Positions 1 to 64,000 of a stretch of DNA of 64,000 nucleotides are shown here, one piece after another (position 1 is the stretch's first letter; every line of letters begins with the position of its first letter). The position numbers were made by a program, and so were the translations under genes. The notes beneath the pieces are model-generated. The model was given only the letters and a program-made list of their open reading frames with translations. It was not told the origin of the DNA and ran no database searches. The stretch is from Synergistales bacterium (GTDB taxonomy: Bacteria > Synergistota > Synergistia > Synergistales > Aminithiophilaceae), in NCBI GenBank assembly GCA_018433595.1, contig JAHDQY010000003.1:124001-188000 (forward strand), given 5' to 3'.

Positions 1-170
1 TTCCTGCCGTCGACGATGACGGTGCAGGTACCGCACTCTCCCTCCCGGCAGCCGCCTTTGGTCCCCGTCAGGCCGAGCCTGTCGCGGATCAGCTCCAGCA
101 GCGTCCAGTGGACGGGGCAGCTCACCTCCAGCGGTTTTTCGTTAAGATGAAAGCGGATCGTCTTTTCCAT
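1..170 (-). CDS. [2Fe-2S] subunit of xanthine dehydrogenase-type molybdenum hydroxylase (3' end cut by window edge)
   Basis: This is the first 56 residues of the small electron-transfer subunit of a three-subunit molybdenum hydroxylase; the rest lies beyond position 1. It begins [16 protein letters not shown] and carries the plant-type [2Fe-2S] ligand pattern [11 protein letters not shown] (C-x4-C-x2-C), the N-terminal cluster of this family. The ATG at 170 follows the stop of the FAD subunit (184) by 13 bases, so the Mo, FAD and FeS subunits form one operon in that order. It should pass electrons between the FAD subunit and the molybdenum subunit. Family assignment is secure; the substrate (purine or another N-heterocycle) cannot be read from this fragment. 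Confidence 0.9.
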
Positions 171-183
171 TGCGGCGGCCCTC

Positions 184-1041
184 CTAAAGTTTCTGCAAAA
201 GGCTGGAGAGAGCCCGCTCCGTCAGGACCGAGACCATCTCCTTGCGATATTCCTGCGATCCCCTCAGGTCGGAAATGGGGCGAACCTCTTCGGCGGCCCG
301 TCGTCCCGCCTCGGCGGCATCGATGGATGAGGCCTCTTGCCCCTCGATCCAGGCTTCGGTTTCGCGGGCCCTGAGGGGGGTTGGAGCCACTGACCCCAGG
401 GCGATGCGGGCCCGGGCGCAGCGCCCTCCGTCGAAGGAGAGGGAGACGGCCGTGTTGACGACGGAGATGTCACCGGACTTGCGCGGGCCGAGCTTGATGA
501 AGGTCTGAACGGTCAGGAGAGAGGGGACGGGAACGATGATGGCCGTCACGATCTCTCCTGCGGAGAGGGTCGTCTTCCCCGGGGCTAGAAAGAAAGAGGC
601 GATCGATTCCTGTCTCGTTCCCTGCCGCCCGCTGATTTGGAGAGAGGCCTCCGAAACGAGAAGGGCCGGTGCCGTATCGGCGCAGGGAGAGGCGTTGCAG
701 AGGTTTCCCCCCAGCGTGGCGAGATTGCGGATCTGAGGGGTTCCGACGCTGTCGGCTCCCAGGGCCAGGGCGGGAAGTTTCGCTCTGATGAGAGGTGAGA
801 CCGCCAGATCGGCAAGGCGGGTCAAGGCGCCGATCCGGACGTTCCCTCCCTCCAGAGCGATCTCGTTGGAGCCGGGGATCGTCTTGAGGTTGATCACTCC
901 GACAGGTTCGCTTACGCCGCGTTTCATGCGAACGACGAGATCGGTGCCTCCGGCAAGGAGGCTTGCCGCAGGTCCCAGCTCCCCGAGAAGGGAGCAGGCT
1001 TCCCCGATGGAGGTCGGTTCGTAATAGTCGAAGGGCTTCAT
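184..1041 (-). CDS. FAD-binding subunit of xanthine dehydrogenase-type molybdenum hydroxylase
   Basis: This 285-aa protein is the FAD subunit (CoxM/XdhB/CutM family). It has the N-terminal [13 protein letters not shown] segment that binds the FAD pyrophosphate and the central [20 protein letters not shown] block typical of the family. It lies between the Mo subunit (ends 1107) and the FeS subunit (starts 170) on the same strand, as usual for these operons. An upstream in-frame TTG at 1059 would add six residues, but the GGGAGG ribosome site sits 8 bases before the ATG at 1041, so that ATG is chosen. It probably transfers electrons from the FeS clusters to NAD+ or another acceptor. Confidence 0.93.
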
Positions 1042-1106
1042 TGCAATTCCTCCCTGCAAGTGGTGTGTGGGGCCGGCCGCGAAGGGTCCGGCCCCGGTCG
1101 GTTCTG

Positions 1107-3440
1107 TCAGATTCGGGCCTTTTTGATTTCCCGGAAGACCCTCTCGGGCGTGCAGGGTAGATCACGTATCCTGACGCCGCAGGCGTTGTAGATGGCGTTG
1201 GCCACGGCGGGAGCGACGGGGTTGGTCACTCCTTCACCGATGGCCTTCGAGCCCAGAGGCCCTGTGGGCTCGAAGGTGTCGGCGAAGACGATCTCCACGG
1301 GGGGCATGTCGAGGGTCGTCAGCATTTTGTAGTCGGCGAAGTTGGCGTTGAGGGGCCTTCCAGTGGCGGCGTCGAAGAGGGTGTCCTCCATGAGGCCGAA
1401 GCCGAGTCCCATGTGAAGCCCTCCGGCTGCCTGCCCTTCGACGTTGTTGCGGTTGATGATCGTTCCCGTGTCGACGCCGCTGATGGCGCGGGTGACGTCG
1501 ACGCGGCCCGTGCGGGTGTCGACTTCGACTTCGAGAAAGATGACGACGAAGTGGGGCGGGCAGGCAGTGGGGCGGACCGTCGAATGAGCCATGATGTTGC
1601 CCCAGCCCCGGGCCTGCCCCAGGAGGACCACTTCAGAGACGGTCATGGAGTCCTCCGGTTTGAAGTGCCGGTAGACTCTCCCCTGGTGAATTTCGAGGTC
1701 TTCGGGACCGCAACGGAAGGCCCTGGAGGCCCATTCGAGAAGTTGCTGGCGGATATCTTCGGCGCAGGCCACGACGGGTTGTCCCGCTCCGTAGAGACCG
1801 CGGCTGGCGTGGGTGACGCCGTCGAAGGGGGTCGTGTCCGTGTCGCCGCCGTTGACGATGACGTCGCTGTAGCGGAGCCCGATCGTTTCGGCGATGAGAG
1901 TGGCGTAAGTGCTGATGTTGCCGCCTCCGCAGTCGGCGGCGGCGTTCATGAGCTGGGCCGTTCCGTCTTCGTTCATCTTGATGAAGGCGCCGCTGAAGTC
2001 CATGATGAAGCGGTTGGGCTTTTCCGAACCGCAGCCGGAGGTATGGAATCCCCGGGCCATGCCGATGCCCCGTCGGATCCAGGGGCGATCCGGGTAGGGG
2101 GCGTAGCCGTTGCCTCTTTTTTCCCAACCGATGAGACGGCTCCCCTTCTCCAGGAGCTCCGGCGTTCCGCAGCTTCGGATGGTGCTGATGACCTTGGGGC
2201 CCTGACCGTAGAAGGTGTCTCCCACTCCGAGGTTGTTCCTGAGGCGGAGGGCGATGGGGTCGATGCCGAGCGCCTCGGCGGCCTCGTCCATCAGGGATTC
2301 GACAGCCCAGGAGGCCTGGGGGTTGCCGGCACCTCTCATGGCTGACAGCGGAGGCGTGTTGGTGTAGATCGATCGCCCCGTCATCCTCAGATTGGGGCAC
2401 TTGTACATCGAAAGGGTAAAACCGGAGGTCAGCATCATCTTGGAGCTGCCGCTGAAGGCGTAGGAGCCGGTGTCGTCCGTCGTGTCCGAGTGGAGTGCCG
2501 TCATCGTCCCATCCTTTTTGAAGCCGGCCTTGACGGTGACTTTCATGGGATGGCGGCCGTAGGCAAGAAACATCTCCTCCCGAGTCTTCTCCCCTCGAAC
2601 GGGCCGCCCCGTTCTAAAGGCCAGGAAGGCGCAGATGTTCTCGATGAACCCCGTGTGGATATGGGCTCCGAAAGAGCCGCCGAGAAACATGCGGTGGCAG
2701 TTGAGGTGGCTTACGGGAACCCCCAGGGAGTGGGCGATGTTCATCCTCATGGCATGAATCCCCTGAGCGGTGGCCCAGACGTCGAGGCGCCCGTCGGATC
2801 TGGGGGCGCAGACGACGCAGGCCCGCTCCATGGGGGCCGGGTTGGGTTTGGAGGTGTTGTAGGACCTTTCGATGACGTAATCGGCTTCGGCAAATCCCCT
2901 TTCGACATCACCGATGCTGACGTCGACCTTCTCGAAGACGTTGCCTTCAATCTCGACGAGATCCGTTCCCCTGCGGGCCTCCTCGTGAATCCGAGGGGCT
3001 TCGCCGGCCAGGGCCTGTTCCATCGTTACGGCGGCAGGCAGGACCTCGTAGTCGACGACGACCTTCCTCAGTGCCTCCTCTGCGGCCTCGATGCTTTCGG
3101 CCGCCACGGCGGCGACACGGTCGCCGACATGGCGGACATGACGCTCCAGGAGGTAGCTGTCGTAGTACATGACCTCGGGAACGTGGAGGAACTGATGCAT
3201 GCTCAGGATTTTCGGCACGTCGTCGTAGGTGATGATGTCGACGACGCCGGGAACCTTCATCGCCTCCGTCGTGTCGACGGATTTGACGATGGCATTGGCA
3301 TGAGGGCTTCTGAGGATCCGGCAATGAAGCATATCGGGAAGGCGGATGTCGCCGGTGTATTTTAATCGGCCCGTGGCCTTCTGTCGCGCTTCCAGCTTTT
3401 CATGGCGTTTGCCCGCCAGGCTGTATGGTTTTTGGGACAT
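1107..3440 (-). CDS. Molybdopterin-binding catalytic subunit of xanthine dehydrogenase-type hydroxylase
   Basis: This 777-aa large subunit hydroxylates its substrate at a Mo-molybdopterin centre. Family landmarks are the N-terminal KATGRLKYTGDIRLPDMLH, the central GGSFG segment (GMFLGGSFGAH-like), SAMRGAGNPQ for cofactor contacts, and the C-terminal GPLGSKAIGEG, whose glutamate is the expected catalytic base. Length matches stand-alone Mo subunits. AGGAGG lies about 7 bases before the ATG. It is followed by the FAD and FeS subunit genes and preceded by a small membrane protein and a sodium:solute symporter, which suggests that the symporter imports the substrate. Purine is the common substrate of such clusters, but nothing in the sequence proves it. 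Confidence 0.93.
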   Translation of the reverse strand: MSQKPYSLAGKRHEKLEARQKATGRLKYTGDIRLPDMLHCRILRSPHANAIVKSVDTTEAMKVPGVVDIITYDDVPKILSMHQFLHVPEVMYYDSYLLERHVRHVGDRVAAVAAESIEAAEEALRKVVVDYEVLPAAVTMEQALAGEAPRIHEEARRGTDLVEIEGNVFEKVDVSIGDVERGFAEADYVIERSYNTSKPNPAPMERACVVCAPRSDGRLDVWATAQGIHAMRMNIAHSLGVPVSHLNCHRMFLGGSFGAHIHTGFIENICAFLAFRTGRPVRGEKTREEMFLAYGRHPMKVTVKAGFKKDGTMTALHSDTTDDTGSYAFSGSSKMMLTSGFTLSMYKCPNLRMTGRSIYTNTPPLSAMRGAGNPQASWAVESLMDEAAEALGIDPIALRLRNNLGVGDTFYGQGPKVISTIRSCGTPELLEKGSRLIGWEKRGNGYAPYPDRPWIRRGIGMARGFHTSGCGSEKPNRFIMDFSGAFIKMNEDGTAQLMNAAADCGGGNISTYATLIAETIGLRYSDVIVNGGDTDTTPFDGVTHASRGLYGAGQPVVACAEDIRQQLLEWASRAFRCGPEDLEIHQGRVYRHFKPEDSMTVSEVVLLGQARGWGNIMAHSTVRPTACPPHFVVIFLEVEVDTRTGRVDVTRAISGVDTGTIINRNNVEGQAAGGLHMGLGFGLMEDTLFDAATGRPLNANFADYKMLTTLDMPPVEIVFADTFEPTGPLGSKAIGEGVTNPVAPAVANAIYNACGVRIRDLPCTPERVFREIKKARI

Positions 3441-3480
3441 GGACGATGCCTCCTTGGCAAGGGATCAGGTTGGAGTGAGG

Positions 3481-3672
3481 CTATTTCTCCCAGGAGCCGC
3501 TCCGGTCCATCCGATAGAAGACGAGGCTGCCGATGATCCCGGGAACGATGGGCCAACTGAGAAGGGCGAGGGTGTCCATCTTCACCGGGAGCCGAAGGAT
3601 GACGAAGACGACAAGAAGGACATAGAGGAACAGGGAGAATAGGGCGCAGTAGAGGCCGGTGTTTTTGTTCAT
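3481..3672 (-). CDS. Small two-helix membrane protein associated with the symporter
   Basis: This 63-aa protein has two hydrophobic spans (about residues 7-27 and 36-54) and ends in a short charged tail, RMDRSGSWEK. A good GGAGG site precedes the ATG. It lies 21 bases after the sodium:solute symporter gene and 40 bases before the Mo-hydroxylase subunit gene, in the same operon. Tiny two-helix proteins next to SSS-family symporters are common and are thought to assist the transporter, as with the DUF3311 and YhdT-type partners. I do not recognise a specific family; a role as accessory subunit is inferred from position only. Confidence 0.75.
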   Translation of the reverse strand: MNKNTGLYCALFSLFLYVLLVVFVILRLPVKMDTLALLSWPIVPGIIGSLVFYRMDRSGSWEK

Positions 3673-3693
3673 TTCAGACTCCTCCTTCGTCGG

Positions 3694-5157
3694 CTAGAGA
3701 GGCTTCGAGGCATGAATGGCGGCGAAAACCCGGTCTTCTTCCTCCGTGGTTTGCGAGGTCAGGGATACGACGATCATGATCAGCGTCGAAACGCAGAGTG
3801 CGACGAGGTTTGCCGGCAGCCAAGCAGGGAAGAATCCCGTCTGGCGGCCGATGGAGATGAGGATGATCAGGGGCAGGGAGATGGCCATGGACCAGAAGGC
3901 GCCCTGGGCCGTCGCCTTTTTCCAGAGGACGCCGAGATAGAGCGAGGGAAGCCAGGCGGCGAAGGCGGCCGTGGCGAAGAGGAAGGCGTACATGATCGTG
4001 GCGGTGCCGATGGCGGGGTTGCTGGCTCCGAAATAGACAACGGCGGCGATGACGACGACGGAGATGCGGGAGACCGTAAGCAGCTGCTCGTTGGTCATGT
4101 CAGGCTTGAAGTGCTGCTTGATGATGTCCGAGCTGAGAGTGGCGGCTGCCTGCTGGAAGAGTGAGGTCGCCGTCGACACCGCGGCGGCGACGACGCCGGA
4201 GAGTCCGATGGCTCCGAGGACGGGATGGACCAAATTTCTGCAGACGTAGGGGAAGGACTCGACGGGCTTCACCCCGGACTTGAGGAGGGGGAAGAAGGCG
4301 AAAGAGTAGAGGAGGCCGATGATGAGGAAGGGGAGGGTGATGGCCAGGTAGATCATGGCCTTGCCGAACTCCCGTTCGCTTTTGGCGATGCTGATGCGGC
4401 TGAAAAGGTGCGGGGCGCCGAGGACCAGCAGGAAGGAGAGCACGTTCATTTCGAGAATGCGCATGAAGCCCTGGAGGCTCTTCTCCGACCCGTACCAGCG
4501 GAAGGCGTAGGGGATGGTGTCTTTTGCCTTTTCGATGGCCTCTCCGATCCCCCCGAGGTTGGCGATGACGGAGGGGCCGATGACGATGGCGGCGGCGAAG
4601 AAGACGAAAAACATGATCGTGTCGGTGACGACGACCGATCTCATCCCGCCGACGACGGTGAAGAGGGTGATCAGCGTCAGGATGGCCAGAAGGGAGACCT
4701 GGTTGGACCAGCCGAAGAGGCTGTTGGCGACGACGACGGTGCCGAGCATGACGGTGACCATGTAGGCCGTCATGGAAACGAGAACGATCAGGGCGGAGAC
4801 GATCTGGACGGAGCGGCTGGGATAGCGCTTCCTGAAGAAGTCGGGAACGGTCATGAGCTTCATGCGGTAGAAGTATTTGCCCAGCCAGAGGCCGAGGATG
4901 AGGCTTCCCGTGACGGAGGCCCCGAACTGGCTGATCAGTCCCAGGGAGCCGACGGAGGCGGCCGTCCCGGTAAAACCGGTGAAGGTGACGCTGCTCAGGT
5001 TGGAGGCGACCAGCGTTCCGGTGATGAGGAAGGCCGGAGCACTGCGGCTCATGACGTAGTGATCCTCGACGGTCGTTGTCTTTCGTCCGGCGTAGAGCCC
5101 GGCGAACATGTAGAACGCGAGGAAGGCGATGGCGATGACGCTGTAGATATTCCACAT
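3694..5157 (-). CDS. Sodium:solute symporter family (SSS) transporter
   Basis: This 487-aa protein has about 13 hydrophobic segments and the SSS core features: an N-terminal external helix, LITGTLVASNLSSVTFTG in the first repeat, and the GGMRSVVVTD motif (a G-G-x-R/K-A-V-x-x-T-D type signature) in the middle. It should couple uptake of a small organic solute to sodium. The reading frame is open up to 5319, but the chosen ATG at 5157 has GGGGGA in front of it and starts directly with the first hydrophobic helix, whereas the 54 upstream residues look like untranslated leader. It is the first gene of the operon with the small membrane protein and the three Mo-hydroxylase subunits, so it probably imports the hydroxylase substrate. 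Confidence 0.9.
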   Translation of the reverse strand: MWNIYSVIAIAFLAFYMFAGLYAGRKTTTVEDHYVMSRSAPAFLITGTLVASNLSSVTFTGFTGTAASVGSLGLISQFGASVTGSLILGLWLGKYFYRMKLMTVPDFFRKRYPSRSVQIVSALIVLVSMTAYMVTVMLGTVVVANSLFGWSNQVSLLAILTLITLFTVVGGMRSVVVTDTIMFFVFFAAAIVIGPSVIANLGGIGEAIEKAKDTIPYAFRWYGSEKSLQGFMRILEMNVLSFLLVLGAPHLFSRISIAKSEREFGKAMIYLAITLPFLIIGLLYSFAFFPLLKSGVKPVESFPYVCRNLVHPVLGAIGLSGVVAAAVSTATSLFQQAAATLSSDIIKQHFKPDMTNEQLLTVSRISVVVIAAVVYFGASNPAIGTATIMYAFLFATAAFAAWLPSLYLGVLWKKATAQGAFWSMAISLPLIILISIGRQTGFFPAWLPANLVALCVSTLIMIVVSLTSQTTEEEDRVFAAIHASKPL

Positions 5158-5346
5158 GGGTGGTTCCCCCTTTCGGGTGGGAGCTGCGGGATTCAGTTTT
5201 CCGTTCCCGGCGATGAAGGACGAAGCGAGAGCTCCTTTCATGTGGCGCATGTGGTAAATTGATTCGTTAAGAGGTCCCCCCTTCTGTCGAAGTCGCTGAA
5301 CCGAGCCTTGCCGTTGCACCTGCCGAGCGGTGGCCCATCAGTGTCT

Positions 5347-5380
5347 GCCTCTGGGGGTTTTGCGCAAAACCCCCAGAGGC
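5347..5380. terminator. Perfect 34-nt palindrome between operons
   Basis: Two 17-base arms (GCCTCTGGGGGTTTTGC and its exact complement) meet with no spacer. It lies 22 bases after the stop of the aldehyde ferredoxin oxidoreductase gene and 190 bases before the symporter gene, both on the minus strand. No run of T follows on either strand, so it may act as a transcript-end stabiliser or a Rho-linked stop rather than a classic intrinsic terminator. Confidence 0.6.
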
Positions 5381-5402
5381 CCTTTCGACTAGCGGGAGGA
5401 CC

Positions 5403-7337
5403 TCACTTTTCTATCAGCCTTTCCCGGTTCGCCAGCTTCCGGGCCACGTCGTCGAGGCCCAGCCGTTCCAGGCAGGAACGGGTCTGAAGGCCGGTCTCGA
5501 CATCCCATCCCCAGTAGCCATAGAACGCGTCGAGCATTTTGCCGTACCCCTCGTCGCTCGCCCGGTGTCCCTTGTGAGGCCCGGAGGCGATGGGTTCCCG
5601 ACGGAAGCGGACCGGGGGCATATCGTCCTTTCGGTCCATGTCGGTCAGGAGGGAGTTGAAGGCCTTTTCGAGATTCCGTCCTACAGGGGCGTAGTGTTCC
5701 ATCAGATCCTCTTCGGTGACCTCCAGGCCCAGGCCGTAGCGGATAAAATCGGCGAAATCGGCGATGGTCATGAAATTGCCGCCCGACCAGGTGCCGACGT
5801 AGTTGCACAGCCCCAGATTGTCCTCGAGCTCCTTGCTCCGGCCCTGCCAGTGGCAGATCTTCGCCTGGTCCTCGAAGGCGAGGGGATCGACGGGAATCGA
5901 CATCGGGCGCGGCCTTGGCCCGAAGCGTCGGGTCCCGATGGAAGAGCCCCGGAGATGGCGGCCGGCTACCGGTGATGTCGCTACGGCCAGCCCCCAGCCC
6001 TTGCAGGCTCGGAAAGGCTCGATCGAGGGCTGTCCGTTCATGTGGGCCAGGTAGTACTCGGCGTTCCCGCCGATCTTGTGAGCCGCCTCGATCATGCCGT
6101 CGGCCAGAAGGTTGCCGATGTCCTCCCGGTAGGCAAGCTTTTTCATCATTTCGATGAAGGCCATGCCGTCGCCCCAGCGAAGCTCCAATCCTCCCGTATC
6201 CTCCTTGGTGATGAGCCCCTTTTCGTAAAGTTCGAAGACCCAGGCCAGACCCGAGGCGACGTAGTCCGTATCGAGGCCGAGGTCGTTGTTCAGCAGCCAG
6301 GAATAGACGACCGTATCAGGTGTCGAGATGTCCATCCGACAGGAATGCCCCATGATCGTGTTGACCCAGAATCCCTCACCCAGATGGCCTTCGAAGGGGC
6401 CTTTGTAAACCTTCATGAAGGACATGCAGCCTGTAGGACAGTTGTAACAGGCCCTCATGCCCGCCCGGAAAGTGGGGCAGCCCGTTTCGTTGTTCATCAG
6501 CTCGATGCGCTTCTCTCGGGGCCAATGCTCGTCCTGGCCGTTACGGACGACCATGATCGTGTCCCAGCCCTCGAACTCGGGATCGGAGTAGAAATTAGAG
6601 AGAGACTTGCGCATGGCGGGGACGTTGGGTTCTTCGGCGCACTGTTTCAGAGTCCGGTCGACGATTCGCATGAAGTTGTCGGGGTCGGCGACGGCGATGG
6701 GAAGGTGGCCTCGGACGACGATGGCCTTAAGCTTCTTGTCCCCCATGACGCAACCTACGCCCGATCCTCCGGCAGCCTTGGCCGTGTCGATCATGACGGC
6801 TGATCCGCGGACACGATTCTCACCGGCAGGTCCGATGAGGGCGATCTCGATGTCTTTGTCGCCGAGGGTTTCCCGGAGGATCTTTTCCGTCTCGGTTACC
6901 GTTTTTCCCCAAAGGTGGGAGGCGTCGCGCAGTTCGGCCTTGCCGTCGCAAACCCAGAGGTAGACGGGTTTCTCCGACTTACCCGAGAGGATGATGTTGT
7001 CGAAGCCGGCATGCTTGAGTTCAGGCCCCCAGAAACCTCCGACGTTGGCCGATCCCTTGCCGCCGCTGAAAACATTGACGGATGAAATGTCGACGCGGTT
7101 GGCGCCGGGAGCCATGGTGCCCACAAGGGAGCCGACGCCGAAGCAGAGCAGGTTGGCGGGATCGTTCCAACGCGTTCCGGCGGGGATTTCCTGCACCATG
7201 ATCAGGCTGTTGATCCCCCGGCCGCCCAAGGTCCGTTCGGCATAGGGAGCTGTCGGTTCCCGGCTGATCCTGCCTGAAGAGAGATCGACGCGAAGGATAG
7301 CCCCGGCCAGACAGTTGACGGATCCGATCTTTTTCAT
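5403..7337 (-). CDS. Tungsten-type aldehyde:ferredoxin oxidoreductase
   Basis: This 644-aa enzyme belongs to the AOR family, which oxidises aldehydes to acids at a tungsten (or molybdenum) bis-pterin site and reduces ferredoxin; it also runs in reverse. Landmarks are the N-terminal LGGRGINSLIMVQEI pterin-binding start, the FSGGKGS loop, GVGCVMGDKKLKAIVVRG, and the CYNCPTGC (C-x2-C-x3-C) part of the [4Fe-4S] site with a further cysteine near the C-terminus. The frame is open further upstream, but the ATG at 7337 has AGGAGG before it and overlaps the stop of the ferredoxin gene (ATGA). Amino-acid fermenters use such enzymes on aldehydes from 2-oxo acids; the actual substrate is not readable. 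Confidence 0.93.
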   Translation of the reverse strand: MKKIGSVNCLAGAILRVDLSSGRISREPTAPYAERTLGGRGINSLIMVQEIPAGTRWNDPANLLCFGVGSLVGTMAPGANRVDISSVNVFSGGKGSANVGGFWGPELKHAGFDNIILSGKSEKPVYLWVCDGKAELRDASHLWGKTVTETEKILRETLGDKDIEIALIGPAGENRVRGSAVMIDTAKAAGGSGVGCVMGDKKLKAIVVRGHLPIAVADPDNFMRIVDRTLKQCAEEPNVPAMRKSLSNFYSDPEFEGWDTIMVVRNGQDEHWPREKRIELMNNETGCPTFRAGMRACYNCPTGCMSFMKVYKGPFEGHLGEGFWVNTIMGHSCRMDISTPDTVVYSWLLNNDLGLDTDYVASGLAWVFELYEKGLITKEDTGGLELRWGDGMAFIEMMKKLAYREDIGNLLADGMIEAAHKIGGNAEYYLAHMNGQPSIEPFRACKGWGLAVATSPVAGRHLRGSSIGTRRFGPRPRPMSIPVDPLAFEDQAKICHWQGRSKELEDNLGLCNYVGTWSGGNFMTIADFADFIRYGLGLEVTEEDLMEHYAPVGRNLEKAFNSLLTDMDRKDDMPPVRFRREPIASGPHKGHRASDEGYGKMLDAFYGYWGWDVETGLQTRSCLERLGLDDVARKLANRERLIEK

Positions 7338-7624
7338 CGTCCTTCCTCCTCGGTTTTGCGGTCCTTTCCTTCGGCAGTTGTTGCTTTCGGGGTGCTGAGG
7401 GCGTTGTAGCAGCAGTATTTGACGCAGAGGGGCTCGGATTCGCCCTTGCAGCCGTCGCAGGTCGAATCGATGGACCAGCGGATGACGCTGGTCTTGTAGT
7501 CCCTGTTGACCTTGATGCTTGAGGACTCCGGCTCGAAGTGCCCCTTGTGATGGAAACTGCAGATGAGCTGGCAGGTTCGGCATCCGTAACACTTGTCCGT
7601 GTTCCTTAAGATGAGCAAAGCCAT
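7334..7624 (-). CDS. Dicluster 4Fe-4S ferredoxin-type partner of AOR
   Basis: This 96-aa protein has a first cluster motif CYGCRTCQLIC (residues 12-22, C-x2-C-x2-C-x3-C) and a second cysteine group CDGCKGESEPLCVKYC near residues 54-70, followed by a polar tail. It resembles the iron-sulfur subunits that take electrons from aldehyde oxidoreductases. It starts 6 bases after the regulator stop with a GGGGGGA ribosome site and overlaps the AOR gene by four bases (ATGA), which implies translational coupling. It is likely the direct electron acceptor of the oxidoreductase. The assignment as ferredoxin-like is firm; the AOR partnership rests on gene order. Confidence 0.9.
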   Translation of the reverse strand: MALLILRNTDKCYGCRTCQLICSFHHKGHFEPESSSIKVNRDYKTSVIRWSIDSTCDGCKGESEPLCVKYCCYNALSTPKATTAEGKDRKTEEEGR

Positions 7625-7630
7625 TCCCCC

Positions 7631-8380
7631 CTATTGAAGTTGTTGCCGGATTTTGTCCGTGGCCCGTTCCAGGAGCTCGAAAAAAACCTCGTAGTCCTCC
7701 TCGAAGGCAAAGCGAGGTCCGGCGAGGCTGATGCCGAAGACGACATGCCCCTGGCGGCTCAAAACGGGAAAAGCGAGAGCGCAGGCTCCCGGATCGACCT
7801 CTTCCCGGCTGTAGCAGAATCCCTGAAGCTGGATCCGGGCGATATCGTCCATCAAGGTCTCTCGTGTCGGTGTGTAGGGAGTGAAGATTTTCAGCGGTCC
7901 CTGAAGGTTTTTTTGAATCAGGCGCTCTCCTCCGAAGGAAAGAAGAATCTTGCCGGAGGCGCCGGCATGGAGGGGGATCTCTTCGCCGATTCGTGAGATG
8001 AGTTTGATGGCGTTCGGCGAATGGAAACGATGAAGACAGAAGCCGCGGCTGTCGTCGAGAACGGAGAGGATTACGGTCTGACCGCTGACGACGGAAAGCT
8101 CCTGCAGGAGAGGAGAAAACTGTTTGACGATCTCATGGCGCATTCGCCTTACGCTGACGAAGGGAAGAAGGCCTGAGGCTACGGAAAGGGAGGGGCGGCT
8201 GCTCTTGGAGTCGAGAGCCTCGTCACCGACCCAGCGTCGCTGAAGGAGGGCGTTTTCGAGCGCCCTTGCAAGAGGCGGCGTTAATTCTACTCCCTGAAGG
8301 CTCCTGGTGGAACGGGGCTCGTGAAGAAGAAAGGCTTCGATATTCTGCAGAGCCCGATCAAGAAGTTCGTTCAGATTCAC
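7631..8380 (-). CDS. IclR-type transcriptional regulator
   Basis: This 249-aa protein has a clear IclR effector-binding domain from about residue 75 on: HAGASGKILLSF followed by GFCYSREEVDPGACALAFPV and a GISLAGP end. The N-terminal 70 residues are in the place of the winged helix but match the usual IclR helix-turn-helix poorly, so the DNA-binding part is divergent. A GTG start at 8380 is preceded by AAGGAGG with 8 bases spacing. It is the first gene of the operon with the ferredoxin and AOR genes. A perfect palindrome just downstream of its promoter (8404-8419) is a likely self-binding site, so it probably senses a substrate or product of the aldehyde pathway. Confidence 0.85.
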   Translation of the reverse strand: MNLNELLDRALQNIEAFLLHEPRSTRSLQGVELTPPLARALENALLQRRWVGDEALDSKSSRPSLSVASGLLPFVSVRRMRHEIVKQFSPLLQELSVVSGQTVILSVLDDSRGFCLHRFHSPNAIKLISRIGEEIPLHAGASGKILLSFGGERLIQKNLQGPLKIFTPYTPTRETLMDDIARIQLQGFCYSREEVDPGACALAFPVLSRQGHVVFGISLAGPRFAFEEDYEVFFELLERATDKIRQQLQ

Positions 8381-8403
8381 CGTCCCTACCTCCTTGAATA
8401 CAT

Positions 8404-8419
8404 TGGGACACATGTCCCA
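8404..8419. promoter_or_regulatory. Palindromic operator candidate (TGGGACA-N2-TGTCCCA)
   Basis: A perfect 7-bp inverted repeat with a 2-bp spacer, located between the predicted transcription start of the IclR-type gene and its ribosome site. Position and symmetry fit an autoregulatory repressor site. The identity of the binding protein is inferred from adjacency. Confidence 0.55.
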
Positions 8420-8433
8420 GTCAAGACAATACA

Positions 8434-8463
8434 AGAATAGCGGCAATTGTAGGCACTTGTCAA
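8434..8463 (-). promoter_or_regulatory. Sigma70-type promoter of the iclR-ferredoxin-AOR operon
   Basis: On the minus strand TTGACA (8463-8458) and TATTCT (8439-8434) are separated by 18 bases. The start site would fall near 8427, just before the 8404-8419 palindrome and 47 bases before the GTG start. Confidence 0.7.
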
Positions 8464-8588
8464 GGCTGCCTTTGGCTGATGGCTGCATGGGGTCTCTTCA
8501 AAATCTCCTGGTCTTCGGTGTGGGTGACATGGACTGGCCACTGGGGAACATCGATCCCCCAGCGGCCCCGACCGGATGAAAGAAGACG

Positions 8589-8647
8589 GATAACGCCGCC
8601 CCTCTGTCCTTCCGTCAGAAACAGAACGGTACGGGGGCGGCGTTATC
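8589..8647. repeat. 14-bp perfect inverted repeat, possible terminator of the cupin gene
   Basis: GATAACGCCGCCCC (8589-8602) and its exact complement (8634-8647) flank a 31-base loop that itself contains CTGT/ACAG. It lies 42 bases after the stop of the cupin gene. The tail on the minus strand is pyrimidine-rich (CGTCTTCTTTC) rather than a pure T run, so terminator function is only possible. The 309-base gap 8381-8689 holds this element plus the regulator promoter and no other gene I can support. Confidence 0.5.
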
Positions 8648-8689
8648 GGCGGAAAACGGCAAGCGGGCCGATGTCGGAATCCGCGAGAG

Positions 8690-9112
8690 CTAGGCTGTCT
8701 CCTCCGTCGTTTTGGAGCGGCGCTTCCTGAGTCCGATCCGTCTTCCCTGTGGGTCGCCCCGCCAGGGGACGATGCAGAGGAAGATGAAAGGTTCGTCGGA
8801 GCTGTTGCCGTAGGAGTGGGGGACGTCGGCGGGGACATGGGCCCAAGATCCCTGGGGCAGGTTCCAGGTGACGTCGTCGATGACGACCTTCCCGTGGCCG
8901 CTGAGAGTGATGAGGTAATGGGGCCAGTCGTGCTGATGGACGGGGATGATCTTCTGCGCCGGAAGGGTGAAGAGCCGGACCGAATAGTCTTCCAGGAAGC
9001 GGTCAGGGCCGAAGACGATGCGCTTCAGGACCCCTTCGCCGAGGGAGGCGGCGCTGATGAGAGGCAGATCGTCCAGTTTCCCGGCCAGAGGCTCCTGCAT
9101 GGCTTCTGTCAT
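8690..9112 (-). CDS. Cupin-domain protein
   Basis: This 140-aa protein has the two cupin motifs of a small single-domain beta-barrel: HQHDWPHYLITLSGHGKV (metal-ligand histidines, G-x5-H-x-H type) and a second HVPADVPHSYGN block that supplies the last histidine. The C-terminus ends in a basic tail. GAGGAGG precedes the ATG. It follows the mop gene on the same strand, with a 33-nt palindrome between the two, so it may be co-transcribed at low level. Such proteins are metal-dependent enzymes or ligand sensors; the specific function cannot be told. Confidence 0.8.
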   Translation of the reverse strand: MTEAMQEPLAGKLDDLPLISAASLGEGVLKRIVFGPDRFLEDYSVRLFTLPAQKIIPVHQHDWPHYLITLSGHGKVVIDDVTWNLPQGSWAHVPADVPHSYGNSSDEPFIFLCIVPWRGDPQGRRIGLRKRRSKTTEETA

Positions 9113-9136
9113 GGTCGTTCCTCCTCTTAACGGAGA

Positions 9137-9169
9137 GAGCGTCTCCCGCCTCCGAGGCGGGAGACGCTC
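9137..9169. terminator. Near-loopless 16-bp inverted repeat after mop
   Basis: GAGCGTCTCCCGCCTC (9137-9152) and its exact complement (9154-9169) are separated by one base. It lies 35 bases after the stop codon of the MOP-type gene and before the cupin gene. No T run follows, as in several other palindromes of this window. Confidence 0.55.
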
Positions 9170-9203
9170 GGCCGTGACGAGCGGAGGTTTCCGCCCCGTC
9201 GGA

Positions 9204-12002
9204 TCAGTTCTTCTTCGCCTTCAGGGCCTTGAGCACCCGATCCGGCGTTGCCGGAATGGAGGTGAGGCGGACGCCGCAGGCGTTGTTGATGGCGTTGAGA
9301 ATGGCCGGATGGGGCGCCGAAAGGGGCATCTCGCCCGTCCCGGAGGCGCCGAAGGGGCCGAACTCGCGGGGCGATTCCATGTGGATCAGCCTGATGTCGT
9401 CAGGAACGTCCTTGATGTAGGGCAGGCCACAGCCGATGAGGTTGTTGTGCTTTTTCACGTCGTCGAAGTCCTCCGAGAGGGCCAGGCCGATGCCCTGGGC
9501 GATGCCGCCGAGCTGCTGCCCCTCGACGACGGCGTAGTTGTTGATCTTGCCCACGTCGCTGACGAGGGTGAAGCGGTCGACGATCGTCTTGCCCGTTGCC
9601 GTTTCGACGGAGACCTCGGCCAGGAAGAGGCCGAACATATGGTTGGCGAAGGGATAGCCCTGGCCGGTGGTGTCGTCCATGCCGGTGCAGTTCTGGATCT
9701 CGCCGTCGACGTTGCGCAGGGTGGCCTTGTAGTAGCCCTCGTGGTAAAGGGGGATGTTCTCGGCCACCATGTCGTCGTAGGTCCGGTAGGTGCCGTCGGG
9801 GCGGCGCATGGCGTTGAGCAGCTTCTGGCAGCTGTCGACGATGGCCATGCCGACCATGACCTGGCAGCGGCTGGCCGCGGCGGCGCCGCTGTTGGGGGCC
9901 TTGGCCGTGTCGCTGCAGACGAGCTTGATCTGTTCCGGCTTCAGCCCCAGGGGACGGAGGGCCTCGTGGGCTGTGCCGACGCAGCCCATGTCGGCGCCCT
10001 GACCGTGGTCCTCCCAGGTGTTGTAGATGATGACGCCGTCACGGGTCAGCTCGATGTGGCTGTTGGCGTCGTCGGCACCGTCGTCGTTGGAGTTGTAGAT
10101 GCCGATGGCGATGCCGACGCCGCGGCGGACCTCGTCGGTCGAAAGAGCCTCGGCCCGGGTCTTGGCCTCCTCGTAGTAGGGGCGCATGCGGTTGACCATG
10201 GCCTGGAGAGGGTAGACCTCGGCCTTCTGGCCGCTGGGAAGGGTGTCGCCGGCTCTGAGGATGTTCCGCTCACGGAAGTCGAGAGGGTCGATCCCGGCTT
10301 TTTCCGCCAGCATGTCGATGGCGATCTCGCCGCCCAGGTAGGTCTGAGGGGCGCCGTAGGCACGGAAGGCGGCGGACCAGCGGTGGTTGGTGAAGAGGGT
10401 GTAGCCGCAGCCCCGGATGTCGTCGAGGTGGTAGGGGGCCATCATGAACTGACCGCCCTTGTTGGTCAGGTCCTGGCTCGACTCGGAGTAGGGGCCGTGG
10501 TCGACGTACCAGTGGTGCTCCAGGCCGACGAGTCTGCCCTTCTCGTCGGCACCGACGCGGACCTTCATGAGGAAGGGGGAGCGCTTGGGCGTGCGGACGA
10601 TGTGCTCCTTCATGTCGAGTCTCATGTAGACGGGGCGTCCCGTGGCGATGACGCAGGCCCCCAGGAAGGGTTCGTTGGTGGGGGCCACCTTGTAGCCGAA
10701 GGAGGCTCCCATGTTGTTCTGGATGACGCGGATCTTCGAGGGGGGGACGCCCAGTCCGCGGGCGACCATGAGCTGGTGGCGGTAGACGCAGATGCTCTTC
10801 GTCTGGAGCGTCAGCCGCCCCTCCTCGTCGTAGTAGCCGAAGCCGCAGTCGGTCTCGATGGTGAGGTGGGGCTGGCGGGAGCTGTAGAATTCCTCGTCGA
10901 CGACGAAGGGTGCCTTGTCGAGGGCCTCCTTGGGGTCGTCGCCCTTGATGATGGGGCGCCTGTTGAAGGCGTTGGGGATGCCGTCGATATCGGGAATCTC
11001 TTCGTAGACCTTGACGGCGCCGGGAGCCATGGCCTCTTTCACGTGAAGCAGCGGCGGAAGCTCTTCCATCTCGACCTTGACGGCCTTGGCGGCCGCTCTG
11101 GCCTGAGTCTCGGTATCGGCGCAGACGATGGCCACGGCCTCTCCCCACTGGCGGATCTTGTCGCCTTCGGGAACGAGGATGCGCCGCTCCCAGCCGTCGG
11201 TCGTGGCCGTTCCCGAGCCGACCTGGCCCCGGATTCGGTTGGTGCCCTTGTTGGCGAAGATGTCGGCGGCGGTGACGACCTTGAAGACGCCGGGCATCTT
11301 TTCAGCCTCGGAGAGGTCGATCTTCTTGACCTTGGCGTGATGCGTCTCGGGGCAGACGGGTACGGCGAAAAGTGTCCCTTCGGGAAGCTTGAGGGCCACG
11401 TCGTCGCCGAAATCCCAGGTCCCCGTGGCCTTGTAGACGGCGCTGGGGCGGGGATAGGAGGTCCCCCAGACGGCTCCGTCCCTGCCGAGCATCTCCGAGA
11501 AGTCGGTCATCTCCTCTTCGCCGCGGAGCACGCTGGCGGCGAGCATGACGGCGTCGACGATCTGGACGTAGCCCGTGCAGCGGCAGGCGTTGCGGTTCTT
11601 CTGAAACCAGTCGCGGACGTCTTCCCGGGTGGGGTTGTGGTTCTCGTCGAGGAGGGCCTTGGCGCTCATGATGAAGCCGGGTGTGCAGAAGCCGCACTGG
11701 ATGGCGCCGGTCTTGATGAAGGCCCACTGCAGGGCGTGGAGGCGGCCTGGAGCTCCCAGGCCTTCGATGGTGAGGATCGAAGCCTCTTCAGGCACTTTGG
11801 CCCACTTGACGATGCAGGAGCGGACCAGCTTGCCGTTCATGAGGACATTGCAGGCGCCGCACTGGCCGACACCGCATCCGACCTTGGTGCCTGTCAGACC
11901 CAGCTGTCTGCGGATAACATCGGCCAGAGTCGTTTCGGGGTCGGCGACCACCGAGTGGGGGCATCCGTTGACCATGATGTTCTTGCGAAAATACTGTTTC
12001 AT
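9204..12002 (-). CDS. mop: Single-chain MOP-type molybdenum aldehyde oxidoreductase
   Basis: This 932-aa protein fuses two N-terminal [2Fe-2S] domains to the Mo-molybdopterin domain without an FAD domain, the layout of the Desulfovibrio gigas aldehyde oxidoreductase. The plant-type cluster is seen as GCGVGQCGAC with a later C, and the second cluster as CGFC...CRCTG (about residues 100-140, in QCGFCTPGF and NACRCTGY). The Mo domain has RGQVGSGTA, SFGYK, AFRAYGAPQ and the C-terminal GASGTGEMPL with the catalytic glutamate. It oxidises aldehydes to acids. AGGAGG precedes the ATG. The 5' leader of about 340 bases contains a terminator and structured elements (12104-12384), suggesting control by cofactor or metal. 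Confidence 0.93.
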   Translation of the reverse strand: MKQYFRKNIMVNGCPHSVVADPETTLADVIRRQLGLTGTKVGCGVGQCGACNVLMNGKLVRSCIVKWAKVPEEASILTIEGLGAPGRLHALQWAFIKTGAIQCGFCTPGFIMSAKALLDENHNPTREDVRDWFQKNRNACRCTGYVQIVDAVMLAASVLRGEEEMTDFSEMLGRDGAVWGTSYPRPSAVYKATGTWDFGDDVALKLPEGTLFAVPVCPETHHAKVKKIDLSEAEKMPGVFKVVTAADIFANKGTNRIRGQVGSGTATTDGWERRILVPEGDKIRQWGEAVAIVCADTETQARAAAKAVKVEMEELPPLLHVKEAMAPGAVKVYEEIPDIDGIPNAFNRRPIIKGDDPKEALDKAPFVVDEEFYSSRQPHLTIETDCGFGYYDEEGRLTLQTKSICVYRHQLMVARGLGVPPSKIRVIQNNMGASFGYKVAPTNEPFLGACVIATGRPVYMRLDMKEHIVRTPKRSPFLMKVRVGADEKGRLVGLEHHWYVDHGPYSESSQDLTNKGGQFMMAPYHLDDIRGCGYTLFTNHRWSAAFRAYGAPQTYLGGEIAIDMLAEKAGIDPLDFRERNILRAGDTLPSGQKAEVYPLQAMVNRMRPYYEEAKTRAEALSTDEVRRGVGIAIGIYNSNDDGADDANSHIELTRDGVIIYNTWEDHGQGADMGCVGTAHEALRPLGLKPEQIKLVCSDTAKAPNSGAAAASRCQVMVGMAIVDSCQKLLNAMRRPDGTYRTYDDMVAENIPLYHEGYYKATLRNVDGEIQNCTGMDDTTGQGYPFANHMFGLFLAEVSVETATGKTIVDRFTLVSDVGKINNYAVVEGQQLGGIAQGIGLALSEDFDDVKKHNNLIGCGLPYIKDVPDDIRLIHMESPREFGPFGASGTGEMPLSAPHPAILNAINNACGVRLTSIPATPDRVLKALKAKKN

Positions 12003-12103
12003 GCCTTCCCTCCTTGCCTTTCCTTTCGTCCCTTGCGGTGACGGTCCCTTGCTCCCTCAGGAGCCTTTCTTGAGCCGGCCGGTGTCTTTACGTGGAGAGA
12101 CGC

Positions 12104-12135
12104 AAAAAGGCCGCTCCACGAGAAGGGAGCAGCCT
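12104..12135 (-). terminator. Intrinsic terminator inside the mop leader
   Basis: On the minus strand AGGCTGCTCC (12135-12126) pairs over 10 bp, with one G-U pair, with GGAGCGGCCT (12117-12108), loop 8 bases, followed directly by TTTT (12107-12104). It sits about 100 bases upstream of the mop ATG, i.e. inside its leader. The 5' arm can instead pair with minus-strand GGAGGAGCC (12167-12159; 8 of 9 pairs), which would block the terminator. Confidence 0.7.
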
Positions 12136-12343
12136 TAGACAGCCGAAGAGTTCCTGGCGGCTCCTCCTTTCCAAACGCGGGAGGTATCCCCGTTTCCGAG
12201 GGGTACCCGATGGTCGGCAGCCCGTGGCCTTTCTTCTCAGTCGGAGAGAGGCTTTAGGTGCTGGAGACTCGGAGGTGTGATTTGATGTCCAATCTCACCG
12301 TAACACGCCGGCAAGGGGAGGGCAAAAAACAAAAGCGAGCAGA
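12136..12343 (-). promoter_or_regulatory. Structured mop leader, candidate molybdenum/tungsten cofactor riboswitch
   Basis: Between the palindromic promoter region (12344-12384) and the leader terminator lies about 200 bases without a gene. It contains a long bulged hairpin (12179-12208; arms GGGTACCCC and GGGG-A-TACC-T-CCC on the minus strand with a GGAAAC-containing loop) and an antiterminator sequence (12159-12167). A leader that ends in a terminator in front of a molybdoenzyme gene is the layout of Moco/Tuco riboswitches. I could not match the conserved core with certainty, so the class is a hypothesis. Confidence 0.5.
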
Positions 12344-12384
12344 ATGTTTTCTTTTGTGCAAGAAAACATGCAACCAGGTTGCAT
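12344..12384. promoter_or_regulatory. Two adjacent palindromes upstream of mop
   Basis: ATGCAACC-A-GGTTGCAT (12368-12384) is a perfect 17-nt palindrome sharing TGCAAC-N3-GTTGCA with the modA operator at 18900-18930. Directly next to it ATGTTTTCTT (12344-12353) and its exact complement (12360-12369) form a second 10-bp inverted repeat. They lie between the DUF364 stop codon and the mop leader, the right place for control of mop transcription. A convincing -10 box could not be fixed. Confidence 0.55.
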
Positions 12385-12413
12385 TATTGGTCTGTGAGCC
12401 CCTTCTTCCCCGG

Positions 12414-13169
12414 TTATTCCCCCTCGAAACAGAGTCGTTCCAACCCCAGAAGAACGGCGGCAAAGGCGATGGTCGTGCCGAAGAAGGCGACGGGTTTGCC
12501 GCGAGCGGAGAAGGCGGCGGCGGTGTCGTCGAGGGTGTCGTTGACGAGGGTCGATCCCGTGGCCAGACAGAAGGCGCAGACGGCGGCAGCGTGGTCCAGC
12601 TTTGTTTTGCCGTCGAGAATCGCCACACCGGCTTCGGTTTTTCCGATCTGTTCGGGGTCGAGGTCGAGGACGAGGACCCTCTCGGGGCCGAGGCGCTCCG
12701 CCAGAGCGTGGACGAAACCCGGCTGATAGCCGACGAGACACACCTGGCCGTCGGGAGGAAGGCGTCTTGCCATCTCTTCGGCCATGGCTTTTGCGCAGCG
12801 CCCCGGCCCGGCGTCGTGACAGTGGATCGTGTCGTCGACGAGGCCCAGGCTCCGACCCAGGGCGTTGGCGGCGGCAACGAAAAGGGCCCGGTTCCGGTCG
12901 CCGGCCAGATCCAGGGCGAGAATCTCACCCAGCGTTCCCCGCCATCCTGCGGGAAAGGAGGTGAAGGCCTGTCCCCGGCCCCCACGGAATTCAGCCTCGA
13001 TGAGCTTTTCCTTTCCCTTCAGGAGAGGGTAGTCATGCCAGGGAGCGGGGTCGCCGATGGCCTCGACGACGCCCAGAGGGCGGATGACGACGGGCGTTTC
13101 CGGGTCTTCCCCCCTGGCTTGGGCGAGGTCGATCACTTTGCGTCGGAAGATTTCCATCGATGAGGGCAC
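12414..13169 (-). CDS. DUF4213/DUF364 putative metal-chelation protein
   Basis: This 251-aa protein matches the two-part DUF4213-DUF364 architecture: an N-terminal half with GLVDDTIHCHDAG and a Rossmann-like C-terminal half with VCLVGYQPGFVHAL, VLVLDLDPEQIG and an ATGSTLVNDT loop. These proteins are suspected to bind heavy metals and often accompany molybdate or other metal transport genes. The frame opens at GTG 13178, overlapping the stop of the MOT1 gene, but that codon touches the AAGGAG site; GTG 13169, with 8 bases spacing, is the better start (ATG 13157 is possible). It is translationally coupled to the MOT1-type transporter, so a role in molybdate or tungstate handling is likely but unproven. 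Confidence 0.8.
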   Translation of the reverse strand: MPSSMEIFRRKVIDLAQARGEDPETPVVIRPLGVVEAIGDPAPWHDYPLLKGKEKLIEAEFRGGRGQAFTSFPAGWRGTLGEILALDLAGDRNRALFVAAANALGRSLGLVDDTIHCHDAGPGRCAKAMAEEMARRLPPDGQVCLVGYQPGFVHALAERLGPERVLVLDLDPEQIGKTEAGVAILDGKTKLDHAAAVCAFCLATGSTLVNDTLDDTAAAFSARGKPVAFFGTTIAFAAVLLGLERLCFEGE

Positions 13170-13174
13170 GGGCG

Positions 13175-14317
13175 TCACTCCTTCTGCTTTTTAAGCCTTT
13201 CATCGTGTCCGGGAAGAAACCGGTTTCCTGCGAGGCCGACGGCGAAACCCAGGGCCATGTTGCCGATGACGGCGCCGACGGCCGTGGCGATGAAAAGGAA
13301 CCGTTCCCGTCTCGTCGCCCTGCCGGGAGCCATGTCGAGGGCGAAGCGGGAGAGTTCAAAGGCGACGACGGCCATCATAGCTCCCACGACGGCCTTGGGG
13401 AAGAGGCTGAAGAGAGTTACCAGAGAGGGAGCGAAAAAAACCCCCAGGGCGATCTCCATCGTGCCTTCGAGAATATTGGCGCCTCCCGTTCTGGCACCGA
13501 AGGTGCGCTGTCCGACCAGCCCTCCGGCGCCGTGACAGAGGGGCATGGCGCCGAAGAAGGGGAGGCAGAGGTTCATGATTCCCATGTTGAGGGCCAGCCG
13601 GTTTTCCGGTACCGGGCGGTGGGGCCAGTAAGCGCCGATCAAAGCCGACGTGGCCAGGACCGCATTGGTCGCCGTCAGGGGAATCTGGGCGATGCCGACT
13701 TTGAGAAAAGTGCTCCAGATTTCGCGAAGAGAAAAGAGGGTCAGCTTCGGCAGCGTCAGGGCCGGCGGGGCCAGACCTCCCGGAGGGGCCGTCAGAAAGA
13801 CCCAGAGGAGGCCCCCTCCCGTCAGAAGGAGGGCGGCCGGGCAGCGTTTCGATTCTTTGAGTCCGAAGGCGGCGAGGCAGGCCGCCAGGGCGACGAGCCA
13901 TTGATCGCTCATCAGGGTGAGGGCCTGACGGGCCAGCAGCAGGCCCAGGGCGAGCTGAATGCCCCGGATGACGGCCCTGGGGGTCAGTTCCCGAATTCGC
14001 CCCATGATCCCCGTGAGGGCGAAAAAAATCCAGATGACCCCCATGGCGAATCCCGAGGCGTAGACCTCCGAGGGGCTCCAGGTCTGTGCGATGGCCGTGG
14101 CGGCCAGAACTTTCATCGGCTGAAGGGGCATGGGGAGCCGGTAGACGAGGCCGGTGACGATATTGGCCAGCCCCAGGGTGACGAGAAGGCCGGTCGGGGG
14201 GAGTCCGCAGACGACCATGTAGCCGATGGCCAGGGGGAAGAGGGTTCCGAAGTCCCCCATCGATCCGGCCAGTTCGCGCAGGTCGAAGCGGAAGTCTTCC
14301 GGATCGACGTACTTCAT
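13175..14317 (-). CDS. MOT1-type molybdate transporter
   Basis: This 380-aa membrane protein with about 10 spans belongs to the MOT1/SulP-like family. Typical marks are GSMGDFGTLFPLAIGY near the N-terminus, MPLQPMKVLAATAIAQ, and FGAMPLCHGAGGLVGQ then FGARTGGANI in the second half. MOT1 proteins import molybdate with high affinity. Its gene is followed by a DUF364 gene and stands between mop and modABC, which supports molybdate or tungstate as substrate. A GGAGG site 6 bases before the ATG is buried in a hairpin (14321-14335), and the transcript has a ~250-base leader from a promoter at 14574-14602, so expression is probably controlled after transcription starts. Confidence 0.88.
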   Translation of the reverse strand: MKYVDPEDFRFDLRELAGSMGDFGTLFPLAIGYMVVCGLPPTGLLVTLGLANIVTGLVYRLPMPLQPMKVLAATAIAQTWSPSEVYASGFAMGVIWIFFALTGIMGRIRELTPRAVIRGIQLALGLLLARQALTLMSDQWLVALAACLAAFGLKESKRCPAALLLTGGGLLWVFLTAPPGGLAPPALTLPKLTLFSLREIWSTFLKVGIAQIPLTATNAVLATSALIGAYWPHRPVPENRLALNMGIMNLCLPFFGAMPLCHGAGGLVGQRTFGARTGGANILEGTMEIALGVFFAPSLVTLFSLFPKAVVGAMMAVVAFELSRFALDMAPGRATRRERFLFIATAVGAVIGNMALGFAVGLAGNRFLPGHDERLKKQKE

Positions 14318-14567
14318 GACAGCCTCCGGGAGGCTCTCTCTGCGGCGAGGACCCGAAAATCGCCGGCCCCGGGTGTGACGGGAGCCCTGAGAAACGTGCT
14401 CGATTCGACGGAGATTGTCCGGCGGGAGAGAGCGGGAGGAGAACGTCTTGAAACGGTCTTTGATGTGGGGGCGTCCCTCATGATCGGATGCACCTCCAAA
14501 TAGAAAGAGCGTCTCTCCTGTAAGGCCCTGTTCATCGGTGGAGAGGCTTCAGAGGATTTGATAACTG
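14318..14567 (-). promoter_or_regulatory. Long leader of the MOT1 gene
   Basis: About 250 bases lie between the predicted start site and the MOT1 ATG. It holds an open frame that begins at an ATG near 14481 behind GGAGGTG and ends in a TGA overlapping the MOT1 ATG, but its codon content looks non-coding. Together with the buried ribosome site, the length suggests a regulatory leader. No known riboswitch class was recognised by eye. Confidence 0.4.
14321..14335 (-). promoter_or_regulatory. Hairpin enclosing the ribosome site of the MOT1 gene
   Basis: AGCCTCC-C-GGAGGCT on the minus strand forms a 7-bp stem whose 3' arm is the GGAGG Shine-Dalgarno sequence, ending 3 bases before the ATG at 14317. 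Folding would block initiation. The one-base centre means the innermost pairs must open to form a real loop. Confidence 0.5.
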
Positions 14568-14573
14568 TTCTCA

Positions 14574-14602
14574 AGAATAGCAGCGGCGTTTCCTCGTTGC
14601 AA
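14574..14602 (-). promoter_or_regulatory. Promoter of the MOT1-DUF364 operon with GTTGCAAC at -35
   Basis: Minus-strand TTGCAA (14602-14597) and TATTCT (14579-14574) are spaced by 17 bases. The -35 lies inside the palindrome GTTGCAAC, flanked by TTCCT/AGGAA, resembling the half-sites of the modA operator. Confidence 0.65.
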
Positions 14603-14693
14603 CAGGAAGAAATGAGCGGCAGGTGAGGGCTGGCGTCTCCAGGAGAAAGAGCTAGAATGGAGTGCGATTCCCAGCGAAGCGAGGAGGGTGATC

Positions 14694-15296
14694 ATGGCCT
14701 TTACGGGACATTTCGACGGCGCCTCGAGGGGTAATCCCGGTCCGGCCGGTGCGGGAGCTGCCCTGTACGACGAATCGGGACGGGAGATCTGGAGCGCCGC
14801 CCGGAGCTTGGGCGAAAGGACCAACAACGAAGCCGAATACGAGGCGCTCATCCTCCTTCTCAGGGAAGCTCTCCGCCGGGAGATCAAGAGTCTCCTCGTG
14901 CGGGGCGACAGTCAGCTCGTCATCCGCCAGATGAGGCGGGAGTGGAAAATCCGCGAGCCCCGTCTGGTCGACCTGGCCCGCCAGGCCCGCAGTGCCGCCG
15001 CCGGCATCGATGTCGCCTACGAGTGGGTCCCCCGAGGGCGGAACGAGAGGGCCGACGCCCTCTCCAACGAGGCCCTCGACGGTCCCGGCCATGGCGATGG
15101 CGCTCAGGCCCAGGACCGCGAGACGTCTTCTCCTGTCTGCCTTGAGCCTGTCGAAGGAGCGATCTTCCTCGCCAGGGGAAGCGAGACCTATGCCGTCGAC
15201 GTCGCCCACGGCTCCTGCAGCTGCCCCGCTTTCCGCCACAAGGGAAGGTGCAAGCACCTTGATGCCGCCCGGGAGCGGATGGACATCAGAAATTAA
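14694..15296 (+). CDS. Ribonuclease HI-like protein fused to a SWIM-type zinc finger
   Basis: This 200-aa protein starts with a complete RNase H fold: the catalytic acids are visible as FDGAS (D8), NNEAEYEAL (E48 region), RGDSQLV (D72) and NERADALSNEAL (D121). After a linker of about 20 residues, a short C-terminal domain carries CSCPAFRHKGRCKH (C175, C177, C186, H188), the C-x-C-xn-C-x-H pattern of SWIM zinc fingers, which bind nucleic acid or protein. It should cut RNA in RNA-DNA hybrids, with the finger as targeting module. Start: a GTG at 14688 is also in frame, but GGAGG is 7 bases before the ATG at 14694. Such a fusion is not the usual RNase HI of model bacteria. Confidence 0.85.
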   Translation: MAFTGHFDGASRGNPGPAGAGAALYDESGREIWSAARSLGERTNNEAEYEALILLLREALRREIKSLLVRGDSQLVIRQMRREWKIREPRLVDLARQARSAAAGIDVAYEWVPRGRNERADALSNEALDGPGHGDGAQAQDRETSSPVCLEPVEGAIFLARGSETYAVDVAHGSCSCPAFRHKGRCKHLDAARERMDIRN

Positions 15297-15406
15297 CAAA
15301 AAGGCCGTCTTGCCCCTTCCCTCAAGTCAAGACTTTTCACGGAAGGTCAATGGTCCGCAAGGCACATCTTCTTTCCGCAAAAATAGGGAAAAAGGACCGC
15401 GTGAAG

Positions 15407-15453
15407 ACACTAGGTATGAGGTATCCTGTCGAAGGATGCGCTGTATCTAGTGT
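15407..15453 (+). promoter_or_regulatory. Paired NrdR boxes upstream of nrdD
   Basis: Two 16-bp boxes, 15407-15422 (starts ACACTA) and 15438-15453 (ends TCTAGTGT), have starts 31 bases apart, the spacing known for tandem NrdR operators. The second matches the consensus ACAC-TATATC-TAGTGT at about 13 of 16 positions, the first at about 10. The outer halves also form a 13-bp perfect inverted repeat (15401-15413 with 15447-15459). NrdR represses ribonucleotide reductase genes when dATP is high. The 307-base gap before nrdD holds nothing else that I can name. Confidence 0.7.
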
Positions 15454-15603
15454 CTTCACTGGCGAATGGCCCGACGGAGAGTCTGCCTTTTCGGGGCTTT
15501 TCGCGCTTCGTTCTTTCATTTAAAGCCGGTCTCCGCCCTACGGGATCGATTCAGGAGAGCCCCGCGGTCGAGGCCCCTTCTTTTTTTTCGAAAGGGGATC
15601 TTC

Positions 15604-17640
15604 ATGGTTATTCGCTTCATCCGCAAGCGGGACGGGCAGGAAGTCGATTTTGACGCCCGTAAGATCGAGGCGGCCGTCGAGAAGGCGGCCCGGGCCGTCG
15701 GCCGCGATGAGCCGGAGCAGATCGGCCGCGACGTTGCCCGCGGCGTCCTTGCCTATCTTCAGATCTTCTTCTCCCGCGAAGGAATCCCCACCGTCGAGCA
15801 GGTTCAGGACCTGGTCGAGAAGATCCTTCTCGAAAAAGGCTACGCCGATGTGGGCAAGGCCTACATCCTCTACCGCGAACAGCATGCCCGCATGCGGGAC
15901 ACGAGGCGTCTCGTCGGCGGCGCCGTCGACATGGTCAATCAGTACCTGGAGCGCCTCGACTGGAAGGTCAACGAGAACAGCAACATGAGCTACTCCCTTC
16001 AGGGGCTCAACAACTACATCGCCTCGGAGATCACCGCCCAGTACTGGCTTCAGGAGATCTACCCCCCGGCCGTGAAGGACGCCCACATCGCCGCCGATCT
16101 GCACCTCCACGACCTGAGCAATCTCTCCGTCTACTGCTGTGGCTGGGACATCCAGGATCTGCTCCGGTCGGGATTCACCGGCGTGGCCACCAAGACGGGC
16201 AGTCGTCCGCCCCGCCATTTCCGCACGGCTTTAGGCCAGATCGTCAACTTCTTCTACACCCTTCAGGGCGAGTCGGCGGGAGCCCAGGCCTTCGCCAACT
16301 TCGACACCTGCCTGGCTCCCTTCATCCGCTTCGACGGCCTGAGCTACCGCGATGTCAAGCAGTGTCTTCAGGAGTTCGTCTTCAATCTCAACGTGCCCAC
16401 TCGGGTCGGCTTTCAGACGCCCTTCACCAACATCACTCTTGACTTGATTCCCCCGGCGGGCATGGCCGGCATTCCGGCCGTCGTCGGCGGCCAGTCCATG
16501 GACTGCACTCTCGGCGATTTCCAGGCCGAGATGGACATGCTCAACCGCGCCTTCGCCGAGGTGATGCTCGAGGGCGACGCCAACGGCAAGGTCTTCGGCT
16601 TCCCCATTCCGACCTACAACGTCACCGAGGATTTCGACTGGGATAACCCCGTCCTCGACCCCGTCTGGGAGATGACGGCCAAGTACGGCATCCCCTACTT
16701 CGCCAACTTCATCCACTCCGACATGAGCCCCGACGACGCCCGGAGCATGTGCTGCCGTCTCCGCCTCGACAACCGGGAGCTCCGCAAGCGCGGCGGCGGG
16801 CTTTTCGGTTCCAACCCCATGACGGGTTCCATCGGCGTCGTGACGATCAATATGGCCCGCGTCGGTTTTCTGGCCCGGACGGAGAGCGAGTTTTTCGACC
16901 GGCTCTTTCACCTCATGGATCTGGCCAAGGAGAGCCTCGAGATCAAGCGCAAGGCTCTGGAAAAACTCACCGAGGCGGGCTTGTATCCCTACTCGCGGTT
17001 TTATCTCCGGGAGGTCAAAAAAGCCTCGGGGAGCTATTGGAACAATCACTTCAACACGATCGGCATCAACGGCATGAACGAGGCCCTGCTCAATTTCCAC
17101 GGCCACGATCTGACGGGCTCCGAGGGGATCGCCTTCGCCGCCAAGGTGATGCGCCACATGAGAGAGCGTCTCGCCGACTACCAGGAGGCCACGGGCAATC
17201 TCTACAACCTCGAGGCCACCCCGGCCGAGGGCGTCACCTACCGTTTCGCCCGGAAGGACAAGGAACTCTTCGGCGCCCGCATCATCTGCGCCAACCAGGA
17301 GAACTGGCTTCATGGCGCCGAACCCTACTACACCAACTCGTCCCAGCTCCCCGTCGGCTTCACCGACGACATCTTCGAGGCCCTCGGCCTTCAGGACGAG
17401 CTTCAGACGCTCTACACCGGCGGTACCGTCTTTCACGGCTTCCTCGGCGAGAGCCTTCCCGATGTGACGAGCGTCAAGAAGCTGGTCCGCCGCATCGCCA
17501 CCAGCTACCGCATGCCCTACTACACGATCACGCCCACCTTCAGCGTCTGTCCCGTCCACGGCTACATTCCGGGGGCCCACGAGTTCTGCCCCTACTGCGA
17601 CGCCGAGATGGGCTACGTCGAAGGAGAGGAGGCCCCTTGA
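15604..17640 (+). CDS. nrdD: Class III anaerobic ribonucleotide reductase, catalytic chain lacking the glycyl-radical segment
   Basis: This 678-aa chain reduces ribonucleotides to deoxyribonucleotides without oxygen. It has an N-terminal ATP-cone (about residues 1-90, VIRFIRKRDGQEVDFDARKI), the active-site cysteine region MCCRLRLDNRE (C383/C384), TRVGFQTPFTNITLD, and a C-terminal zinc site CPVHGY...FCPYC (C649, C662, C665). It then stops at residue 678 just where other NrdD chains continue into the R-V-x-G-Y/F glycyl-radical loop. That loop is encoded separately at 18364-18522. The ATG at 15604 follows AAAGGGG. NrdR boxes lie upstream and the gene overlaps nrdG by TTGA. Loss of the radical segment would be fatal unless the separate peptide replaces it. 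Confidence 0.95.
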   Translation: MVIRFIRKRDGQEVDFDARKIEAAVEKAARAVGRDEPEQIGRDVARGVLAYLQIFFSREGIPTVEQVQDLVEKILLEKGYADVGKAYILYREQHARMRDTRRLVGGAVDMVNQYLERLDWKVNENSNMSYSLQGLNNYIASEITAQYWLQEIYPPAVKDAHIAADLHLHDLSNLSVYCCGWDIQDLLRSGFTGVATKTGSRPPRHFRTALGQIVNFFYTLQGESAGAQAFANFDTCLAPFIRFDGLSYRDVKQCLQEFVFNLNVPTRVGFQTPFTNITLDLIPPAGMAGIPAVVGGQSMDCTLGDFQAEMDMLNRAFAEVMLEGDANGKVFGFPIPTYNVTEDFDWDNPVLDPVWEMTAKYGIPYFANFIHSDMSPDDARSMCCRLRLDNRELRKRGGGLFGSNPMTGSIGVVTINMARVGFLARTESEFFDRLFHLMDLAKESLEIKRKALEKLTEAGLYPYSRFYLREVKKASGSYWNNHFNTIGINGMNEALLNFHGHDLTGSEGIAFAAKVMRHMRERLADYQEATGNLYNLEATPAEGVTYRFARKDKELFGARIICANQENWLHGAEPYYTNSSQLPVGFTDDIFEALGLQDELQTLYTGGTVFHGFLGESLPDVTSVKKLVRRIATSYRMPYYTITPTFSVCPVHGYIPGAHEFCPYCDAEMGYVEGEEAP

Positions 17641-18326
17641 GGCTTGCCGGCCTGATCCGGACGAGCCTTCTCGACGATCCCGGCTATCTCTGCTGCGTCG
17701 CCTTCACGGCGGGCTGCAATCTTCGCTGCCCCTACTGCCACAACGCCGATCTCGTGGAGGTCTCTCCGGAGGAGGGCTTCCCCCTGGAGGCTCTCTGGGA
17801 TCACCTCGAATCGAGGCGGGGCAAGCTTGATGGCGTCACTGTCACCGGGGGAGAGCCGACCTTGCATCCCGACCTGGCCGACGTTTTGGCCGAGGCGAAA
17901 AGAAGGGGTTTCCGGACCAAGCTCGACACCAACGGCACGAGGCCGGAGGTGCTCATCGAACTGCTGCGCAAAAAACTCGTCGACCGCGTCGCCCTCGACG
18001 TCAAACTTCCCTTGGCGCGTTACGGCGAGCTGGGCGCCTCGCCGTCCCAGGCCGAGGCCGTCGGCAGAAGCCTCGGGCTGCTGCTGGAGGGATCGACGGA
18101 TGTGATCTTCCGCACCACCGTTGTCCCGGAGCTTCACGACGAGTCCGACCTGGAGGCCATAGGAAACCTTTGCCGAGGGGGGAGGCGCTTCGTCGTTCAG
18201 AACTTCCGCCCCGGTCAAACCCTTGACCCTTCCTACGGTGAAAGATCCCCCTTCCCCCCGTCAAGGCTGGAAGGTTTTCGGAAAATCCTTGAGGCCCTGG
18301 GTCTCGACGTGGAGGTTCGCCCTTGA
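17637..18326 (+). CDS. nrdG: Anaerobic ribonucleotide reductase activating enzyme (radical SAM)
   Basis: This 229-aa radical SAM protein uses S-adenosylmethionine and a [4Fe-4S] cluster to create the glycyl radical on the reductase. The cluster motif is CNLRCPYC (C27-x3-C31-x2-C34), followed by VTVTGGEPTLHPDL (SAM-binding GGE) and LDTNGTRPEVL. The start is a TTG at 17637 with GGAGG 5-6 bases before it; its TTGA overlaps the nrdD stop, implying coupled translation. It is unusual that its gene sits between the two pieces of its substrate protein: nrdD before it and the glycyl-radical peptide 37 bases after it. The length and sequence fit the NrdG2-like group. Confidence 0.92.
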   Translation: MRLAGLIRTSLLDDPGYLCCVAFTAGCNLRCPYCHNADLVEVSPEEGFPLEALWDHLESRRGKLDGVTVTGGEPTLHPDLADVLAEAKRRGFRTKLDTNGTRPEVLIELLRKKLVDRVALDVKLPLARYGELGASPSQAEAVGRSLGLLLEGSTDVIFRTTVVPELHDESDLEAIGNLCRGGRRFVVQNFRPGQTLDPSYGERSPFPPSRLEGFRKILEALGLDVEVRP

Positions 18327-18363
18327 GAGGTCCGGCTTCGGCCGGGAAAGGAGCAGGCACCCG

Positions 18364-18522
18364 ATGGAAAACCGCAGGAGAACCCGCTGTGAAGTCTACT
18401 CTCGCGTCGTCGGCTTTCTCACCCCCGTCTCGCAGTGGAACAAAGGCAAACGGGAGGAGTTCCGTGATCGCCGCACCTTTGACCGAGTCCTCGAAAGGGC
18501 GGATAAGACGCTTCAGCGCTGA
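18364..18522 (+). CDS. Stand-alone glycyl-radical peptide of NrdD
   Basis: This 52-aa peptide is the missing C-terminus of the anaerobic ribonucleotide reductase. It contains CEVYSRVVGFLTPVSQWN followed by KGKREEFRDR, the glycyl-radical loop (R-V-x-G-[YF]-x-x-P-x-x-x-W-N-x-G-K) that ends normal NrdD chains; Gly17 is the predicted radical site. The ATG at 18364 has AAAGGAG 10 bases before it and a strong terminator follows directly. It is separated from nrdD by the whole nrdG gene, so no frameshift can join them. It probably docks into NrdD as an autonomous radical domain, similar in principle to GrcA (YfiD) for pyruvate formate-lyase. Whether the two parts assemble needs experiment. Confidence 0.9.
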   Translation: MENRRRTRCEVYSRVVGFLTPVSQWNKGKREEFRDRRTFDRVLERADKTLQR

Positions 18523-18551
18523 AAAAGAGGCCCCCACGCGGGGCCTCTTTT
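18523..18551 (+). terminator. Intrinsic terminator of the nrdDG operon
   Basis: AAAGAGGCCCC (18524-18534) pairs with GGGGCCTCTTT (18540-18550) around a 5-base loop, followed by TTTT. It begins directly at the stop of the glycyl-radical peptide. Confidence 0.85.
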
Positions 18552-18573
18552 CCGACGATCTCGGTACCGGTCG

Positions 18574-18783
18574 CTAATCGACGGCGATCATGACATTGGA
18601 GGCCTTGATCACCGCATGGACTTCCTTGCCCACTTTCAGTCCCAGCCTTTCGGCGGAATCCTTGGTGATCATGGAGACGATTTCCTCTCCGCTCGGAAGT
18701 TCCACGACGATCTCCGTGTTCACGGTGCCCGTCGTCACGGCCTTCACTTTCCCCTTGAGCACGTTGCGCGCGCTGAGTTTCAA
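18574..18783 (-). CDS. Molbindin (Mop/TOBE-domain molybdate-binding protein)
   Basis: This 69-aa single TOBE domain has the typical start MKLSARNVLKGKV, then VNTEIVVELPSGEEIVSMIT and VIKASNVMIAVD. Molbindins assemble into hexamers that store or buffer molybdate or tungstate in the cytoplasm. The frame opens at GTG 18792, but the ribosome site AAGGGGG abuts that codon; the TTG at 18783, about 9 bases downstream, gives the canonical N-terminus and length. It is divergent from modABC, next to the modA operator, as expected for a molybdate homeostasis gene. Confidence 0.9.
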   Translation of the reverse strand: MKLSARNVLKGKVKAVTTGTVNTEIVVELPSGEEIVSMITKDSAERLGLKVGKEVHAVIKASNVMIAVD

Positions 18784-18899
18784 AGAACCCACCCCCTTTT
18801 TGTAGGCCCCGTAAGATTGTTCAGACTCTTTTGTGGCTCTATTTTAACACACCGCTGCCCTGACGGCTAAGCAAGTCACGTTTTAAAGCGGTGTCGCCG

Positions 18900-18946
18900 G
18901 GGATTGTTGCAACGACGTTGCAGCAATCCCGCTGCCAAGGTATAAT
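18900..18946 (+). promoter_or_regulatory. modABC promoter with overlapping 31-nt operator
   Basis: TTGCAG (18918-18923) and a perfect TATAAT (18941-18946) are 17 bases apart. A 31-nt palindrome (18900-18930; GGGATTG-x-TGCAACG-x-CGTTGCA-x-CAATCCC) covers the -35 box, with only one mismatched pair. This layout fits a repressor that blocks RNA polymerase when molybdate or tungstate is plentiful. The inner TGCAAC-N3-GTTGCA also occurs at 12368-12384 before mop. Confidence 0.8.
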
Positions 18947-19064
18947 GCATTCTGCAAGACGCTGGGTCAAAGGCCGGGAATTTTTGTGGCCGCTTCGGGT
19001 GCCCGGAAGAGCTTTTTATTTTAAGAGATTTATTCATAAAACCAGTTAAAGGGGAGATTCTGTC

Positions 19065-19889
19065 GTGAGAGTGTTCAAAGGTATCGCCCGTTCCCTTGCG
19101 CTTCTTCTGGTGTCTGGAGCGTTCCTTGTCATCCCGGCGGCGGGTTTCGCAGAGACGGAGCTGTCCGTCTTCGCCGCGGCTTCTCTGACGGAGTCCATGA
19201 ACAGGGTGGCCGACGCGTACAGGAAGGTCGCCCCCGACGTGAAACTGATCATCAACTTCGACTCCAGCGGGACCTTGAAGACGCAGATCACCGAGGGCGC
19301 GGAGTGCGATCTTTTCATCTCGGCGGGCCAGAAGCAGATGAATCAGATCGACATCGAGGCCGATCCGAAACTGAACGAGAAGAAGCTCGATTTCGTCATG
19401 AAGGGCACCCGGTTCAACATCGTCTCCAACAAGGTGGTCATGGTCGTTCCCAAAGGACGCAACCCGAAGGGCATCGACGATTTCAAGGACGTGGTGACCG
19501 ATAAGGTTTCCCTGGTGGCCCTGGGCAACTCGGACGTCCCTGTAGGACAGTACTCCGAGGAGATCTACGGGAACCTCGGCCTTTGGGACAAGCTCAAGGA
19601 ACTGAACCGCGTCACCTACTGCAACAACGTCAAGGAGGTCGTCTCCCAGGTTGCCGCCGGTGCGGTGGATTGCGGAGTCGTGTACGGCACCGACGCCGCC
19701 GCTGCCGCCGATTCGGTGGAGGTCGTGGCGAAGGCTCCCGAGGGCTCCCATAAGCCTATCGTCTACCCTGCCGCGGTCATGAAGGACGCCCCCCATCCCG
19801 AGGAAGCTAAGGCCTTTGCGGAGTTTCTCCAGAGCGAGGAGTGCGGCGGGATTTTCGAGAGCTTCGGCTTCGCCAGCCCGGGAAAGTAG
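19065..19889 (+). CDS. modA: Molybdate/tungstate ABC transporter, substrate-binding protein
   Basis: This 274-aa protein has a signal peptide (basic MRVFKGIARS, hydrophobic stretch to about residue 28, cleavage near AGFA-E) and a mature ModA fold: LSVFAAASLTESMNRVADAY, NFDSSGTLKTQI (oxyanion-binding serine), ECDLFISAG, LVALGNSDVPVGQY and VDCGVVYGTDA. It captures molybdate or tungstate outside the cytoplasmic membrane. The GTG start follows AAAGGGGAG. Transcription starts about 112 bases upstream from the 18918-18946 promoter. It is the first gene of modABC. Which oxyanion it prefers cannot be told; the AOR gene nearby makes tungstate a real possibility. Confidence 0.94.
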   Translation: MRVFKGIARSLALLLVSGAFLVIPAAGFAETELSVFAAASLTESMNRVADAYRKVAPDVKLIINFDSSGTLKTQITEGAECDLFISAGQKQMNQIDIEADPKLNEKKLDFVMKGTRFNIVSNKVVMVVPKGRNPKGIDDFKDVVTDKVSLVALGNSDVPVGQYSEEIYGNLGLWDKLKELNRVTYCNNVKEVVSQVAAGAVDCGVVYGTDAAAAADSVEVVAKAPEGSHKPIVYPAAVMKDAPHPEEAKAFAEFLQSEECGGIFESFGFASPGK

Positions 19890-19937
19890 CTTTCTTCGGC
19901 CTCTTCGGCCTGGGCCGGAGGCGGGCCTTAGTTAGAA

Positions 19938-20639
19938 ATGGATTATTTCCCCCTATACAACTCTCTGAGGGTGGCGGTGATTTCGACTTTCATCACCTTT
20001 TTTACCGGAATCGCCGCCGCCTACTATATCGCCAAGACCCCCCGCCTCGTGAAAGGGTTTCTCGACAGCCTTCTGACCCTGCCCATGGTGCTTCCTCCCA
20101 CGGTGGTCGGCTTTTTCCTGCTCAAGACCGTCGGGCCGTTGGGCCCCATAGGCGCTCCGGTGAAGGAGCTCTTCGGTCTCAGGCTGGTCATGGTCTGGTA
20201 CTCCGCCATTTTCGCCACCACCATCGTCACTTTTCCCCTCATGTACCGCACCGTCCGGGGGGCCTTCGAGGCCTTCGACGAGACCCTCATCTTCTCCGGC
20301 CAGACGCTGGGACTTTCCGACTCCTTCCTCTTCTGGCGCGTCATGCTGCCTAACTGCAAGCAGGGCATCCTGGCCGGAACGGTGCTGGCCTTCGCGCGCG
20401 CCCTGGGGGAGTACGGGGCGACCACCATGGTGACGGGCTATATCCCGAAGCGAACCGCCACCATCTCCACGACGGTCTACCAGCTCTGGCGGGAGGGGAA
20501 CGACGCCCTGGCCTATAAGTGGGTGGCGATCAACCTGGTCATTTCTGCGGTGGTGCTCATCGCCGTGAACATGCTTGAAAGCCGCTACAGACAGCCCAAG
20601 GGCGTCGCCCGGGACGCTCTTCAGGACGAAGAGGCCTGA
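19938..20639 (+). CDS. modB: Molybdate/tungstate ABC transporter, permease
   Basis: This 233-aa permease has five to six spans and the ABC-permease EAA loop, FARALGEYGATTMVTG (E-A-A-x3-G-type, ALGEYG is characteristic of ModB/CysT). Near the N-terminus it has TLPMVLPPTVVGFFLL, another ModB signature. It forms the membrane channel for the oxyanion with ModC. The gene starts 48 bases after modA; the only purine-rich ribosome site (GGAGG) is rather far from the ATG, so translation may be weak or coupled. Confidence 0.94.
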   Translation: MDYFPLYNSLRVAVISTFITFFTGIAAAYYIAKTPRLVKGFLDSLLTLPMVLPPTVVGFFLLKTVGPLGPIGAPVKELFGLRLVMVWYSAIFATTIVTFPLMYRTVRGAFEAFDETLIFSGQTLGLSDSFLFWRVMLPNCKQGILAGTVLAFARALGEYGATTMVTGYIPKRTATISTTVYQLWREGNDALAYKWVAINLVISAVVLIAVNMLESRYRQPKGVARDALQDEEA

Positions 20640-20651
20640 GGAGGCGGCGAC

Positions 20652-21713
20652 GTGGCGCTCTCTGTCGATATCAGAAAAAAGATGGGAGAGTTTCTCCTGG
20701 ACGTGCGCTTCGAGGCGGAGGATGAAGCCCTGGCTCTTCTGGGCTCCTCCGGCTGCGGCAAGAGCGTGACCCTCAGGTGTATCGCGGGCGTCCTCCGACC
20801 TGACGAAGGGCGGATCGTCCTTGACGGTCGGACTCTCTTCGATTCCGAGGCGGGCGTCAACCTCCCTCCCCAACAGCGGAGCGTGGGGATGCTCTTTCAG
20901 AATTATGCCCTCTTCCCCAACATGACCGTGGAGAGGAATATCCTCTCCGTGCTGAAAAAGGAACGGAAAGTCCGGCGGAGGGAACGCCTGGAGGCCCTGT
21001 TGGACCGGTTCTATCTCCGGGGGCTGGAGGCCCACTACCCCTCGCAGCTCTCGGGAGGCCAGCAGCAGCGGGTTGCGCTGGCGCGCATCCTTGCCAGCGG
21101 GCCCTCGCTCATCATGCTGGATGAACCTCTCTCCGCCTTGGACAGCTACCTCCGATGGCAGCTTGAAATGGAACTGGTGCGGCTCCTGGAGAGTTTCGAG
21201 GGAACGACCCTCTATGTCTCCCACAATCGGAACGAGGTGTACCGCCTGTGCAGTAGGGTCTGCGTCATTCACCGGGGACGTTCCGAACCGGTCCGCGATA
21301 TGGGGACCCTCTTCAAGGAACCCCGGACTTTGGCGTCGGCGCTTCTTTCGGGGTGCAAGAATTATTCCCGCATCGAGCGGAAGGGGGAGCGGTCCGTTTT
21401 CGCGCTGGATTGGGGTGTCCGCCTGACCTGCGGTGAAAGAGTTCCCGAGGATGCCCGATACGTCGGCGTCCGGGCTCACTACCTGATCCTCTGTGACGGG
21501 CCGGGAGAGAACGTCCTCTCCTGTACGGTGCTCCGGGTGATTGAGGATGCCTTTTCAACCATCGTCATGATCCTGCCGGAGACGACCGTCCCCGGCAGGG
21601 GTGAAGCAGGTATCCGTATGGAGCTTCCGAAGGAAGAGGCGGCAACGATTCGAGAGGGGGAAAAGATCTTTGTCAGGATTCAGCCTGAGGATGTCATGCC
21701 GCTGCGAAGGTAG
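20652..21713 (+). CDS. modC: Molybdate/tungstate ABC transporter, ATP-binding protein
   Basis: This 353-aa ATPase has Walker A GSSGCGKS (residues 31-38), Q-loop FQNYALFP, signature LSGGQQQR (133-140), Walker B LIMLDEP (153-159) and a switch histidine in LYVSHNR. A C-terminal regulatory part of about 130 residues follows, including VRAHYLIL and RIQPEDVMPL, similar to the TOBE-containing tail of ModC that senses oxyanion. It drives ModB. GAGGAGG precedes the GTG start and the gene is 12 bases after modB. Confidence 0.94.
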   Translation: MALSVDIRKKMGEFLLDVRFEAEDEALALLGSSGCGKSVTLRCIAGVLRPDEGRIVLDGRTLFDSEAGVNLPPQQRSVGMLFQNYALFPNMTVERNILSVLKKERKVRRRERLEALLDRFYLRGLEAHYPSQLSGGQQQRVALARILASGPSLIMLDEPLSALDSYLRWQLEMELVRLLESFEGTTLYVSHNRNEVYRLCSRVCVIHRGRSEPVRDMGTLFKEPRTLASALLSGCKNYSRIERKGERSVFALDWGVRLTCGERVPEDARYVGVRAHYLILCDGPGENVLSCTVLRVIEDAFSTIVMILPETTVPGRGEAGIRMELPKEEAATIREGEKIFVRIQPEDVMPLRR

Positions 21714-21724
21714 ATCCGGATAGG

Positions 21725-21747
21725 GGGCCGTCGTCGCGACGGCCCTT
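21725..21747 (+). terminator. Hairpin after modC
   Basis: GGGCCGTCG (21725-21733) pairs with CGACGGCCC (21737-21745) around TCG, 12 bases after the modC stop. The tail TTCCTGTT has few T, so termination may be inefficient. Confidence 0.6.
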
Positions 21748-21950
21748 CCTGTTGGGTGAGCAAGACCGGTTTTTGTGGAGGCTGAATTCGGATTCGGCCC
21801 GGCCGTTGCACTCGGAGCGTCAATCCGCGATGATCTGAGAAGGCGAAAGTTTTTGGAGTCCCGCCTGACGGCTTCCTGTATGAGCTTCCCGGTTTCCGGC
21901 AAGCGGAAGGGGCATGCGTCCGAAGAAAATAAAAGGAGGAGGGAGGTTCC

Positions 21951-22331
21951 ATGAAGAAAAAGAAGCTCGGCATCGCCTTGGCCCTGGCCCTGATCCTTCT
22001 GGCTCTGGCACTTTCTCAGGGGGTTCGCCGCGACGAAGAAGTGCGCCTCGCCGTGACCGGCGGGGAACCCGTCGTCTATCGCTGCAGCAACGGTGACCGC
22101 CTTGCGGCGCGTTACTACGGCCTCTCCGACGGCAGCCTTCACTTCGTCAAGGTCCTTTTCCCCGACGGCAGGGAGTTCACGTTGCCTCAGGTTCTTTCGG
22201 CGTCGGGGGCCCGTTACACCGACGATGCCGAGCTGGTCTGGTGGGTCAAGGGAGAGCGCGTCTATGTCGAGAAGCGCGATGAGTCGGGGGGATGGCGGCC
22301 GTTTTACGAGGAGTGTCGTCTTGAGCCCTGA
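21951..22331 (+). CDS. MliC-like lysozyme inhibitor domain protein
   Basis: This 126-aa protein starts with a hydrophobic export segment (KKKKLGIALALALILLALAL; no clear lipobox cysteine) and then an MliC/PliC-type beta domain: VYRCSNGDRLAARYYG, FPDGREFTLPQVLSASGARYTD, ELVWWVKGERVYVE. Proteins of this family inhibit c-type lysozyme in the cell envelope. GGAGGAGGGAGG precedes the ATG. It stands alone between modC and the DUF6305 gene. Family similarity is clear, inhibitor activity is inferred. The N-terminus may act as a membrane anchor rather than a cleaved signal. Confidence 0.8.
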   Translation: MKKKKLGIALALALILLALALSQGVRRDEEVRLAVTGGEPVVYRCSNGDRLAARYYGLSDGSLHFVKVLFPDGREFTLPQVLSASGARYTDDAELVWWVKGERVYVEKRDESGGWRPFYEECRLEP

Positions 22332-22468
22332 GTGCTGCCGTGGGGAGGTTGATTTCTGTCATTGTTTTAAAAGATAAATAAGATAAGAACTATAGAATTT
22401 CTGACGGAATCAGGGAGAATGGACCTCATCACCTTGCTGCAAGATCACGGTGAAGGAGGTCCTTTTTC

Positions 22469-23020
22469 ATGAAACGACTGTTCCGAGCGTTCCTCGTCTC
22501 TCTGCTTCTTTCCGCTGCCTTCTCCGGCGCCGCTTCGGCCGCCGCCGTGGCCCTCACCTCCGTCGGCCAGAGCCCGGACGCCATGATGGTCCGTGTCGTC
22601 TTCCGCAAGCTTGCCGTCGATGTCGATTACGACGCTCTCATGAGATCCGATGCCCTGCCGGGGCACAGGGTTCTCGTCGCCGTCGTCGGCGGCAGCTCCA
22701 AGGGGTTAGGTGCCGCCGGGATCAACCAGGATCAGGAGAAGGCCCGGTCCGTCGATCTCGTCGAAAAGGCCCGGGAGCAGGGAATCAAGGTTCTGGTGAT
22801 GCATGTCGGCGGCGAGGGACGTCGAGGGACCCTCTCCGACCTCTTCATCGAGGCCGTCGTTCCCCTCGCCGATCACCTCATCCTCGTCGAGGGAGCCGAC
22901 AAGGACGGTCTCTTCACGCGCCTCATCGAGGGGAAGGGCATCGCCGTCGACACGGCGCCGACGGTCCGCGATACCGACGTGCCGCTTCGCGGTGTCCTGG
23001 CCCGGTGGGGCCTGCTCTAG
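22469..23020 (+). CDS. Exported DUF6305-type protein next to a TRAP permease
   Basis: This 183-aa protein has a signal peptide (MKRLFRAFLVSLLLSAAFSGAASA). The mature part has a Rossmann-like pattern (HRVLVAVVGGSSKGLGAAGINQ, GIKVLVMHVGGEGRRGTLSDL) and I take it to be of the DUF6305 family. GAAGGAGG precedes the ATG. It lies 12 bases before a large TRAP-type permease that has no usual binding protein or small permease beside it, so it may be the extracytoplasmic partner. The upstream 137 bases are AT-rich and probably hold the promoter, but no single box pair stands out. Confidence 0.75.
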   Translation: MKRLFRAFLVSLLLSAAFSGAASAAAVALTSVGQSPDAMMVRVVFRKLAVDVDYDALMRSDALPGHRVLVAVVGGSSKGLGAAGINQDQEKARSVDLVEKAREQGIKVLVMHVGGEGRRGTLSDLFIEAVVPLADHLILVEGADKDGLFTRLIEGKGIAVDTAPTVRDTDVPLRGVLARWGLL

Positions 23021-23032
23021 CCGGAGCTGGCC

Positions 23033-24319
23033 ATGGACTGGTTCTGGCCTGAAGGGTTCCATACCCTGGCCATGGTGGGGAGCTTCGCCTTCGGGGCCTT
23101 TGCCCTGAAGCTTCCCATCGCCGTGGCCATGGGAGGCGCCGCCGTTGTCGGGGCTCTCCTCGGAGGAGCCGGTTTTCCCCTGAGTCACCTCGTCGAGGGA
23201 ACCTTCGGTTATCTCGACACGATTCTCATCATCGCGACGGCAATGATCTTCATGAAGACCGTCGAGAGCATCGGGCTTCTCGAATCCGTCGCGGCCTGGA
23301 TGATCCGGCGCTTCCGCAAGGCGCCGGCCCTCCTTTCGCTGGGCATCATGGGCCTGATCATGGTGCCGGGGATGATCACGGGCTCGTCGACGGCGGCCGT
23401 CCTCACCACGGGGGCTCTCGTCGCCCCCGTTCTGATCCGCCTCGGCGTTCCCCCAGTCAAGACGGCGGCGGCCATCGCCATGGGGGCCATCTACGGCATG
23501 ATCGCCCCGCCCATCAGCCTGCCGGCGATGATCATCGGCGGCGGCATCGACATGCCCTATGTCGGTTTCGGCCTGCCCTTGCTGGTCTGCACCGTTCCCC
23601 TGGCTATTTTCACCGCTTTGAGGCTGATCTACCCCGATCTGCGACGGAGAAGGGAGGACCCGGCGCTGGCCACGGAGCTGGAGCGGATGGCGCGCGTTCC
23701 TCTCTCCTTGCGTCTTTTCGCCCCCATTCTGGCTCTGACGGTTCTTCTTGCCGGTGAGCGTCTTTTTCCTGAAATCTGGCCCTCGTTGGGAATGCCCCTG
23801 GATTTCCTCATCGCCTCTTTCGTGGCCCTCTTCGTCGGCGTCAAGTGGAACCCGATCGAGGCAGTCACGTCGGCCGTCAACGACGCCCTTCCCGTCATGG
23901 GAATCCTCATGGGCGTGGGGATGTTCATCCAGGTCATGACTCTCATCGGCATCCGGGGATTCGTCGTCGTCTCGGCTCTCGCCCTGCCCGCCTGGCTGCT
24001 CTACTTCGGCATCGCCACGTCCATGCCCCTTTTCGGAGCCGTATCGGCCTTCGGTTCCGCCTCGGTTCTCGGTGTCCCCTTCCTCTTGGCGCTGCTGGGC
24101 CGGAACGAGATCATCGTCGGATCGGCCCTGAGTCTCATCGCCGGGCTGGGGGACCTCATGCCCCCGACGGCCCTGGCGGGGATTTTCGCGGCCCAGGTCG
24201 TCGGAGAGGAGAACTATTTCAAGGTTCTCCGCCACTGCGTCGTCCCCGGCCTTCTGACGGCGGCCTGGGGCATCGCCGTCATTTTAGGCGCCAAGACGAT
24301 CGCCGCCATGCTCTACTAG
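23033..24319 (+). CDS. TRAP-type transporter large permease (DctM-like)
   Basis: This 428-aa membrane protein has about 12 spans and the DctM pattern: MIFMKTVESIGLLE, MVPGMITGSSTAAVLTTGALVAPVLIRLGVP, YGMIAPPISLPAMIIGG in the first half and SLIAGLGDLMPPTALAGI in the second. It would carry a small organic acid with sodium. Unlike standard TRAP systems there is no dctP or dctQ gene; instead it is flanked by an exported DUF6305 protein and a 47-aa membrane peptide, and followed by a zinc amidohydrolase. The solute is unknown. Confidence 0.85.
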   Translation: MDWFWPEGFHTLAMVGSFAFGAFALKLPIAVAMGGAAVVGALLGGAGFPLSHLVEGTFGYLDTILIIATAMIFMKTVESIGLLESVAAWMIRRFRKAPALLSLGIMGLIMVPGMITGSSTAAVLTTGALVAPVLIRLGVPPVKTAAAIAMGAIYGMIAPPISLPAMIIGGGIDMPYVGFGLPLLVCTVPLAIFTALRLIYPDLRRRREDPALATELERMARVPLSLRLFAPILALTVLLAGERLFPEIWPSLGMPLDFLIASFVALFVGVKWNPIEAVTSAVNDALPVMGILMGVGMFIQVMTLIGIRGFVVVSALALPAWLLYFGIATSMPLFGAVSAFGSASVLGVPFLLALLGRNEIIVGSALSLIAGLGDLMPPTALAGIFAAQVVGEENYFKVLRHCVVPGLLTAAWGIAVILGAKTIAAMLY

Positions 24320-24332
24320 GAGGTAGCCTGTG

Positions 24333-24476
24333 ATGACGTTCATTTACCGGGGTATCGCCCTTTTTGTTCTGGCCTTTGTTCTGCGCTGCATGCTCAGGGA
24401 GAAGGATTTCTGGAAGCAGGTGACGGCGACGATGGTCATCGTGCCTCTTGCCATGCGGATTCTGTTGATAAAGTGA
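24333..24476 (+). CDS. 47-aa membrane peptide
   Basis: A short gene with an excellent AGGAGG site 8 bases before the ATG. The peptide has two hydrophobic stretches (MTFIYRGIALFVLAFVLR and ATMVIVPLAMRILLIK) separated by a charged REKDFWKQ turn. Its stop overlaps the region where the next gene begins. Given its place directly after the TRAP large permease, it may stand in for the small TRAP subunit or stabilise the permease. No family recognised. Confidence 0.7.
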   Translation: MTFIYRGIALFVLAFVLRCMLREKDFWKQVTATMVIVPLAMRILLIK

Positions 24477-24487
24477 GGGAATCGGCC

Positions 24488-25639
24488 GTGGATATCCGTC
24501 TCAAGGGAACCAATAAGACGGCGCTCTTCCTCCTGGCTCTGGCCCTGACCGTCATGGGCTGGACGGGGCGGAGCTATCGGGCCATGCATGAGCCCGATGT
24601 CGTCGTCCCGGCGCCGGGTTACACCGAACATCGTCTCTCGGAGTGGTTCGACGGCATTGCCGGGACGCCCGCCGATACGGCCGTCTACATTCAGGACAGC
24701 GGCATCTCCGGCGGCACCGTCTTCGTCATGGGCGGCACCCACCCCAACGAACCGGCCGCCTCCATGGCGGCGGTGCTCCTTCTTGAGCGCGCCAGGGTCG
24801 CCACCGGCCGGCTCATCGTCGTCCCCTTCGCCAACATGATGGCCTTCAGTCACAACTCGCCCCAGGAGGGCCACCCGAGGAAGATGCACTTCACCCTCTC
24901 CGACGGATCGATCCGCGATTTCCGCTACGGATCGCGGGCGACGAACCCCATCTACCAGTGGCCCGCGCCGGACATCTACATCCATCACCCTTCGGGGCAG
25001 CAGCTTGCCGGCAGCGAGAGCAGCAACCTCAACAGAGCCCATCCCGGTCTGCCCGAGGGGAACCTCACCCGGCGTCTCGCCTATGCGTTGCTTGAGATGA
25101 TCCGCAAGGAGAAGGTCGATCTCGCCTTCGACCTCCACGAGGCCTCACCGGAGTACCCCGTCGTCAATGCCATCGTGGCTCATGAAAGGAGCATGGAGCT
25201 CGCAGCCATGGTGACGATGGAGCTGGAGGCCCAGGGCATTCCCATGCGCCTTGAGCCGTCGCCGGCGAATCTCCGCGGCCTCACCCATCGCGAATGGGGC
25301 GACAACAGCGACGTCATGCCCATCCTCATGGAGACGGGAAACCCCAGCCAGGGCCGTTTCCGGGGGCGGACCGACGAACGGCTTGTCCTCACCGGCGAGG
25401 ACAGGTTCTACGCCAAGGCCTCCGAGCTGGGGCGGCTCTTCATCCCCTACGTCAAAGACCAGCCCATCGACCTGCGAGTGGCCCGCCATGTGACGGCCGT
25501 CATGAGCTTCATGGAGATGCTGGGCTTCGTCAAACCCGAAGCGGAGATCGTCGTCGATGGTGTTCCCGGCTTCGAGGAGATCCTGGGAAAAGGCGTCGGC
25601 GCCTTTTTGACGCCCCTGTCTCACCGTTCCTTGCAGTGA
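24488..25639 (+). CDS. M14-type zinc amidohydrolase (succinylglutamate desuccinylase/aspartoacylase family)
   Basis: This 383-aa protein has an N-terminal membrane anchor (about residues 10-28) and a metallo-carboxypeptidase-like domain: zinc ligands in GGTHPNEP (H85, E88), SSNLNRAHPG, and DLHEAS (H217). It should cleave an amide bond of an N-acyl or gamma-linked amino acid outside the membrane. A GTG at 24473 overlaps the preceding stop, but the GTG at 24488 has AGGGA at proper spacing and is preferred. It lies between a TRAP-like transporter and gamma-glutamyltransferase plus the poly-gamma-glutamate genes, so a gamma-glutamyl substrate is an attractive guess. Confidence 0.82.
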   Translation: MDIRLKGTNKTALFLLALALTVMGWTGRSYRAMHEPDVVVPAPGYTEHRLSEWFDGIAGTPADTAVYIQDSGISGGTVFVMGGTHPNEPAASMAAVLLLERARVATGRLIVVPFANMMAFSHNSPQEGHPRKMHFTLSDGSIRDFRYGSRATNPIYQWPAPDIYIHHPSGQQLAGSESSNLNRAHPGLPEGNLTRRLAYALLEMIRKEKVDLAFDLHEASPEYPVVNAIVAHERSMELAAMVTMELEAQGIPMRLEPSPANLRGLTHREWGDNSDVMPILMETGNPSQGRFRGRTDERLVLTGEDRFYAKASELGRLFIPYVKDQPIDLRVARHVTAVMSFMEMLGFVKPEAEIVVDGVPGFEEILGKGVGAFLTPLSHRSLQ

Positions 25640-25732
25640 AGGAGGTAATGAGGATGCCTGTGCCGTGCTCTGAGAGGGGTGTCCTTTTATGACGGCTCCT
25701 CAGCGGGCCGATCCGGAGGGAGGAGTGGTTCC

Positions 25733-27448
25733 ATGAAAAAGAGATTCGTCTGTCTTCTCGCGGCGGTTTTCGTCGCCCTGGCCGGTGTTGCCTGGGCCGT
25801 TGATTTTCAGGACGTGACGGCCAGGCACGGCATGGTCTCGTCGGCCCACGAGCTGGCTTCCGAGGCGGGAGTCGAGATCATGCGGAAGGGCGGAAACGCC
25901 GTCGACGCCGCCGTGGCCACCATGCTGGCCCTCAACGTCGTCGAACCCAACGCCTCGGGGCTGGGCGGAGGCGGCTTCATGGTCGTCCGTTTCGCCGAGA
26001 CGGGCGAGGTCGTCTTCCTCGACTACCGTGAGACGGCGCCGACCTCGGCGACGAAGGACATGTACGCCTCGGACCAGGCCAAGGCGGAAAAGTGGTCCGT
26101 CCTGGGCGGCAAGGCCGTCGGCGTTCCCGGTCAGGTGATGGGGATGTTCACGGCCCTGGAGAAGTACGGCACCATGAGCTTCGCCGAAGTGGCCGAGCCG
26201 TCCGTTCGTCTCGCCGAAGAGGGTTTCGAGGTTCACCCCATGCAGACGGGGATCGTCACCGACAATTTTGAAAAGATATCCGCCTACAACGACATCGACA
26301 GGCTCGCCTTCTTCGAAGAGGGGCTGCCCATCGAAGCCGGCAAGATCCTCCGCCAGCCCGAGCTGGCCAGAGCCTTCCGCCTCCTGGCCGATCAGGGGCA
26401 GGAGGCCTTCTACGGCGGCCCGATCGGCCAGGCTCTCGTCGCCGCCGTCAACGCTTCGGGCGGCGCCATGGCGATGAAGGATCTCCAGAACTACGCCGTC
26501 AAGGTAGGGGACCCCGTCCACGGCAGTTACCGGGGCTACGAGATCTATTCGACACCTCCCGCCTCCAGCGGCGGCACCCACATCATCCAGCTCCTGAACA
26601 TCATGGAGACCTTCCCCGTCTCAAGCTGGAGGCACAACCAGCCTCGGCATCTTCACGCTCTCGCCGAGGCGATGAAGCTTGTCTTCGCCGACCGGGGCAG
26701 GTACATGGCCGACACGGCTTTCGTCAAGGTCCCCGTCAAGGGGCTCTCCAGCAAGGAGTACGCCGCCAGGCTGGCCCGGAAGATCAGGATGGACGAGATC
26801 CTCGTCGACGTCGAAGCCGATGATCCCTGGCCCTACGACGACCAGGGCGCCTGCGCCTATCTCGGCGGGGCTGATGGCCGGCGCATCTCGACGAGCCACT
26901 TCTCCGTCGTCGACGAGAAGGGGAACATCGTCGCCTCGACGAATACGGTGAACTACTTCTTTGGCTCCGGCGTCTTCGTCCCCGAGTACGGTTTCGTCCT
27001 CAACAACGAGATGGACGACTTCTCCGCCGACCCTCAGAGCGTGAACGCTCCCGAACCGGGCAAGCGCCCCCTCTCGTCCATGTCCCCCTCGGTCGTTCTT
27101 GATCCTCAGGGCCGCCCCTTCATGACCATCGGCGCTGCCGGGGCCATGCGGATCATCTCCGCCGTCAGCCAGATCATCATGAACGTCGTCGATTTCGGGA
27201 TGACCATGGACGAGGCCATCGAACAGCCCCGGATTTTCACCTACGCCTCGGGCGGCAAGCGCGGCCCTTTGAGGATGGAGGATGCCATCGATCCCGTTGT
27301 GGCCAAGCTTCTCGAGTGGAGGGGGCACAACGTCGAGGTGCAGCCTCGGGGCGGCTATTACGGCACGGCCCAGGGGATCCTCTTTCGTGACGGCGTCATG
27401 TACGGCGGGGCCGACAGCCGTCGTCTCGGGGTTCCCGTCGGCTATTAG
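25733..27448 (+). CDS. ggt: Gamma-glutamyltransferase
   Basis: This 571-aa exported enzyme starts with a signal peptide (MKKRFVCLLAAVFVALAGVAWA). The large-subunit part has MVSSAHELASEAGVEIMRKGGNAVDAAVA and NASGLGGGGFMVV; self-cleavage is expected before Thr387 in RISTSHFSVVD, the catalytic nucleophile, followed by STNTVN and PGKRPLSSMSPS. The enzyme hydrolyses or transfers gamma-glutamyl groups. GGAGGGAGGAG precedes the ATG at 25733, although the frame is open from 25679. Placed just before pgsB-C-W, it may process or anchor poly-gamma-glutamate, as CapD and GgtP-type enzymes do, rather than only glutathione. Confidence 0.93.
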   Translation: MKKRFVCLLAAVFVALAGVAWAVDFQDVTARHGMVSSAHELASEAGVEIMRKGGNAVDAAVATMLALNVVEPNASGLGGGGFMVVRFAETGEVVFLDYRETAPTSATKDMYASDQAKAEKWSVLGGKAVGVPGQVMGMFTALEKYGTMSFAEVAEPSVRLAEEGFEVHPMQTGIVTDNFEKISAYNDIDRLAFFEEGLPIEAGKILRQPELARAFRLLADQGQEAFYGGPIGQALVAAVNASGGAMAMKDLQNYAVKVGDPVHGSYRGYEIYSTPPASSGGTHIIQLLNIMETFPVSSWRHNQPRHLHALAEAMKLVFADRGRYMADTAFVKVPVKGLSSKEYAARLARKIRMDEILVDVEADDPWPYDDQGACAYLGGADGRRISTSHFSVVDEKGNIVASTNTVNYFFGSGVFVPEYGFVLNNEMDDFSADPQSVNAPEPGKRPLSSMSPSVVLDPQGRPFMTIGAAGAMRIISAVSQIIMNVVDFGMTMDEAIEQPRIFTYASGGKRGPLRMEDAIDPVVAKLLEWRGHNVEVQPRGGYYGTAQGILFRDGVMYGGADSRRLGVPVGY

Positions 27449-27496
27449 CCGAAAGGGACCGTCCCTCTTGGAACGGTTGGCCTGAGAGGTTAGTCT

Positions 27497-27526
27497 AAAG
27501 GGGCGGCCGATAGGGCCGCCCCCTTT
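27497..27526 (+). terminator. Hairpin between ggt and pgsB
   Basis: AAAGGGGCGGCC (27497-27508) pairs with GGCCGCCCCCTTT (27514-27526) with one extra C. It lies 48 bases after the ggt stop and 28 bases before the pgsB start, so it may reduce read-through into the pgs genes. Confidence 0.65.
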
Positions 27527-27553
27527 CAAGTCGGGAAAAAGGAGGGAGAGACG

Positions 27554-28534
27554 CTGGCGGGACCGAGCTGTTCCATCGTTGTCACAGGAACGCGGGGAAA
27601 GAGCAGCCTCGTCCGCCTGCTGGCGGCGGGCTTCCGCTCTCTGGAACTCTCCTGTTGGGCCCGCTTCACCGGCGTCGTCCCCACGGAGATCTCTCCCGCC
27701 GGGGCCCGGACGATTCTTCGCTCCCAAGGAGGGCATATCGGAGAGCTGCGCTGGTGGCTGAACCGGCTTCCCCCGACGCAGGCCGTCGTCGTCGAAAACA
27801 GCGCCGTCTCTCCCGAGTTGCAGCCTCTGGCGGCCCGGTGGCTCCGGCCTCGTCTCGTCGTCGTCACCAACGTCAGGGCCGATCACGAGGAGACCTGGGG
27901 CCCCGGCAGGGATGGGGCCCGCCGCGCCCTCCTCGCCGGCATTCCCCGGGAGGTCCCCGTCCTCCTCGGCGAGGAGCCCTCTTCCGATGAGGCTCTCCTT
28001 CAGGCTCTCCGGGAGCGGGGCAATGTCCTCATCCCTGTCGCCGGCGGAGGCGGTGGCTACGAGGCCTCCAATCGCCGCCTCGCCCTCGGCGCTTTCGCCT
28101 TCTTCGGCCTCGACCCGTCGAAAGTCGCCTTCGAGCCTTTCCTCGTCGACGATCCGGGACGTTTCCGCCTCCTCAAGGGGGACTCGGGCCTTCTGGCCTT
28201 TGCCTTCTCCGCCAACGATCCCGAAAGCACCGAGGCCCTCTGGGGCTCCACGGAGTGGAAGTCCGAAGAGACGGCGGTCCTCTTCAACCATCGCAAGGAT
28301 CGCCCGCGCCGCTTCGAAGCCTTCCTCCCCTGGCTCGCCTCCAGGCGCTGGAAGAGTCTCTTGCTTTGCGGCTCCCACCCCTGGCGGCCTGTCGCAGGCT
28401 TCCGCTGGATCCCCGTGACGTCGTCGCAGGAGCTGAAGGCCCTCGTCGACCGTTCAGGTCGCCTTTTCGGCTGCGGGAACGCCGCCGGTCTTCCCCGCGA
28501 CGTTCTTGAGCGTTTCGAGGAGGTCCCGACGTGA
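27554..28534 (+). CDS. pgsB: Poly-gamma-glutamate synthase PgsB/CapB, apparent CTG start
   Basis: This 326-aa amide ligase activates glutamate chains with ATP. The P-loop is TGTRGKSS (residues 11-18), followed by AVVVENSAVS and VVVTNVRADHEETWG, all typical of PgsB/CapB (Mur-ligase-like). Between the upstream in-frame stop at 27491 and the P-loop there is no ATG, GTG or TTG. AGGAGG sits 8 bases before a CTG at 27554, which is therefore the likely start. If CTG is not used, the gene would be N-terminally broken. The stop overlaps pgsC (GTGA), so translation is coupled. Confidence 0.85.
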   Translation: MAGPSCSIVVTGTRGKSSLVRLLAAGFRSLELSCWARFTGVVPTEISPAGARTILRSQGGHIGELRWWLNRLPPTQAVVVENSAVSPELQPLAARWLRPRLVVVTNVRADHEETWGPGRDGARRALLAGIPREVPVLLGEEPSSDEALLQALRERGNVLIPVAGGGGGYEASNRRLALGAFAFFGLDPSKVAFEPFLVDDPGRFRLLKGDSGLLAFAFSANDPESTEALWGSTEWKSEETAVLFNHRKDRPRRFEAFLPWLASRRWKSLLLCGSHPWRPVAGFRWIPVTSSQELKALVDRSGRLFGCGNAAGLPRDVLERFEEVPT

Positions 28535-28962
28535 TCGCCTCGGAATCCCTCCCCGTCGCCCTCGGCATCGCCTTGGGGATGGTCTTCTACGGCCGGACAG
28601 GCCTCTCCTGCGGCGGCATCCTTTCGCCGGGTCTGCTGGCCCTTCAGGCTTTCTCTCCGGAGCCCGTCGCCGTCACTCTCCTGTGGGCCCTGGCCCTTCT
28701 TCCCTGCATCGAGGGAGCGGTGCGGGCCTTCGGCCTCTACGGCCGCCAGCGGACCGCCTTCGCCCTTCTGGCTGCGGCCCTCCTGAGGGCTCTCCTCTCT
28801 GCAGCGTTTCCCCTTGTGCCGGCCCCCCTTTCGACCTGGATCGGATGGGTCGTTCCGGGCCTTGTCGCCGCCGACATGCAGCGCCAGGGCGTCTTTCCCA
28901 CCGCGGCGGCCCTCGTGACCGTGACGGCCCTGACGGCCCTGCTGGGGGGACTCCTTCCATGA
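28531..28962 (+). CDS. pgsC: Poly-gamma-glutamate biosynthesis membrane protein PgsC/CapC
   Basis: This 143-aa protein has four to five hydrophobic spans and the CapC-like start ALGIALGMVFYGRTGLSCGGILSPGLLAL with a later IGWVVPGLVAADMQRQG. It is the membrane partner of PgsB in polymer synthesis and export. It overlaps pgsB by four bases (GTGA) and pgsW by four bases (ATGA). The length is close to that of known CapC proteins. Confidence 0.88.
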   Translation: MIASESLPVALGIALGMVFYGRTGLSCGGILSPGLLALQAFSPEPVAVTLLWALALLPCIEGAVRAFGLYGRQRTAFALLAAALLRALLSAAFPLVPAPLSTWIGWVVPGLVAADMQRQGVFPTAAALVTVTALTALLGGLLP

Positions 28963-30035
28963 CCTGGGGCGCTGCCGTCCGTCAAGGGTGCAAGGAGCTC
29001 CTTTTCGGGGCTCCCGCTCCGTTGGTTGCGGCCAACTTCCGCCGTCTCGGTCTTCTCGCCCTGGCGCTGGCTCTTCTGCTCTGGTCGGCGCCTGCCGGAC
29101 GCCTCTCTTGGGAAGAGGGGCGGGCCTGGGACCGGGTCCGGTCGGCTCAGGACCGCCTGGCCGCTCTCAGAGCCTCGATGGGAATCGCCTCGCCGAAGGA
29201 AGAGGACCCCTACGGGACGGGACTGATCGGCCGAGAGTGGAGCTCCCTGACGACGACGCTGGGTTCGCTGCCGGCGAAACGGACCTCGACCGATCCCGTC
29301 TGGGCCGTCCTCTTCCTGCGCTGGTTCGACGAGCTGGGGCTTCGGGCCGGCGACCGCGTCCTTTTCCTGAGTTCGGCCTCCTTCCCGGGGCTTTTGCTTT
29401 CGGGTCTCGTCGCCGCCGAGGAAAGGGGTCTCGAAACGCTTCTTCTCGCCTCCCTGGGGGCGTCGACCTGGGGGGCCAACGTCCCCGAATTTCCCCTGCC
29501 GGTCATCCTCTCGGAGCTGAGGCGGTCGGGGCACGTCGCCGCGAAGGCCCATTTTTACACTCTCGGCGGCGATGACGAAAGAGGTCTGGGGCTTCCCGGA
29601 GAGGGGATAGTCCTTCTGAGGGCCGCTGCCGAGGCCGAGGATGTCCCGCTCTGCCTTCCCGAAGATGTCGAGGCCGTTATCGAGGCAAAAATGAACGTCC
29701 TCAGGGCCTTTCAGCCCCGCCTTGTCGTCCAGATCGGAGGGAGCCGGGCCAATCTGGGGGCGGAGACCTCCGCTTTTGATCTTCCGCCGGGACTGCTCCG
29801 GCCTTCCCGGGTCGCGCGAGAAGGAGACGGCGTCATCGTCCGGGCCCTGGCGGAAGGGTTTCCCGTCCTTCATCTTCTGAACCTCAAGGAGCTGGCCCGC
29901 CGCGAGGGCATCCCCTTCGACGGTGTCCCCCGACGAAAGGGTCCGGGACGGTGGCTTGTCCCCCGGGCCGCCGGAGCCGTCATCCTTTTTCTTCTTTTTC
30001 TGATACGTTACCGGCGCTGGGAGGTGAGGCCTTGA
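28959..30035 (+). CDS. pgsW: Poly-gamma-glutamate system protein PgsW
   Basis: This 358-aa protein has an N-terminal span (about residues 28-46) and a C-terminal span (near residues 335-350), with a soluble extracytoplasmic-type region between, including GLIGREWSSLTTTLGSLPAKRTSTDP and VVQIGGSRANLGAE. I identify it as PgsW by its place after pgsBC and by the GREWSSLTTT pattern; the biochemical role of PgsW is not established. ATGA overlap with pgsC and TTGA overlap with the kinase gene show one tightly packed operon. Confidence 0.78.
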   Translation: MTWGAAVRQGCKELLFGAPAPLVAANFRRLGLLALALALLLWSAPAGRLSWEEGRAWDRVRSAQDRLAALRASMGIASPKEEDPYGTGLIGREWSSLTTTLGSLPAKRTSTDPVWAVLFLRWFDELGLRAGDRVLFLSSASFPGLLLSGLVAAEERGLETLLLASLGASTWGANVPEFPLPVILSELRRSGHVAAKAHFYTLGGDDERGLGLPGEGIVLLRAAAEAEDVPLCLPEDVEAVIEAKMNVLRAFQPRLVVQIGGSRANLGAETSAFDLPPGLLRPSRVAREGDGVIVRALAEGFPVLHLLNLKELARREGIPFDGVPRRKGPGRWLVPRAAGAVILFLLFLIRYRRWEVRP

Positions 30036-31399
30036 GGTGGCATGAAAGAGAGAGGGATCTTTCGCCGGGCCCTTTCGGAGCCTTCTTCCTGATCCTCTGG
30101 GTCCTTTCCCAGCAGTACGAGAGACCCAGCTACGGCATCTTCCGCTTCCTCGACCTGGCCATCAGGCACGGCGACAGCGGCTATCTCCTGGCGGCCGTGG
30201 CGCTCCTGGTGGCCGTCAACGCTCTCAGGGCCCTCTTCCTCTACGAGGGGTGGTTCCTCCTGGCCTCGTCCCTGGCGGAGGCTTTCAAGAAACCTCCGCT
30301 GGAGCGGGTTGTCCCTCTCGCGGCCGTCCCTCTCTGCTACCAGGCCGTGGCGTGGCTCGATCTCCCCGCCGTCCCCCATTTCGGCATGCCGGCCGTACTG
30401 GGCCTTGCCGGTGTCGTCATGATCCAGTACCTCAGCCGGGGTGTTTCCCGCTGGGGCAGGCAGGCCCTTGTCCTGGGCCTTCTTCTGCTCTCCCTCCAGT
30501 GGCTCGATGTGATCCCTCTTTTCACGGCCTACGGTTTCGGCTGGGGGGAGCTGTCGACGGCCGTCAAAGACCTGGCGGCGCTTCTCGGTGCCGAGACGGT
30601 TCTCAACATCGCCGGCCTTGCCTCCTTCCTCGGCTTTTTTGCGGGTGCCCTGGTGACGACGGAGCTCCTTCTGAGTTACGAGAAACAGCTGGCTCAGTTC
30701 CGGCGTCTCCGGCGCCAGGAGCGGGAGCTGGCGGCTCTCAGGGAAAAGCAGCTTTCGGGCCGGGTCACCAGCGAAATTCAGCGCCTCGTTCACGATCTCA
30801 AACGTCCCCTGACGACGGTAACGGGTCTGGCCGATGTCCTGGCGGCGACCCTGACCGATGTCACGGCGAAACGGCATGCCTCGATCATCGTCGATGCGGC
30901 GGCGACGATGGACCAGATGGTATCGGAAATCCTCAGCCCCCAGGCCCGTCGCCCCGTCACCGTCGGTGAGCTTCTCGACTATGCCGTCAGCCAGCTTCGC
31001 CCTCTTTCCTGGGGAGGCTCCATCGCCGTCGAGGCCGACAAAAAGGTGAGAAGTCTCCTCCTTTCGATCAACCTTGTCCGCCTTTCCCGAGCTCTCGTCA
31101 ACCTTCTCGACAACGCCCATCGGGCCACGACGGACAGCGTCCGGTCTCGGCTCTTCCTGAGCGCGGCTCGGGAGGGGGAGGATCTCCTTCTCCTGTCCGT
31201 CGAAGACAACGGGCCGGGCATGGGAACCCGCCCTCGCCCCCACCGCTCCGGCTGGGGATCGACGGGCCTCGGCCTTCCTTTCGTCGAAGAGGTGATGCGG
31301 GAGCATGGAGGGGCTCTCCGTTACGGTCGGAGCGACCGTTTGGCGGGAGCCGCCGTCTCTCTCGTCCTGCCGCTCCTGAAGGGAGGTGATTTTTCGTGA
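30032..31399 (+). CDS. Membrane sensor histidine kinase
   Basis: This 455-aa kinase has about six N-terminal spans (residues 10-225), a coiled-coil linker (RRLRRQERELAALREKQL) and a kinase core: H-box VHDLKRPLTTV (H254), N-box RALVNLLDNAHRA, G1 VEDNGPGMG and G2 GSTGLGLPFVEEV. The TTG start at 30032 overlaps the pgsW stop and has GGGAGG at good spacing. The frame upstream is also open but lies inside pgsW. It phosphorylates the response regulator encoded next. It likely controls the pgs operon or a related function; the signal is unknown. Confidence 0.88.
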   Translation: MRWHERERDLSPGPFGAFFLILWVLSQQYERPSYGIFRFLDLAIRHGDSGYLLAAVALLVAVNALRALFLYEGWFLLASSLAEAFKKPPLERVVPLAAVPLCYQAVAWLDLPAVPHFGMPAVLGLAGVVMIQYLSRGVSRWGRQALVLGLLLLSLQWLDVIPLFTAYGFGWGELSTAVKDLAALLGAETVLNIAGLASFLGFFAGALVTTELLLSYEKQLAQFRRLRRQERELAALREKQLSGRVTSEIQRLVHDLKRPLTTVTGLADVLAATLTDVTAKRHASIIVDAAATMDQMVSEILSPQARRPVTVGELLDYAVSQLRPLSWGGSIAVEADKKVRSLLLSINLVRLSRALVNLLDNAHRATTDSVRSRLFLSAAREGEDLLLLSVEDNGPGMGTRPRPHRSGWGSTGLGLPFVEEVMREHGGALRYGRSDRLAGAAVSLVLPLLKGGDFS

Positions 31400-32019
31400 A
31401 CCTTCGCCTGGCGGCGCTCGACGATGACGGCACCATTCTCTACACCCTCGAAGCCATGGCTCTCGCGCTGGGATGGGAGATGAGGATTACCTCCCATCCC
31501 GATACGGCTCTCGGCTGGGTCCGTGACGGAGATCTCGACATCCTCCTCGTGGACTACCATATGCCTCTCATGAGCGGCCTCGAAGTGGTCCGGAGAGCCC
31601 GAGAGCTTTCCGGCAGCATCGTCCTCCTCGTCCTGACCGTCGAGGAATCGCCTGAAGTGGCGCAGGAACTGTCCCTGGCAGGGGCTGACGACTTCGTCAG
31701 CAAGCCGGTCCGCCTTGCCGACTTTTCCTCCCGAATCCGCCTTCACGGAGAGCTGGCCCGCTACCGCAGGGAGACCCGCCGCGACCTGCCCCGCAAAGGA
31801 GTGACCGAGGAGACCTCCCGGCGCGTTCTCGACCTGCTTCGAGCCGAGGATGCCTTTGTCGATGTCAGAGCTGTCGCCGCATCGCTCAACCTGGCCTATC
31901 CGACGGCCCATCGCTATCTGGAATACCTCGTCGATCGGGGGAGCGTTCAGCGGACTCAGGAGGACCCCGAGGGAAAACCGGGACGTCCCCGCTCCCTCTA
32001 CCGTTTCGTCGGCGGCTGA
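31396..32019 (+). CDS. Response regulator of the CitB/DctR type
   Basis: This 207-aa regulator has a receiver domain with the acidic pocket DDD (residues 9-11), phospho-acceptor D53 in VDYHMP and K104 in SKP, then a C-terminal winged-helix-like part (AVAASLNLAYPTAHRYLEYLVDRG) as found in CitB/DcuR-type regulators that answer organic acids. It overlaps the kinase gene by four bases (GTGA). Together they form a two-component system at the end of the pgs operon. Confidence 0.87.
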   Translation: MNLRLAALDDDGTILYTLEAMALALGWEMRITSHPDTALGWVRDGDLDILLVDYHMPLMSGLEVVRRARELSGSIVLLVLTVEESPEVAQELSLAGADDFVSKPVRLADFSSRIRLHGELARYRRETRRDLPRKGVTEETSRRVLDLLRAEDAFVDVRAVAASLNLAYPTAHRYLEYLVDRGSVQRTQEDPEGKPGRPRSLYRFVGG

Positions 32020-32066
32020 GGTCCGAAGCGGCCTCAAGACGTTATCGCGGCGATGTTTCCTTACAG

Positions 32067-32113
32067 GGGTGAGATTTTCCCTGTCCCCTTAAAGGGTGAC
32101 ATTGTCCCTGTCC
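32067..32113. repeat. Two 20-bp direct repeats
   Basis: GGGTGAGATTTTCCCTGTCC (32067-32086) and GGGTGACATTGTCCCTGTCC (32094-32113) match at 18 of 20 bases with starts 27 bp apart. They resemble the terminal repeats of some IS21-like elements, but no transposase gene is near, so they may be an IS remnant or binding sites. They lie just upstream of the paaK promoter. Confidence 0.6.
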
Positions 32114-32136
32114 GGCCACAAAGCGGGAGATTTACC

Positions 32137-32165
32137 TTGACCTTTCGGCGGGGCCATGGTATATG
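32137..32165 (+). promoter_or_regulatory. Promoter of the paaK leader
   Basis: TTGACC (32137-32142) and TATATG (32160-32165) are 17 bases apart. Transcription would begin near 32172, 40 bases before the leader peptide. Confidence 0.65.
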
Positions 32166-32211
32166 CTTATCATGTTCGCAGCAGGAATGAGTTTTCTTCG
32201 GAGGCTTTGCC

Positions 32212-32298
32212 ATGACCCCGTCTTTTAGCGAAAACAGCTTCTACTATTATTACGTCTACGGCAGCGCGGGATCCCCAGGGGATCGGTCCGGCGCGTAG
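32212..32298 (+). CDS. Phe/Tyr-rich attenuator leader peptide upstream of paaK
   Basis: A 28-aa open frame, MTPSFSENSFYYYYVYGSAG and 8 more residues, with GGAGG 7 bases before its ATG. Five of the seven codons 32239-32259 are tyrosine and one is phenylalanine (F-Y-Y-Y-Y-V-Y). It is followed at once by two competing RNA structures and a terminator (32266-32358). This is the classic design of an amino-acid-controlled attenuator: ribosome stalling at the Tyr codons should permit the antiterminator. Strongly supported by sequence; not tested. Confidence 0.85.
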   Translation: MTPSFSENSFYYYYVYGSAGSPGDRSGA

Positions 32299-32331
32299 GC
32301 GCGCTTGTTCCGGCCTTTCAGGGGTTCCCGC
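32266..32331 (+). promoter_or_regulatory. Antiterminator of the paaK attenuator
   Basis: GCGGGATCCCC (32266-32276), just after the Tyr codons, can pair with GGGGTTCCCGC (32321-32331), the 5' arm of the terminator, over 11 positions with one mismatch. The two structures exclude each other. A ribosome at the leader stop codon (32296-32298) would favour the terminator, one stalled at the Tyr codons the antiterminator. Confidence 0.75.
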
Positions 32332-32358
32332 TCATGTCTGAGCGGGAACCCCTTTTTT
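32321..32358 (+). terminator. Intrinsic terminator of the paaK attenuator
   Basis: GGGGTTCCCGCTCA (32321-32334) pairs perfectly with TGAGCGGGAACCCC (32339-32352) around a 4-base loop, followed by TTTTTT. It lies 51 bases before the paaK ATG. Confidence 0.9.
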
Positions 32359-32408
32359 ATGCACTCGAGGACGTTCGACGTCTTAATTCGAAAGGGGAAG
32401 ATCACAAC

Positions 32409-33677
32409 ATGAACGCAATGTCCTGTACCGCAACGGCTTCCACGGGCGAGACTGCCAGAACCGGCAGACTTCAGGCACTCATCAGCCGCGTCTGGAATCA
32501 CGTCGGTCCCTACCGCCGCAAGATGGAGGAGGCCGGAATGACGCCCGATGACATCAAAAGCCTCGATGATCTCCGGGCGCTCCCCTTCACGACCAAGGCG
32601 GATCTGCGCGACAACTACCCTCTGGGCCTGCTGGCCTGCGACAGGAAGAAGCTGGTCCGCGTCCACGCCTCGTCGGGGACGACGGGCAAGCCCACCGTCG
32701 TCGCCTACACCGAAGGCGATATCTCCACCTGGAGCGATATCCTGGCTCATCGCCTTGCCGTCGCAGGCCTCACCGACGGCGATGTTTTTCAGGTGGTCCT
32801 CGGCTACGGACTTTTCACGGGCGCCCTGGGTTTTCACTGCGGCGCCGAACGCCTCGGAGCCCTGGTGGTCCCCTCGGGAGGCGGCTTCACCGAACGGCAG
32901 CTTCTCCTCATGGAAGATCTGTCCACGACGGCTTTCACCAGCACCCCTTCTTATGCCCTCCACCTGGCGGAAGTGATCAAGGCCGCCGGCATCCGGGACC
33001 GGCTCTCCCTCCGGTTGGGGATTTTCGGCGCCGAGGCCTGGACGGAGGAGATGCGCCTTCGCATCGAGGAGGATCTTGGCATCGTGGCCATCGACTCTTA
33101 CGGGCTTTCGGAGGTCATCGGCCCCGGCGTTGCCATGGAGTGTCCCCGGCGGTCGGGACTTCATTTCGACCCGGATCACTTCATCATTGAAATCGTCGAT
33201 CCCGAGACGGGGGAAGTCCTTCCCGAAGGAGCCCAGGGCGAGGTGGTCATCACGGCGCTGTCCAAGGAGGCCCTCCCCGTCATCCGCTACCGCACCCGCG
33301 ATCTCTCCCGCCTTCTTCCCGCCGATTGCCCCTGCGGCTGTGGCGAACCGAGGCTGGAGCGGATCAAGGGGCGCTGCGACGACATGCTGATCATCCGCGG
33401 CGTCAACGTGTTCCCCTCACAGGTCGAGGTGGCCCTGAGCCGCGTCGAGGGTCTCTCCCTCCACTACCAGCTCCACGTCGTGAGCGGCGGCGCCATGAAG
33501 GAGCTGAAGGTCCTCTGCGAGGCCGGTGCGCCCGTCAGTGAAGAGGAGGCGCTCTCCCTTTCCCGCAGGGCCGTCAAAGCCATTCAGGCGGTGGCGACGA
33601 TCCGGGCGTCCGTCGAGATCCTCGCTCCGGGTTCGCTGGAACGCAACGGCGGCAAAGCCGTTCGTGTCGTCCGCTGA
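32409..33677 (+). CDS. paaK: Phenylacetate-CoA ligase (aryl-acid CoA ligase)
   Basis: This 422-aa adenylate-forming enzyme activates phenylacetate or a related aryl acid with ATP and CoA. It has the PaaK P-loop-like HASSGTTGKPTVVAYT, FGAEAWTEEMR, DSYGLSEVIGPG, RYRTRDLS and the C-terminal GRCDDMLIIRGVNVFPSQVE. The ATG at 32409 follows AAAGGGG; the frame is open upstream only through the attenuator. In anaerobes the enzyme can serve synthesis of Phe, Tyr and Trp from aryl acids together with indolepyruvate ferredoxin oxidoreductase. Control by a Tyr/Phe leader peptide fits that biosynthetic direction better than breakdown; the direction is an inference. Confidence 0.93.
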   Translation: MNAMSCTATASTGETARTGRLQALISRVWNHVGPYRRKMEEAGMTPDDIKSLDDLRALPFTTKADLRDNYPLGLLACDRKKLVRVHASSGTTGKPTVVAYTEGDISTWSDILAHRLAVAGLTDGDVFQVVLGYGLFTGALGFHCGAERLGALVVPSGGGFTERQLLLMEDLSTTAFTSTPSYALHLAEVIKAAGIRDRLSLRLGIFGAEAWTEEMRLRIEEDLGIVAIDSYGLSEVIGPGVAMECPRRSGLHFDPDHFIIEIVDPETGEVLPEGAQGEVVITALSKEALPVIRYRTRDLSRLLPADCPCGCGEPRLERIKGRCDDMLIIRGVNVFPSQVEVALSRVEGLSLHYQLHVVSGGAMKELKVLCEAGAPVSEEEALSLSRRAVKAIQAVATIRASVEILAPGSLERNGGKAVRVVR

Positions 33678-33700
33678 GGAAACGGCTTCTCTCATTTTCG

Positions 33701-33750
33701 CCTTGACGCGGAGAGGGACGCCCTTAAGGGCGTCCCTCTCCGCGTCAAGG
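33701..33750. terminator. 50-nt perfect palindrome between convergent genes
   Basis: Two 25-base arms (beginning CCTTGACGCGGAGAGGGACG) meet at TTAA without loop. It lies between the ends of paaK and the homoserine dehydrogenase gene and could end both transcripts. There is no flanking T run. Confidence 0.75.
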
Positions 33751-33765
33751 GCTTTCGTGAGGGAG

Positions 33766-34779
33766 CTATCGGCTGCGGTTCAGGGCCAGCAGATCCGCCA
33801 GAAGGGCCTGTCCCGTTTCGATGCGTCCCGCTCCGGGACCGACGATGGTGACCTCTCCCAGGTGGTCCGTCTGATAGGTCAGGGCATTGACGGCTCCGGA
33901 GACGCCGGCCAGAGGGTGGGAGAGGGGGAGCTCCATGGGGGCCACGACGGCTCTGACGGCACCTTGGACGCGTTCCACCTTGGCGATGAGTTTGAGGCGG
34001 CAGCCCCGGGCCTTGGCGGCAGCGATATCGGCCGACGTCAGCCTGCTGATGCCGGTCCGCTCGACGTCATTGACGGCAAAAGACTGGCCGAGAAAGACGT
34101 TGGCCATCACCTGGGCCTTGACGGCGGCGTCCCAGCCTTCGACGTCGGCGGTGGGGTCCGTTTCGGCGTAGCCCAGCTCCTGGGCCTCGGCCAGGGCCGC
34201 ATCGTAATCGGCCCCCTCTTCCATGCGGGTCAGGATGAAGTTGGTCGTTCCGTTGACGATGCCCTGAACGGAGAGGATGTCGCAGCCCGCCAGCGCCTCC
34301 TGGGCGAGATTGATGGCCGGCGTGCCGCTGAGGAGGACGCCTTCGATCCGGTACCGGACCCCCTTCTCTCGGGCCAGGGCCTGGAGCTCCGGCAAGGCCA
34401 GCGAGACAGGGCCCTTGTTGGTGCTGACGACATGGCAGCCTGCGGCGAGAGCCCGCCGGACGTGGTCGAGTCCGGGCATGCCGTCTTTCAGGTTCGTCGG
34501 CGTCGCCTCGACGACGACGTCGGCCCGTCCGCTCAGAAGCCAGTCGAGGTCGATGGGTTCGCCGAGGTCGTCGAAGGTCCTTCCGGCATCGGCCGCCTCG
34601 AGAAGTTTTCTGAGGTCGAGCCCCTCCTCCCGCCCCACAGAGCCCCGGAACGGGTCGACGATGCCCGTCACCTGGAAGGAGAATCCGTAGCGTTCGTTAA
34701 GGTTCTCTCTTTTGGCTTCCAGAATGCGAAGCAGGCCCAATCCGACGTTGCCGCAGCCGATGAGACCGATATTCCACAT
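33766..34779 (-). CDS. hom: Homoserine dehydrogenase
   Basis: This 337-aa NAD(P)-dependent enzyme of threonine/methionine synthesis has the Rossmann start IGLIGCGNVGLGLLRIL, VVVEATPTN, HVVSTNKGPVSL, and the family signature QGIVNGTTNFILTRM with the catalytic lysine region ADPTADVEGWDAAVKAQ (AETDPTADVEGWDAAVK). There is no C-terminal ACT domain, so it is the short form, seemingly not feedback-inhibited through ACT. AGGAGG precedes the ATG. A TATAAT at 34847-34842 on the minus strand is a possible -10 box, but its -35 is poor. It is convergent to paaK. Confidence 0.92.
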   Translation of the reverse strand: MWNIGLIGCGNVGLGLLRILEAKRENLNERYGFSFQVTGIVDPFRGSVGREEGLDLRKLLEAADAGRTFDDLGEPIDLDWLLSGRADVVVEATPTNLKDGMPGLDHVRRALAAGCHVVSTNKGPVSLALPELQALAREKGVRYRIEGVLLSGTPAINLAQEALAGCDILSVQGIVNGTTNFILTRMEEGADYDAALAEAQELGYAETDPTADVEGWDAAVKAQVMANVFLGQSFAVNDVERTGISRLTSADIAAAKARGCRLKLIAKVERVQGAVRAVVAPMELPLSHPLAGVSGAVNALTYQTDHLGEVTIVGPGAGRIETGQALLADLLALNRSR

Positions 34780-34977
34780 GAAACATCCCTCCTAAACCTT
34801 TCCCCTGCGAGGGGAATTCTGTTATGGTTATGGTGAGCGTCATTATACACGTTTTTTGCTTCCCCCCCTACTCAGGGGCCGATATTTTTGACTTCGTTTT
34901 AAATGGATTGTTGTTGAGCAATTTGTCAGGTGAACGATTCTCTGGGTCGAGCAGTTACTTGCGGAGGAGGTCCTACG

Positions 34978-37017
34978 ATGAAAAGCATTCGCGGTCGCAT
35001 TCTGATCCTGCTTCTTCCGGCTCTTCTTCTTCTCTTCGCTGCGATGGGAGGGGTCATGGTCAGCCAGGTCCGGGGGACGACGACGGAACTCGTCGAAGAC
35101 TTCAGCGCCCAGGTCGCCCAAGGGGGCGCCACCGTCGTCGGCGAATGGCTCCAGGCCAGGATCGAAGAGACCTTCGCCCTCTCCGAAAGCAACCTCGTCC
35201 GCGGTCTCAACTGGAACCTCATGCGCGATACCGTCACGGCCCAGGCCAAGAACCGTTCGGAAATCTACGACAGCTTCGTCGTCGCCAAAGCCGACGGTCA
35301 TTACTGGAGCACCGACGGCACCGAGGGCGACATTTCGGACCGGGACTATTTCAAGACTCTCCTCGAAGGAGGGGCGCAGCATGTCATCAGCGATCCCCTG
35401 ACCACCCGGAACACCGGCAAGCCCGCCGTCGTTCTCGCTCAGGCCGTCAAGAACTACAGCAACAACACGTCGGGGCTTTTCGCCGGCGTCATCACCCTGG
35501 AGAGATTGGCCCGCATCGTAGGGGAAATCCAGGTCGGAGAGGGCGGGTACGGCTACATCGTCGACAGAAACGGCCTCGTTCTGGCTCATCCCGACAGCAG
35601 CCTCATCATGGATTTCAACCTCTTCAAGGCCTCCGGGCGGGGTTACCGCGGCTTCGAAGAGGTCGCTTCCAGGATCAAGGCCGGAGAGGCGGGTCAGGGA
35701 GTCGTCTCCGACGCCGAAGGCGTCGAACTCTATACCTTCTTCACGCCCATTCCCCATTCGGGAGGCTGGAGTTTCGGTGTCATCGTCCCGAGGGCCCGGG
35801 TTCTGGGCGGCGTCGCCGCCATCACCCGGACCATGACGTTGCTTTTTGCCGCTGTTCTCCTCGCCGCGGCTCTTTTGGTGACCTTTATCGGAGGCTCCAT
35901 CGCCCGCCCCATCGCCGACCTGGCATCGCGCGTCGACGCTTTCGGCAAGGGGGACCTGACGGTCCGCTTCCCCGCCAAGGGCAAGGACGAGGTCTCCCGC
36001 ATGGCTCACGCCCTGGAGGCGATGGGAGCCTCTCTCCGAGAGACCCTTTCGTCGGTCTCGGAAGAGGCCGACGCCTCGTCGGGGCGTTCCGAATCGTTGG
36101 CCGCCCTGGCCCAGGAGACGGTGGCCTCCATGGAGGAGGTGCAATCCTCCCTGGCTGCATCGGTCGACCTCTCCCAGGCCAACGCCGCGGCTCTGGAGGA
36201 GACCAACGCCGGGATCGAAGAGATCGCTTCCAGCGCCTCGACGATGGCCGGCGCCTCGAATCGGGGGTCGGAGGCTTCGGAGAAGACGGCCAAGATCTCT
36301 CACAATGCCGTGGCTCAGGCCCGCCAGGTGGCTCAAGGCATCGTCCAGGTGGGCAGCCATTCCGAAGAGAGCATGAAAAACATCCGTCAGCTTGCCGGTT
36401 CCGTCGAGGCCATCACCGGCTTCGTCGAGACCATTTCCCGGATTGCCGACCAGACAAACCTTCTCGCCCTGAACGCCGCCATCGAGGCGGCCCGGGCCGG
36501 AGAGGCGGGGCGGGGCTTCGCCGTCGTCGCCGAAGAGGTCCGCAAGCTTGCCGAGGAGAGCAACGAGGCGGCCCGTCAGGTCGCGGGGCGGATCGACGGC
36601 CTCCAGGAGCAGGCGCGGGCTTCCCTGGCCGTTACCGAATCGTCGGGCAAGATCGCCAAGGAGGTCTCCGGCCGGGCCAGTGAAATGGAGCAGGCTCTCG
36701 AAGAGGCCCTGAAGGAGATCGACAGCGTCCGTGACGTCATCGTCGACATGGCCGCCGCCGCCCAGGAGCAGGCTGCTTCCGTTCAGGAGACGGCCCGTGC
36801 CGTCGATCATGCCGCCAAAGGGACGGTCCAGACGGCCGAGGCCCTTGGCGGCATTCGCAAGGCGGCGGCCGAAACGGCTCATGCCTCTGAAAATGTCGCC
36901 CAGACGGCTCAGGAGACGGCAGAAGGAGCCAGGCGCCTTCGGGAGCTGATGGAGCGCTTCGTGCTCGAAGGAGAGGCGGAGGGCTCGGGACTCCTTCCTC
37001 TTCCGGAAAGGCGCTGA
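34978..37017 (+). CDS. Methyl-accepting chemotaxis protein
   Basis: This 679-aa receptor has a first span (about residues 8-28), a periplasmic dCache-type sensor domain (30-280; [42 protein letters not shown]), a second span (283-305), a HAMP domain, and a long signalling coiled coil with the tip [20 protein letters not shown] then [17 protein letters not shown]. It senses a small ligand outside the cell and controls CheA. The C-terminus lacks an obvious CheR pentapeptide. The frame is open from 34930, but GGAGGAGG before the ATG at 34978 fixes the start. The dCache type often binds amino acids; the ligand here is unknown. Confidence 0.93.
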
Positions 37018-37051
37018 TCCGAGACAGAGCGGAACGAGGAGTCTCTTTTGG

Positions 37052-37088
37052 GGCGCCCCGATCGTCGAAAGGGGCGCCTCTTCCGTTT
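37052..37088 (+). terminator. Terminator of the chemoreceptor gene
   Basis: GGCGCCCC (37052-37059) pairs with GGGGCGCC (37071-37078), followed by TCTTCCGTTT. It starts 35 bases after the stop. Confidence 0.65.
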
Positions 37089-37140
37089 GCCTCCGCGCGC
37101 GCAGGGTGGCGCTTCCTGTGTCTGCCGTCGACGAGATTCG

Positions 37141-37179
37141 AAAAAACGAAAAAATGGAGAGAGGGTTGCCTCTCTCCAT
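37141..37179 (-). terminator. Intrinsic terminator of the ptb-buk-cupin operon
   Basis: On the minus strand ATGGAGAGAGG (37179-37169) pairs perfectly with CCTCTCTCCAT (37164-37154) around a 4-base loop, followed by TTTT and another T run. It is about 175 bases after the cupin stop at 37355; the rest of the gap 37180-37354 holds nothing I can identify. Confidence 0.8.
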
Positions 37180-37354
37180 CCCGGCTCCAGCACGGAACTT
37201 TTGCCTCTCGACCCTCGGCTCTCTTGTGGCTCAAGTCCCAAACCGGGTTCGGCGGCCGGTGGAAGCCGCCAAAATCCATGATAACGGCAATGCCTTTGAG
37301 GGTATGGGACCGGAGACTCATTTTATTGATTTTATATGAACGTATATTTTATTT

Positions 37355-37705
37355 TTATTGATTTTCCAGGGTGCCGTGGAGGGCGAGCCAGAGGCAGGGC
37401 GGGGTTGTCGAGGTGAACAGGAGGCGGTGCCGGCAGTGGGCGGGGATGAAAAGAGCCTGGCCGCTTCGGAGAGAGACCGTCTCCGTCGAGCCGTCGTCCT
37501 GCAGGAAGAGAAGGGTGGCTCTCCCGGAGAGGAGGGCCACCCATTCGTCGTCTTCCTGATCGTACCAGAAGTCTTTCGCCGAGCTCTGACCGCAGGAGAC
37601 GATGCGCTCCAGTCGAAAGGGGCCTCTGCCGGTCAGCAGCGTCTGAAAGAGCTCTTCTTCCGTGGAGGCGGCGACGGCGAAAAGGTCGAAGACGTCAGGC
37701 TTCAT
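37355..37705 (-). CDS. Small cupin-domain protein after butyrate kinase
   Basis: This 116-aa single-domain cupin has WVALLSGRATLLFLQDDG in the first motif and the second motif SLRSGQALFIPAHCRHRLLFTS with metal-ligand type histidines. Its start overlaps the end of the butyrate kinase gene by 11 bases, so it is the last gene of the ptb-buk operon. Proteins of this kind bind metals or small ligands; a regulatory or isomerase role in acid metabolism is possible but not shown. Confidence 0.8.
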   Translation of the reverse strand: MKPDVFDLFAVAASTEEELFQTLLTGRGPFRLERIVSCGQSSAKDFWYDQEDDEWVALLSGRATLLFLQDDGSTETVSLRSGQALFIPAHCRHRLLFTSTTPPCLWLALHGTLENQ

Positions 37706-38786
37706 GCGATGAGGGGTAGATCAGGGCCTTCTCCTCTCCCCGGAGGACGCGGAGAGCCCCCTCGGCGAGAGCCTTCAGTTCGTCCTCCCCAGGATAGACG
37801 AGGATGGGGGCGATGAAGGCCACGCGATGTCTGATGGCTTCGACGAAACGGTCGCTGTAGGCGAGGCCTCCGGTGAGGACGATGGCGTCGACCTCTCCGG
37901 TCAGGGCTGCGGCCTCCGCTCCGATTCCGCGGGCCACCTGATAGGCCATGGCGTTAAAGAGAAGAGTGGCCTTGGCGTCCCCCTCGTCGATGCGGCGGCG
38001 GACCTCCCGGAGGTCGTTGATGCCCAGGTGGGCGACAAGACCGCCCTGGCTGGAGATCTTTCGGAGGAGCTCTTCCAGCGTCAGGGTGCCGCTGTAGGCG
38101 AGGCGCACCAGGTCGCCTGCCGGCAGGGAGCCGGCCCGCTCGGGAGAGAAGGGGCCCTCTCCGTCGAAGGCGTTGTTGACGTCGATGACGCGCCCCTCCT
38201 CGTGGGCTCCGATAGAGATGCCGCTTCCGAGATGGGCGACGACGAGGCGGCATCTTTCGTAGGCTTTCCCCAGGTCGGCGGCGGCTCTGCGTCCGATGGC
38301 CTTGTGGTTCAGGGCATGAAAGATGGAACGGCGTTCGATTTCAGGAAATCCCGAGAGCCGGGCTTCGGGGATCATCTCGTCGACGACGACCGGATCGACG
38401 GTGAAGGCCTCCTTGCCTCCGGCCTCATCGGCCAGGTCCCTGGCCAGAAGGGCCCCCAGATTGGAGGCATGGATGCCGTACCGGCCCGAAAGGAGATCGG
38501 CCGCCATGGCGGCGTTGACGGTGTAGGTTCCCCCTCTGACGGGAGCCATCAGGCCGCCTCGGCCGACGAAGGCGTCGATCTCGCGAAGAGTCCGGCCCCG
38601 CTCCTCAAGGATTTTGTGGATGGCCTCAAGGCGCATTTCACGCTGGTTCAGGACGTTGGGGATTTTCTTGAGCGTTTCCAGATCATAGCGTTGCGTGTGA
38701 TTGCCCAGCTCACGATCGTCCTCGTAGAGGGCGATCTTGGTGCTCGTCGAACCAGGGTTGATGGCCAGGATGCGGAAGCTCTTCAC
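37695..38786 (-). CDS. buk: Butyrate kinase (copy 1)
   Basis: This 363-aa kinase of the acetate/butyrate kinase family converts an acyl phosphate and ADP to acid and ATP. It has the N-terminal phosphate loop INPGSTSTKIALYEDD, VGRGGLMAPVRGGTYTVN, VVAHLGSGISIGAHEEGRVIDV and VDAIVLTGGLAYS. The gene follows a phosphotransbutyrylase gene (38835-39755) by 48 bases and is followed by a cupin gene. It should yield ATP from butyryl- or branched acyl-CoA made in amino acid fermentation. The second copy lies at 40718-41821, and the two sequences are clearly distinct. Confidence 0.93.
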   Translation of the reverse strand: MKSFRILAINPGSTSTKIALYEDDRELGNHTQRYDLETLKKIPNVLNQREMRLEAIHKILEERGRTLREIDAFVGRGGLMAPVRGGTYTVNAAMAADLLSGRYGIHASNLGALLARDLADEAGGKEAFTVDPVVVDEMIPEARLSGFPEIERRSIFHALNHKAIGRRAAADLGKAYERCRLVVAHLGSGISIGAHEEGRVIDVNNAFDGEGPFSPERAGSLPAGDLVRLAYSGTLTLEELLRKISSQGGLVAHLGINDLREVRRRIDEGDAKATLLFNAMAYQVARGIGAEAAALTGEVDAIVLTGGLAYSDRFVEAIRHRVAFIAPILVYPGEDELKALAEGALRVLRGEEKALIYPSSHEA

Positions 38787-38834
38787 CGTCTCTCCTCCTT
38801 TCGAGCCGTCAGGGGATCTTCAGGGGGGCGGGTC

Positions 38835-39755
38835 TCAGCGGTCGCGGTGGGCGGCGAGGGCTACGGCGGAGGCGATGGAGAGGAGCTTCGTCTCGGCCGA
38901 ATCGGCCCGGCTTGTGAGAACGATGGGGGCGGCGGCGCCGAGGACGAGTCCCGCCGTGCGGTTCTTGGCGAAGTAGACGATGGCCTTGGCGAGCATGTTG
39001 CCGGCTTCGATGTCGGGGACGAGGAGCACGTCGGCCTTGCCGGCCACTTCGGAGACGATGCCCTTGTGGCGGGCCGACTCCTCGCTGATGGCGTTGTCGA
39101 GAGCCAGGGGACCGTCGACGTCGCAGCCCTTGATCTGTCCCCGGCGGCCCATCTGGGCGATGGCTGCCGCATCGAGGGTGCAGGGCATGGCGGGGTTGAC
39201 GACCTCGACGGCGGCGAGGACGGCGACCTTGGGTTTGGCAACGCCGAAGGCATGTCCCAGTTCGACGGTGTTGGTGAGGATCTTCACCTTGTCCGGGAGT
39301 TCGGGGTACATGTTGAAGGCCGGATCGGCGATGAAGAAGATGCGGTCGTAGCCTTCGACTTCGTGGATGTAGACGTGAGAGATGAGGGACTTGCTCCGCA
39401 GCCCCACCTCCTTGTTGAGGACGGCCCGGAGGAAGTCGGCCGTGTGGAGCATGCCTTTCATGAGGATGTCGGCCTTGCCCGACGAGACGAGCTTCACGGC
39501 TTCGAGGGCGGCCTTGTCGTGTCCTCCCTTGACGTCGACGACGTCGTAGTCGGTCAGCTTGACGCCGAGGGGCTTGGCGGCTTCGGCGATCTTGTCGGCG
39601 TCTCCGACAAGGATGGCCTTGGCGATGCCCCGGGAGCGGGCGTTTTCGACGGCCTCAAGGACCTCGGCATCTTCGGCGGCCGCGACGGCCACCGTACGGG
39701 GGCCGACGGATTTGGCGTAGTCCAGGAGCTGATTGAGAGAGCGGATCTGTTCCAA
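38835..39755 (-). CDS. ptb: Phosphate butyryltransferase (copy 1)
   Basis: This 306-aa enzyme transfers an acyl group from CoA to phosphate. It shows VAVAAAEDAEVLEAVENARSRG at the N-terminus, ADILMKGMLHTADFLRAVLN, and the C-terminal NMLAKAIVYFAKNRTAGLVLGAAAPIVLTSRAD. The start is a TTG at 39755 with AAGGAGG 8 bases before it; further upstream the frame has no credible ribosome site. It forms an operon with buk and the small cupin. It probably handles butyryl-, isobutyryl- or isovaleryl-CoA. Confidence 0.92.
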   Translation of the reverse strand: MEQIRSLNQLLDYAKSVGPRTVAVAAAEDAEVLEAVENARSRGIAKAILVGDADKIAEAAKPLGVKLTDYDVVDVKGGHDKAALEAVKLVSSGKADILMKGMLHTADFLRAVLNKEVGLRSKSLISHVYIHEVEGYDRIFFIADPAFNMYPELPDKVKILTNTVELGHAFGVAKPKVAVLAAVEVVNPAMPCTLDAAAIAQMGRRGQIKGCDVDGPLALDNAISEESARHKGIVSEVAGKADVLLVPDIEAGNMLAKAIVYFAKNRTAGLVLGAAAPIVLTSRADSAETKLLSIASAVALAAHRDR

Positions 39756-39828
39756 GAGTATCTCCTCCTTAAAAGATGGATAAGAGTGACTCACCCTGAC
39801 AGGACCCTGGAGTCTCAAGAATTATACC

Positions 39829-40728
39829 CTATGCCAGGAGAACGCCGAGGGCGATGGAGAGAAGTTTCGTCTCGGCGCTGTCGGTGCGGCTTGTGAGGAC
39901 GACGGGGGCTCTGGCTCCGAGGACGGCTCCGGCGCCCCGGCAGCCGATCAGACTCAGGGCGACCTTGCCCACCAGATTGCCCGCCTCGATATGGGGCAGA
40001 AGAAGGATGTCGGCGTTGCCGGCTATGGGGGTGTCGATCTCTCTGAAGCAGCCTGCCTCGGCACCGACGGCCTGATCCAGGGTGAGGGGGCCGTCGAGGA
40101 GGCAGTTCCCGATCTGGCCGCGCCTGTTCATCAACGTCAGGGCGGCGGCGTCGAGGGTGCAGGGCATGGCGGGATCGATCCTTTCGACGGCGGCGAGGGC
40201 AGCGACACGGGGTCTTTCGACGCCGAGACGGCGGAGGCAGGAGACGGCGTTTTCAACGATTTGCACCTTGTCCTGCAAGGCGGGGTAGGTGTTGAGTCCC
40301 CCGTCGGTTACGGCGACGACGCGGTGGAGTCGGGGGATTTCGAGGAAGAAGAGATGGGAAAGGACGCTTCCCGCGCGCAGGCCTCTCTCCTTGTCGAGAA
40401 CGGCCTTGAGGAGCGTCGCCGTCTTGACCTGCCCCTTCATGACCAGCTGCGCCTCGCCGGAGGCCACGATGGCGACGGCGCGCCGGGAGGCCTCGCCGTC
40501 GTCGGGTTCGTCGACGATTTCGCAGCGGCCAAGGTCGAGACCGAGCTCCTGAATCATCCCGCCGATACGTCTTCTGTCGCCCAAAAGGAGCGGTTCGACG
40601 ATGCCCTCCCGCCGCGCCTCGTCGAGGGCGCAGAGAACGTCGGCATCCTGAGCCGCGGCGACGGCGACGCGTGGGGGTGTCTTCCCGCGGCAGCGTTCCA
40701 GCAAGAAGTCCAGGGTGTCAAAGGCCAC
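39829..40728 (-). CDS. Phosphate butyryltransferase-like enzyme (copy 2)
   Basis: This 299-aa paralogue of the previous ptb product has VAVAAAQDADVLCALDEARREG, QLVMKGQVKTATLLKAVLDKE and GAVLGARAPVVLTSRTDSAETKLLS. An in-frame GTG at 40749 adds seven residues, but AAAGAGG with 8 bases spacing supports the GTG at 40728, overlapping the second butyrate kinase gene by 11 bases. The gene order here is kinase then transferase, the reverse of copy 1. The shared C-terminal pattern shows the same family; a different acyl chain preference is a reasonable guess. Confidence 0.88.
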   Translation of the reverse strand: MAFDTLDFLLERCRGKTPPRVAVAAAQDADVLCALDEARREGIVEPLLLGDRRRIGGMIQELGLDLGRCEIVDEPDDGEASRRAVAIVASGEAQLVMKGQVKTATLLKAVLDKERGLRAGSVLSHLFFLEIPRLHRVVAVTDGGLNTYPALQDKVQIVENAVSCLRRLGVERPRVAALAAVERIDPAMPCTLDAAALTLMNRRGQIGNCLLDGPLTLDQAVGAEAGCFREIDTPIAGNADILLLPHIEAGNLVGKVALSLIGCRGAGAVLGARAPVVLTSRTDSAETKLLSIALGVLLA

Positions 40729-41821
40729 GGTTTTTGCCTCTTTCGACACTCTCCCGGTAGCTTCGCCCCTCTTCCTCCCCCCTGAGGACTGCCAGGGCTC
40801 CCTCGGCCAGAGCCGGCAGCTCGTCCTCGCCGGGGTAGGCGAGGACGGGGGCTATCCACTGAAGGCGGCCCGTGAGGTCGACTCGAAGTTCCTTGTCATA
40901 GGCCATTCCTCCGGTGAGGACGACCGCTTTGACGTCGCCTTCCAGGGCGGCGGCCATGGCGCCAGCCTCCTTGGCGACCTGGAAGAGGAGGGATCGGAGG
41001 ACGAGGGCCGTCTCTTCGTCGCCTTCGTCGATGCGCCGTCGCAGCTCCCTCAGATCGTCGCTGCCGCAATAGGCGGAGAGGCCGCCCTTTTTCGCGAGCC
41101 CTTCGAGCATCTCCTTCTCGCTGTAGCGGCCGGAGAAACAGAGCCGTACCAGATCACCCGCCGGAACGCCTCCGGCCCTGTTGGGAGAGAAGGGCCCGAA
41201 GTCGTTGGCGTTGTTGACGTCGATCATTTCTCCTCCTCTCATTGCGACGACGGAAATGCCGCCGCCGAGGTGAATGACGACGAAGTTGACGGAGCGCCAG
41301 TCCATGTGAAGTTCACGAGCCGCCTTTTTGGCGGTGGCTCGAACGTTGAGGGCGTGGACAAGGGAGCGTTTGGGGAGCTCGGGGAGCCCTGTGAGGCGGG
41401 CCTCGGGGATCAGTTCATCGACGGCGACGGGATCGACGATGTAGGCGGGTATGGAGAGTCTGTCGGCCAGGGCGCGGGCGATGAGGCCGCCCAGGTTCGA
41501 AGGGTGCTCCCAGGGGCGTCCCCGACGCAGGTGTTCGACGAGGAGGTCGTCGATGACGTAGGTGCCTCCGTGAACCGGTTCGATGATGCCGCCGCGGCCC
41601 ACGATGGCCGAGAGCTCCTCCACGGCCGAGCCGCGTTTTCTGACGGCGGCCTTGACGGCTTCGAGGCGGTAGTCGAACTGATCGATCACAGAGGGGAATC
41701 TTGTAAGCTGGGCAGGGCTGTGGAGAAGGTTCTCCCGCCAGAGCTCCCGGTCTTCCTGGTACCAGGCGATCTTGGTTCCCGTGCTGCCGGTGTTGATGGC
41801 AAGGAGAATCTTTTCTTTCAT
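40718..41821 (-). CDS. Butyrate kinase-like enzyme (copy 2)
   Basis: This 367-aa acyl kinase has AINTGSTGTKIAWYQED, VGRGGIIEPVHGGTYV, VVIHLGGGISVVAMRGGEMIDV and KAVVLTGGMAYDK. Three consecutive ATG codons (41827, 41824, 41821) follow GAGGGAG; the third has the best spacing. A promoter (TTTCCA-17-TATAAT) lies at 41870-41898. It is first in the second acyl-phosphate operon, followed by the ptb paralogue. It likely makes ATP from branched or aryl acyl phosphates. Confidence 0.9.
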   Translation of the reverse strand: MKEKILLAINTGSTGTKIAWYQEDRELWRENLLHSPAQLTRFPSVIDQFDYRLEAVKAAVRKRGSAVEELSAIVGRGGIIEPVHGGTYVIDDLLVEHLRRGRPWEHPSNLGGLIARALADRLSIPAYIVDPVAVDELIPEARLTGLPELPKRSLVHALNVRATAKKAARELHMDWRSVNFVVIHLGGGISVVAMRGGEMIDVNNANDFGPFSPNRAGGVPAGDLVRLCFSGRYSEKEMLEGLAKKGGLSAYCGSDDLRELRRRIDEGDEETALVLRSLLFQVAKEAGAMAAALEGDVKAVVLTGGMAYDKELRVDLTGRLQWIAPVLAYPGEDELPALAEGALAVLRGEEEGRSYRESVERGKNRGL

Positions 41822-41869
41822 CATCATCTCTCCCTCTGTCGATGTTCGCAATTTTCAGGCCTCTTTTTG

Positions 41870-41898
41870 ATTATAGCGACTGGTCCGTACCATGGAAA
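41870..41898 (-). promoter_or_regulatory. Promoter of the second butyrate kinase operon
   Basis: Minus-strand TTTCCA (41898-41893) and a perfect TATAAT (41875-41870) spaced by 17 bases, about 45 bases before the ATG. Confidence 0.65.
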
Positions 41899-42006
41899 AG
41901 AGCGGGGGAATTTTTCGCGGCGATCAACCCGTGCGTCTTTGCCGCATCTGTCCTATACTCTCAAGGTTAAGGGCTCGACGAATTCTTTCCCAAGAAGGTG
42001 AAACCC

Positions 42007-42840
42007 GTGAACATTTGTTACCGCAACGGCGTCTACCTTCCCCTGGAAGAGGTCTGTCTTCCCGTGACGGATCTGCTTGTCCAGCGGGGTATCGGCGTCT
42101 TCGATTCCATCAGGACTTACGGCGGACGTCCCTTTGCCTTGAAGGAGCATCTGTGCCGCCTGGAGCGCTCGGCCCGGGAGGCCTCCATGAAGCTGCCCCT
42201 CTCTCTGGAAGTTCTTGAAAGGGTCATTCGAGACGGCATCTCCCGCATGGGGAAAGAGGGCGACGTGACGATCCGCCCCTATGTGACGGGAGGCAGGGTG
42301 ATCGACGACTGCCGTTTCGCCGAGCCGGACCTGTTCGTCCTCTTCGAAAGGATGACGCCGCCCCCCGCGGAGCGGTACGAAGAAGGGGTTTCCCTGTTGC
42401 CCATTCCCTTCTCCCGCCCTTTCCCGGCCATGAAGAGCATCGACTACATGACTCCCTACGTCTCCCGTCTTCGGGCCGGCGGCGGCGATTTCGAGTGCCT
42501 CTACTGCCCCGATGGGACGATCACGGAGTCGACGGCGGGCAACTTTTTCCTCGTCCTGGGCGGAACTCTCGTGACCGCCCCTGAAGAGGCCGTCCTGGAA
42601 GGCGTCACCCGGGGCATCATCCTTGAGCTGGCCCAAGAGGCGGCTATCGCCGTCGAAAGACGTCTCCTCCGCGTCGAAGAACTGCCGGTAGCCGACGAGG
42701 CCTTCATCACGGGCACCTCCAAAGAGGTCACGCCTATCGTTCGCGTCGGCGCCGTCACCATCGGCGACGGTCGACCTGGTCCCATGACGAGGAGGCTTCA
42801 CGATCTCCTCCGTGACCATATCGAACGCTGGCTGGAATAG
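42007..42840 (+). CDS. Class IV PLP-dependent aminotransferase (branched-chain or D-amino acid type)
   Basis: This 277-aa fold-type IV enzyme resembles IlvE/Dat: YRNGVYLPLEEV, GIGVFDSIRTYGGRPFALKEHL, the lysine region PAMKSIDYMTPYVSRL, ITESTAGNFFLVLGG, GVTRGIILELA and AFITGTSKEVTPI. It moves an amino group between amino acid and 2-oxo acid. An in-frame GTG at 41998 lies inside the ribosome site AAGAAGGTG; the GTG at 42007 is spaced 6 bases from it and is chosen. Whether the substrate is branched-chain, D-amino acid or aminodeoxychorismate cannot be decided, but branched-chain fits the neighbouring acyl kinases. Confidence 0.85.
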   Translation: MNICYRNGVYLPLEEVCLPVTDLLVQRGIGVFDSIRTYGGRPFALKEHLCRLERSAREASMKLPLSLEVLERVIRDGISRMGKEGDVTIRPYVTGGRVIDDCRFAEPDLFVLFERMTPPPAERYEEGVSLLPIPFSRPFPAMKSIDYMTPYVSRLRAGGGDFECLYCPDGTITESTAGNFFLVLGGTLVTAPEEAVLEGVTRGIILELAQEAAIAVERRLLRVEELPVADEAFITGTSKEVTPIVRVGAVTIGDGRPGPMTRRLHDLLRDHIERWLE

Positions 42841-42869
42841 TTTCTCTCAAGGAGAGTCATTCTTCAACG

Positions 42870-42905
42870 GAGCGCCGGCGGAGTTTCTCCAATCCGCCGG
42901 CGCTC
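42870..42905 (+). terminator. Terminator after the aminotransferase gene
   Basis: GAGCGCCGGCGGA (42870-42882) pairs perfectly with TCCGCCGGCGCTC (42893-42905) around 10 bases, followed by TTCCCTTT. Confidence 0.75.
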
Positions 42906-42963
42906 TTCCCTTTGGAGCGAAGACGACCTGTCACGACCTGTGGCAACTAAGGAGGCTTATGAA

Positions 42964-43797
42964 ATGGTGGCTCTGGAATCCCTGAAAGTCGCCGTAATCG
43001 GCGCAGGAACGATCGGAAGTGCCCTGGCCCGAGAACTGGCCCTGGCCGGATGCGAGGTCCGTGCGACGCGCCGACGGCTTGACCGGGTGCGCGATCTCGA
43101 AGAGCTCGGTGTCCATCTGACCAGCGATAACGTCGAAGCCGTCGGTGGTGCCGATGTCGTCTTCGTCGTCCTCAAACCCCATAAGGTCGTCCCTGTCCTG
43201 CAGGCCGTCGGGGCCGCTCTTGAGGGCAAGCTCGCCGTTTCCCTGGCGGCGGCACTCGATCTTGCTCTGCTCCGTCAGGCCTTCCCCGGCGTGCGATGGA
43301 TCCGGGCCATGAGCAACACGGCCATTCCCGTCCGCCAGGCCTTCACCATGTACGCCCCCTCTCCGGAGGTGACGGAGCGGGATCTTGCCGTCGCTCAGGC
43401 CGTCTTCGGCCTCCTCGGCACCTACGAGGAGGTCGAGGATGGCTACATGGACGCCTTGACGGCCATGGCGGGATCGGGTCCGGCCTATATTTACACCATG
43501 CTGGAGGCGCTCATCTACGGGGGGCTCCGCGTCGGTCTTCCCCGGGACCTGACCCTTCGGGCGGCGGCTCATACGGCCATCGGCGCCTCCCGGCTTCTTC
43601 TTTCCTCAGGGGAGCATCCGGCTGTCCTTCGGGATCAGGTGGTGACCCCGGGGGGCGTCACCATAGAAGGAATCTTCGCCCTGGAAGAGGGGCAGATCCG
43701 GACGGCCTTCATGAATGCCGTCAAGGCCGCCACGGAAAAATCCCTCGTTCTCGCCGAAGAGACGCGTCGTAAGATCCGTGACGATCTCCCGGAATGA
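42964..43797 (+). CDS. proC: Pyrroline-5-carboxylate reductase
   Basis: This 277-aa NAD(P)-dependent enzyme makes proline from pyrroline-5-carboxylate. It has VAVIGAGTIGSALARELALAG, VVFVVLKPHKV, WIRAMSNTAIPVRQAFT and the signature TAMAGSGPAYIYTMLEALIYGG then LRDQVVTPGGVTIEGI. The frame opens at GTG 42940, but AAGGAGG 8 bases before the ATG at 42964 sets the start. It is flanked by a terminator upstream and the ncRNA promoter downstream, so it is probably monocistronic. Confidence 0.92.
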   Translation: MVALESLKVAVIGAGTIGSALARELALAGCEVRATRRRLDRVRDLEELGVHLTSDNVEAVGGADVVFVVLKPHKVVPVLQAVGAALEGKLAVSLAAALDLALLRQAFPGVRWIRAMSNTAIPVRQAFTMYAPSPEVTERDLAVAQAVFGLLGTYEEVEDGYMDALTAMAGSGPAYIYTMLEALIYGGLRVGLPRDLTLRAAAHTAIGASRLLLSSGEHPAVLRDQVVTPGGVTIEGIFALEEGQIRTAFMNAVKAATEKSLVLAEETRRKIRDDLPE

Positions 43798-43855
43798 GCG
43801 GAAAGCTGCCGAGGGAGGTCTTTCAAAAATAATTTAGAAATTTTTCAAATGGGAC

Positions 43856-43884
43856 TTGCGCGACGACGCCGAAGTCGCTATAAT
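43856..43884 (+). promoter_or_regulatory. Promoter of the 43891-44228 RNA
   Basis: TTGCGC (43856-43861), 17 bases, then a perfect TATAAT (43879-43884). The upstream 40 bases are A/T-rich (UP-element-like). No ribosome site or coding frame follows at once. Confidence 0.75.
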
Positions 43885-43890
43885 AACTTC

Positions 43891-44228
43891 ACCGGGAAGT
43901 GACGGAGAGCCTTCTTCAAGAGCCCCAGCCCGGAGGGGCGGAGCGACGGGAAGGAAAAGTAGTTCACGCGGCAATTGGCAACGCAGACATTTGCAACATA
44001 GCATCGAGTGTAGCGGAACCGGATGCAAGGAACAGGCAGCAAGAGGAGTTCCAAGGAAACGTCAAGAACCGAAAGCGTGACCTGCAGCAATGAGGTAGAA
44101 CGCAGCAAGTAGGTGAAACATGGGTAGATCCACCTGCACCTGTTTAGTGAAAGCCCGTCGTCCGGGCTCATCCGTCGCCCGATAGGGGAAGAGGCAGAAA
44201 GCACGCTTCTTCCCCTGTCGTTTTTTTG
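43891..44228 (+). ncRNA. Unassigned structured RNA of about 340 nt
   Basis: A strong promoter (43856-43884) and a terminator (GGGGAAG/CTTCTTCCCC at 44188-44219, then TTTTTTT) bound a stretch with no credible gene. The two ends can pair: GTGACGGAGAGCCT near the 5' end (from 43899) with GGGCTC-A-TCCGTCGC near the 3' end (44162-44178), 14 bp with one bulge. Inside are several hairpins, e.g. GCCCC/GGGGC, GGAAC/GTTCC, AGGTG/CACCT, and many A-rich and GNRA-like loops. It lacks the conserved cores of RNase P RNA, tmRNA and SRP RNA that I can check by eye. It lies between proC and cysE. I cannot name it. Confidence 0.65.
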
Positions 44229-44235
44229 CCGCGGA

Positions 44236-44263
44236 TTGACAGAGCGAGGCGTTCTGTTATCCT
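44236..44263 (+). promoter_or_regulatory. Promoter of the cysE-cysK leader
   Basis: A perfect TTGACA (44236-44241), 16 bases, then TATCCT (44258-44263). The start site would be near 44270, 35 bases before the leader peptide. Confidence 0.7.
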
Positions 44264-44304
44264 TGGCTTACTGACTCGGGAAATTCGTCAAGGTGGTGGC
44301 GGTC

Positions 44305-44361
44305 ATGGAGAAAAAACGGTTATCGATGACTTGTTGTTGTCGGTGGATCCTGTCTCAGTGA
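44305..44361 (+). CDS. Cys-rich attenuator leader peptide upstream of cysE
   Basis: An 18-aa open frame, [18 protein letters not shown], with three successive cysteine codons (44332-44340) and AAGGTGG 7-8 bases before the ATG. A 9-bp hairpin (44341-44349 with 44360-44368) begins right after the Cys codons, and a terminator stands before cysE (44450-44480). This is the layout of cysteine-controlled attenuation of cysteine synthesis: shortage of Cys-tRNA stalls the ribosome at these codons. Cys leader peptides are known in mycobacteria; here the genes downstream, cysE and cysK, make cysteine. Untested, but sequence support is strong. Confidence 0.82.
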
Positions 44362-44457
44362 TCCACCGCAGTCCGTGAGGCTGCGGCGGCATAGGCCCGC
44401 TTCGGCTGATCGAGCTTTCAAGCCACCACCGAAAAAAAGATCGCATTCAGAAGGGGC
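44341..44457 (+). promoter_or_regulatory. Competing structures of the cysE attenuator
   Basis: Hairpin CGGTGGATC/GATCCACCG (44341-44368) follows the Cys codons. GCCC-G-CTTC (44395-44403) can pair with GAAGGGGC (44450-44457), the 5' arm of the terminator, over 8 bp with one bulge, giving a possible antiterminator. GGTGGTGGC around the leader ribosome site (44292-44300) is also exactly complementary to 44422-44430. Which of these form is a prediction. Confidence 0.55.
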
Positions 44458-44488
44458 GTGCCGTCGTGGTACGCCCCTTCGTTGTTTG
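44450..44488 (+). terminator. Terminator of the cysE attenuator
   Basis: GAAGGGGCGTGCC (44450-44462) pairs with GGTACGCCCCTTC (44468-44480), one G-U pair, loop 5 bases, tail GTTGTTTG. It lies 36 bases before the cysE start. Confidence 0.8.
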
Positions 44489-44515
44489 AGTGCTCAAAAG
44501 AGGAGGACATTAAAG

Positions 44516-45220
44516 ATGGAACGAGAAAAACGGCACCATCGCCTTTCCGAGGCCTTTCAGGCCGTTCGTGATCGGGATCCCGCCCTGGCTCCGGGTTTTT
44601 GGGGAACCCTCGAGATCCTGCTCTGCTATCCCGGTTTCCAGGCCATCAGCGCTCACCGGTTGGTCCATTTTCTTCACAGCCGGCTGCGAGTTCCCGTCCT
44701 GCCGCGGTTTCTGGCCCAGCTCGTCCGCTGGTGGACGGGGATCGAGATTCATCCCGGCGCCACGATCGGCCGCGGCGTCTTCATCGACCACGGCATGGGC
44801 GTCGTCATCGGTGAAACGGCCGTCGTCGGCGATAACGTGACTCTCTATCAGGGGGTGACCCTCGGCGGGACGGGCAAGGAGAAGGGGAAGCGCCACCCCA
44901 CCATTGAAGAGGGGGCCCTGATCGGCGGCGGAGCCAAGGTCCTGGGCAACATCACCGTCGGCAGGGATGCCCGTATCGGTGCCGGCAGCGTCGTCGTCCG
45001 CGACGTTCCGGCCGGGGCCACTGTCGTCGGTGTCCCCGGCGTCGTCGTCCGTCGCCGCCGGGATGACGGCATCTCCCCTTCCCGGAGCCTCGCCCACGGC
45101 AGCCTTCCCGATCCCCTCCGCCAGCGGCTTCAGCGCCTGGAAGAGGAGATCCATGTCCTTCACGCCCGCATCGCCGCCCTGGAAGCGGAGAAAAAAAAGG
45201 AGATGAGCCCCATTGCTTAA
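44516..45220 (+). CDS. cysE: Serine O-acetyltransferase
   Basis: This 234-aa enzyme acetylates serine, the first step to cysteine. It has the hexapeptide-repeat left-handed helix: [62 protein letters not shown], and ends with a coiled coil ([29 protein letters not shown]). AGGAGG precedes the ATG at 44516. It overlaps cysK by 8 bases. Control is by the upstream Cys leader attenuator. Confidence 0.95.
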
Positions 45221-46133
45221 AGTCGACACCCTTTCTCTTCGGTCGCTTGTCGGCGACACGCCCCTTGTCCCTCTGCCCCGCCGCCGGGGGGCGACGGTTC
45301 TCGTCAAGCTTGAAGGGCAGAACATCGGTGGATCCGTCAAGGACCGTGCGGCCTGGGGGATGCTCCGCAAGGCCGAGGTCGACGGTCTGCTTGGCGATGC
45401 GACGGTCATCGTCGAACCGACGTCGGGCAACACCGGCATCGCCCTAGCCCTTTTGGGACGGGCCCTGGGGCTGCGGGTCATTCTGACCATGCCGGAGTCG
45501 ATGTCCGTCGAACGTCGTGCCGTTCTGGCCGCCTACGGTGCCGACCTGGAGCTGACGCCTGCCTCGCGGGGGATGAAGGGGGCCATCGCCCGCGCCAGGG
45601 AGCTGGAGGCGGAGCTGCCCGGAGGATGGATGCCCGATCAGTTCTCCAACCCCGGCAATCCCTGGGCCCATCAGATGACGACGGGCCCGGAAATCGTGAC
45701 GGCCCTCAAGGGGCGTCCTCTGGCGGCCTTCGTGGCCGGCGTCGGCACCGGAGGAACGCTTTCCGGAACGGCTGTCGCCGTCAGGGCGGCCTACCCCGAG
45801 GCTCAGATCGTTGCCGTCGAACCCGAAACAAGCGCCGTCATTAGCGGCGGGGCTCCCGGCCCTCACGCGATCCAGGGGATCGGGGCGGGTTTTGTCCCGG
45901 CCAACCTCGAAACCTCCCTTCTGACTCGGGTCGTCACCGTCGGAGACGAGGAAGCCCTGGAGGCGACACGAGATCTGGCTCGGAAGGAGGGGCTCTTCGT
46001 CGGCATCTCTTCAGGAGCCAACATCGCGGCGGCCCGAAGAATCGCTGAAAGCCTGAGTGACGACGAGGTCGTCGTCACCATCGCCTGCGACCGGGGCGAC
46101 AAGTATCTCAGCACCGACGCCTTTCGCCTCTGA
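45213..46133 (+). CDS. cysK: Cysteine synthase (O-acetylserine sulfhydrylase)
   Basis: This 306-aa PLP enzyme makes cysteine from O-acetylserine and sulfide. The PLP lysine is K43 in GGSVKDRA; other marks are [32 protein letters not shown] and [11 protein letters not shown]. The TTG start at 45213 follows AAGGAG inside the end of cysE, so the two are translated as a coupled pair under the Cys attenuator. Confidence 0.94.
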
Positions 46134-46142
46134 CGGGAGCTC

Positions 46143-48314
46143 TCAGTCCCTGTTGATCCGCTGGGAGTTGAGGATGACCGAGATGGAGCTGAAGGCCATG
46201 GCGGTCTCGGCGATGATGGGGTGGAGCAGGGCGGCCATGGCCAGAGGAATGGCGACGACGTTGTAGCCGAAGGCCCAGAAGAGATTCTGGCCGATCACGG
46301 AGAAGGTCTTGCGCGAAATGGCGATCGTCTCGGCCAGGGCCGTCAGGTCGCCGCCGACGAGGACGATGTCGGCGCTGTCGATGGCCAGGTCGGTGCCGCT
46401 TCCGACGGCGAGTCCCACGTCGGCCCCCTTCAGGGCGGCGGCGTCGTTCATTCCATCGCCGACCATGAGGACCTTCTCTCCACGGGCCTGGAAGGCCCGG
46501 ACGAGATCGAGTTTCCCCTCAGGGTGGACGGCGGCGTGGATTTCATCGATGCCGGCCCGGGAGGCGATGGCCCGGGCCGTATGCTCGTTGTCGCCTGTTG
46601 CCATGACGGGGCGGACGCCCAGCTCGCGAAGACGCTCGACGGTTCTGGCGGCGTCGTCACGCAGCGGGTCCTCGATGGCGATGAAGCCGACGGGTTCGCC
46701 CTCGCGGCGCACCTCGACGACGGTTCGTCCCTTGTCGAGCTGGTCCCGGTGGCTTTCGGCGTCCTCGGGGCGTCCCACGGAGTAGAGCCTGCCCTCGACG
46801 TGCCCCGTAACGCCTCGGCCGGCCTCTTCCGTGACTTCGGAGGCCGGAGGGAGGGGGGCTAAAGCCGCCTCGGATATGGCCTTGGCCAGAGGATGGCTCG
46901 ACTGGCTCTCTATGGCCGCCGCCGCCGCCAGATCTTCGGGGGAGAGATTGTGATCGACGACTCTGGGGCGCCCCTCGGTGATCGTCCCCGTCTTGTCCAT
47001 GACGACGACGGTAACGGCCCGCGATGTCTGAATGGCTTCGGCGTTGCGGATGACCATGCCGTGGCGGGAGGCCCTGGCCGTGGCGGCGACGAGTGCCATG
47101 GGCGTCGCCAGGCCCAGGGCGCAGGGGCAGGCGATGACGACGGTGCTGATGAAGGCGAAGATCGCCAGGGAGAGCGGGTCCCGGGCCGATGTCACCCAGG
47201 GGAGAAAACGCCCCGCTCCGTCGAGAAGAAAGGTGAGGGAGGGGCTCGCGGAATACCAGGCGAGCGCTGCGATCAGGGCGAGACCGACGATGATGGGGAC
47301 GAAAACGTTCGTCACCCGGTCGGCGAAAGCCTGAATGGGCACCTTGGCCCCCTGGGCCTCCTGGATGAGGGCGATCATCTGTGCAAGAAAACTGTCCTCG
47401 CCGACGCGGGCGACCTCGACGGTTACGGCTCCCGTGAGATTGAGGGACCCTCCCGTGACGGGAGCCCCCTTGTGGCGGCCTACCGGCAGCGATTCACCGG
47501 TGATCATCGATTCGTCCACGGAGGTCCGGCCTTCGAGGATGTGCCCGTCGGCGGGGAAGCGCTCTCCGGGACGTACGAGAACCCGGTGTCCCTCCTTGAC
47601 GGCCTCGATGGGAACGAGGAGCTCCCCTCCGTCCCCGTCGATGATGCGGGCCTCTCGGGCCTGAATGGCCAGAAGGGCCCGTATCTCCTTGGAGGCCCGG
47701 TCACGCAGGTGGGATTCGATGTATCGTCCCGTGATGTGGAGGGCCACTATCATGGGGCCGAGGGCGCCGAAGGAAGTCAGCGGAAGCCCGATCAAATGGA
47801 GCAGGGCCGTGGTCCAGGCGGCGGCGGATCCGAAGACGACGAGAACGTCCATGTTGGCGTGGCGGTGCGAGAGGGCGATCCAGGCGCCCTTGAAACTTGC
47901 CGAACCGGCGCCGATGAAGATGATGAGCCCGCCGATCAGTTCCATAAGGGTGTAGCCGGGGATGTGGGTCCCCGTCATGTGAAGGACCATGAGAGCCATG
48001 AGGGGGGCCGTGACGGCCCAGCTCAGGAAGAGATTGTGCCGAGCCTCACTGTAGCGGCGGCTCTCCAGCTCCTCTGGAGCCGCGTAGGAAAATCCGTATC
48101 CCGCCTTCACGATGGCCTCTTCCAGCTTTTCCTGGGGCAGGCTTTCGTCGTCGACGACGATGAAAGCCGTCTCCGTCGCCAGGTTGACGGCGACGAAGGA
48201 GACGCCCTCCACCTTCTTCAGTGACCGCTCGACGATCCGCGAGCAGGTGGCGCAGGTCATTCCCGTGACGCGGATGCTCCGTTTCAGCTTCGACAGATCG
48301 TTCCTTTCCGCCAT
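46143..48314 (-). CDS. copA: Copper-exporting P1B-type ATPase
   Basis: This 723-aa metal pump has one N-terminal heavy-metal domain with GMTCATC (residues 18-24), eight spans, the actuator MITGESLPV, the CPx ion motif ACPCALGLATP, the phosphorylation site DKTGTITEG and the hinge GDGMNDAAAL. It exports Cu(I) from the cytoplasm. An in-frame upstream start adds five residues, but GGGAGG at 8 bases supports the ATG at 48314. It follows a Spy-like periplasmic protein gene on the same strand, with a terminator between. CPC type points to Cu(I) or Ag(I). Confidence 0.94.
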   Translation of the reverse strand: MAERNDLSKLKRSIRVTGMTCATCSRIVERSLKKVEGVSFVAVNLATETAFIVVDDESLPQEKLEEAIVKAGYGFSYAAPEELESRRYSEARHNLFLSWAVTAPLMALMVLHMTGTHIPGYTLMELIGGLIIFIGAGSASFKGAWIALSHRHANMDVLVVFGSAAAWTTALLHLIGLPLTSFGALGPMIVALHITGRYIESHLRDRASKEIRALLAIQAREARIIDGDGGELLVPIEAVKEGHRVLVRPGERFPADGHILEGRTSVDESMITGESLPVGRHKGAPVTGGSLNLTGAVTVEVARVGEDSFLAQMIALIQEAQGAKVPIQAFADRVTNVFVPIIVGLALIAALAWYSASPSLTFLLDGAGRFLPWVTSARDPLSLAIFAFISTVVIACPCALGLATPMALVAATARASRHGMVIRNAEAIQTSRAVTVVVMDKTGTITEGRPRVVDHNLSPEDLAAAAAIESQSSHPLAKAISEAALAPLPPASEVTEEAGRGVTGHVEGRLYSVGRPEDAESHRDQLDKGRTVVEVRREGEPVGFIAIEDPLRDDAARTVERLRELGVRPVMATGDNEHTARAIASRAGIDEIHAAVHPEGKLDLVRAFQARGEKVLMVGDGMNDAAALKGADVGLAVGSGTDLAIDSADIVLVGGDLTALAETIAISRKTFSVIGQNLFWAFGYNVVAIPLAMAALLHPIIAETAMAFSSISVILNSQRINRD

Positions 48315-48384
48315 GAAAAGCCCTCCCATCGCTTTGTTTGATAGCTAGAACCGCAGTCCAGTCTACACGAAAAGGCGCCCCGGA

Positions 48385-48415
48385 GAAAGAAAAAAGGGAC
48401 GCCCGGGCGTCCCTT
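48385..48415 (-). terminator. Intrinsic terminator of the Spy-like gene
   Basis: The perfect palindrome AAGGGACGCC-CGGGCGTCCCTT (48394-48415) is followed on the minus strand by TTTTTTCTTTC. It lies 33 bases after the stop at 48448. Confidence 0.85.
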
Positions 48416-48447
48416 CCTGTCGTCGAAACCTGTATGACGAGTCGTCT

Positions 48448-48984
48448 CTAGCGGGCCGGATCGGCCTTGAGCCTTTCGGCCAGGCGCCAGCGGGCGATGT
48501 CGTTGCGCAGGGCCAGCATCTTTTCGTGAAGCTCCGTCGCCTTCTTTTCGTCGACGGGTTCGCCTGTCAGGGTCAGGCGGAATTCGAGGGCCGACTTGTG
48601 CAATTCCGTCATCTTTTCGCGAACGGCTTGAGGGATCGACTCGCCTCCCCACCGGAGGCCGTGAACCTTGTCCTGAAGGCCGGCGACCTTTTCCGCGTTG
48701 ACGGGACGTTCCGAGAGAGCCAGCCGAAGCTCGAGACGGGCCTTCTGTATCTCCTCCATCCGGACCTTTTCCTCGTCCGTCAGATCACGGTTCCTGAAGT
48801 TGCCTCCCCCTCTCCCCTCACGTCCCATGCAGGCGCCCCACGGTCCTCCATCGGGGCCATCCATCATCCCCCATCCCATCCCGAAGCCGCCGCCCTTATC
48901 CGCGCCGGGGCCGTAGGCGAAGGCGGCGGAGCCGACGATCAGGGCTGCGACGGCAAGAGCCATGACGATCGTTCTCTTTTTCAT
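48448..48984 (-). CDS. Spy/CpxP-like periplasmic protein (metal or envelope stress)
   Basis: This 178-aa protein has a signal peptide (MKKRTIVMALAVAALIVGSAAFA) and a Gly/Met-rich stretch (GMGWGMMDGPDG, with a cysteine) that could bind copper. The rest is alpha-helical with two similar segments, TDEEKVRMEEIQKARLELRLALSERPVNAEK and VREKMTELHKSALEFRLTLTGEPVDEKK, like the Spy/ZraP helical repeats. It sits just upstream of copA, which supports a role in periplasmic metal stress. GGAGG precedes the ATG at 48984. Confidence 0.8.
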   Translation of the reverse strand: MKKRTIVMALAVAALIVGSAAFAYGPGADKGGGFGMGWGMMDGPDGGPWGACMGREGRGGGNFRNRDLTDEEKVRMEEIQKARLELRLALSERPVNAEKVAGLQDKVHGLRWGGESIPQAVREKMTELHKSALEFRLTLTGEPVDEKKATELHEKMLALRNDIARWRLAERLKADPAR

Positions 48985-49084
48985 GCGAAGCACCTCCTGT
49001 TGTGATGTGGCTCCATTTTGCGTCGGAGCCTTCTTTTCCGACAGGGGGGCTTCGCCTAACCGGTCGTCCGTTGAATTACGTAAA

Positions 49085-49112
49085 AAGGGGAGGCTTCCGC
49101 CTCCCCTTGATC
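49085..49112 (-). terminator. Terminator of the 46-aa gene
   Basis: AAGGGGAGGC (minus strand 49108-49099) pairs perfectly with GCCTCCCCTT (49094-49085) around a 4-base loop; TTTTTA follows. Confidence 0.85.
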
Positions 49113-49114
49113 GA

Positions 49115-49255
49115 TCAATCGCCGAGGGTCTTCCCTTCATCCACTCCGGCGATCGTCTCCAGTTCTCGATCGCCCGGACGGCTTTCTCCCCGCCGGCCTC
49201 CGATCCCGAGGAGCCTGAGGGCTGCCTTGAAATCACAGAAACTGAAAACGTACAT
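49115..49255 (-). CDS. 46-aa protein of unknown function with its own promoter and terminator
   Basis: MYVFSFCDFKAALRLLGIGG begins this 46-aa frame, which ends ETIAGVDEGKTLGD. GGGAGG lies 8 bases before the ATG. The promoter (49316-49344) and the terminator directly after the stop make a complete single-gene unit. There is no signal peptide or membrane span, and one cysteine. No family recognised. The alternative is a small regulatory RNA of about 220 bases with a chance frame. Confidence 0.6.
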   Translation of the reverse strand: MYVFSFCDFKAALRLLGIGGRRGESRPGDRELETIAGVDEGKTLGD

Positions 49256-49315
49256 GGCGCTCGCCTCCCGTGTCGGGCTGGGTCGGAGAAGGAGATCCTC
49301 CCGACCCGCAATATA

Positions 49316-49344
49316 ATTGTAGGATTTGACGGTAGAAATTGCAA
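49316..49344 (-). promoter_or_regulatory. Promoter of the 46-aa gene
   Basis: Minus-strand TTGCAA (49344-49339) and TACAAT (49321-49316) with 17 bases between. The rest of the gap 48985-49486 outside this unit shows nothing else. Confidence 0.65.
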
Positions 49345-49427
49345 TAGTCGGATGATTTGAGTAATAAATAAAATAAGGACTGCAGTTCAGAGTAATGGTC
49401 AGAGGCCGGAATCGCCGGGCGACAAAA

Positions 49428-49461
49428 GCATCGTGGGGCCGCTCAGGCGGCCCCACGATGC
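49428..49461 (-). terminator. Terminator of gyrB
   Basis: Perfect 15-bp stem: GCATCGTGGGGCCGC on both strands around a 4-base loop (49428-49442 with 49447-49461); minus-strand tail TTTTGTC. It begins 26 bases after the gyrB stop. Confidence 0.85.
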
Positions 49462-49486
49462 GGGGCGTCTTTTCCGATGAGGAGGT

Positions 49487-51391
49487 CTAGATGTCGAGAT
49501 TGCGGACCTCCATGGCGTGGGTTTCGATGAACTCTCGCCGAGGTTCCACCTTGTCTCCCATGAGGATGGTGAAGTATTCGTCAACAGAGACGGCGTCCCC
49601 GATCTCGACGCGCTTCATGATCCGTCGGGCCGGGTCCATCGTCGTTTCCCAGAGCTGCTGGGGGTTCATCTCACCGAGCCCCTTGTAGCGCTGGATGCCG
49701 TATTTCCGGTTGGGGCCGAAGGCGGCGGTGATTTCTCGCAGCTCCTTCTCGGAATAGCAGTAGGTTACCTCCTTGCCGGCCTGGACGCGGTAGAGGGGGG
49801 GCTGGGCGGCGTAGAGGTGCCCTTGCTCGATGATTTCCGGCATGAAACGGTAGAAGAAGGTCAGAAGCAGCGTCCGGATGTGGGCGCCGTCGACGTCGGC
49901 GTCGGTCATGATGATGATCCGATGGTAGCGCAGCTTCTCGCGGTCGAAGTCGTCGCCGATCCCGCAGCCGAGGGCCTGGATGATGGTGCGGATCTCGTTG
50001 TTGGAGAGGGCCTTGTCGAGGCGGGCCTTTTCGACGTTCAGGATCTTGCCCCTCAAGGGAAGGATGGCCTGAAAGTGGCGGTCTCGACCCTGCTTGGCGC
50101 TGCCGCCGGCCGAATCGCCCTCGACGATGTAGACCTCGCACTCTTCCGGCTTGCGGCTTGAGCAGTCGGCCAGCTTGCCCGGAAGGTCAAGTCCTGTCAT
50201 GGCCGACTTGCGGCGTACCAGCTCCCGCGCTTTTTTTGCGGCCTCTCGGGCCTGCCGCGCCTTGATGGCGTTATCGACGACGGGGCGGAGAATCTCCGGC
50301 TTTTCTTCCATGAAGTTCAACAGCCCCTCGTAGAAGAGGGAGTCGACGAGCCCCTTGATTTCGCCGTTTCCCAGCTTTGTCTTCGTCTGTCCCTCGAACT
50401 GAGGCTCGGGGAGCTTGACGGAGATGACCGCCGTCAGGCCTTCCTTGAGATCGTCTCCGCTCAGGTTCGGGTCCTTTTCCTTGAAGAGTTTCTGCCGTCG
50501 GGCCATTTCGTTGATGGCCCGCGTCAGAGCCGTCCGGAAGCCGGAGACGTGAGTCCCTCCCTCGATGGTGTGGATCAGGTTGGCGTAGGCGAAGACCCGC
50601 TCCTGGTAGGTATCGTTGTATTGGAGGCCGACGGCGATGACGACGCCGTCCTTTTCGCCTTCGACAATGACGGGAACGGGGAAGAGGGTCGTCTTACCCT
50701 TGTTGAGGTACTCGACGAAGCTGCCGATGCCGCCGGAGTAGCAGAAGGTCTTCTCCTTCTCCGTCCGCTCGTCGCGAAGAACGATGGCCAGCCCGGGATT
50801 AAGAAAGGCCAGTTCTCTCATGCGCCCCGAAAGGATCTCCCAGGAGAGGGTCGTTTCGCTGAAAATGGTCTCGTCGGGCTGAAATTGGACCTTCGTTCCC
50901 CTCTGGTCCGTCGCCCCCTCCAAGGTGAGATCGGTGACGGGGGTACCCTTTTCGTAGCGCTGGCTCCAACGGTTTCCGTTGCGGGAGACGGTCAGGATCA
51001 GCCAGCGGGAGAGGGCGTTGACGACGGAGACGCCGACGCCGTGCAGGCCTCCCGAAACCTGGTAGGCCTTCTTGTCGAACTTGCCTCCGGCGTGGAGTTT
51101 GGTCAGGACGACTTCGGCGGCGGGACGCCCCGTTGCGGGGTGAGGATCGACGGGGATTCCCCGTCCGTCGTCTTCGATGGTGACGCTGCCGTCACCGTGA
51201 AGCGTGATGTTGATGTAACTGCAGAAGCCGGCCATGGCTTCGTCGATGGCGTTGTCGACCACTTCATAGACGAGATGGTGAAGTCCCCGAGGGCCGGTGT
51301 CGCCGATGTACATGCTGGGTCTCCGGCGGACGGCCTCCAATCCCTCAAGGATCTGGATGTCGCTGGCACTGTATTGGGCCGGTGCGTTCAT
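49487..51391 (-). CDS. gyrB: DNA gyrase subunit B
   Basis: This 634-aa subunit has the GHKL ATPase ([44 protein letters not shown]), the transducer domain with QTKTKLGN, and the Toprim domain [15 protein letters not shown] and [19 protein letters not shown], ending in [19 protein letters not shown]. It provides ATP-driven negative supercoiling with GyrA. AGGAGG precedes the ATG at 51391, which overlaps the stop of the remB-like gene (ATGA). The upstream open frame to 51445 belongs to that gene's region. Confidence 0.97.
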
Positions 51392-51606
51392 TGGCTGTTT
51401 CCTCCTTGAAGCAGGCTTGCCGCAAGAAGGCGGCCTCGGCTCCAAAGCCGCCGGTGGCGCTCCTTCAGCGTTTTCGGGGTGAAAACCGTCGTCCCTCTCG
51501 CTCCCGTGCTTCCGATGATTTCCGTGACGCCGTCATCACGACGGACAAGGGCGACGAGATCGTCAGTAACGAGAAGAAGGCGGTCTCCTTCGAGGGGGAT
51601 GATCAT
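51388..51606 (-). CDS. RemB-like (DUF370-type) small regulator
   Basis: This 72-aa protein begins [20 protein letters not shown] and ends with a basic segment ([19 protein letters not shown]). It resembles RemB/YaaB, which in Bacillus lies between recF and gyrB; here it is also directly before gyrB, overlapping it by four bases. RemA/RemB proteins bind DNA and control matrix genes. An upstream ATG (51612) is too close to the AAAGGAG site; the ATG at 51606 has 9 bases spacing. Identification rests on position and the N-terminal pattern. No recF lies upstream; folD is there instead. Confidence 0.7.
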
Positions 51607-51763
51607 CGTCATTCACTCCTTTGCGGCATCAACAACCCATCTATTATATCAAAGATCGCAGGCGCCTTTGCGGAGGGACTTTCCGGGCTGTCGAAGCGCT
51701 TCTCATCGTCGGGCTCGGCGGCCCTTGTCGGGACGCTTCGGCCGATGGGGCTTGCCTGCTTCC

Positions 51764-51823
51764 CTTTCGACGGATCAGGCCCCCCGGCTCCAACCGCCTC
51801 CGGAGGGCCTGATCCGTCGAAAG
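51764..51823 (-). terminator. Long inverted repeat after folD
   Basis: CTTTCGACGGATCAGGCCC (51764-51782) and its exact complement (51805-51823) form a 19-bp stem with a G/C-rich inner part. It begins 4 bases after the folD stop. No T run follows. Confidence 0.65.
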
Positions 51824-51826
51824 CCG

Positions 51827-52669
51827 TCAGTGCTTCCTGGCCAGCTCCAGGGTGTTTTCCAGAAGCATGGCGATGGTCATGGGCCCCACGCCTCCCGGCA
51901 CAGGGGTGATCCACGACGCTTTTTGAGCTGCCGGCCCGTAGTCCACATCCCCCACGAGCCTGCCCTCCAGCCGGTTGATGCCGACGTCGATCACCACCGC
52001 GCCTTCTTTGATCATGTCGGCTGTCACGAGGCGGGGTTTGCCGATGGCGGCGACAAGGATATCGGCCCGTCTTGCCTGTCCCGCAAGGTCTTTTGTCCTG
52101 CTGTGACAGATGGTGACAGTGGCATTTTCCTCCAGAAGCATCAGGGCTACGGGCTTGCCCACGATGTTGCTTCTGCCGATGACGACGGCCTCCTTGCCGG
52201 CCAGCGGGATTCCCGTGGCTTTCAGGAGTCGCAGGATTCCCTTGGGGGTGCAGGGCCTGCTGGAGGGGAGTCCCGCCACGAGGCGGCCCATGTTCACCGG
52301 ATGGAAGCCGTCGACATCCTTCTCGGGACGGATGGCCGCGAGTACGGCATCCGGGGCGATCTGGGGCGGCAGGGGAAGCTGGACCAGAATGCCGTGGATC
52401 GAGCTGTCGCCGTTGAGCCTTCCGATCAGTTCGAGCAGCTCGATCTGCGAGGTGGAGGCGGGCAGTCGATGGAGGGAGGAGGCGATTCCCACTTCGAGGC
52501 AGCTCTCCGCTTTACGGCCGACATAGATCCTGGACGCCGGATCGTCTCCGACGAGAATCACGGCAAGGCCGGGGACGATTCCCCCCTTTCGGAGACAAGC
52601 CGTCTCTTCTCTGATGGAATCGCGGATCTCGGCAGAGAGTCTTTTCCCGTCGAGAAGTTTCGCCGTCAT
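51827..52669 (-). CDS. folD: Methylenetetrahydrofolate dehydrogenase/cyclohydrolase
   Basis: This 280-aa bifunctional enzyme interconverts methylene-, methenyl- and formyl-tetrahydrofolate. It has [18 protein letters not shown] (catalytic Y-x3-K), [40 protein letters not shown] and the closing [27 protein letters not shown] precedes the ATG. It stands next to glyA on the same strand, a natural one-carbon pair. Confidence 0.96.
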
Positions 52670-52760
52670 GGGTTTCCCTCCTCCGAGACAGGGCGCCGTC
52701 CGGCCCTTCTTGGTCGTAGATGTCTGCATGGGGGCGTTTTCGTGCGTCTCAGCCGAAGGC

Positions 52761-54020
52761 TCATTTCAGGCCCGGATAGAGAGGGTAGCTTGCGCACGCT
52801 TCAAGGACCTCTGACCGGATCGTTTCGAGCTCGCTGTCATTTTCCACATTCCGAACGGCTCGATCGATCCATCGGGCGATATTCTTCATGTCGTTCGAAC
52901 CGAATCCGCGGGTCGTGGCGGCGGCGGTGCCGATGCGGATGCCGCTGGTGACGAAGGGGCTCTGAGTGTCGAAGGGTACGGCGTTCTTGTTGACCGTGAT
53001 TCCCGCCCTGACGAGAGCCGCTTCGGCCGCTTTCCCCGTGACGTTCCTGTCGGCGAGGTTCACGAGGATGAGGTGGTTGTCCGTTCCGCCGGAGACGAGA
53101 TGATAGCCGAGGGAAAGAAGCTCTTCGGCGAGGATCTTCGTGTTGGCGATCACCTTTTTCTGGTACTCGACGAAGGACGGCTGAAGGGCTTCCCTGAAGG
53201 CCACGGCCTTGGCGGCGATGACGTGCATGAGAGGGCCGCCCTGCATTCCGGGGAAGATGCTCTTGTCGATGGCCTTCGCGTACTCGGCGGTGGTCATGAT
53301 CATGCCGCCTCGAGGTCCGCGGAGCGTCTTGTGGGTTGTGGAGGTGACGAAATGGCAGAAGGGGACGGGGTCCTTGTGGCATTTGGCCGCGATGAGCCCC
53401 GCGATGTGGGCGATATCGAAAAAGAGGAGAGCTCCGACCTTGTCGGCGATGGCTCTGAACGGCTCGGCGTCGATTTCTCTGGGATAGGCGGAGGCTCCGC
53501 ACACGATGAGTTTCGGTTGATGCTCCACGGCGAGGCGTTCCACCTCGGCGAAATCGATCCGTTCGGTGGTCTTGTTCACCCCGTAGGGAACGATGCGGTA
53601 GAGTTTGCCCGAAAAATTCACCGGCGATCCGTGGGTGAGATGCCCCCCGTGGGCGAGGTTCATGGCGAGAACGGTGTCACCCGGCTGAAGAACGGAGAAA
53701 TAGACCGCCATGTTTGCCTGAGAACCCGAATGGGGCTGAACGTTCACATGGTCGCACCCGAAGAGCGCCTTGGCCCTGTCCCGTGCAAGGTCTTCGGCCT
53801 TGTCCACGACGTGGCATCCGCCGTAATAGCGGGCTCGAGGGTACCCCTCGGCGTATTTGTTGGTCATCACGGAACCCATTGCGGCGAGGACGGCACGGGA
53901 AACAAAATTCTCGGAAGCGATGAGTTCAATTCCCTCCCTCTGGCGTGCCAGCTCCTCCGCAATGGTCTCGAAAATTTCGGGATCGGCCTCCCGCAGGAAA
54001 TCCTGACCTTGCTCCAACAT
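52761..54020 (-). CDS. glyA: Serine hydroxymethyltransferase
   Basis: This 419-aa PLP enzyme converts serine and tetrahydrofolate to glycine and methylene-tetrahydrofolate. It has [39 protein letters not shown] and the PLP lysine in [16 protein letters not shown]. The frame is open to 54248, but the added part is not like GlyA; the ATG at 54020, after GGGAGCGG, gives the usual N-terminus. It is followed 91 bases later by folD, completing a one-carbon unit. Confidence 0.96.
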
Positions 54021-54592
54021 GTGAATCCGCTCCCTTCGATTTTGTCTGGGAAACCGCCCGGTAAACCGCCCGGTAAACAAGGAGAGCTCCCCCTCCGGGG
54101 GGAGACGGCTCCTCCGGTTTGTCCCAGTTGCAGGCCTCTTCAGGCCGTTGTACCTGAAGGTACGATGACCGCGTCGCTTCCCGGCGGGATGTCGACGTGC
54201 GGAAGCGCCCTGCTGGAGTGGGTGAAAGTGACGATGCCGGGAGTTCACTGGACAGTCACGATTTTCTCACAATTTCGGTAAAGTGATAAGAGATTCTTCA
54301 GCAAAGACGGTAATCGGATTGTCCCAATCGATCGCAGGTCCTGAGGAAAGGCCACGTCAGGCCTCAAAAGGGAGGGGGCCGGAGTGCGGAGGCAACAGCA
54401 GGGAAGAGCTCGGGCCTGAAAAGCGATTTTGCGGGCTTGATTGAAGAATCATGGAATTAAAAGAAAAAGAAATCTCGGGGCGCTGCTTTTTCGGACGGAA
54501 TGGCGTTGAAAAAGGGAAATTAAACCATTGTTGCGAATTTTTCGGGATATCGAGCCCGTTTCCCTGTCGCATTGTTGCAAGCGAATCTCTGT
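54021..54592. other. Gene-free stretch between glyA and the M20 gene
   Basis: About 570 bases with no supportable gene. It contains a tandem 12-bp repeat (54050-54077), a G/C hairpin CTCCCC/GGGGAG (54087-54104), GTACCT-GA-AGGTAC (in 54145-54165), and two CATTGTTGC copies (54526-54534, 54570-54578). It must hold the glyA promoter and leader; no known riboswitch was recognised. Confidence 0.5.
54050..54077. repeat. Tandem 12-bp repeat in the glyA leader
   Basis: AACCGCCCGGTA occurs twice in direct succession, plus a partial third start. It ends about 30 bases before the glyA ATG. Confidence 0.7.
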
Positions 54593-54621
54593 TTGCGGAA
54601 AAGAGACAACGCGGATAGTAT
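54593..54621 (+). promoter_or_regulatory. Promoter of the M20-DUF3100 operon
   Basis: TTGCGG (54593-54598) and TAGTAT (54616-54621) with 17 bases between, 56 bases of leader to the ATG. Two CATTGTTGC repeats lie 15-65 bases upstream and could bind an activator. Confidence 0.5.
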
Positions 54622-54683
54622 TGACGCGTATGAGGGCCGAAAAAACGAGAGCCTGTCGAGGCCAGCCAAGGGAGGAGCGGACC

Positions 54684-55991
54684 ATGGACAGAGAACGTCT
54701 CAAACAATCGGTTTGCCGGGCCATCGATGCCGGCGCGGAAACGGTCATCGCCCTGGCCAGGGACATCGCGGGGGAGCCCGAACTGGGGTTCAAGGAGTTT
54801 AAGACCTCCGCCAAGGTGGCGGGCTTCATGCGCTCCCTGGGGCTTCTTCCGCAGGAAGGCCTGGCCCGGACGGGGGTGAAAACCCGGCTCAAGGGGCGCT
54901 CCTCCGGTCCGAACGTGGCGATTCTGGGTGAGCTGGACGGCATCGTCTGTCCCGACAGCCCCGGAGCCGACCCGGAGACCGGAGCCAGCCATGCCTGCGG
55001 CCATCATCTCCAGATCGGGGCCCTTCTGGCTGTCGCCGCCGGGTTTGTGAAAGCGGACATTGCCGAGGCCCTGGACGGGGACATCACCTTTTTTGCCGTT
55101 CCTGCGGAGGAGTTCATCGAGATCGGGGAAAGGAGCGACATGCGGTCCCGAGGGGAGATCGGTTTTCTCGGGGGCAAACAGGAGCTGATACGCATCGGAG
55201 CCTTCGATGACGTGGATATGGCCATGATGGTCCATGCCGGGACGGACATGCCGGAGGCTTCCGTCGGTCTCGGCGAGACGAGCAACGGCTTCGTGGCCAA
55301 GACAATCCGGTACATCGGAAAAGCAGCCCACGCCGCGGCGGCCCCTCATGAGGGGATCAACGCCCTCAACGCGGCGGTTCTGGGCATCAACAACGTCCAT
55401 GCCCTGAGGGAGACCTTTCTGGACGACGATCATGTCCGGGTCCATTTCATCATCACCAAGGGGGGAGATACGGTCAACAGTGTCCCGGCCGATGTCCGGA
55501 TGGAGGCCTACGTCCGGGGGAAGACACTGAAAAGCATCGACGTCACCCACGAAAAGTTTGACCGGGCCTTTCGGGCCGGAGGCGACGCGGTCGGCGCCGT
55601 CACCGAGATCCGCACCATCCCGGGCTACCTCCCCCTGGCCTGTGATCCGGGGCTCAACGGTCTTTTCGCCGGAAATGCCGCAGCCCTTCTCTCTCCCTCC
55701 GGGATCAGGAGGGTCGGCCATTTCAATGCATCTACCGACATGGGGGACATCTCTCACATCATGCCGGCCATACACCCCTATACGGGAGGGGTCTCAGGGG
55801 CCCTCCACTCCGGAGACTTCACCGTTCTGGACTACGAGGATGCCGTCATCGTGCCGGCCAAGATCATGGCGATGACCGCCATCGATCTTCTGGCCGACGG
55901 AGCCGAAGAGGGGAGGGAAGTTCTGAGAAAATCTGTGCCGCTTATGACCAAAGAGCGCTATCTTGAGATCTTGCGGGGTTATTTTTCATGA
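54684..55991 (+). CDS. M20-family metal-dependent amidohydrolase/peptidase
   Basis: This 435-aa enzyme of the M20 amidohydrolase group removes an acyl or aminoacyl group. It has PELGFKEFKTSAKV, VAILGELDGIVCP (metal aspartate region), SHACGHHLQIGALLA (metal histidines), VPAEEFIEIGERSD (catalytic and metal glutamates), YIGKAAHAAAAPHEGINAL (dimerisation lid) and a late STDMGDISHIMPAIHPYTGG. It is likely cytoplasmic. GGGAGGAG precedes the ATG. Two membrane protein genes (DUF3100 type) follow in the same operon, so it probably processes what they import, such as an N-acyl amino acid or p-aminobenzoyl-glutamate-like amide. Confidence 0.88.
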   Translation: MDRERLKQSVCRAIDAGAETVIALARDIAGEPELGFKEFKTSAKVAGFMRSLGLLPQEGLARTGVKTRLKGRSSGPNVAILGELDGIVCPDSPGADPETGASHACGHHLQIGALLAVAAGFVKADIAEALDGDITFFAVPAEEFIEIGERSDMRSRGEIGFLGGKQELIRIGAFDDVDMAMMVHAGTDMPEASVGLGETSNGFVAKTIRYIGKAAHAAAAPHEGINALNAAVLGINNVHALRETFLDDDHVRVHFIITKGGDTVNSVPADVRMEAYVRGKTLKSIDVTHEKFDRAFRAGGDAVGAVTEIRTIPGYLPLACDPGLNGLFAGNAAALLSPSGIRRVGHFNASTDMGDISHIMPAIHPYTGGVSGALHSGDFTVLDYEDAVIVPAKIMAMTAIDLLADGAEEGREVLRKSVPLMTKERYLEILRGYFS

Positions 55992-56034
55992 GAAGGGACA
56001 TCCCGGAAGATTGGCGTTGCAAGGAGGGAAATCC

Positions 56035-56853
56035 GTGAGAGACGGAATCAGAAACATCAAGGTTCATGCCATCGTTCTCATCCTGGTCATCATCAGCGAA
56101 TTCATCGGCGTTCATTCCTTCAAGGTCGGTCCCGGCACGCTGGTCCTGCTCCCCATGCTCTACGCTCTCGTCATCGGAGCTTTCATGGGGCCGAAGTTCC
56201 TGAAAGCGGTAAACCAGAAGGACATGGTCGGCGCCGGAAGCCTCGTCGGGGTTACCCTGATGCTTCTTATGGCTCGGTACGGGACCACTGTGGGTCCCAA
56301 TCTCCCGGCCATCATCAAGTCGGGTCCCGCTCTGCTCCTCCAGGAATTCGGGAATCTGGGAACCCTTTTCCTGGGGATTCCTCTGGCCGTCTTCCTGGGA
56401 CTGAAGCGCGAGGCGATCGGCGCCGCCCACTCGGTGGCCCGGGAGCCCAACGTGGCCCTTATCGGCGACGTCTACGGCTTTGACGGGCCGGAGGGGCGGG
56501 GTGTCATGGGAGTCTACATCTGCGGAACCGTCTTCGGAACGATCTTCTACGGCCTCATGGCGACTGCCGCCGCCGCCTATCTCCCCCTGAGCCCCAAAGC
56601 TCTTGCCATGGCCTCAGGCGTGGGAAGCGCCAGCATGATGACTGCCTCGGTGAGCTCCCTGTCGGCGATGTTCCCGCAGATGGCGGAAGAGCTGCAGGCC
56701 CTGGGCGCCGCGAGCAACATGCTCTCCGGGCTTGACGGTCTCTACATGTCTCTCTGGATGGCGTTGCCCGCGTCCGAGTGGCTTTACCGCAAGGCCTACA
56801 GGGTCAAATACGGAACCGAACCCGAACGCCCCCTGGCAGAGGGAGGAAAGTAG
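56035..56853 (+). CDS. DUF3100-type membrane protein
   Basis: This 272-aa protein has about eight spans, e.g. VHAIVLILVIISEFIGVHSF and GTLVLLPMLYALVIGAFMGP, and a conserved-looking EPNVALIGDVYGFDGPEGRGVMGVYICG loop and SGVGSASMMTASVSSL. I assign it to DUF3100, a family of likely transporters often found with M20 amidohydrolases. The GTG start follows AAGGAGGG. It is translated between the amidohydrolase and a second small membrane protein. Substrate unknown. Confidence 0.78.
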   Translation: MRDGIRNIKVHAIVLILVIISEFIGVHSFKVGPGTLVLLPMLYALVIGAFMGPKFLKAVNQKDMVGAGSLVGVTLMLLMARYGTTVGPNLPAIIKSGPALLLQEFGNLGTLFLGIPLAVFLGLKREAIGAAHSVAREPNVALIGDVYGFDGPEGRGVMGVYICGTVFGTIFYGLMATAAAAYLPLSPKALAMASGVGSASMMTASVSSLSAMFPQMAEELQALGAASNMLSGLDGLYMSLWMALPASEWLYRKAYRVKYGTEPERPLAEGGK

Positions 56854-56854
56854 G

Positions 56855-57301
56855 ATGAAATTTTCTGAAGCCATCGCCGTCCTGATCATCGTGGCCGTCA
56901 TGAGCCTGATCGGCAACCTGGTCGGCTTCCATAACGGCATCGTCGAGTCCCTCCCGGGCATGATCTTTCTTGTGGCCCTCTGTGTTGCGGGAATCGCCCT
57001 GGGGAAGGTCGTCCCGGGGAACATTCCCAACGTGGCCTGGATCGTCCTCATCGGCTGCATCGTGACCTACCCCGGATTCCCGGGATCGGCGGTCTTCAGC
57101 GGCTGGGTCAAAAAGGTCAGCTTCCTTTCCCTGACCACCCCGATCCTGGCTTATGCCGGATTGGCCATCGGCAAGGACCTGGATCTCCTGAAGCAGACCG
57201 GCTGGAGGATTGTCGTGGTCTCCATCGCGGTCTTCATCGGGACGTACATCGGGTCCGCACTGATCGCCCAGGGCGTCCTGACGGTGACGGGCCAGCTCTA
57301 A
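56855..57301 (+). CDS. Second membrane protein of the DUF3100 system
   Basis: This 148-aa protein has five spans and a GKDLDLLKQTGWRIV segment before the last one. It starts 1 base after the DUF3100 gene stop, with GGAGG in front. The size and tight linkage suggest a two-component permease with the DUF3100 protein. The repeated G-x-x-I/V-x-P-G motifs (SLPGMIFLVAL, GKVVPGNIPNVAW) recall LrgB/CidB- or gluconate-type half permeases, but no family is certain. Confidence 0.75.
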   Translation: MKFSEAIAVLIIVAVMSLIGNLVGFHNGIVESLPGMIFLVALCVAGIALGKVVPGNIPNVAWIVLIGCIVTYPGFPGSAVFSGWVKKVSFLSLTTPILAYAGLAIGKDLDLLKQTGWRIVVVSIAVFIGTYIGSALIAQGVLTVTGQL

Positions 57302-57312
57302 GATTGAATCGA

Positions 57313-57357
57313 TGCAAGGATCCCCCGAGGGGAAGTTCCCCTCGGGGGATCCTTGCA
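57313..57357. terminator. 45-nt palindrome at the convergent gene ends
   Basis: TGCAAGGATCCCCCGAGGGG plus AA (57313-57334) and its exact complement (57336-57357) are separated by one base. It lies 12 bases after the membrane protein stop and 38 bases before the end of the convergent gene. Confidence 0.8.
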
Positions 57358-57395
57358 GGATGCCGATCTGCGCTGCTTTTGCCGTCTGAGGCCGG

Positions 57396-58187
57396 CTATT
57401 TCCCGCCGCCGATTCTCAGCAGGGCCTTTTCGGCGTCATCGAGGCCGAAAACCTGGGCAAAAAGCCCTTCAACGGCGAGGTCGGCCTCTTCGATCTGACG
57501 GTCGACGACCCGGTTGGCCCAGGCAGGCTTGCCCGAACGCCGTTCCCGGCAGAGGTAGCTCAGGCGGTAGACGGCGGAGACGATCTGGCCCTGGAGGGCG
57601 CGGTGGCGACGGTTCATGGGATTCAAGGCGGGCAGGGGGAGCTCCAATGCCTCCTCAGCCGAGAGGCCCTTCCCGAGGGAGGGTCCTGCCGCCACGGTGG
57701 CGATGCGGCTGTTGAGAAATCCCAGCAGAACCGGAATCAGGCCTGGACATTGGACAAGAGAGGCCTCCTCGTCCAATGTCCAGGCCTGATTCCGGTTCTG
57801 CTCTCTCGGAATGATGGTGAGGAGGTGTGACCCCGTGGCCAGCGTCTCGTCGACAGCGGCGCAGGCGAGGCGGCCGTTGACGGCATGAGAGTTCAGGAGC
57901 AGGCGAGGTTCGGAAAAGCAGCGGAGGGGCCGGAATTCGGTGAGCCGTTTATCGTATCGGATGAAACCCAAGGGGCCCGGGATCGCCTCGTATTGGAGGA
58001 TCTCCCCCGTAAAGGCCGTCAAGGCGTTCAGGGGAGGCCTCTCGTTTTGAGGCTCGAAAGGAGCCAGACCGCTCATGACATCGGCGACATCTCCCAGTAG
58101 AAGGCTGCTGTGCCCCAGCTTTTCCGAGAGACGCTCGGCCATCTCTCCCTGGATCGGTTCGATGGAACGGAGGGCGCTGTCGCTCAA
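57396..58187 (-). CDS. DNA-methylase/restriction target-recognition-like protein, with an inverted repeat inside
   Basis: This 263-aa frame resembles the C-terminal target-recognition region of type I S or TaqI/Eco57I-like methylases: LLLGDVADVMSGLAPFEP, LNSHAVNGRLACAAVDE, HLLTIIPRE then LLGFLNSRIATVAAGPSLGKG. No methylase catalytic motif is present and no restriction genes are near, so it is a fragment or a specialised protein. Residues around EQNRNQAWTLDEE to CPGLIPVL are encoded by a 79-base perfect hairpin (57724-57802), which looks like an insertion between IIPRE and LLGF. The TTG start has AGGTGG before it. Function unknown. Confidence 0.6.
   Translation of the reverse strand: MSDSALRSIEPIQGEMAERLSEKLGHSSLLLGDVADVMSGLAPFEPQNERPPLNALTAFTGEILQYEAIPGPLGFIRYDKRLTEFRPLRCFSEPRLLLNSHAVNGRLACAAVDETLATGSHLLTIIPREQNRNQAWTLDEEASLVQCPGLIPVLLGFLNSRIATVAAGPSLGKGLSAEEALELPLPALNPMNRRHRALQGQIVSAVYRLSYLCRERRSGKPAWANRVVDRQIEEADLAVEGLFAQVFGLDDAEKALLRIGGGK
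57724..57802. repeat. 32-bp perfect inverted repeat inside a coding frame
   Basis: Arms 57724-57755 and 57771-57802 are exact complements with a 15-base spacer that contains GAGGCCTC. It keeps the surrounding frame open on both strands. Such a long perfect hairpin within a gene is rare and unstable. Confidence 0.9.
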
Positions 58188-59317
58188 ACGATGCCACCTG
58201 CCTTCACAAAAGAATGTCGCTGCCTCCGACTTTTTATAAATGTACCATAAAAGGAGTCTTCTGCGGGGTCTATCCTTGCAAAAGCCATAAGGGTCTCGAT
58301 CTTGTCCCCCCGTTTGATTTTCTCAAAAGTCTTCAAATTTCCAGGTGGAGTGTATCCCCATAAAAATATATCTTCAATGAAGCCGTTTGGACCTTTTCGC
58401 GGCTTGCTTTCTCCTGTCGATCATCGGGAAGCCGGTGTCGACATCGTTATATCTCTTTATGTTTCTTTTGGCGGGCATGGCGATCAGTGCCAGGCCATGT
58501 GACAAGGGCTCGAACGTAACGTTGTCGTTCCCGGCATTGATGGGGGTGGCGGCTGAGCCGCCTGGTTTCCGCTCCGGTGAGCCCGTTGGATGGATCTGTT
58601 CCGTGGCTTTTGGAAGGCTGACACATCAGAACAAGAAGTCGATCTCTTGGACGCTAAGGCAATTCGGCAAAAATTATGGTTATAATATCGTTTTTCTGAA
58701 TAAAATATCGGGGAGGGCGGAAATAACAAAAAAAAATTACATGGACGGAATGTCAAGCAGTTGTTAAAATATTTTGTGACGATTTCTAAAATATCAGAAA
58801 CAATGATCGATTGTGTGCCATTGTCTCGATCCGTAGCGCAAAAAGTTGTCAGTTGGCCTCTTCCTTTTTCGTCGGTTTTCTGCCTTTCCGTTCCTTCAGT
58901 CCGGTCCCTGAGGGGATCTGTGCCGGCTTCGCCGGCTTCGACGTGGTTTTTGTCGAAGCGGATTTTGCCTTCTTTGAAGTCGACGAGGAAGGAGCCAGGG
59001 TGATTCTAACGATTTTGATGAATCAGGGCGTCAGGAGAGATCCCGATCAGGGACACGGCCAGACTTCGCTGATTGCCATGGCGGGATGTTAGCTGTCGCT
59101 TTGCCTGGAGATAAGTCAAGGTTTCAGAGAAAAATTGTTTTGTGTCGTCTTGGCGCTTTGTTAAAGACAATATAGATTATATTGTTAAATCATAGAGAGT
59201 GGTTGGCTCCAAAAGAGAAAAGCGCCAATAATAGCGACTATGGGCAGGAGTAGAGTTTTTGATCGATAGATGCTTTAGGTTCTGAGAACAAGAATTCAAA
59301 AAAACGAAGTAACTGCA
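58188..59317. other. AT-rich, gene-poor stretch
   Basis: About 1.1 kb with markedly lower G+C than the rest. The open frames here (e.g. 58387-58767) have no ribosome site or family pattern. A minus-strand Lys/Ala/Pro-rich stretch (about 58795-59030, TSKKAKSASTKTTSKPAKPA, then GLKERKGRKPTKKEEANW) looks like the tail of a lost gene. Nested inverted repeats occur at 59150-59228. Confidence 0.5.
59150..59228. repeat. Nested inverted repeats in the AT-rich stretch
   Basis: TTGGCGCTTT (59150-59159) and its complement AAAGCGCCAA (59219-59228) frame a second palindrome, ACAATATA-GAT-TATATTGT (59167-59185). The layout could be a tiny mobile-element remnant or a regulator site. Confidence 0.6.
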
Positions 59318-59712
59318 ATGACAACGAGAAAGACAACGAAAATGGCCGCGTTGATCTTTTTTGTGCCCTCTTCGGTCTGAGCGCCGTCTTTGCCGGGCCG
59401 TTCGACGATCTGAAGAGCCCTGTGGAGGCCTCGAATGACACCCTCACCTTGATGACCGCCGAGGCGGTCCACGCCCTGCTGATCCACGACATCGAGGTTC
59501 ACCGTCTGACGAAGGACGTCACCCTCGATGCCGAGACCTACCGGAGCTTCACCCGCGACGGCCTGGCCAGCTGGAACTTCTTCGACAACAAGATCTCGGC
59601 CGATAAGCGGCTCTACCCCGTGAAGAAGTCCCTTGCCGACTACGGCGTCATCGCCAAGAAGGATCTCGAGGAAGTCAAGAGCATCCCCTCAAGCCAGAAC
59701 GTCTGCCTTTAG
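59318..59712 (+). pseudogene. Exported small protein with a frameshift in a T6 run
   Basis: From the ATG at 59318 the frame reads MTTRKTTKMAALIFF and then hits a stop at 59378. One extra T in the T6 run (59357-59362) would join it to ALFGLSAVFAGPFDDLKSPV and the rest of a frame that runs to 59712, giving a perfect signal peptide cut at VFA-G and a ~106-aa mature protein (ending LEEVKSIPSSQNVCL). Thus it is a frameshifted gene, a phase-variable gene, or a sequencing error. There is no strong ribosome site. An internal ATG at 59422 could restart a protein without signal. No family recognised. Confidence 0.6.
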
Positions 59713-59765
59713 CAGGTGCCTGGAGCGCGACAGAGGGGCTTGAAGCCGAAGGAGGCGGTCTTCCC

Positions 59766-60062
59766 TTAAGGGAAGGCCGCCTCCAGCATCGTTCGCAGCC
59801 TGGCCTCGTCCATGTCTCCGTAGATCGTATCGCGGAACTCGATGACGGCGGGAGTGGCGCAGGCGCCGAGGCAGCTTGTCGCCTTGACCGAGATCTCCGC
59901 AGTCAGTCCCATTTCTTCGATGACGCGCTCTGCCACAGGGATAAAGTCTCTGCTGCAGGGGCGGCAGATAGAGAGCGTCTCGACGGCGAAAGCCCTTCCC
60001 GTCCCAGAGACCCAAAAGAGGAAGAGCAGCGACCCCAGGAAGATTTGCAGCCGTTTTCCCAC
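59766..60062 (-). CDS. Exported thioredoxin-like [2Fe-2S] ferredoxin-type protein
   Basis: This 98-aa protein has a signal peptide or anchor (LQIFLGSLLFLFWVSGTGRAFA) and then a thioredoxin-like ferredoxin pattern: SICRPCSRDFIPVAERVIEEMGL and KATSCLGACATPAVIEFRDTIYGD, with cysteines C-x2-C and C-x3-C as in small [2Fe-2S] proteins of the DUF1636/NuoE-like fold. GGAGG is 8 bases before the GTG. An exported iron-sulfur protein of this type is odd, because these normally stay in the cytoplasm. It may instead use the cysteines for metal or disulfide chemistry. It is monocistronic. Confidence 0.72.
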   Translation of the reverse strand: MGKRLQIFLGSLLFLFWVSGTGRAFAVETLSICRPCSRDFIPVAERVIEEMGLTAEISVKATSCLGACATPAVIEFRDTIYGDMDEARLRTMLEAAFP

Positions 60063-60169
60063 GATGGCACCTCCTAACCGTGCCGGATATTTTTAAAGTC
60101 ATTTTATTGAAAAAGGGCCGGGACGGCATCGTCAAAAGGACGGATCTTGGATAGGGAGAAGCGGAGAAG

Positions 60170-60195
60170 GGCTGCGGCCTCCTCTCGCCGCAGCC
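60170..60195 (-). terminator. Hairpin after the MFS gene
   Basis: GGCTGCGGC (60170-60178) pairs with GCCGCAGCC (60187-60195); the minus-strand tail is pyrimidine-rich (CTTCTCCGCTTCTCCC). It is 21 bases after the stop. Confidence 0.5.
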
Positions 60196-60215
60196 GCGCT
60201 TTCGGCCCCTTTTTA

Positions 60216-61547
60216 CTACAGCAGCCCCCGTTGGGTCAGAACGGGGCGGGCCGACTTCCGAAAGGATCTCAGACCCAGGGAAAAGGCCGCCCCCCCGGCA
60301 AGGCAGAAGAGCCCGCCTGCAAAAAGGGTCCTCGGAGCGCCGAAGGATCGTGCGGCCAGCCCTGCCATGAGGCTTCCGAAAGGGGCCAGCCCCAGGAGGG
60401 CCATGGAGTAGAGGGACATGATGCGGCTTCGCTTGTCGTCGTCGACGAGAGACTGGATGAGTGTATTGCAGGCGACGACGGTGGCGATGGAGAAGTAGCC
60501 TGCGGCGGCCATGAGAAGGAGCGAGAGGGCGACGCTGCGGGAGCAGGAAAAGGCGGGCAGGGCGATTCCGAAGGCGACGATCGACGCCGCCGTCCTTCCG
60601 TCGAGATCTTCAAGGCTGGGGCGCATGGCCAGAGAGGCGGCGCTGAGAAGGGCTCCCAGGCCGAGGGCTCCCAGGAGGAAGCCCAGCGTCGTGGCGTCGC
60701 CTCCCAGGATGTCTCGGGCGAAGACGGGCAGAAGGGTGATGTAAGGAAAGCCGGCGAGGCTCATGAGGACAAGGACCGAAAGCAGCCGGCGCAGGGGGAG
60801 GAAGCTCCAGGCGTGGCTCAGACCGACGGCGAGGTCGGCCAGGTAGCCGCCTCGGCCTCCCGGTTTGCGCGTCGGGGCCGTTTTCATCAGGGCCAGGGCG
60901 ACAATGATGGAAAGGTAGCTCAGGGCGTTGACGAGGAAGCAGGATCCCTCGCCGATGGAGGCGATGATCACGCCGCCCAGGGAGGGGCCGAAAAGACGGG
61001 CCGAGTTGAAGAGGACCGAGTTCATGGCGATGGCGGGAGCCAGGTCGTCGCGGCGCTCGACCATGTGGATGACGAAGGAGTGACGGGCCGGCATTTCGAA
61101 GGCGTTGATGACGCCGAGAACGGTCGCTGCCGCCAGGATCGCGCCGTAGGTTATCGTCCCTTGCAGGGTCTCGAAGGCGAGAAAGAGGGCCTGCCCCATG
61201 GCCAGAAACTGGCAGATGGCGACGACGCGCTTCAATTCCCAACGGTCCAGGAGGGGGCCGGCGAAGAGCCCCAGGAGGAAGATGGGGATCTGTCCCAGGA
61301 ATTCGACGGTCCCCAGGGCTACGGGCGAATCGGTGATTCGGTAAACGAGCCAGCTCATGGCGACACGCTGCATCCACAGGCCCGTCAGGGAGATGAGCTG
61401 ACCGCCGAAGAAGAGGCGATAGTTCGGCGACCGGAAGGCGCGAAGGAAACGGTGACGGCCGCGATCAGGAGAGGAGACCTGGGCTGTTTGCTGTGTGGAA
61501 TGTGGGCCGGACAGGTTTGAGGAGTCGTTGCTCAAAGAAAATCGCAC
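60216..61547 (-). CDS. MFS exporter (EntS-like)
   Basis: This 443-aa transporter has 12 spans and MFS family marks FRSPNYRLFFGGQLISLTGLWMQRVAMSWLVYRITDSP near the N-terminus, GLFAGPLLDRWELKRV (motif A type) and a repeat-like SDDKRSRIMSLYSMALLG (VDDDKRSRIMSLY) between spans. This matches the EntS/bacteriocin-resistance type of drug and siderophore exporters. The start is uncertain: GTG 61547 is close to AAAGGC, and the first 30 residues are polar. It follows the kamA operon and its terminator on the same strand. Confidence 0.85.
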   Translation of the reverse strand: MRFSLSNDSSNLSGPHSTQQTAQVSSPDRGRHRFLRAFRSPNYRLFFGGQLISLTGLWMQRVAMSWLVYRITDSPVALGTVEFLGQIPIFLLGLFAGPLLDRWELKRVVAICQFLAMGQALFLAFETLQGTITYGAILAAATVLGVINAFEMPARHSFVIHMVERRDDLAPAIAMNSVLFNSARLFGPSLGGVIIASIGEGSCFLVNALSYLSIIVALALMKTAPTRKPGGRGGYLADLAVGLSHAWSFLPLRRLLSVLVLMSLAGFPYITLLPVFARDILGGDATTLGFLLGALGLGALLSAASLAMRPSLEDLDGRTAASIVAFGIALPAFSCSRSVALSLLLMAAAGYFSIATVVACNTLIQSLVDDDKRSRIMSLYSMALLGLAPFGSLMAGLAARSFGAPRTLFAGGLFCLAGGAAFSLGLRSFRKSARPVLTQRGLL

Positions 61548-61591
61548 GCCTTTCGTCGGAGGAGTCCCGATAAAGGTACCACAAGTGGCCG

Positions 61592-61633
61592 AAAAAAAGC
61601 GGGGCTGCCCCCTTTCGCGGAGGTGCCCCGCTT
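61592..61633 (-). terminator. Intrinsic terminator of the kamA operon
   Basis: AAGCGGGGC and its complement (61633-61625 with 61605-61597 on the minus strand) are followed by a T run (61598-61592). It lies 10 bases after the kamA stop. Confidence 0.85.
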
Positions 61634-61643
61634 CCCTTGGGAA

Positions 61644-62909
61644 TCAGGACCAGCGCCGTTTTCTCTCCCGCCGGCCCAGGAAGGTCGGTTCGAGGGCGAG
61701 TTTTTCGCCTTCCAGGAGGGGGATGAGCCCTTCCTGAGAGAGCGACTTCTGGCGGGCGCAGATGTCGCTGCAGCGGCCGTGGCAGATGCTGCGGTTGTCG
61801 TCGGGTTCCGTGTAGGTGGTGATGACGCCCTCGAAGTTGCGCAGGAGCACCTTGCGGTCCGATCGGGAGACGACGTAGTTGGGCATGACGGGGATCTTGC
61901 CCCCGCCGCCTGGGGCGTCGACGACGAAGGTGGGGACGGCCATCCCCGAGGTGTGGCCCCGGAGGTATTCGATGATCTCCACGCCCTTGCCGACGGAGGT
62001 CCGGAAATGTTCGATCCCCTGGGAGAGATCGCACTGATAGATGTAGTAGGGCCGGACTCTGTGGCGGAGAAGCTGCTGGTTCAGCTCGCGGAAGAGGTAG
62101 GGACAGTCGTTGACCCCTTTGAGGAGGACGGACTGGTTCCCCAGGGGGATTCCGGCATCGGCGAGGCGTTCCAGGGCCTGGGCGGCCTCGGCGGTTACCT
62201 CCTTGGGATGGTTGAAGTGGACGTTGAGCCAGAGCGGGTGGTGGCGGGCCAGCATCCGGCAGAGATCGGCGGTGACTCTCATGGGGAGCACTGCCGGGAC
62301 GCGGGTGCCCAGCCGGATGATTTCCAGGTGGGGGATGGCTCGCAGTTCGCCCAGGATCCAATCGAGGTTCCCGTCATCGAGGAGGAGCGGATCGCCTCCG
62401 GTGACGAGCACGTCGCGGACTTCCGGCGTCCGCCGCAGGTAGTCGAGACAGCCGATCAGGGTCTTTCTGGGGAGGGGCCGGTCCGTCTCTCCGGCGAAGC
62501 GCCGTCTCGTGCAGTGGCGGCAATAGAGGGCGCACTGGTCGGTGACGAGGAGAATGACTCTGTCGGGGTAGCGGTGGGTCAGTCCCGGGACCGGCGAGTA
62601 GTGGTCCTCCTGGAGGGGGTCGATGAAGTCGGAGGGGGAGGTGTGCACTTCGGCCAGAGTGGGGATGGCCTGCATCCGTATGGGGCAGCGGGGGTCGTCT
62701 CCGTCGATGAGGCAGGCGTAGTAGGGGGTGATGGCCATGCGGAGTCGGTGAAGGCTTTCTTCCAGGACGGAGGCCTCGTCGTCGCTGAGGGAGACGACGA
62801 GGCGCAGGGTTTCGACGTCGGTGATGCGATGGGCCACCTGCCAATGCCAGTCGTTCCAGCTCTCTTTGGGGACGTCGCGCCAGAGAGGAACCTCCTGCCG
62901 GGATTTCAC
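61644..62909 (-). CDS. kamA: Lysine 2,3-aminomutase family radical SAM enzyme
   Basis: This 421-aa radical SAM/PLP enzyme of the KamA family moves the amino group of lysine (or a related amino acid) from C2 to C3. The [4Fe-4S] motif is C126-ALY-C130-RH-C133, followed by RRRFAGETDRPLP, LVTGGDPLLLDD (SAM), LWLNVHFNHPKEVT, and the PLP lysine region VVDAPGGGGKIPVMPNY; C-terminal cysteines CHGRCSDIC follow as in KamA. The GTG at 62909 overlaps the stop of the GNAT gene (GTGA). It acts in a cluster with a GNAT acetyltransferase and an ATP-grasp ligase, which suggests synthesis of a modified beta-lysine, not simple fermentation of lysine. The substrate is inferred. Confidence 0.9.
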   Translation of the reverse strand: MKSRQEVPLWRDVPKESWNDWHWQVAHRITDVETLRLVVSLSDDEASVLEESLHRLRMAITPYYACLIDGDDPRCPIRMQAIPTLAEVHTSPSDFIDPLQEDHYSPVPGLTHRYPDRVILLVTDQCALYCRHCTRRRFAGETDRPLPRKTLIGCLDYLRRTPEVRDVLVTGGDPLLLDDGNLDWILGELRAIPHLEIIRLGTRVPAVLPMRVTADLCRMLARHHPLWLNVHFNHPKEVTAEAAQALERLADAGIPLGNQSVLLKGVNDCPYLFRELNQQLLRHRVRPYYIYQCDLSQGIEHFRTSVGKGVEIIEYLRGHTSGMAVPTFVVDAPGGGGKIPVMPNYVVSRSDRKVLLRNFEGVITTYTEPDDNRSICHGRCSDICARQKSLSQEGLIPLLEGEKLALEPTFLGRRERKRRWS

Positions 62910-63379
62910 GATCTTTTCTCTCCCTTCAACGAACGCATGTAAAGAACGAGATCGTCGCCGTCTCCGTAGAAATCGGCGATTCTGCCGCATTCCCGATAGC
63001 CGCCGGCCTCATAGAAGCGTCTCTGTCCCTCGTAGGCCGCCTTTCCGGAGGTCTCGACGCGGATGACGGTTCGGGGGGTTCTCTTGCGGAGGAGGGCGTC
63101 AAGACGCCGCAGGAGCTTGAGTCCCACTCCCCGTCTCTGGTAGCAGGGGTCGACGGCGATCCAGTAGAGATCGTAGGCGAAGGCGGTCATCGGCGTCGGG
63201 CCGTAGACGAGGAAGCCGGCTCTTCTGCCGTCGACGTCTTCGTCGATCAGGTGGTAGCTTCCGTCGGGGTTTTCGACCCATTCCGCCAGGACTTCACCGA
63301 GGACCTCCAGTTCATCGGGGGAGAAGGCGCGGCTCCTTTCGGCGATTGCCAGGTAGTCGTAGAGAGCGTGCTGCCTCAT
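62906..63379 (-). CDS. GNAT acetyltransferase
   Basis: This 157-aa N-acetyltransferase has the acetyl-CoA loop VDPCYQRRGVGLKLLRRLDALL and a C-terminal YEAGGYRECGRIADFYGDGDDLVLYMRSL. GGGAGGAGG precedes the ATG. Its start overlaps the end of the ATP-grasp gene by 68 bases, and its stop overlaps kamA, so the three are co-translated. It may acetylate beta-lysine at the epsilon amine, as AblB does, although it is shorter than known AblB and not clearly of that type. Confidence 0.85.
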   Translation of the reverse strand: MRQHALYDYLAIAERSRAFSPDELEVLGEVLAEWVENPDGSYHLIDEDVDGRRAGFLVYGPTPMTAFAYDLYWIAVDPCYQRRGVGLKLLRRLDALLRKRTPRTVIRVETSGKAAYEGQRRFYEAGGYRECGRIADFYGDGDDLVLYMRSLKGEKRS

Positions 63380-64000
63380 GGCGATTCACCTCCTCCCGCT
63401 GCAGGGCCAGAAGAACCAGTTGAAAGACGACGCCGTCGTAGGTCAGACCGCTGCGGAGAGCCTGCCGGGCGAAGCCGCTGTCGACGTTGAGGTCGGGGTT
63501 GGGATTGACGTCGATGATGCGGAGCTTCCCGTCGGCTCCCTCGCGCAGGTCGACGCGGAAGAATCCGCGACAGCCTAGGGCCCGACCGGTTTCCCTGCCC
63601 AATTCGACGGCCGTGGGGCCTTGCGGGTCGTCGTCCCGGCAGGGGCGGGATTCAATGGCATAGGCAGGGCTCTCCCCGTCCCATTTGGCACCGTAGGCCA
63701 GGTAGGGGGGAAGGTCCCCGTAGAGGCCGTAATCGATGACGGAAGGCGGCAGGGCTTCGTAGGGATCGTTGCCGATGAAGGCGACGTTGAACTCCCGCCC
63801 GGGAAGAAACTCCTCGACGATGACTCCCTTCGGGAATCGGGCCAGCTTGGCATTCAGGGCGGAGGGCAGGGCGGCTGCCGTCGCCACCAGTGCCGTATCG
63901 TCGATGCCGACGCTGCCGTCTTCGCAGCAGGGCTTGAGGAAGAAAGGCGGCCGGGGAAGGCGGTTCCAAGGCAGAGCCTGGAGATCTTCGATGCGGAAGG
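63312..64000 (-). CDS. ATP-grasp ligase, D-Ala-D-Ala ligase-like (N-terminus beyond the window)
   Basis: The visible C-terminal ~229 residues show the ATP-grasp core of the D-alanine ligase group: RPPFFLKPCCEDGSVGID (ATP and loop), VIVEEFLPGREFNVAFIG, FFRVDLREGADGKLRIIDVNPNPDLN (metal-binding E/D and N) and a final SGLTYDGVVFQLVLLALQ. The start is past position 64000. The end overlaps the GNAT gene by 68 bases. It would join an amino acid or peptide to another via an acyl phosphate. With KamA and GNAT it may build a beta-lysine- or acetyl-containing dipeptide. Being a true Ddl is less likely given this context. Confidence 0.85.
   Translation of the reverse strand, partial: FRIEDLQALPWNRLPRPPFFLKPCCEDGSVGIDDTALVATAAALPSALNAKLARFPKGVIVEEFLPGREFNVAFIGNDPYEALPPSVIDYGLYGDLPPYLAYGAKWDGESPAYAIESRPCRDDDPQGPTAVELGRETGRALGCRGFFRVDLREGADGKLRIIDVNPNPDLNVDSGFARQALRSGLTYDGVVFQLVLLALQREEVNRHEAARSLRLPGNRRKEPRLLPR

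Follow-up and report, generated by a model that had tools for sequence, protein, structure and literature searches.

Many anaerobes have arylacetate ligases and ferredoxin-dependent 2-oxoacid oxidoreductases, and whether these serve to build amino acids or to break them down can seldom be told from sequence alone. The question is raised by a locus in a 64,000-nucleotide stretch of a Synergistales genome (contig JAHDQY010000003.1; the whole stretch is hereafter called the window), where the gene for a PaaK-like ligase follows what a sequence-only reading took to be a Tyr/Phe leader-peptide attenuator. As attenuators of this type belong to biosynthetic operons, that reading placed the ligase, together with an indolepyruvate ferredoxin oxidoreductase (IOR), in the synthesis of Phe and Tyr and not in degradation. 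The reading that we favour, with a probability of roughly 0.8, is ribosome-mediated attenuation, governed by Tyr-tRNA, of an arylacetate-CoA ligase (probably for 4-hydroxyphenylacetate) that serves the reductive rebuilding of Tyr via IOR.

The ligase and its upstream region were searched for in 81 genomes of the order. G-numbers refer to genomes (G000 is the window genome, the others are genomes of the same order) and L-numbers to loci.

Leader and competing helices in the window

The features of the locus are listed in Table 1. The 28-codon leader with its aromatic run and GGAGG site, the 11-position antiterminator and the terminator with T6 that had been read from the sequence are all present, the 14 terminator pairs being made up of 13 bp (GGGGTTCCCGCTC/GAGCGGGAACCCC) plus an A-U in the hairpin at 32320-32353, with T6 at 32353-32358. 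The terminator 5' arm (32321-32331) doubles as the 3' strand of the antiterminator, and this strand, GGGGTTCCCGC, pairs with GCGGGATCCCC at 10 of 11 positions, leaving one U-U. The basal stem of the protector hairpin P1 is formed by 32264-32267 with 32291-32294.

Table 1. Features of the attenuator and of the gene that it precedes, in window coordinates.
Feature	Position	Strand	Basis
Sigma-70-like promoter, TTGACC-(17)-TATATG	32137..32165	+	direct sequence
Shine-Dalgarno GGAGG of the leader ORF	32200..32204	+	direct sequence
Leader ORF MTPSFSENSFYYYYVYGSAGSPGDRSGA, 28 codons + TAG, ATG at 32212	32212..32298	+	direct sequence; homologous leaders in relatives
Control codons Phe-Tyr-Tyr-Tyr-Tyr-Val-Tyr	32239..32259	+	direct sequence; Tyr run kept in 17 Tyr-clade rows
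Protector hairpin P1, sequesters antiterminator strand	32264..32294	+	covariation, 29 sequences
Antiterminator 5' strand GCGGGATCCCC	32266..32276	+	pairs with 32321-32331; partner-permutation energies
Intrinsic terminator, 13 bp + A-U, then T6	32320..32358	+	direct sequence, folding; kept in relatives
Controlled gene, PaaK-like arylacetate-CoA ligase, 422 aa (P0001)	32409..33677	+	superfamily domains PF00501 + PF14535

The fold of the leader RNA beats 200 of 200 dinucleotide shuffles (z -3.1). Short ORFs are common, and an aromatic-rich one could by chance lie beside the ordinary terminator of the upstream gene. However, six Tyr/Phe within eight codons of a small ORF were reached in only 6 of 20,000 dinucleotide shuffles of 32166-32320, and the arrangement recurs with covariation across the order. 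It is this conservation, far stronger evidence than the folding or shuffle statistics, that refutes the chance explanation. An Rfam search covering the window leader and those of 20 loci gave no family match, and a T-box riboswitch was rejected, as none of these leaders matches the T-box covariance model.

The ligase start is preceded by the purine-rich stretch AAAGGGGAAGA and agrees with that of relatives; an alternative in-frame ATG at 32334 sits inside the terminator loop. The protein shares its domains and whole-length similarity with the PaaK phenylacetate-CoA ligases (TIGR02155; PDB 2y27, 2y4o, 4r1l), its best structure match being 2y27 (E 8e-120). However, it differs from them in its leader-peptide regulation and in scoring 487.2 bits against TIGR02155, under the equivalog cut-off of 646.3, and the PaaK equivalog criterion is not met.

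Conservation and covariation across the order

In about 20 relatives the orthologous ligase follows the same leader-terminator layout. Within the genus, Tyr-clade leaders were found in G001-G003, and beyond it in families f3, f4, f6, f7 and f10, examples being MTRSLFTNGYYYVYGSAGSPGDRSGA, ...AAYYYYYAYRNAGASGRQSGV, ...TSFAFTYYYANVGPPLRADA, ...GFYFYYFTGVGPPQRFDA and ...AGFFFSFYYYVNVGPPGETDV. Alignment of the upstream regions, which the sequence-only reading had proposed as the check on its claim, bears it out: the N-terminal parts of the leaders vary freely, while the aromatic run, the segment that follows it and the terminator are kept. Most of these leaders are preceded by GGAGG or AGGAG, the TTGAC-(17)-TATA layout is likewise seen 5' of leaders in relatives, L008 among them, and the T-run mostly ends about 55-60 nt past the leader stop. 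In one locus, L223 (G041:C76:1304-1425, + strand), an intact Tyr/Phe leader and terminator are followed by what appears to be a direct fusion of the first few ligase codons to the last few; the body of the ligase thus seems to have been deleted and the leader orphaned.

The RNA structure was assessed on an alignment of 29 leaders (A1). For P1 plus the terminator, 95.8% of cells are paired, seven pairs have changed on both sides and none of 500 shuffles equals the alignment, although the pairing figure leans favourable since the structure was derived from A1 itself. P1 alone has 97.4% of cells paired in the 29 sequences and four pairs with changes on both sides. In A1 the antiterminator register differs by one or two columns from one group to another, and duplex energies and per-sequence registers were therefore used for this helix. 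The mean duplex energy is -16.9 kcal/mol with a leader's own partner versus -15.1 with swapped partners (0 of 5000 permutations as low). At the fourth antiterminator pair, most Tyr leaders and two of the Phe leaders have A-U, three leaders have G-U, and others have U-G or U-A. Counted from the last aromatic codon, the GGG of the antiterminator strand usually follows after about 9 nt. Neither this partner-swap test nor the tree labels used below are fully corrected for relatedness.

On these comparisons of sequence the locus meets the criteria of an attenuator: a short ORF with a ribosome-binding site 5' of a structural gene; a codon run, conserved in relatives, for one or related amino acids (that the gene serves Tyr production is inferred); and a mutually exclusive antiterminator and terminator with a protector hairpin. 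The translated leader with a regulatory codon run, the competing protector, antiterminator and terminator helices, and the terminator before the structural gene are all shared with the classical ribosome-mediated attenuators of the trp, his and pheA operons of enterobacteria (PMC9413887). Unlike these, the Synergistota version controls an arylacetate-CoA ligase, has no Rfam match, and carries its antiterminator strand inside the leader ORF, directly after the codon run.

Codon runs and ligase phylogeny

The window genome has three such ligases, each with its own leader and terminator: that of the window (Tyr leader), a Phe-leader ligase (G000:C64:10524, leader MSRRSVFTMVFSFTNAGPAPGSA ending at a stop) and a Trp-leader ligase (G000:C15:67896, leader MSRAEYNRCDSFDMTGRWWWYRNRR, likewise). 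The same three ligase-leader sets are found in G001, G002 and G003, and the second ligase of other genera carries Phe runs (RFFFFFSAGP, CSFFFFFTGAGP, GFFFFTNVGP). In family f5 two ligases are in tandem, the first with an FSF leader and the second with VYSY, which contains only two Tyr codons.

Leader codon identity tracks ligase clade: in a 75-ligase tree, the codon label changes 7 times versus 41 when shuffled. The Tyr-leader group is a clade (100/96), the only other row of which, L021, ends at a contig edge with its upstream region unseen, and the Trp-leader group is also a clade with full support (100/100). The Tyr-leader ligases of f5 are placed among the Phe-type ligases of this tree, which suggests that their Tyr codons arose by an independent switch; the wider Phe-type grouping has moderate support (80/78).

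Seven columns separate the Tyr and Phe types and also differ between the f5 tandem copies. At three of them (T177, A210, S230) the f5 Tyr-leader copy has the residue of the Tyr clade and the Phe-leader copy that of the Phe clade (A, P, I), as would be seen with convergence; at columns 131 and 139 the Tyr-leader copy leaves the Phe state for a third residue, and no reverse match between the tandem copies was found among the seven. Together with L131, A139 and S178, the same three residues distinguish the Tyr clade of the window ligase from the Phe-type state when it is compared with PaaK. The discriminating columns lie in segments that we take to line the acyl pocket of related enzymes.

Since separate Phe- and Trp-leader ligases exist in the same genome, the window ligase looks specific to Tyr, and 4-hydroxyphenylacetate is its probable substrate, although this is inferred without enzyme data. 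Some Tyr-clade leaders are as rich in Phe codons as in Tyr codons (e.g. GFVYFY, FFFSFYYY), and sensing may for this reason be mixed Tyr/Phe.

The f5 genomes also have iorAB-paaK operons (L092-L102, L069-L085), the ligases of which have no aromatic leader; in some there is a terminator-like hairpin 5' of iorA. Most of these iorAB-linked ligases have P131, W136 and G178 in common with the Trp-leader ligases, and they may thus be indoleacetate ligases. No comparable leader was found with ligases outside Synergistota in the genome collection, in which only close relatives were reached.

The same chassis before other amino-acid genes

A covariance model built on the ligase leaders (R1) was used to find further leaders, and its matches indicate that the same RNA chassis, with matching codon runs, precedes other amino-acid genes. 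Ile-run leaders (e.g. SSQAIIIIADAAPPRGNGD, then a stop) lie before a threonine/serine-dehydratase-like PALP enzyme in L190 (G000:C70:95959-96079, - strand), L198, L199 and L227; a second Ile-rich leader-like RNA of the window genome, also filed under L190 (G000:C70:97399-97519, - strand), lies before an AzlC family gene. Ile runs (IIIIII..NAAPPRRIGV, then a stop) are further found before a 2-oxoacid:ferredoxin oxidoreductase operon in L202, L209, L211, L215, L217, L220, L222 and L229. This operon has the order gamma-delta-alpha-beta (TIGR02175 for gamma), and its leader suggests reductive synthesis of isoleucine from 2-methylbutyryl-CoA. An Ala-run leader (MNQAKRFLVAAAAMATGGPPGGAGAP, then a stop) precedes a class I/II aminotransferase in L191 (G000:C3:23639-23757, + strand), and leaders rich in Val, Leu and Ile precede the acetolactate synthase small subunit in L192, L201, L207, L212 and L213. 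Phe-run leaders are seen before PheC-like proteins in L210 (G015:C28) and L221 (G010:C14), the best solved relatives of which are cyclohexadienyl dehydratases (3kbr, E 4e-90). Finally, mostly Phe/Tyr/Trp-rich leaders precede a sodium:solute symporter and membrane proteins without a Pfam family, possibly transporters of aromatic amino acids, in L193-L197, L205, L206, L214, L224, L225, L226 and L228.

For all genes whose function is understood, the codon run agrees with the product, and the expectation that attenuators of this type belong to biosynthetic operons is met in that the chassis precedes known amino-acid biosynthesis genes. This sharing is the strongest argument for placing the ligases on the biosynthesis side. 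It also separates the system from trp, his and pheA: within one phylum, a single chassis in which the codons are swapped is used by many gene families. We lean towards the broader proposal that a single modular Synergistota attenuator chassis with exchangeable codon runs governs genes for amino-acid rebuilding, and that the run reveals the substrate of an enzyme that is otherwise unassigned: Tyr, Phe and Trp leaders would mark ligases for 4-hydroxyphenylacetate, phenylacetate and indoleacetate, respectively, and the Ile leader a reductive oxidoreductase toward isoleucine.

Many leaders encode G-P-P or a similar motif after the codon run, as might a TnaC-like nascent-peptide arrest or a polyproline-pause sensor responding to a small molecule or EF-P, in which the conserved GPP, and not the aromatic codons, would be active. 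However, the codons of the motif are those of the GGGACCCC antiterminator strand, and the motif varies along with the RNA, being GSP in the window, GAS in G017 and absent from Trp leaders. Additionally, different genes have different residue runs (Tyr, Phe, Trp, Ile, Val/Leu or Ala), a pattern that speaks for codon sensing, and we regard peptide arrest as very improbable.

IOR, the chorismate route and the direction of the ligase

The aryl-acid route requires an AMP-forming arylacetate ligase and IOR in one genome, and this criterion is met. An IOR accompanies the ligase as had been supposed, but only at the level of the genome: it lies on another contig (G000:C38:84913-86733), following a gene that reads as thioesterase-like from its translation, and a tblastn search with the IorA and IorB of the genome found no indolepyruvate:ferredoxin oxidoreductase in the window. 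No leader was seen 5' of iorA in the window genome, nor in the iorAB-linked operons of f5 and f3.

Two other features were recorded in the window itself. A Moco (molybdenum/tungsten cofactor) riboswitch (Rfam RF01055, 59.1 bits) lies at 12148-12286 (- strand), and 37695-41851 (- strand) holds two successive gene pairs that, from their translations, resemble butyrate kinase plus phosphate butyryltransferase.

PaaK homologues are best known from phenylacetate degradation, with the nearest solved structures being such enzymes; Synergistota ferment amino acids, and IOR-alpha-like genes are universal in the genome set (81 of 81 genomes, 70 above the curated cut-off). The attenuator could then be real and the ligase nevertheless degrade or detoxify arylacetates as PaaK does in aerobes, with Tyr starvation merely a scavenging cue. 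However, induction by lack of an amino acid would have the wrong sign for this, Phe- and Trp-codon leaders belong to different paralogues, and elsewhere the chassis precedes biosynthesis or transport genes. A degradative role is therefore unlikely, as judged without a search for the later steps of phenylacetate degradation. The anabolic reading is the best one because the run and terminator are conserved, the paralogues carry Phe and Trp runs, codon identity matches ligase clade, and the chassis is found on known biosynthesis genes. It upholds the earlier proposal of synthesis over degradation; the reductive direction remains an inference, very likely in our judgement and made without growth or enzyme data.

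The anabolic reading is strengthened by genomes that keep the ligase without the chorismate route. In eight of the 22 genomes with a Tyr-leader ligase, chorismate synthase, PDT and PDH all go undetected above cut-off. Six of these genomes are 93-99% complete (G026, G028, G035, G042, G068 and G069) and two are poorer (G039 and G062). Retention of the ligase where the chorismate route is undetected, a supporting but not defining criterion, is thus met in eight genomes. Several of these are drafts, in which absence is not proof, and organisms without the route may also import amino acids. The genus of the window has chorismate synthase, PDT, PDH and TrpA; there the ligases would accordingly be a salvage branch, and the ligase is not the sole source of Tyr.

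Proposed mechanism and relation to known systems

We regard it as nearly certain that the attenuator responds to the supply of Tyr, perhaps also of Phe, although the response is inferred without expression data. The leader would sense charged tRNA-Tyr, and possibly also tRNA-Phe. When Tyr-tRNA is plentiful, the ribosome would pass the Tyr codons and reach the UAG, P1 would re-form over the antiterminator strand, and with P1 in place the terminator would fold and the ligase be switched off. When Tyr-tRNA is short, the ribosome is inferred to stall on the Tyr run, some 9 nt 5' of the GGGATCCCC strand. A ribosome of the usual footprint that stalls there would block P1 by occupying the 5' base of the hairpin, but would not cover the antiterminator strand; the freed strand could pair with the terminator 5' arm, and transcription would proceed into the ligase gene.

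The ligase is predicted to activate 4-hydroxyphenylacetate to its CoA ester, from which IOR, working reductively with CO2, would yield 4-hydroxyphenylpyruvate and a transaminase then Tyr. The Phe- and Trp-leader ligases would act likewise, from phenylacetate to Phe and from indoleacetate to Trp. AMP-forming chemistry favours CoA-ester formation.

An aryl-acid route is known from rumen bacteria (Allison 1965, cited in PMC7356843) and from the methanogen Methanococcus maripaludis (Porat et al., cited in PMC4162585). The route predicted in Synergistota resembles it in the activation of an arylacetate to a CoA ester, reductive carboxylation by IOR and transamination, and differs in its separate Tyr, Phe and Trp ligases, each predicted to be under a codon-specific leader. 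In Bacteroides, an AMP-forming arylacetate-CoA ligase lies beside IOR, and a 2026 study proposed a biosynthetic role for it with the argument from AMP-forming chemistry (PMC13285125). The pairing of ligase with IOR and the proposed role are common to both systems; however, the Bacteroides case rests on gene neighbourhood and an enzyme assay, whereas that in Synergistota is built on regulation, ligase and IOR being physically unlinked in the window genome. A literature search on leader peptides with phenylacetate-CoA ligase or Synergistetes found no paper on such control. What is novel is the application of classical attenuation to arylacetate ligases, the tracking of enzyme clade by codon identity, and a chassis that is phylum-wide.

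Where ligase and oxidoreductase sequences leave the direction of the pathway undecided, a codon-specific leader gives both a direction and a predicted substrate. The findings suggest that the phylum rebuilds aromatic amino acids from the corresponding acids with one dedicated, separately controlled ligase for each, including in lineages without the chorismate route, and they provide a candidate, open to direct test, for the enzyme by which phenylacetate and related acids are activated in anaerobic aromatic amino-acid synthesis.
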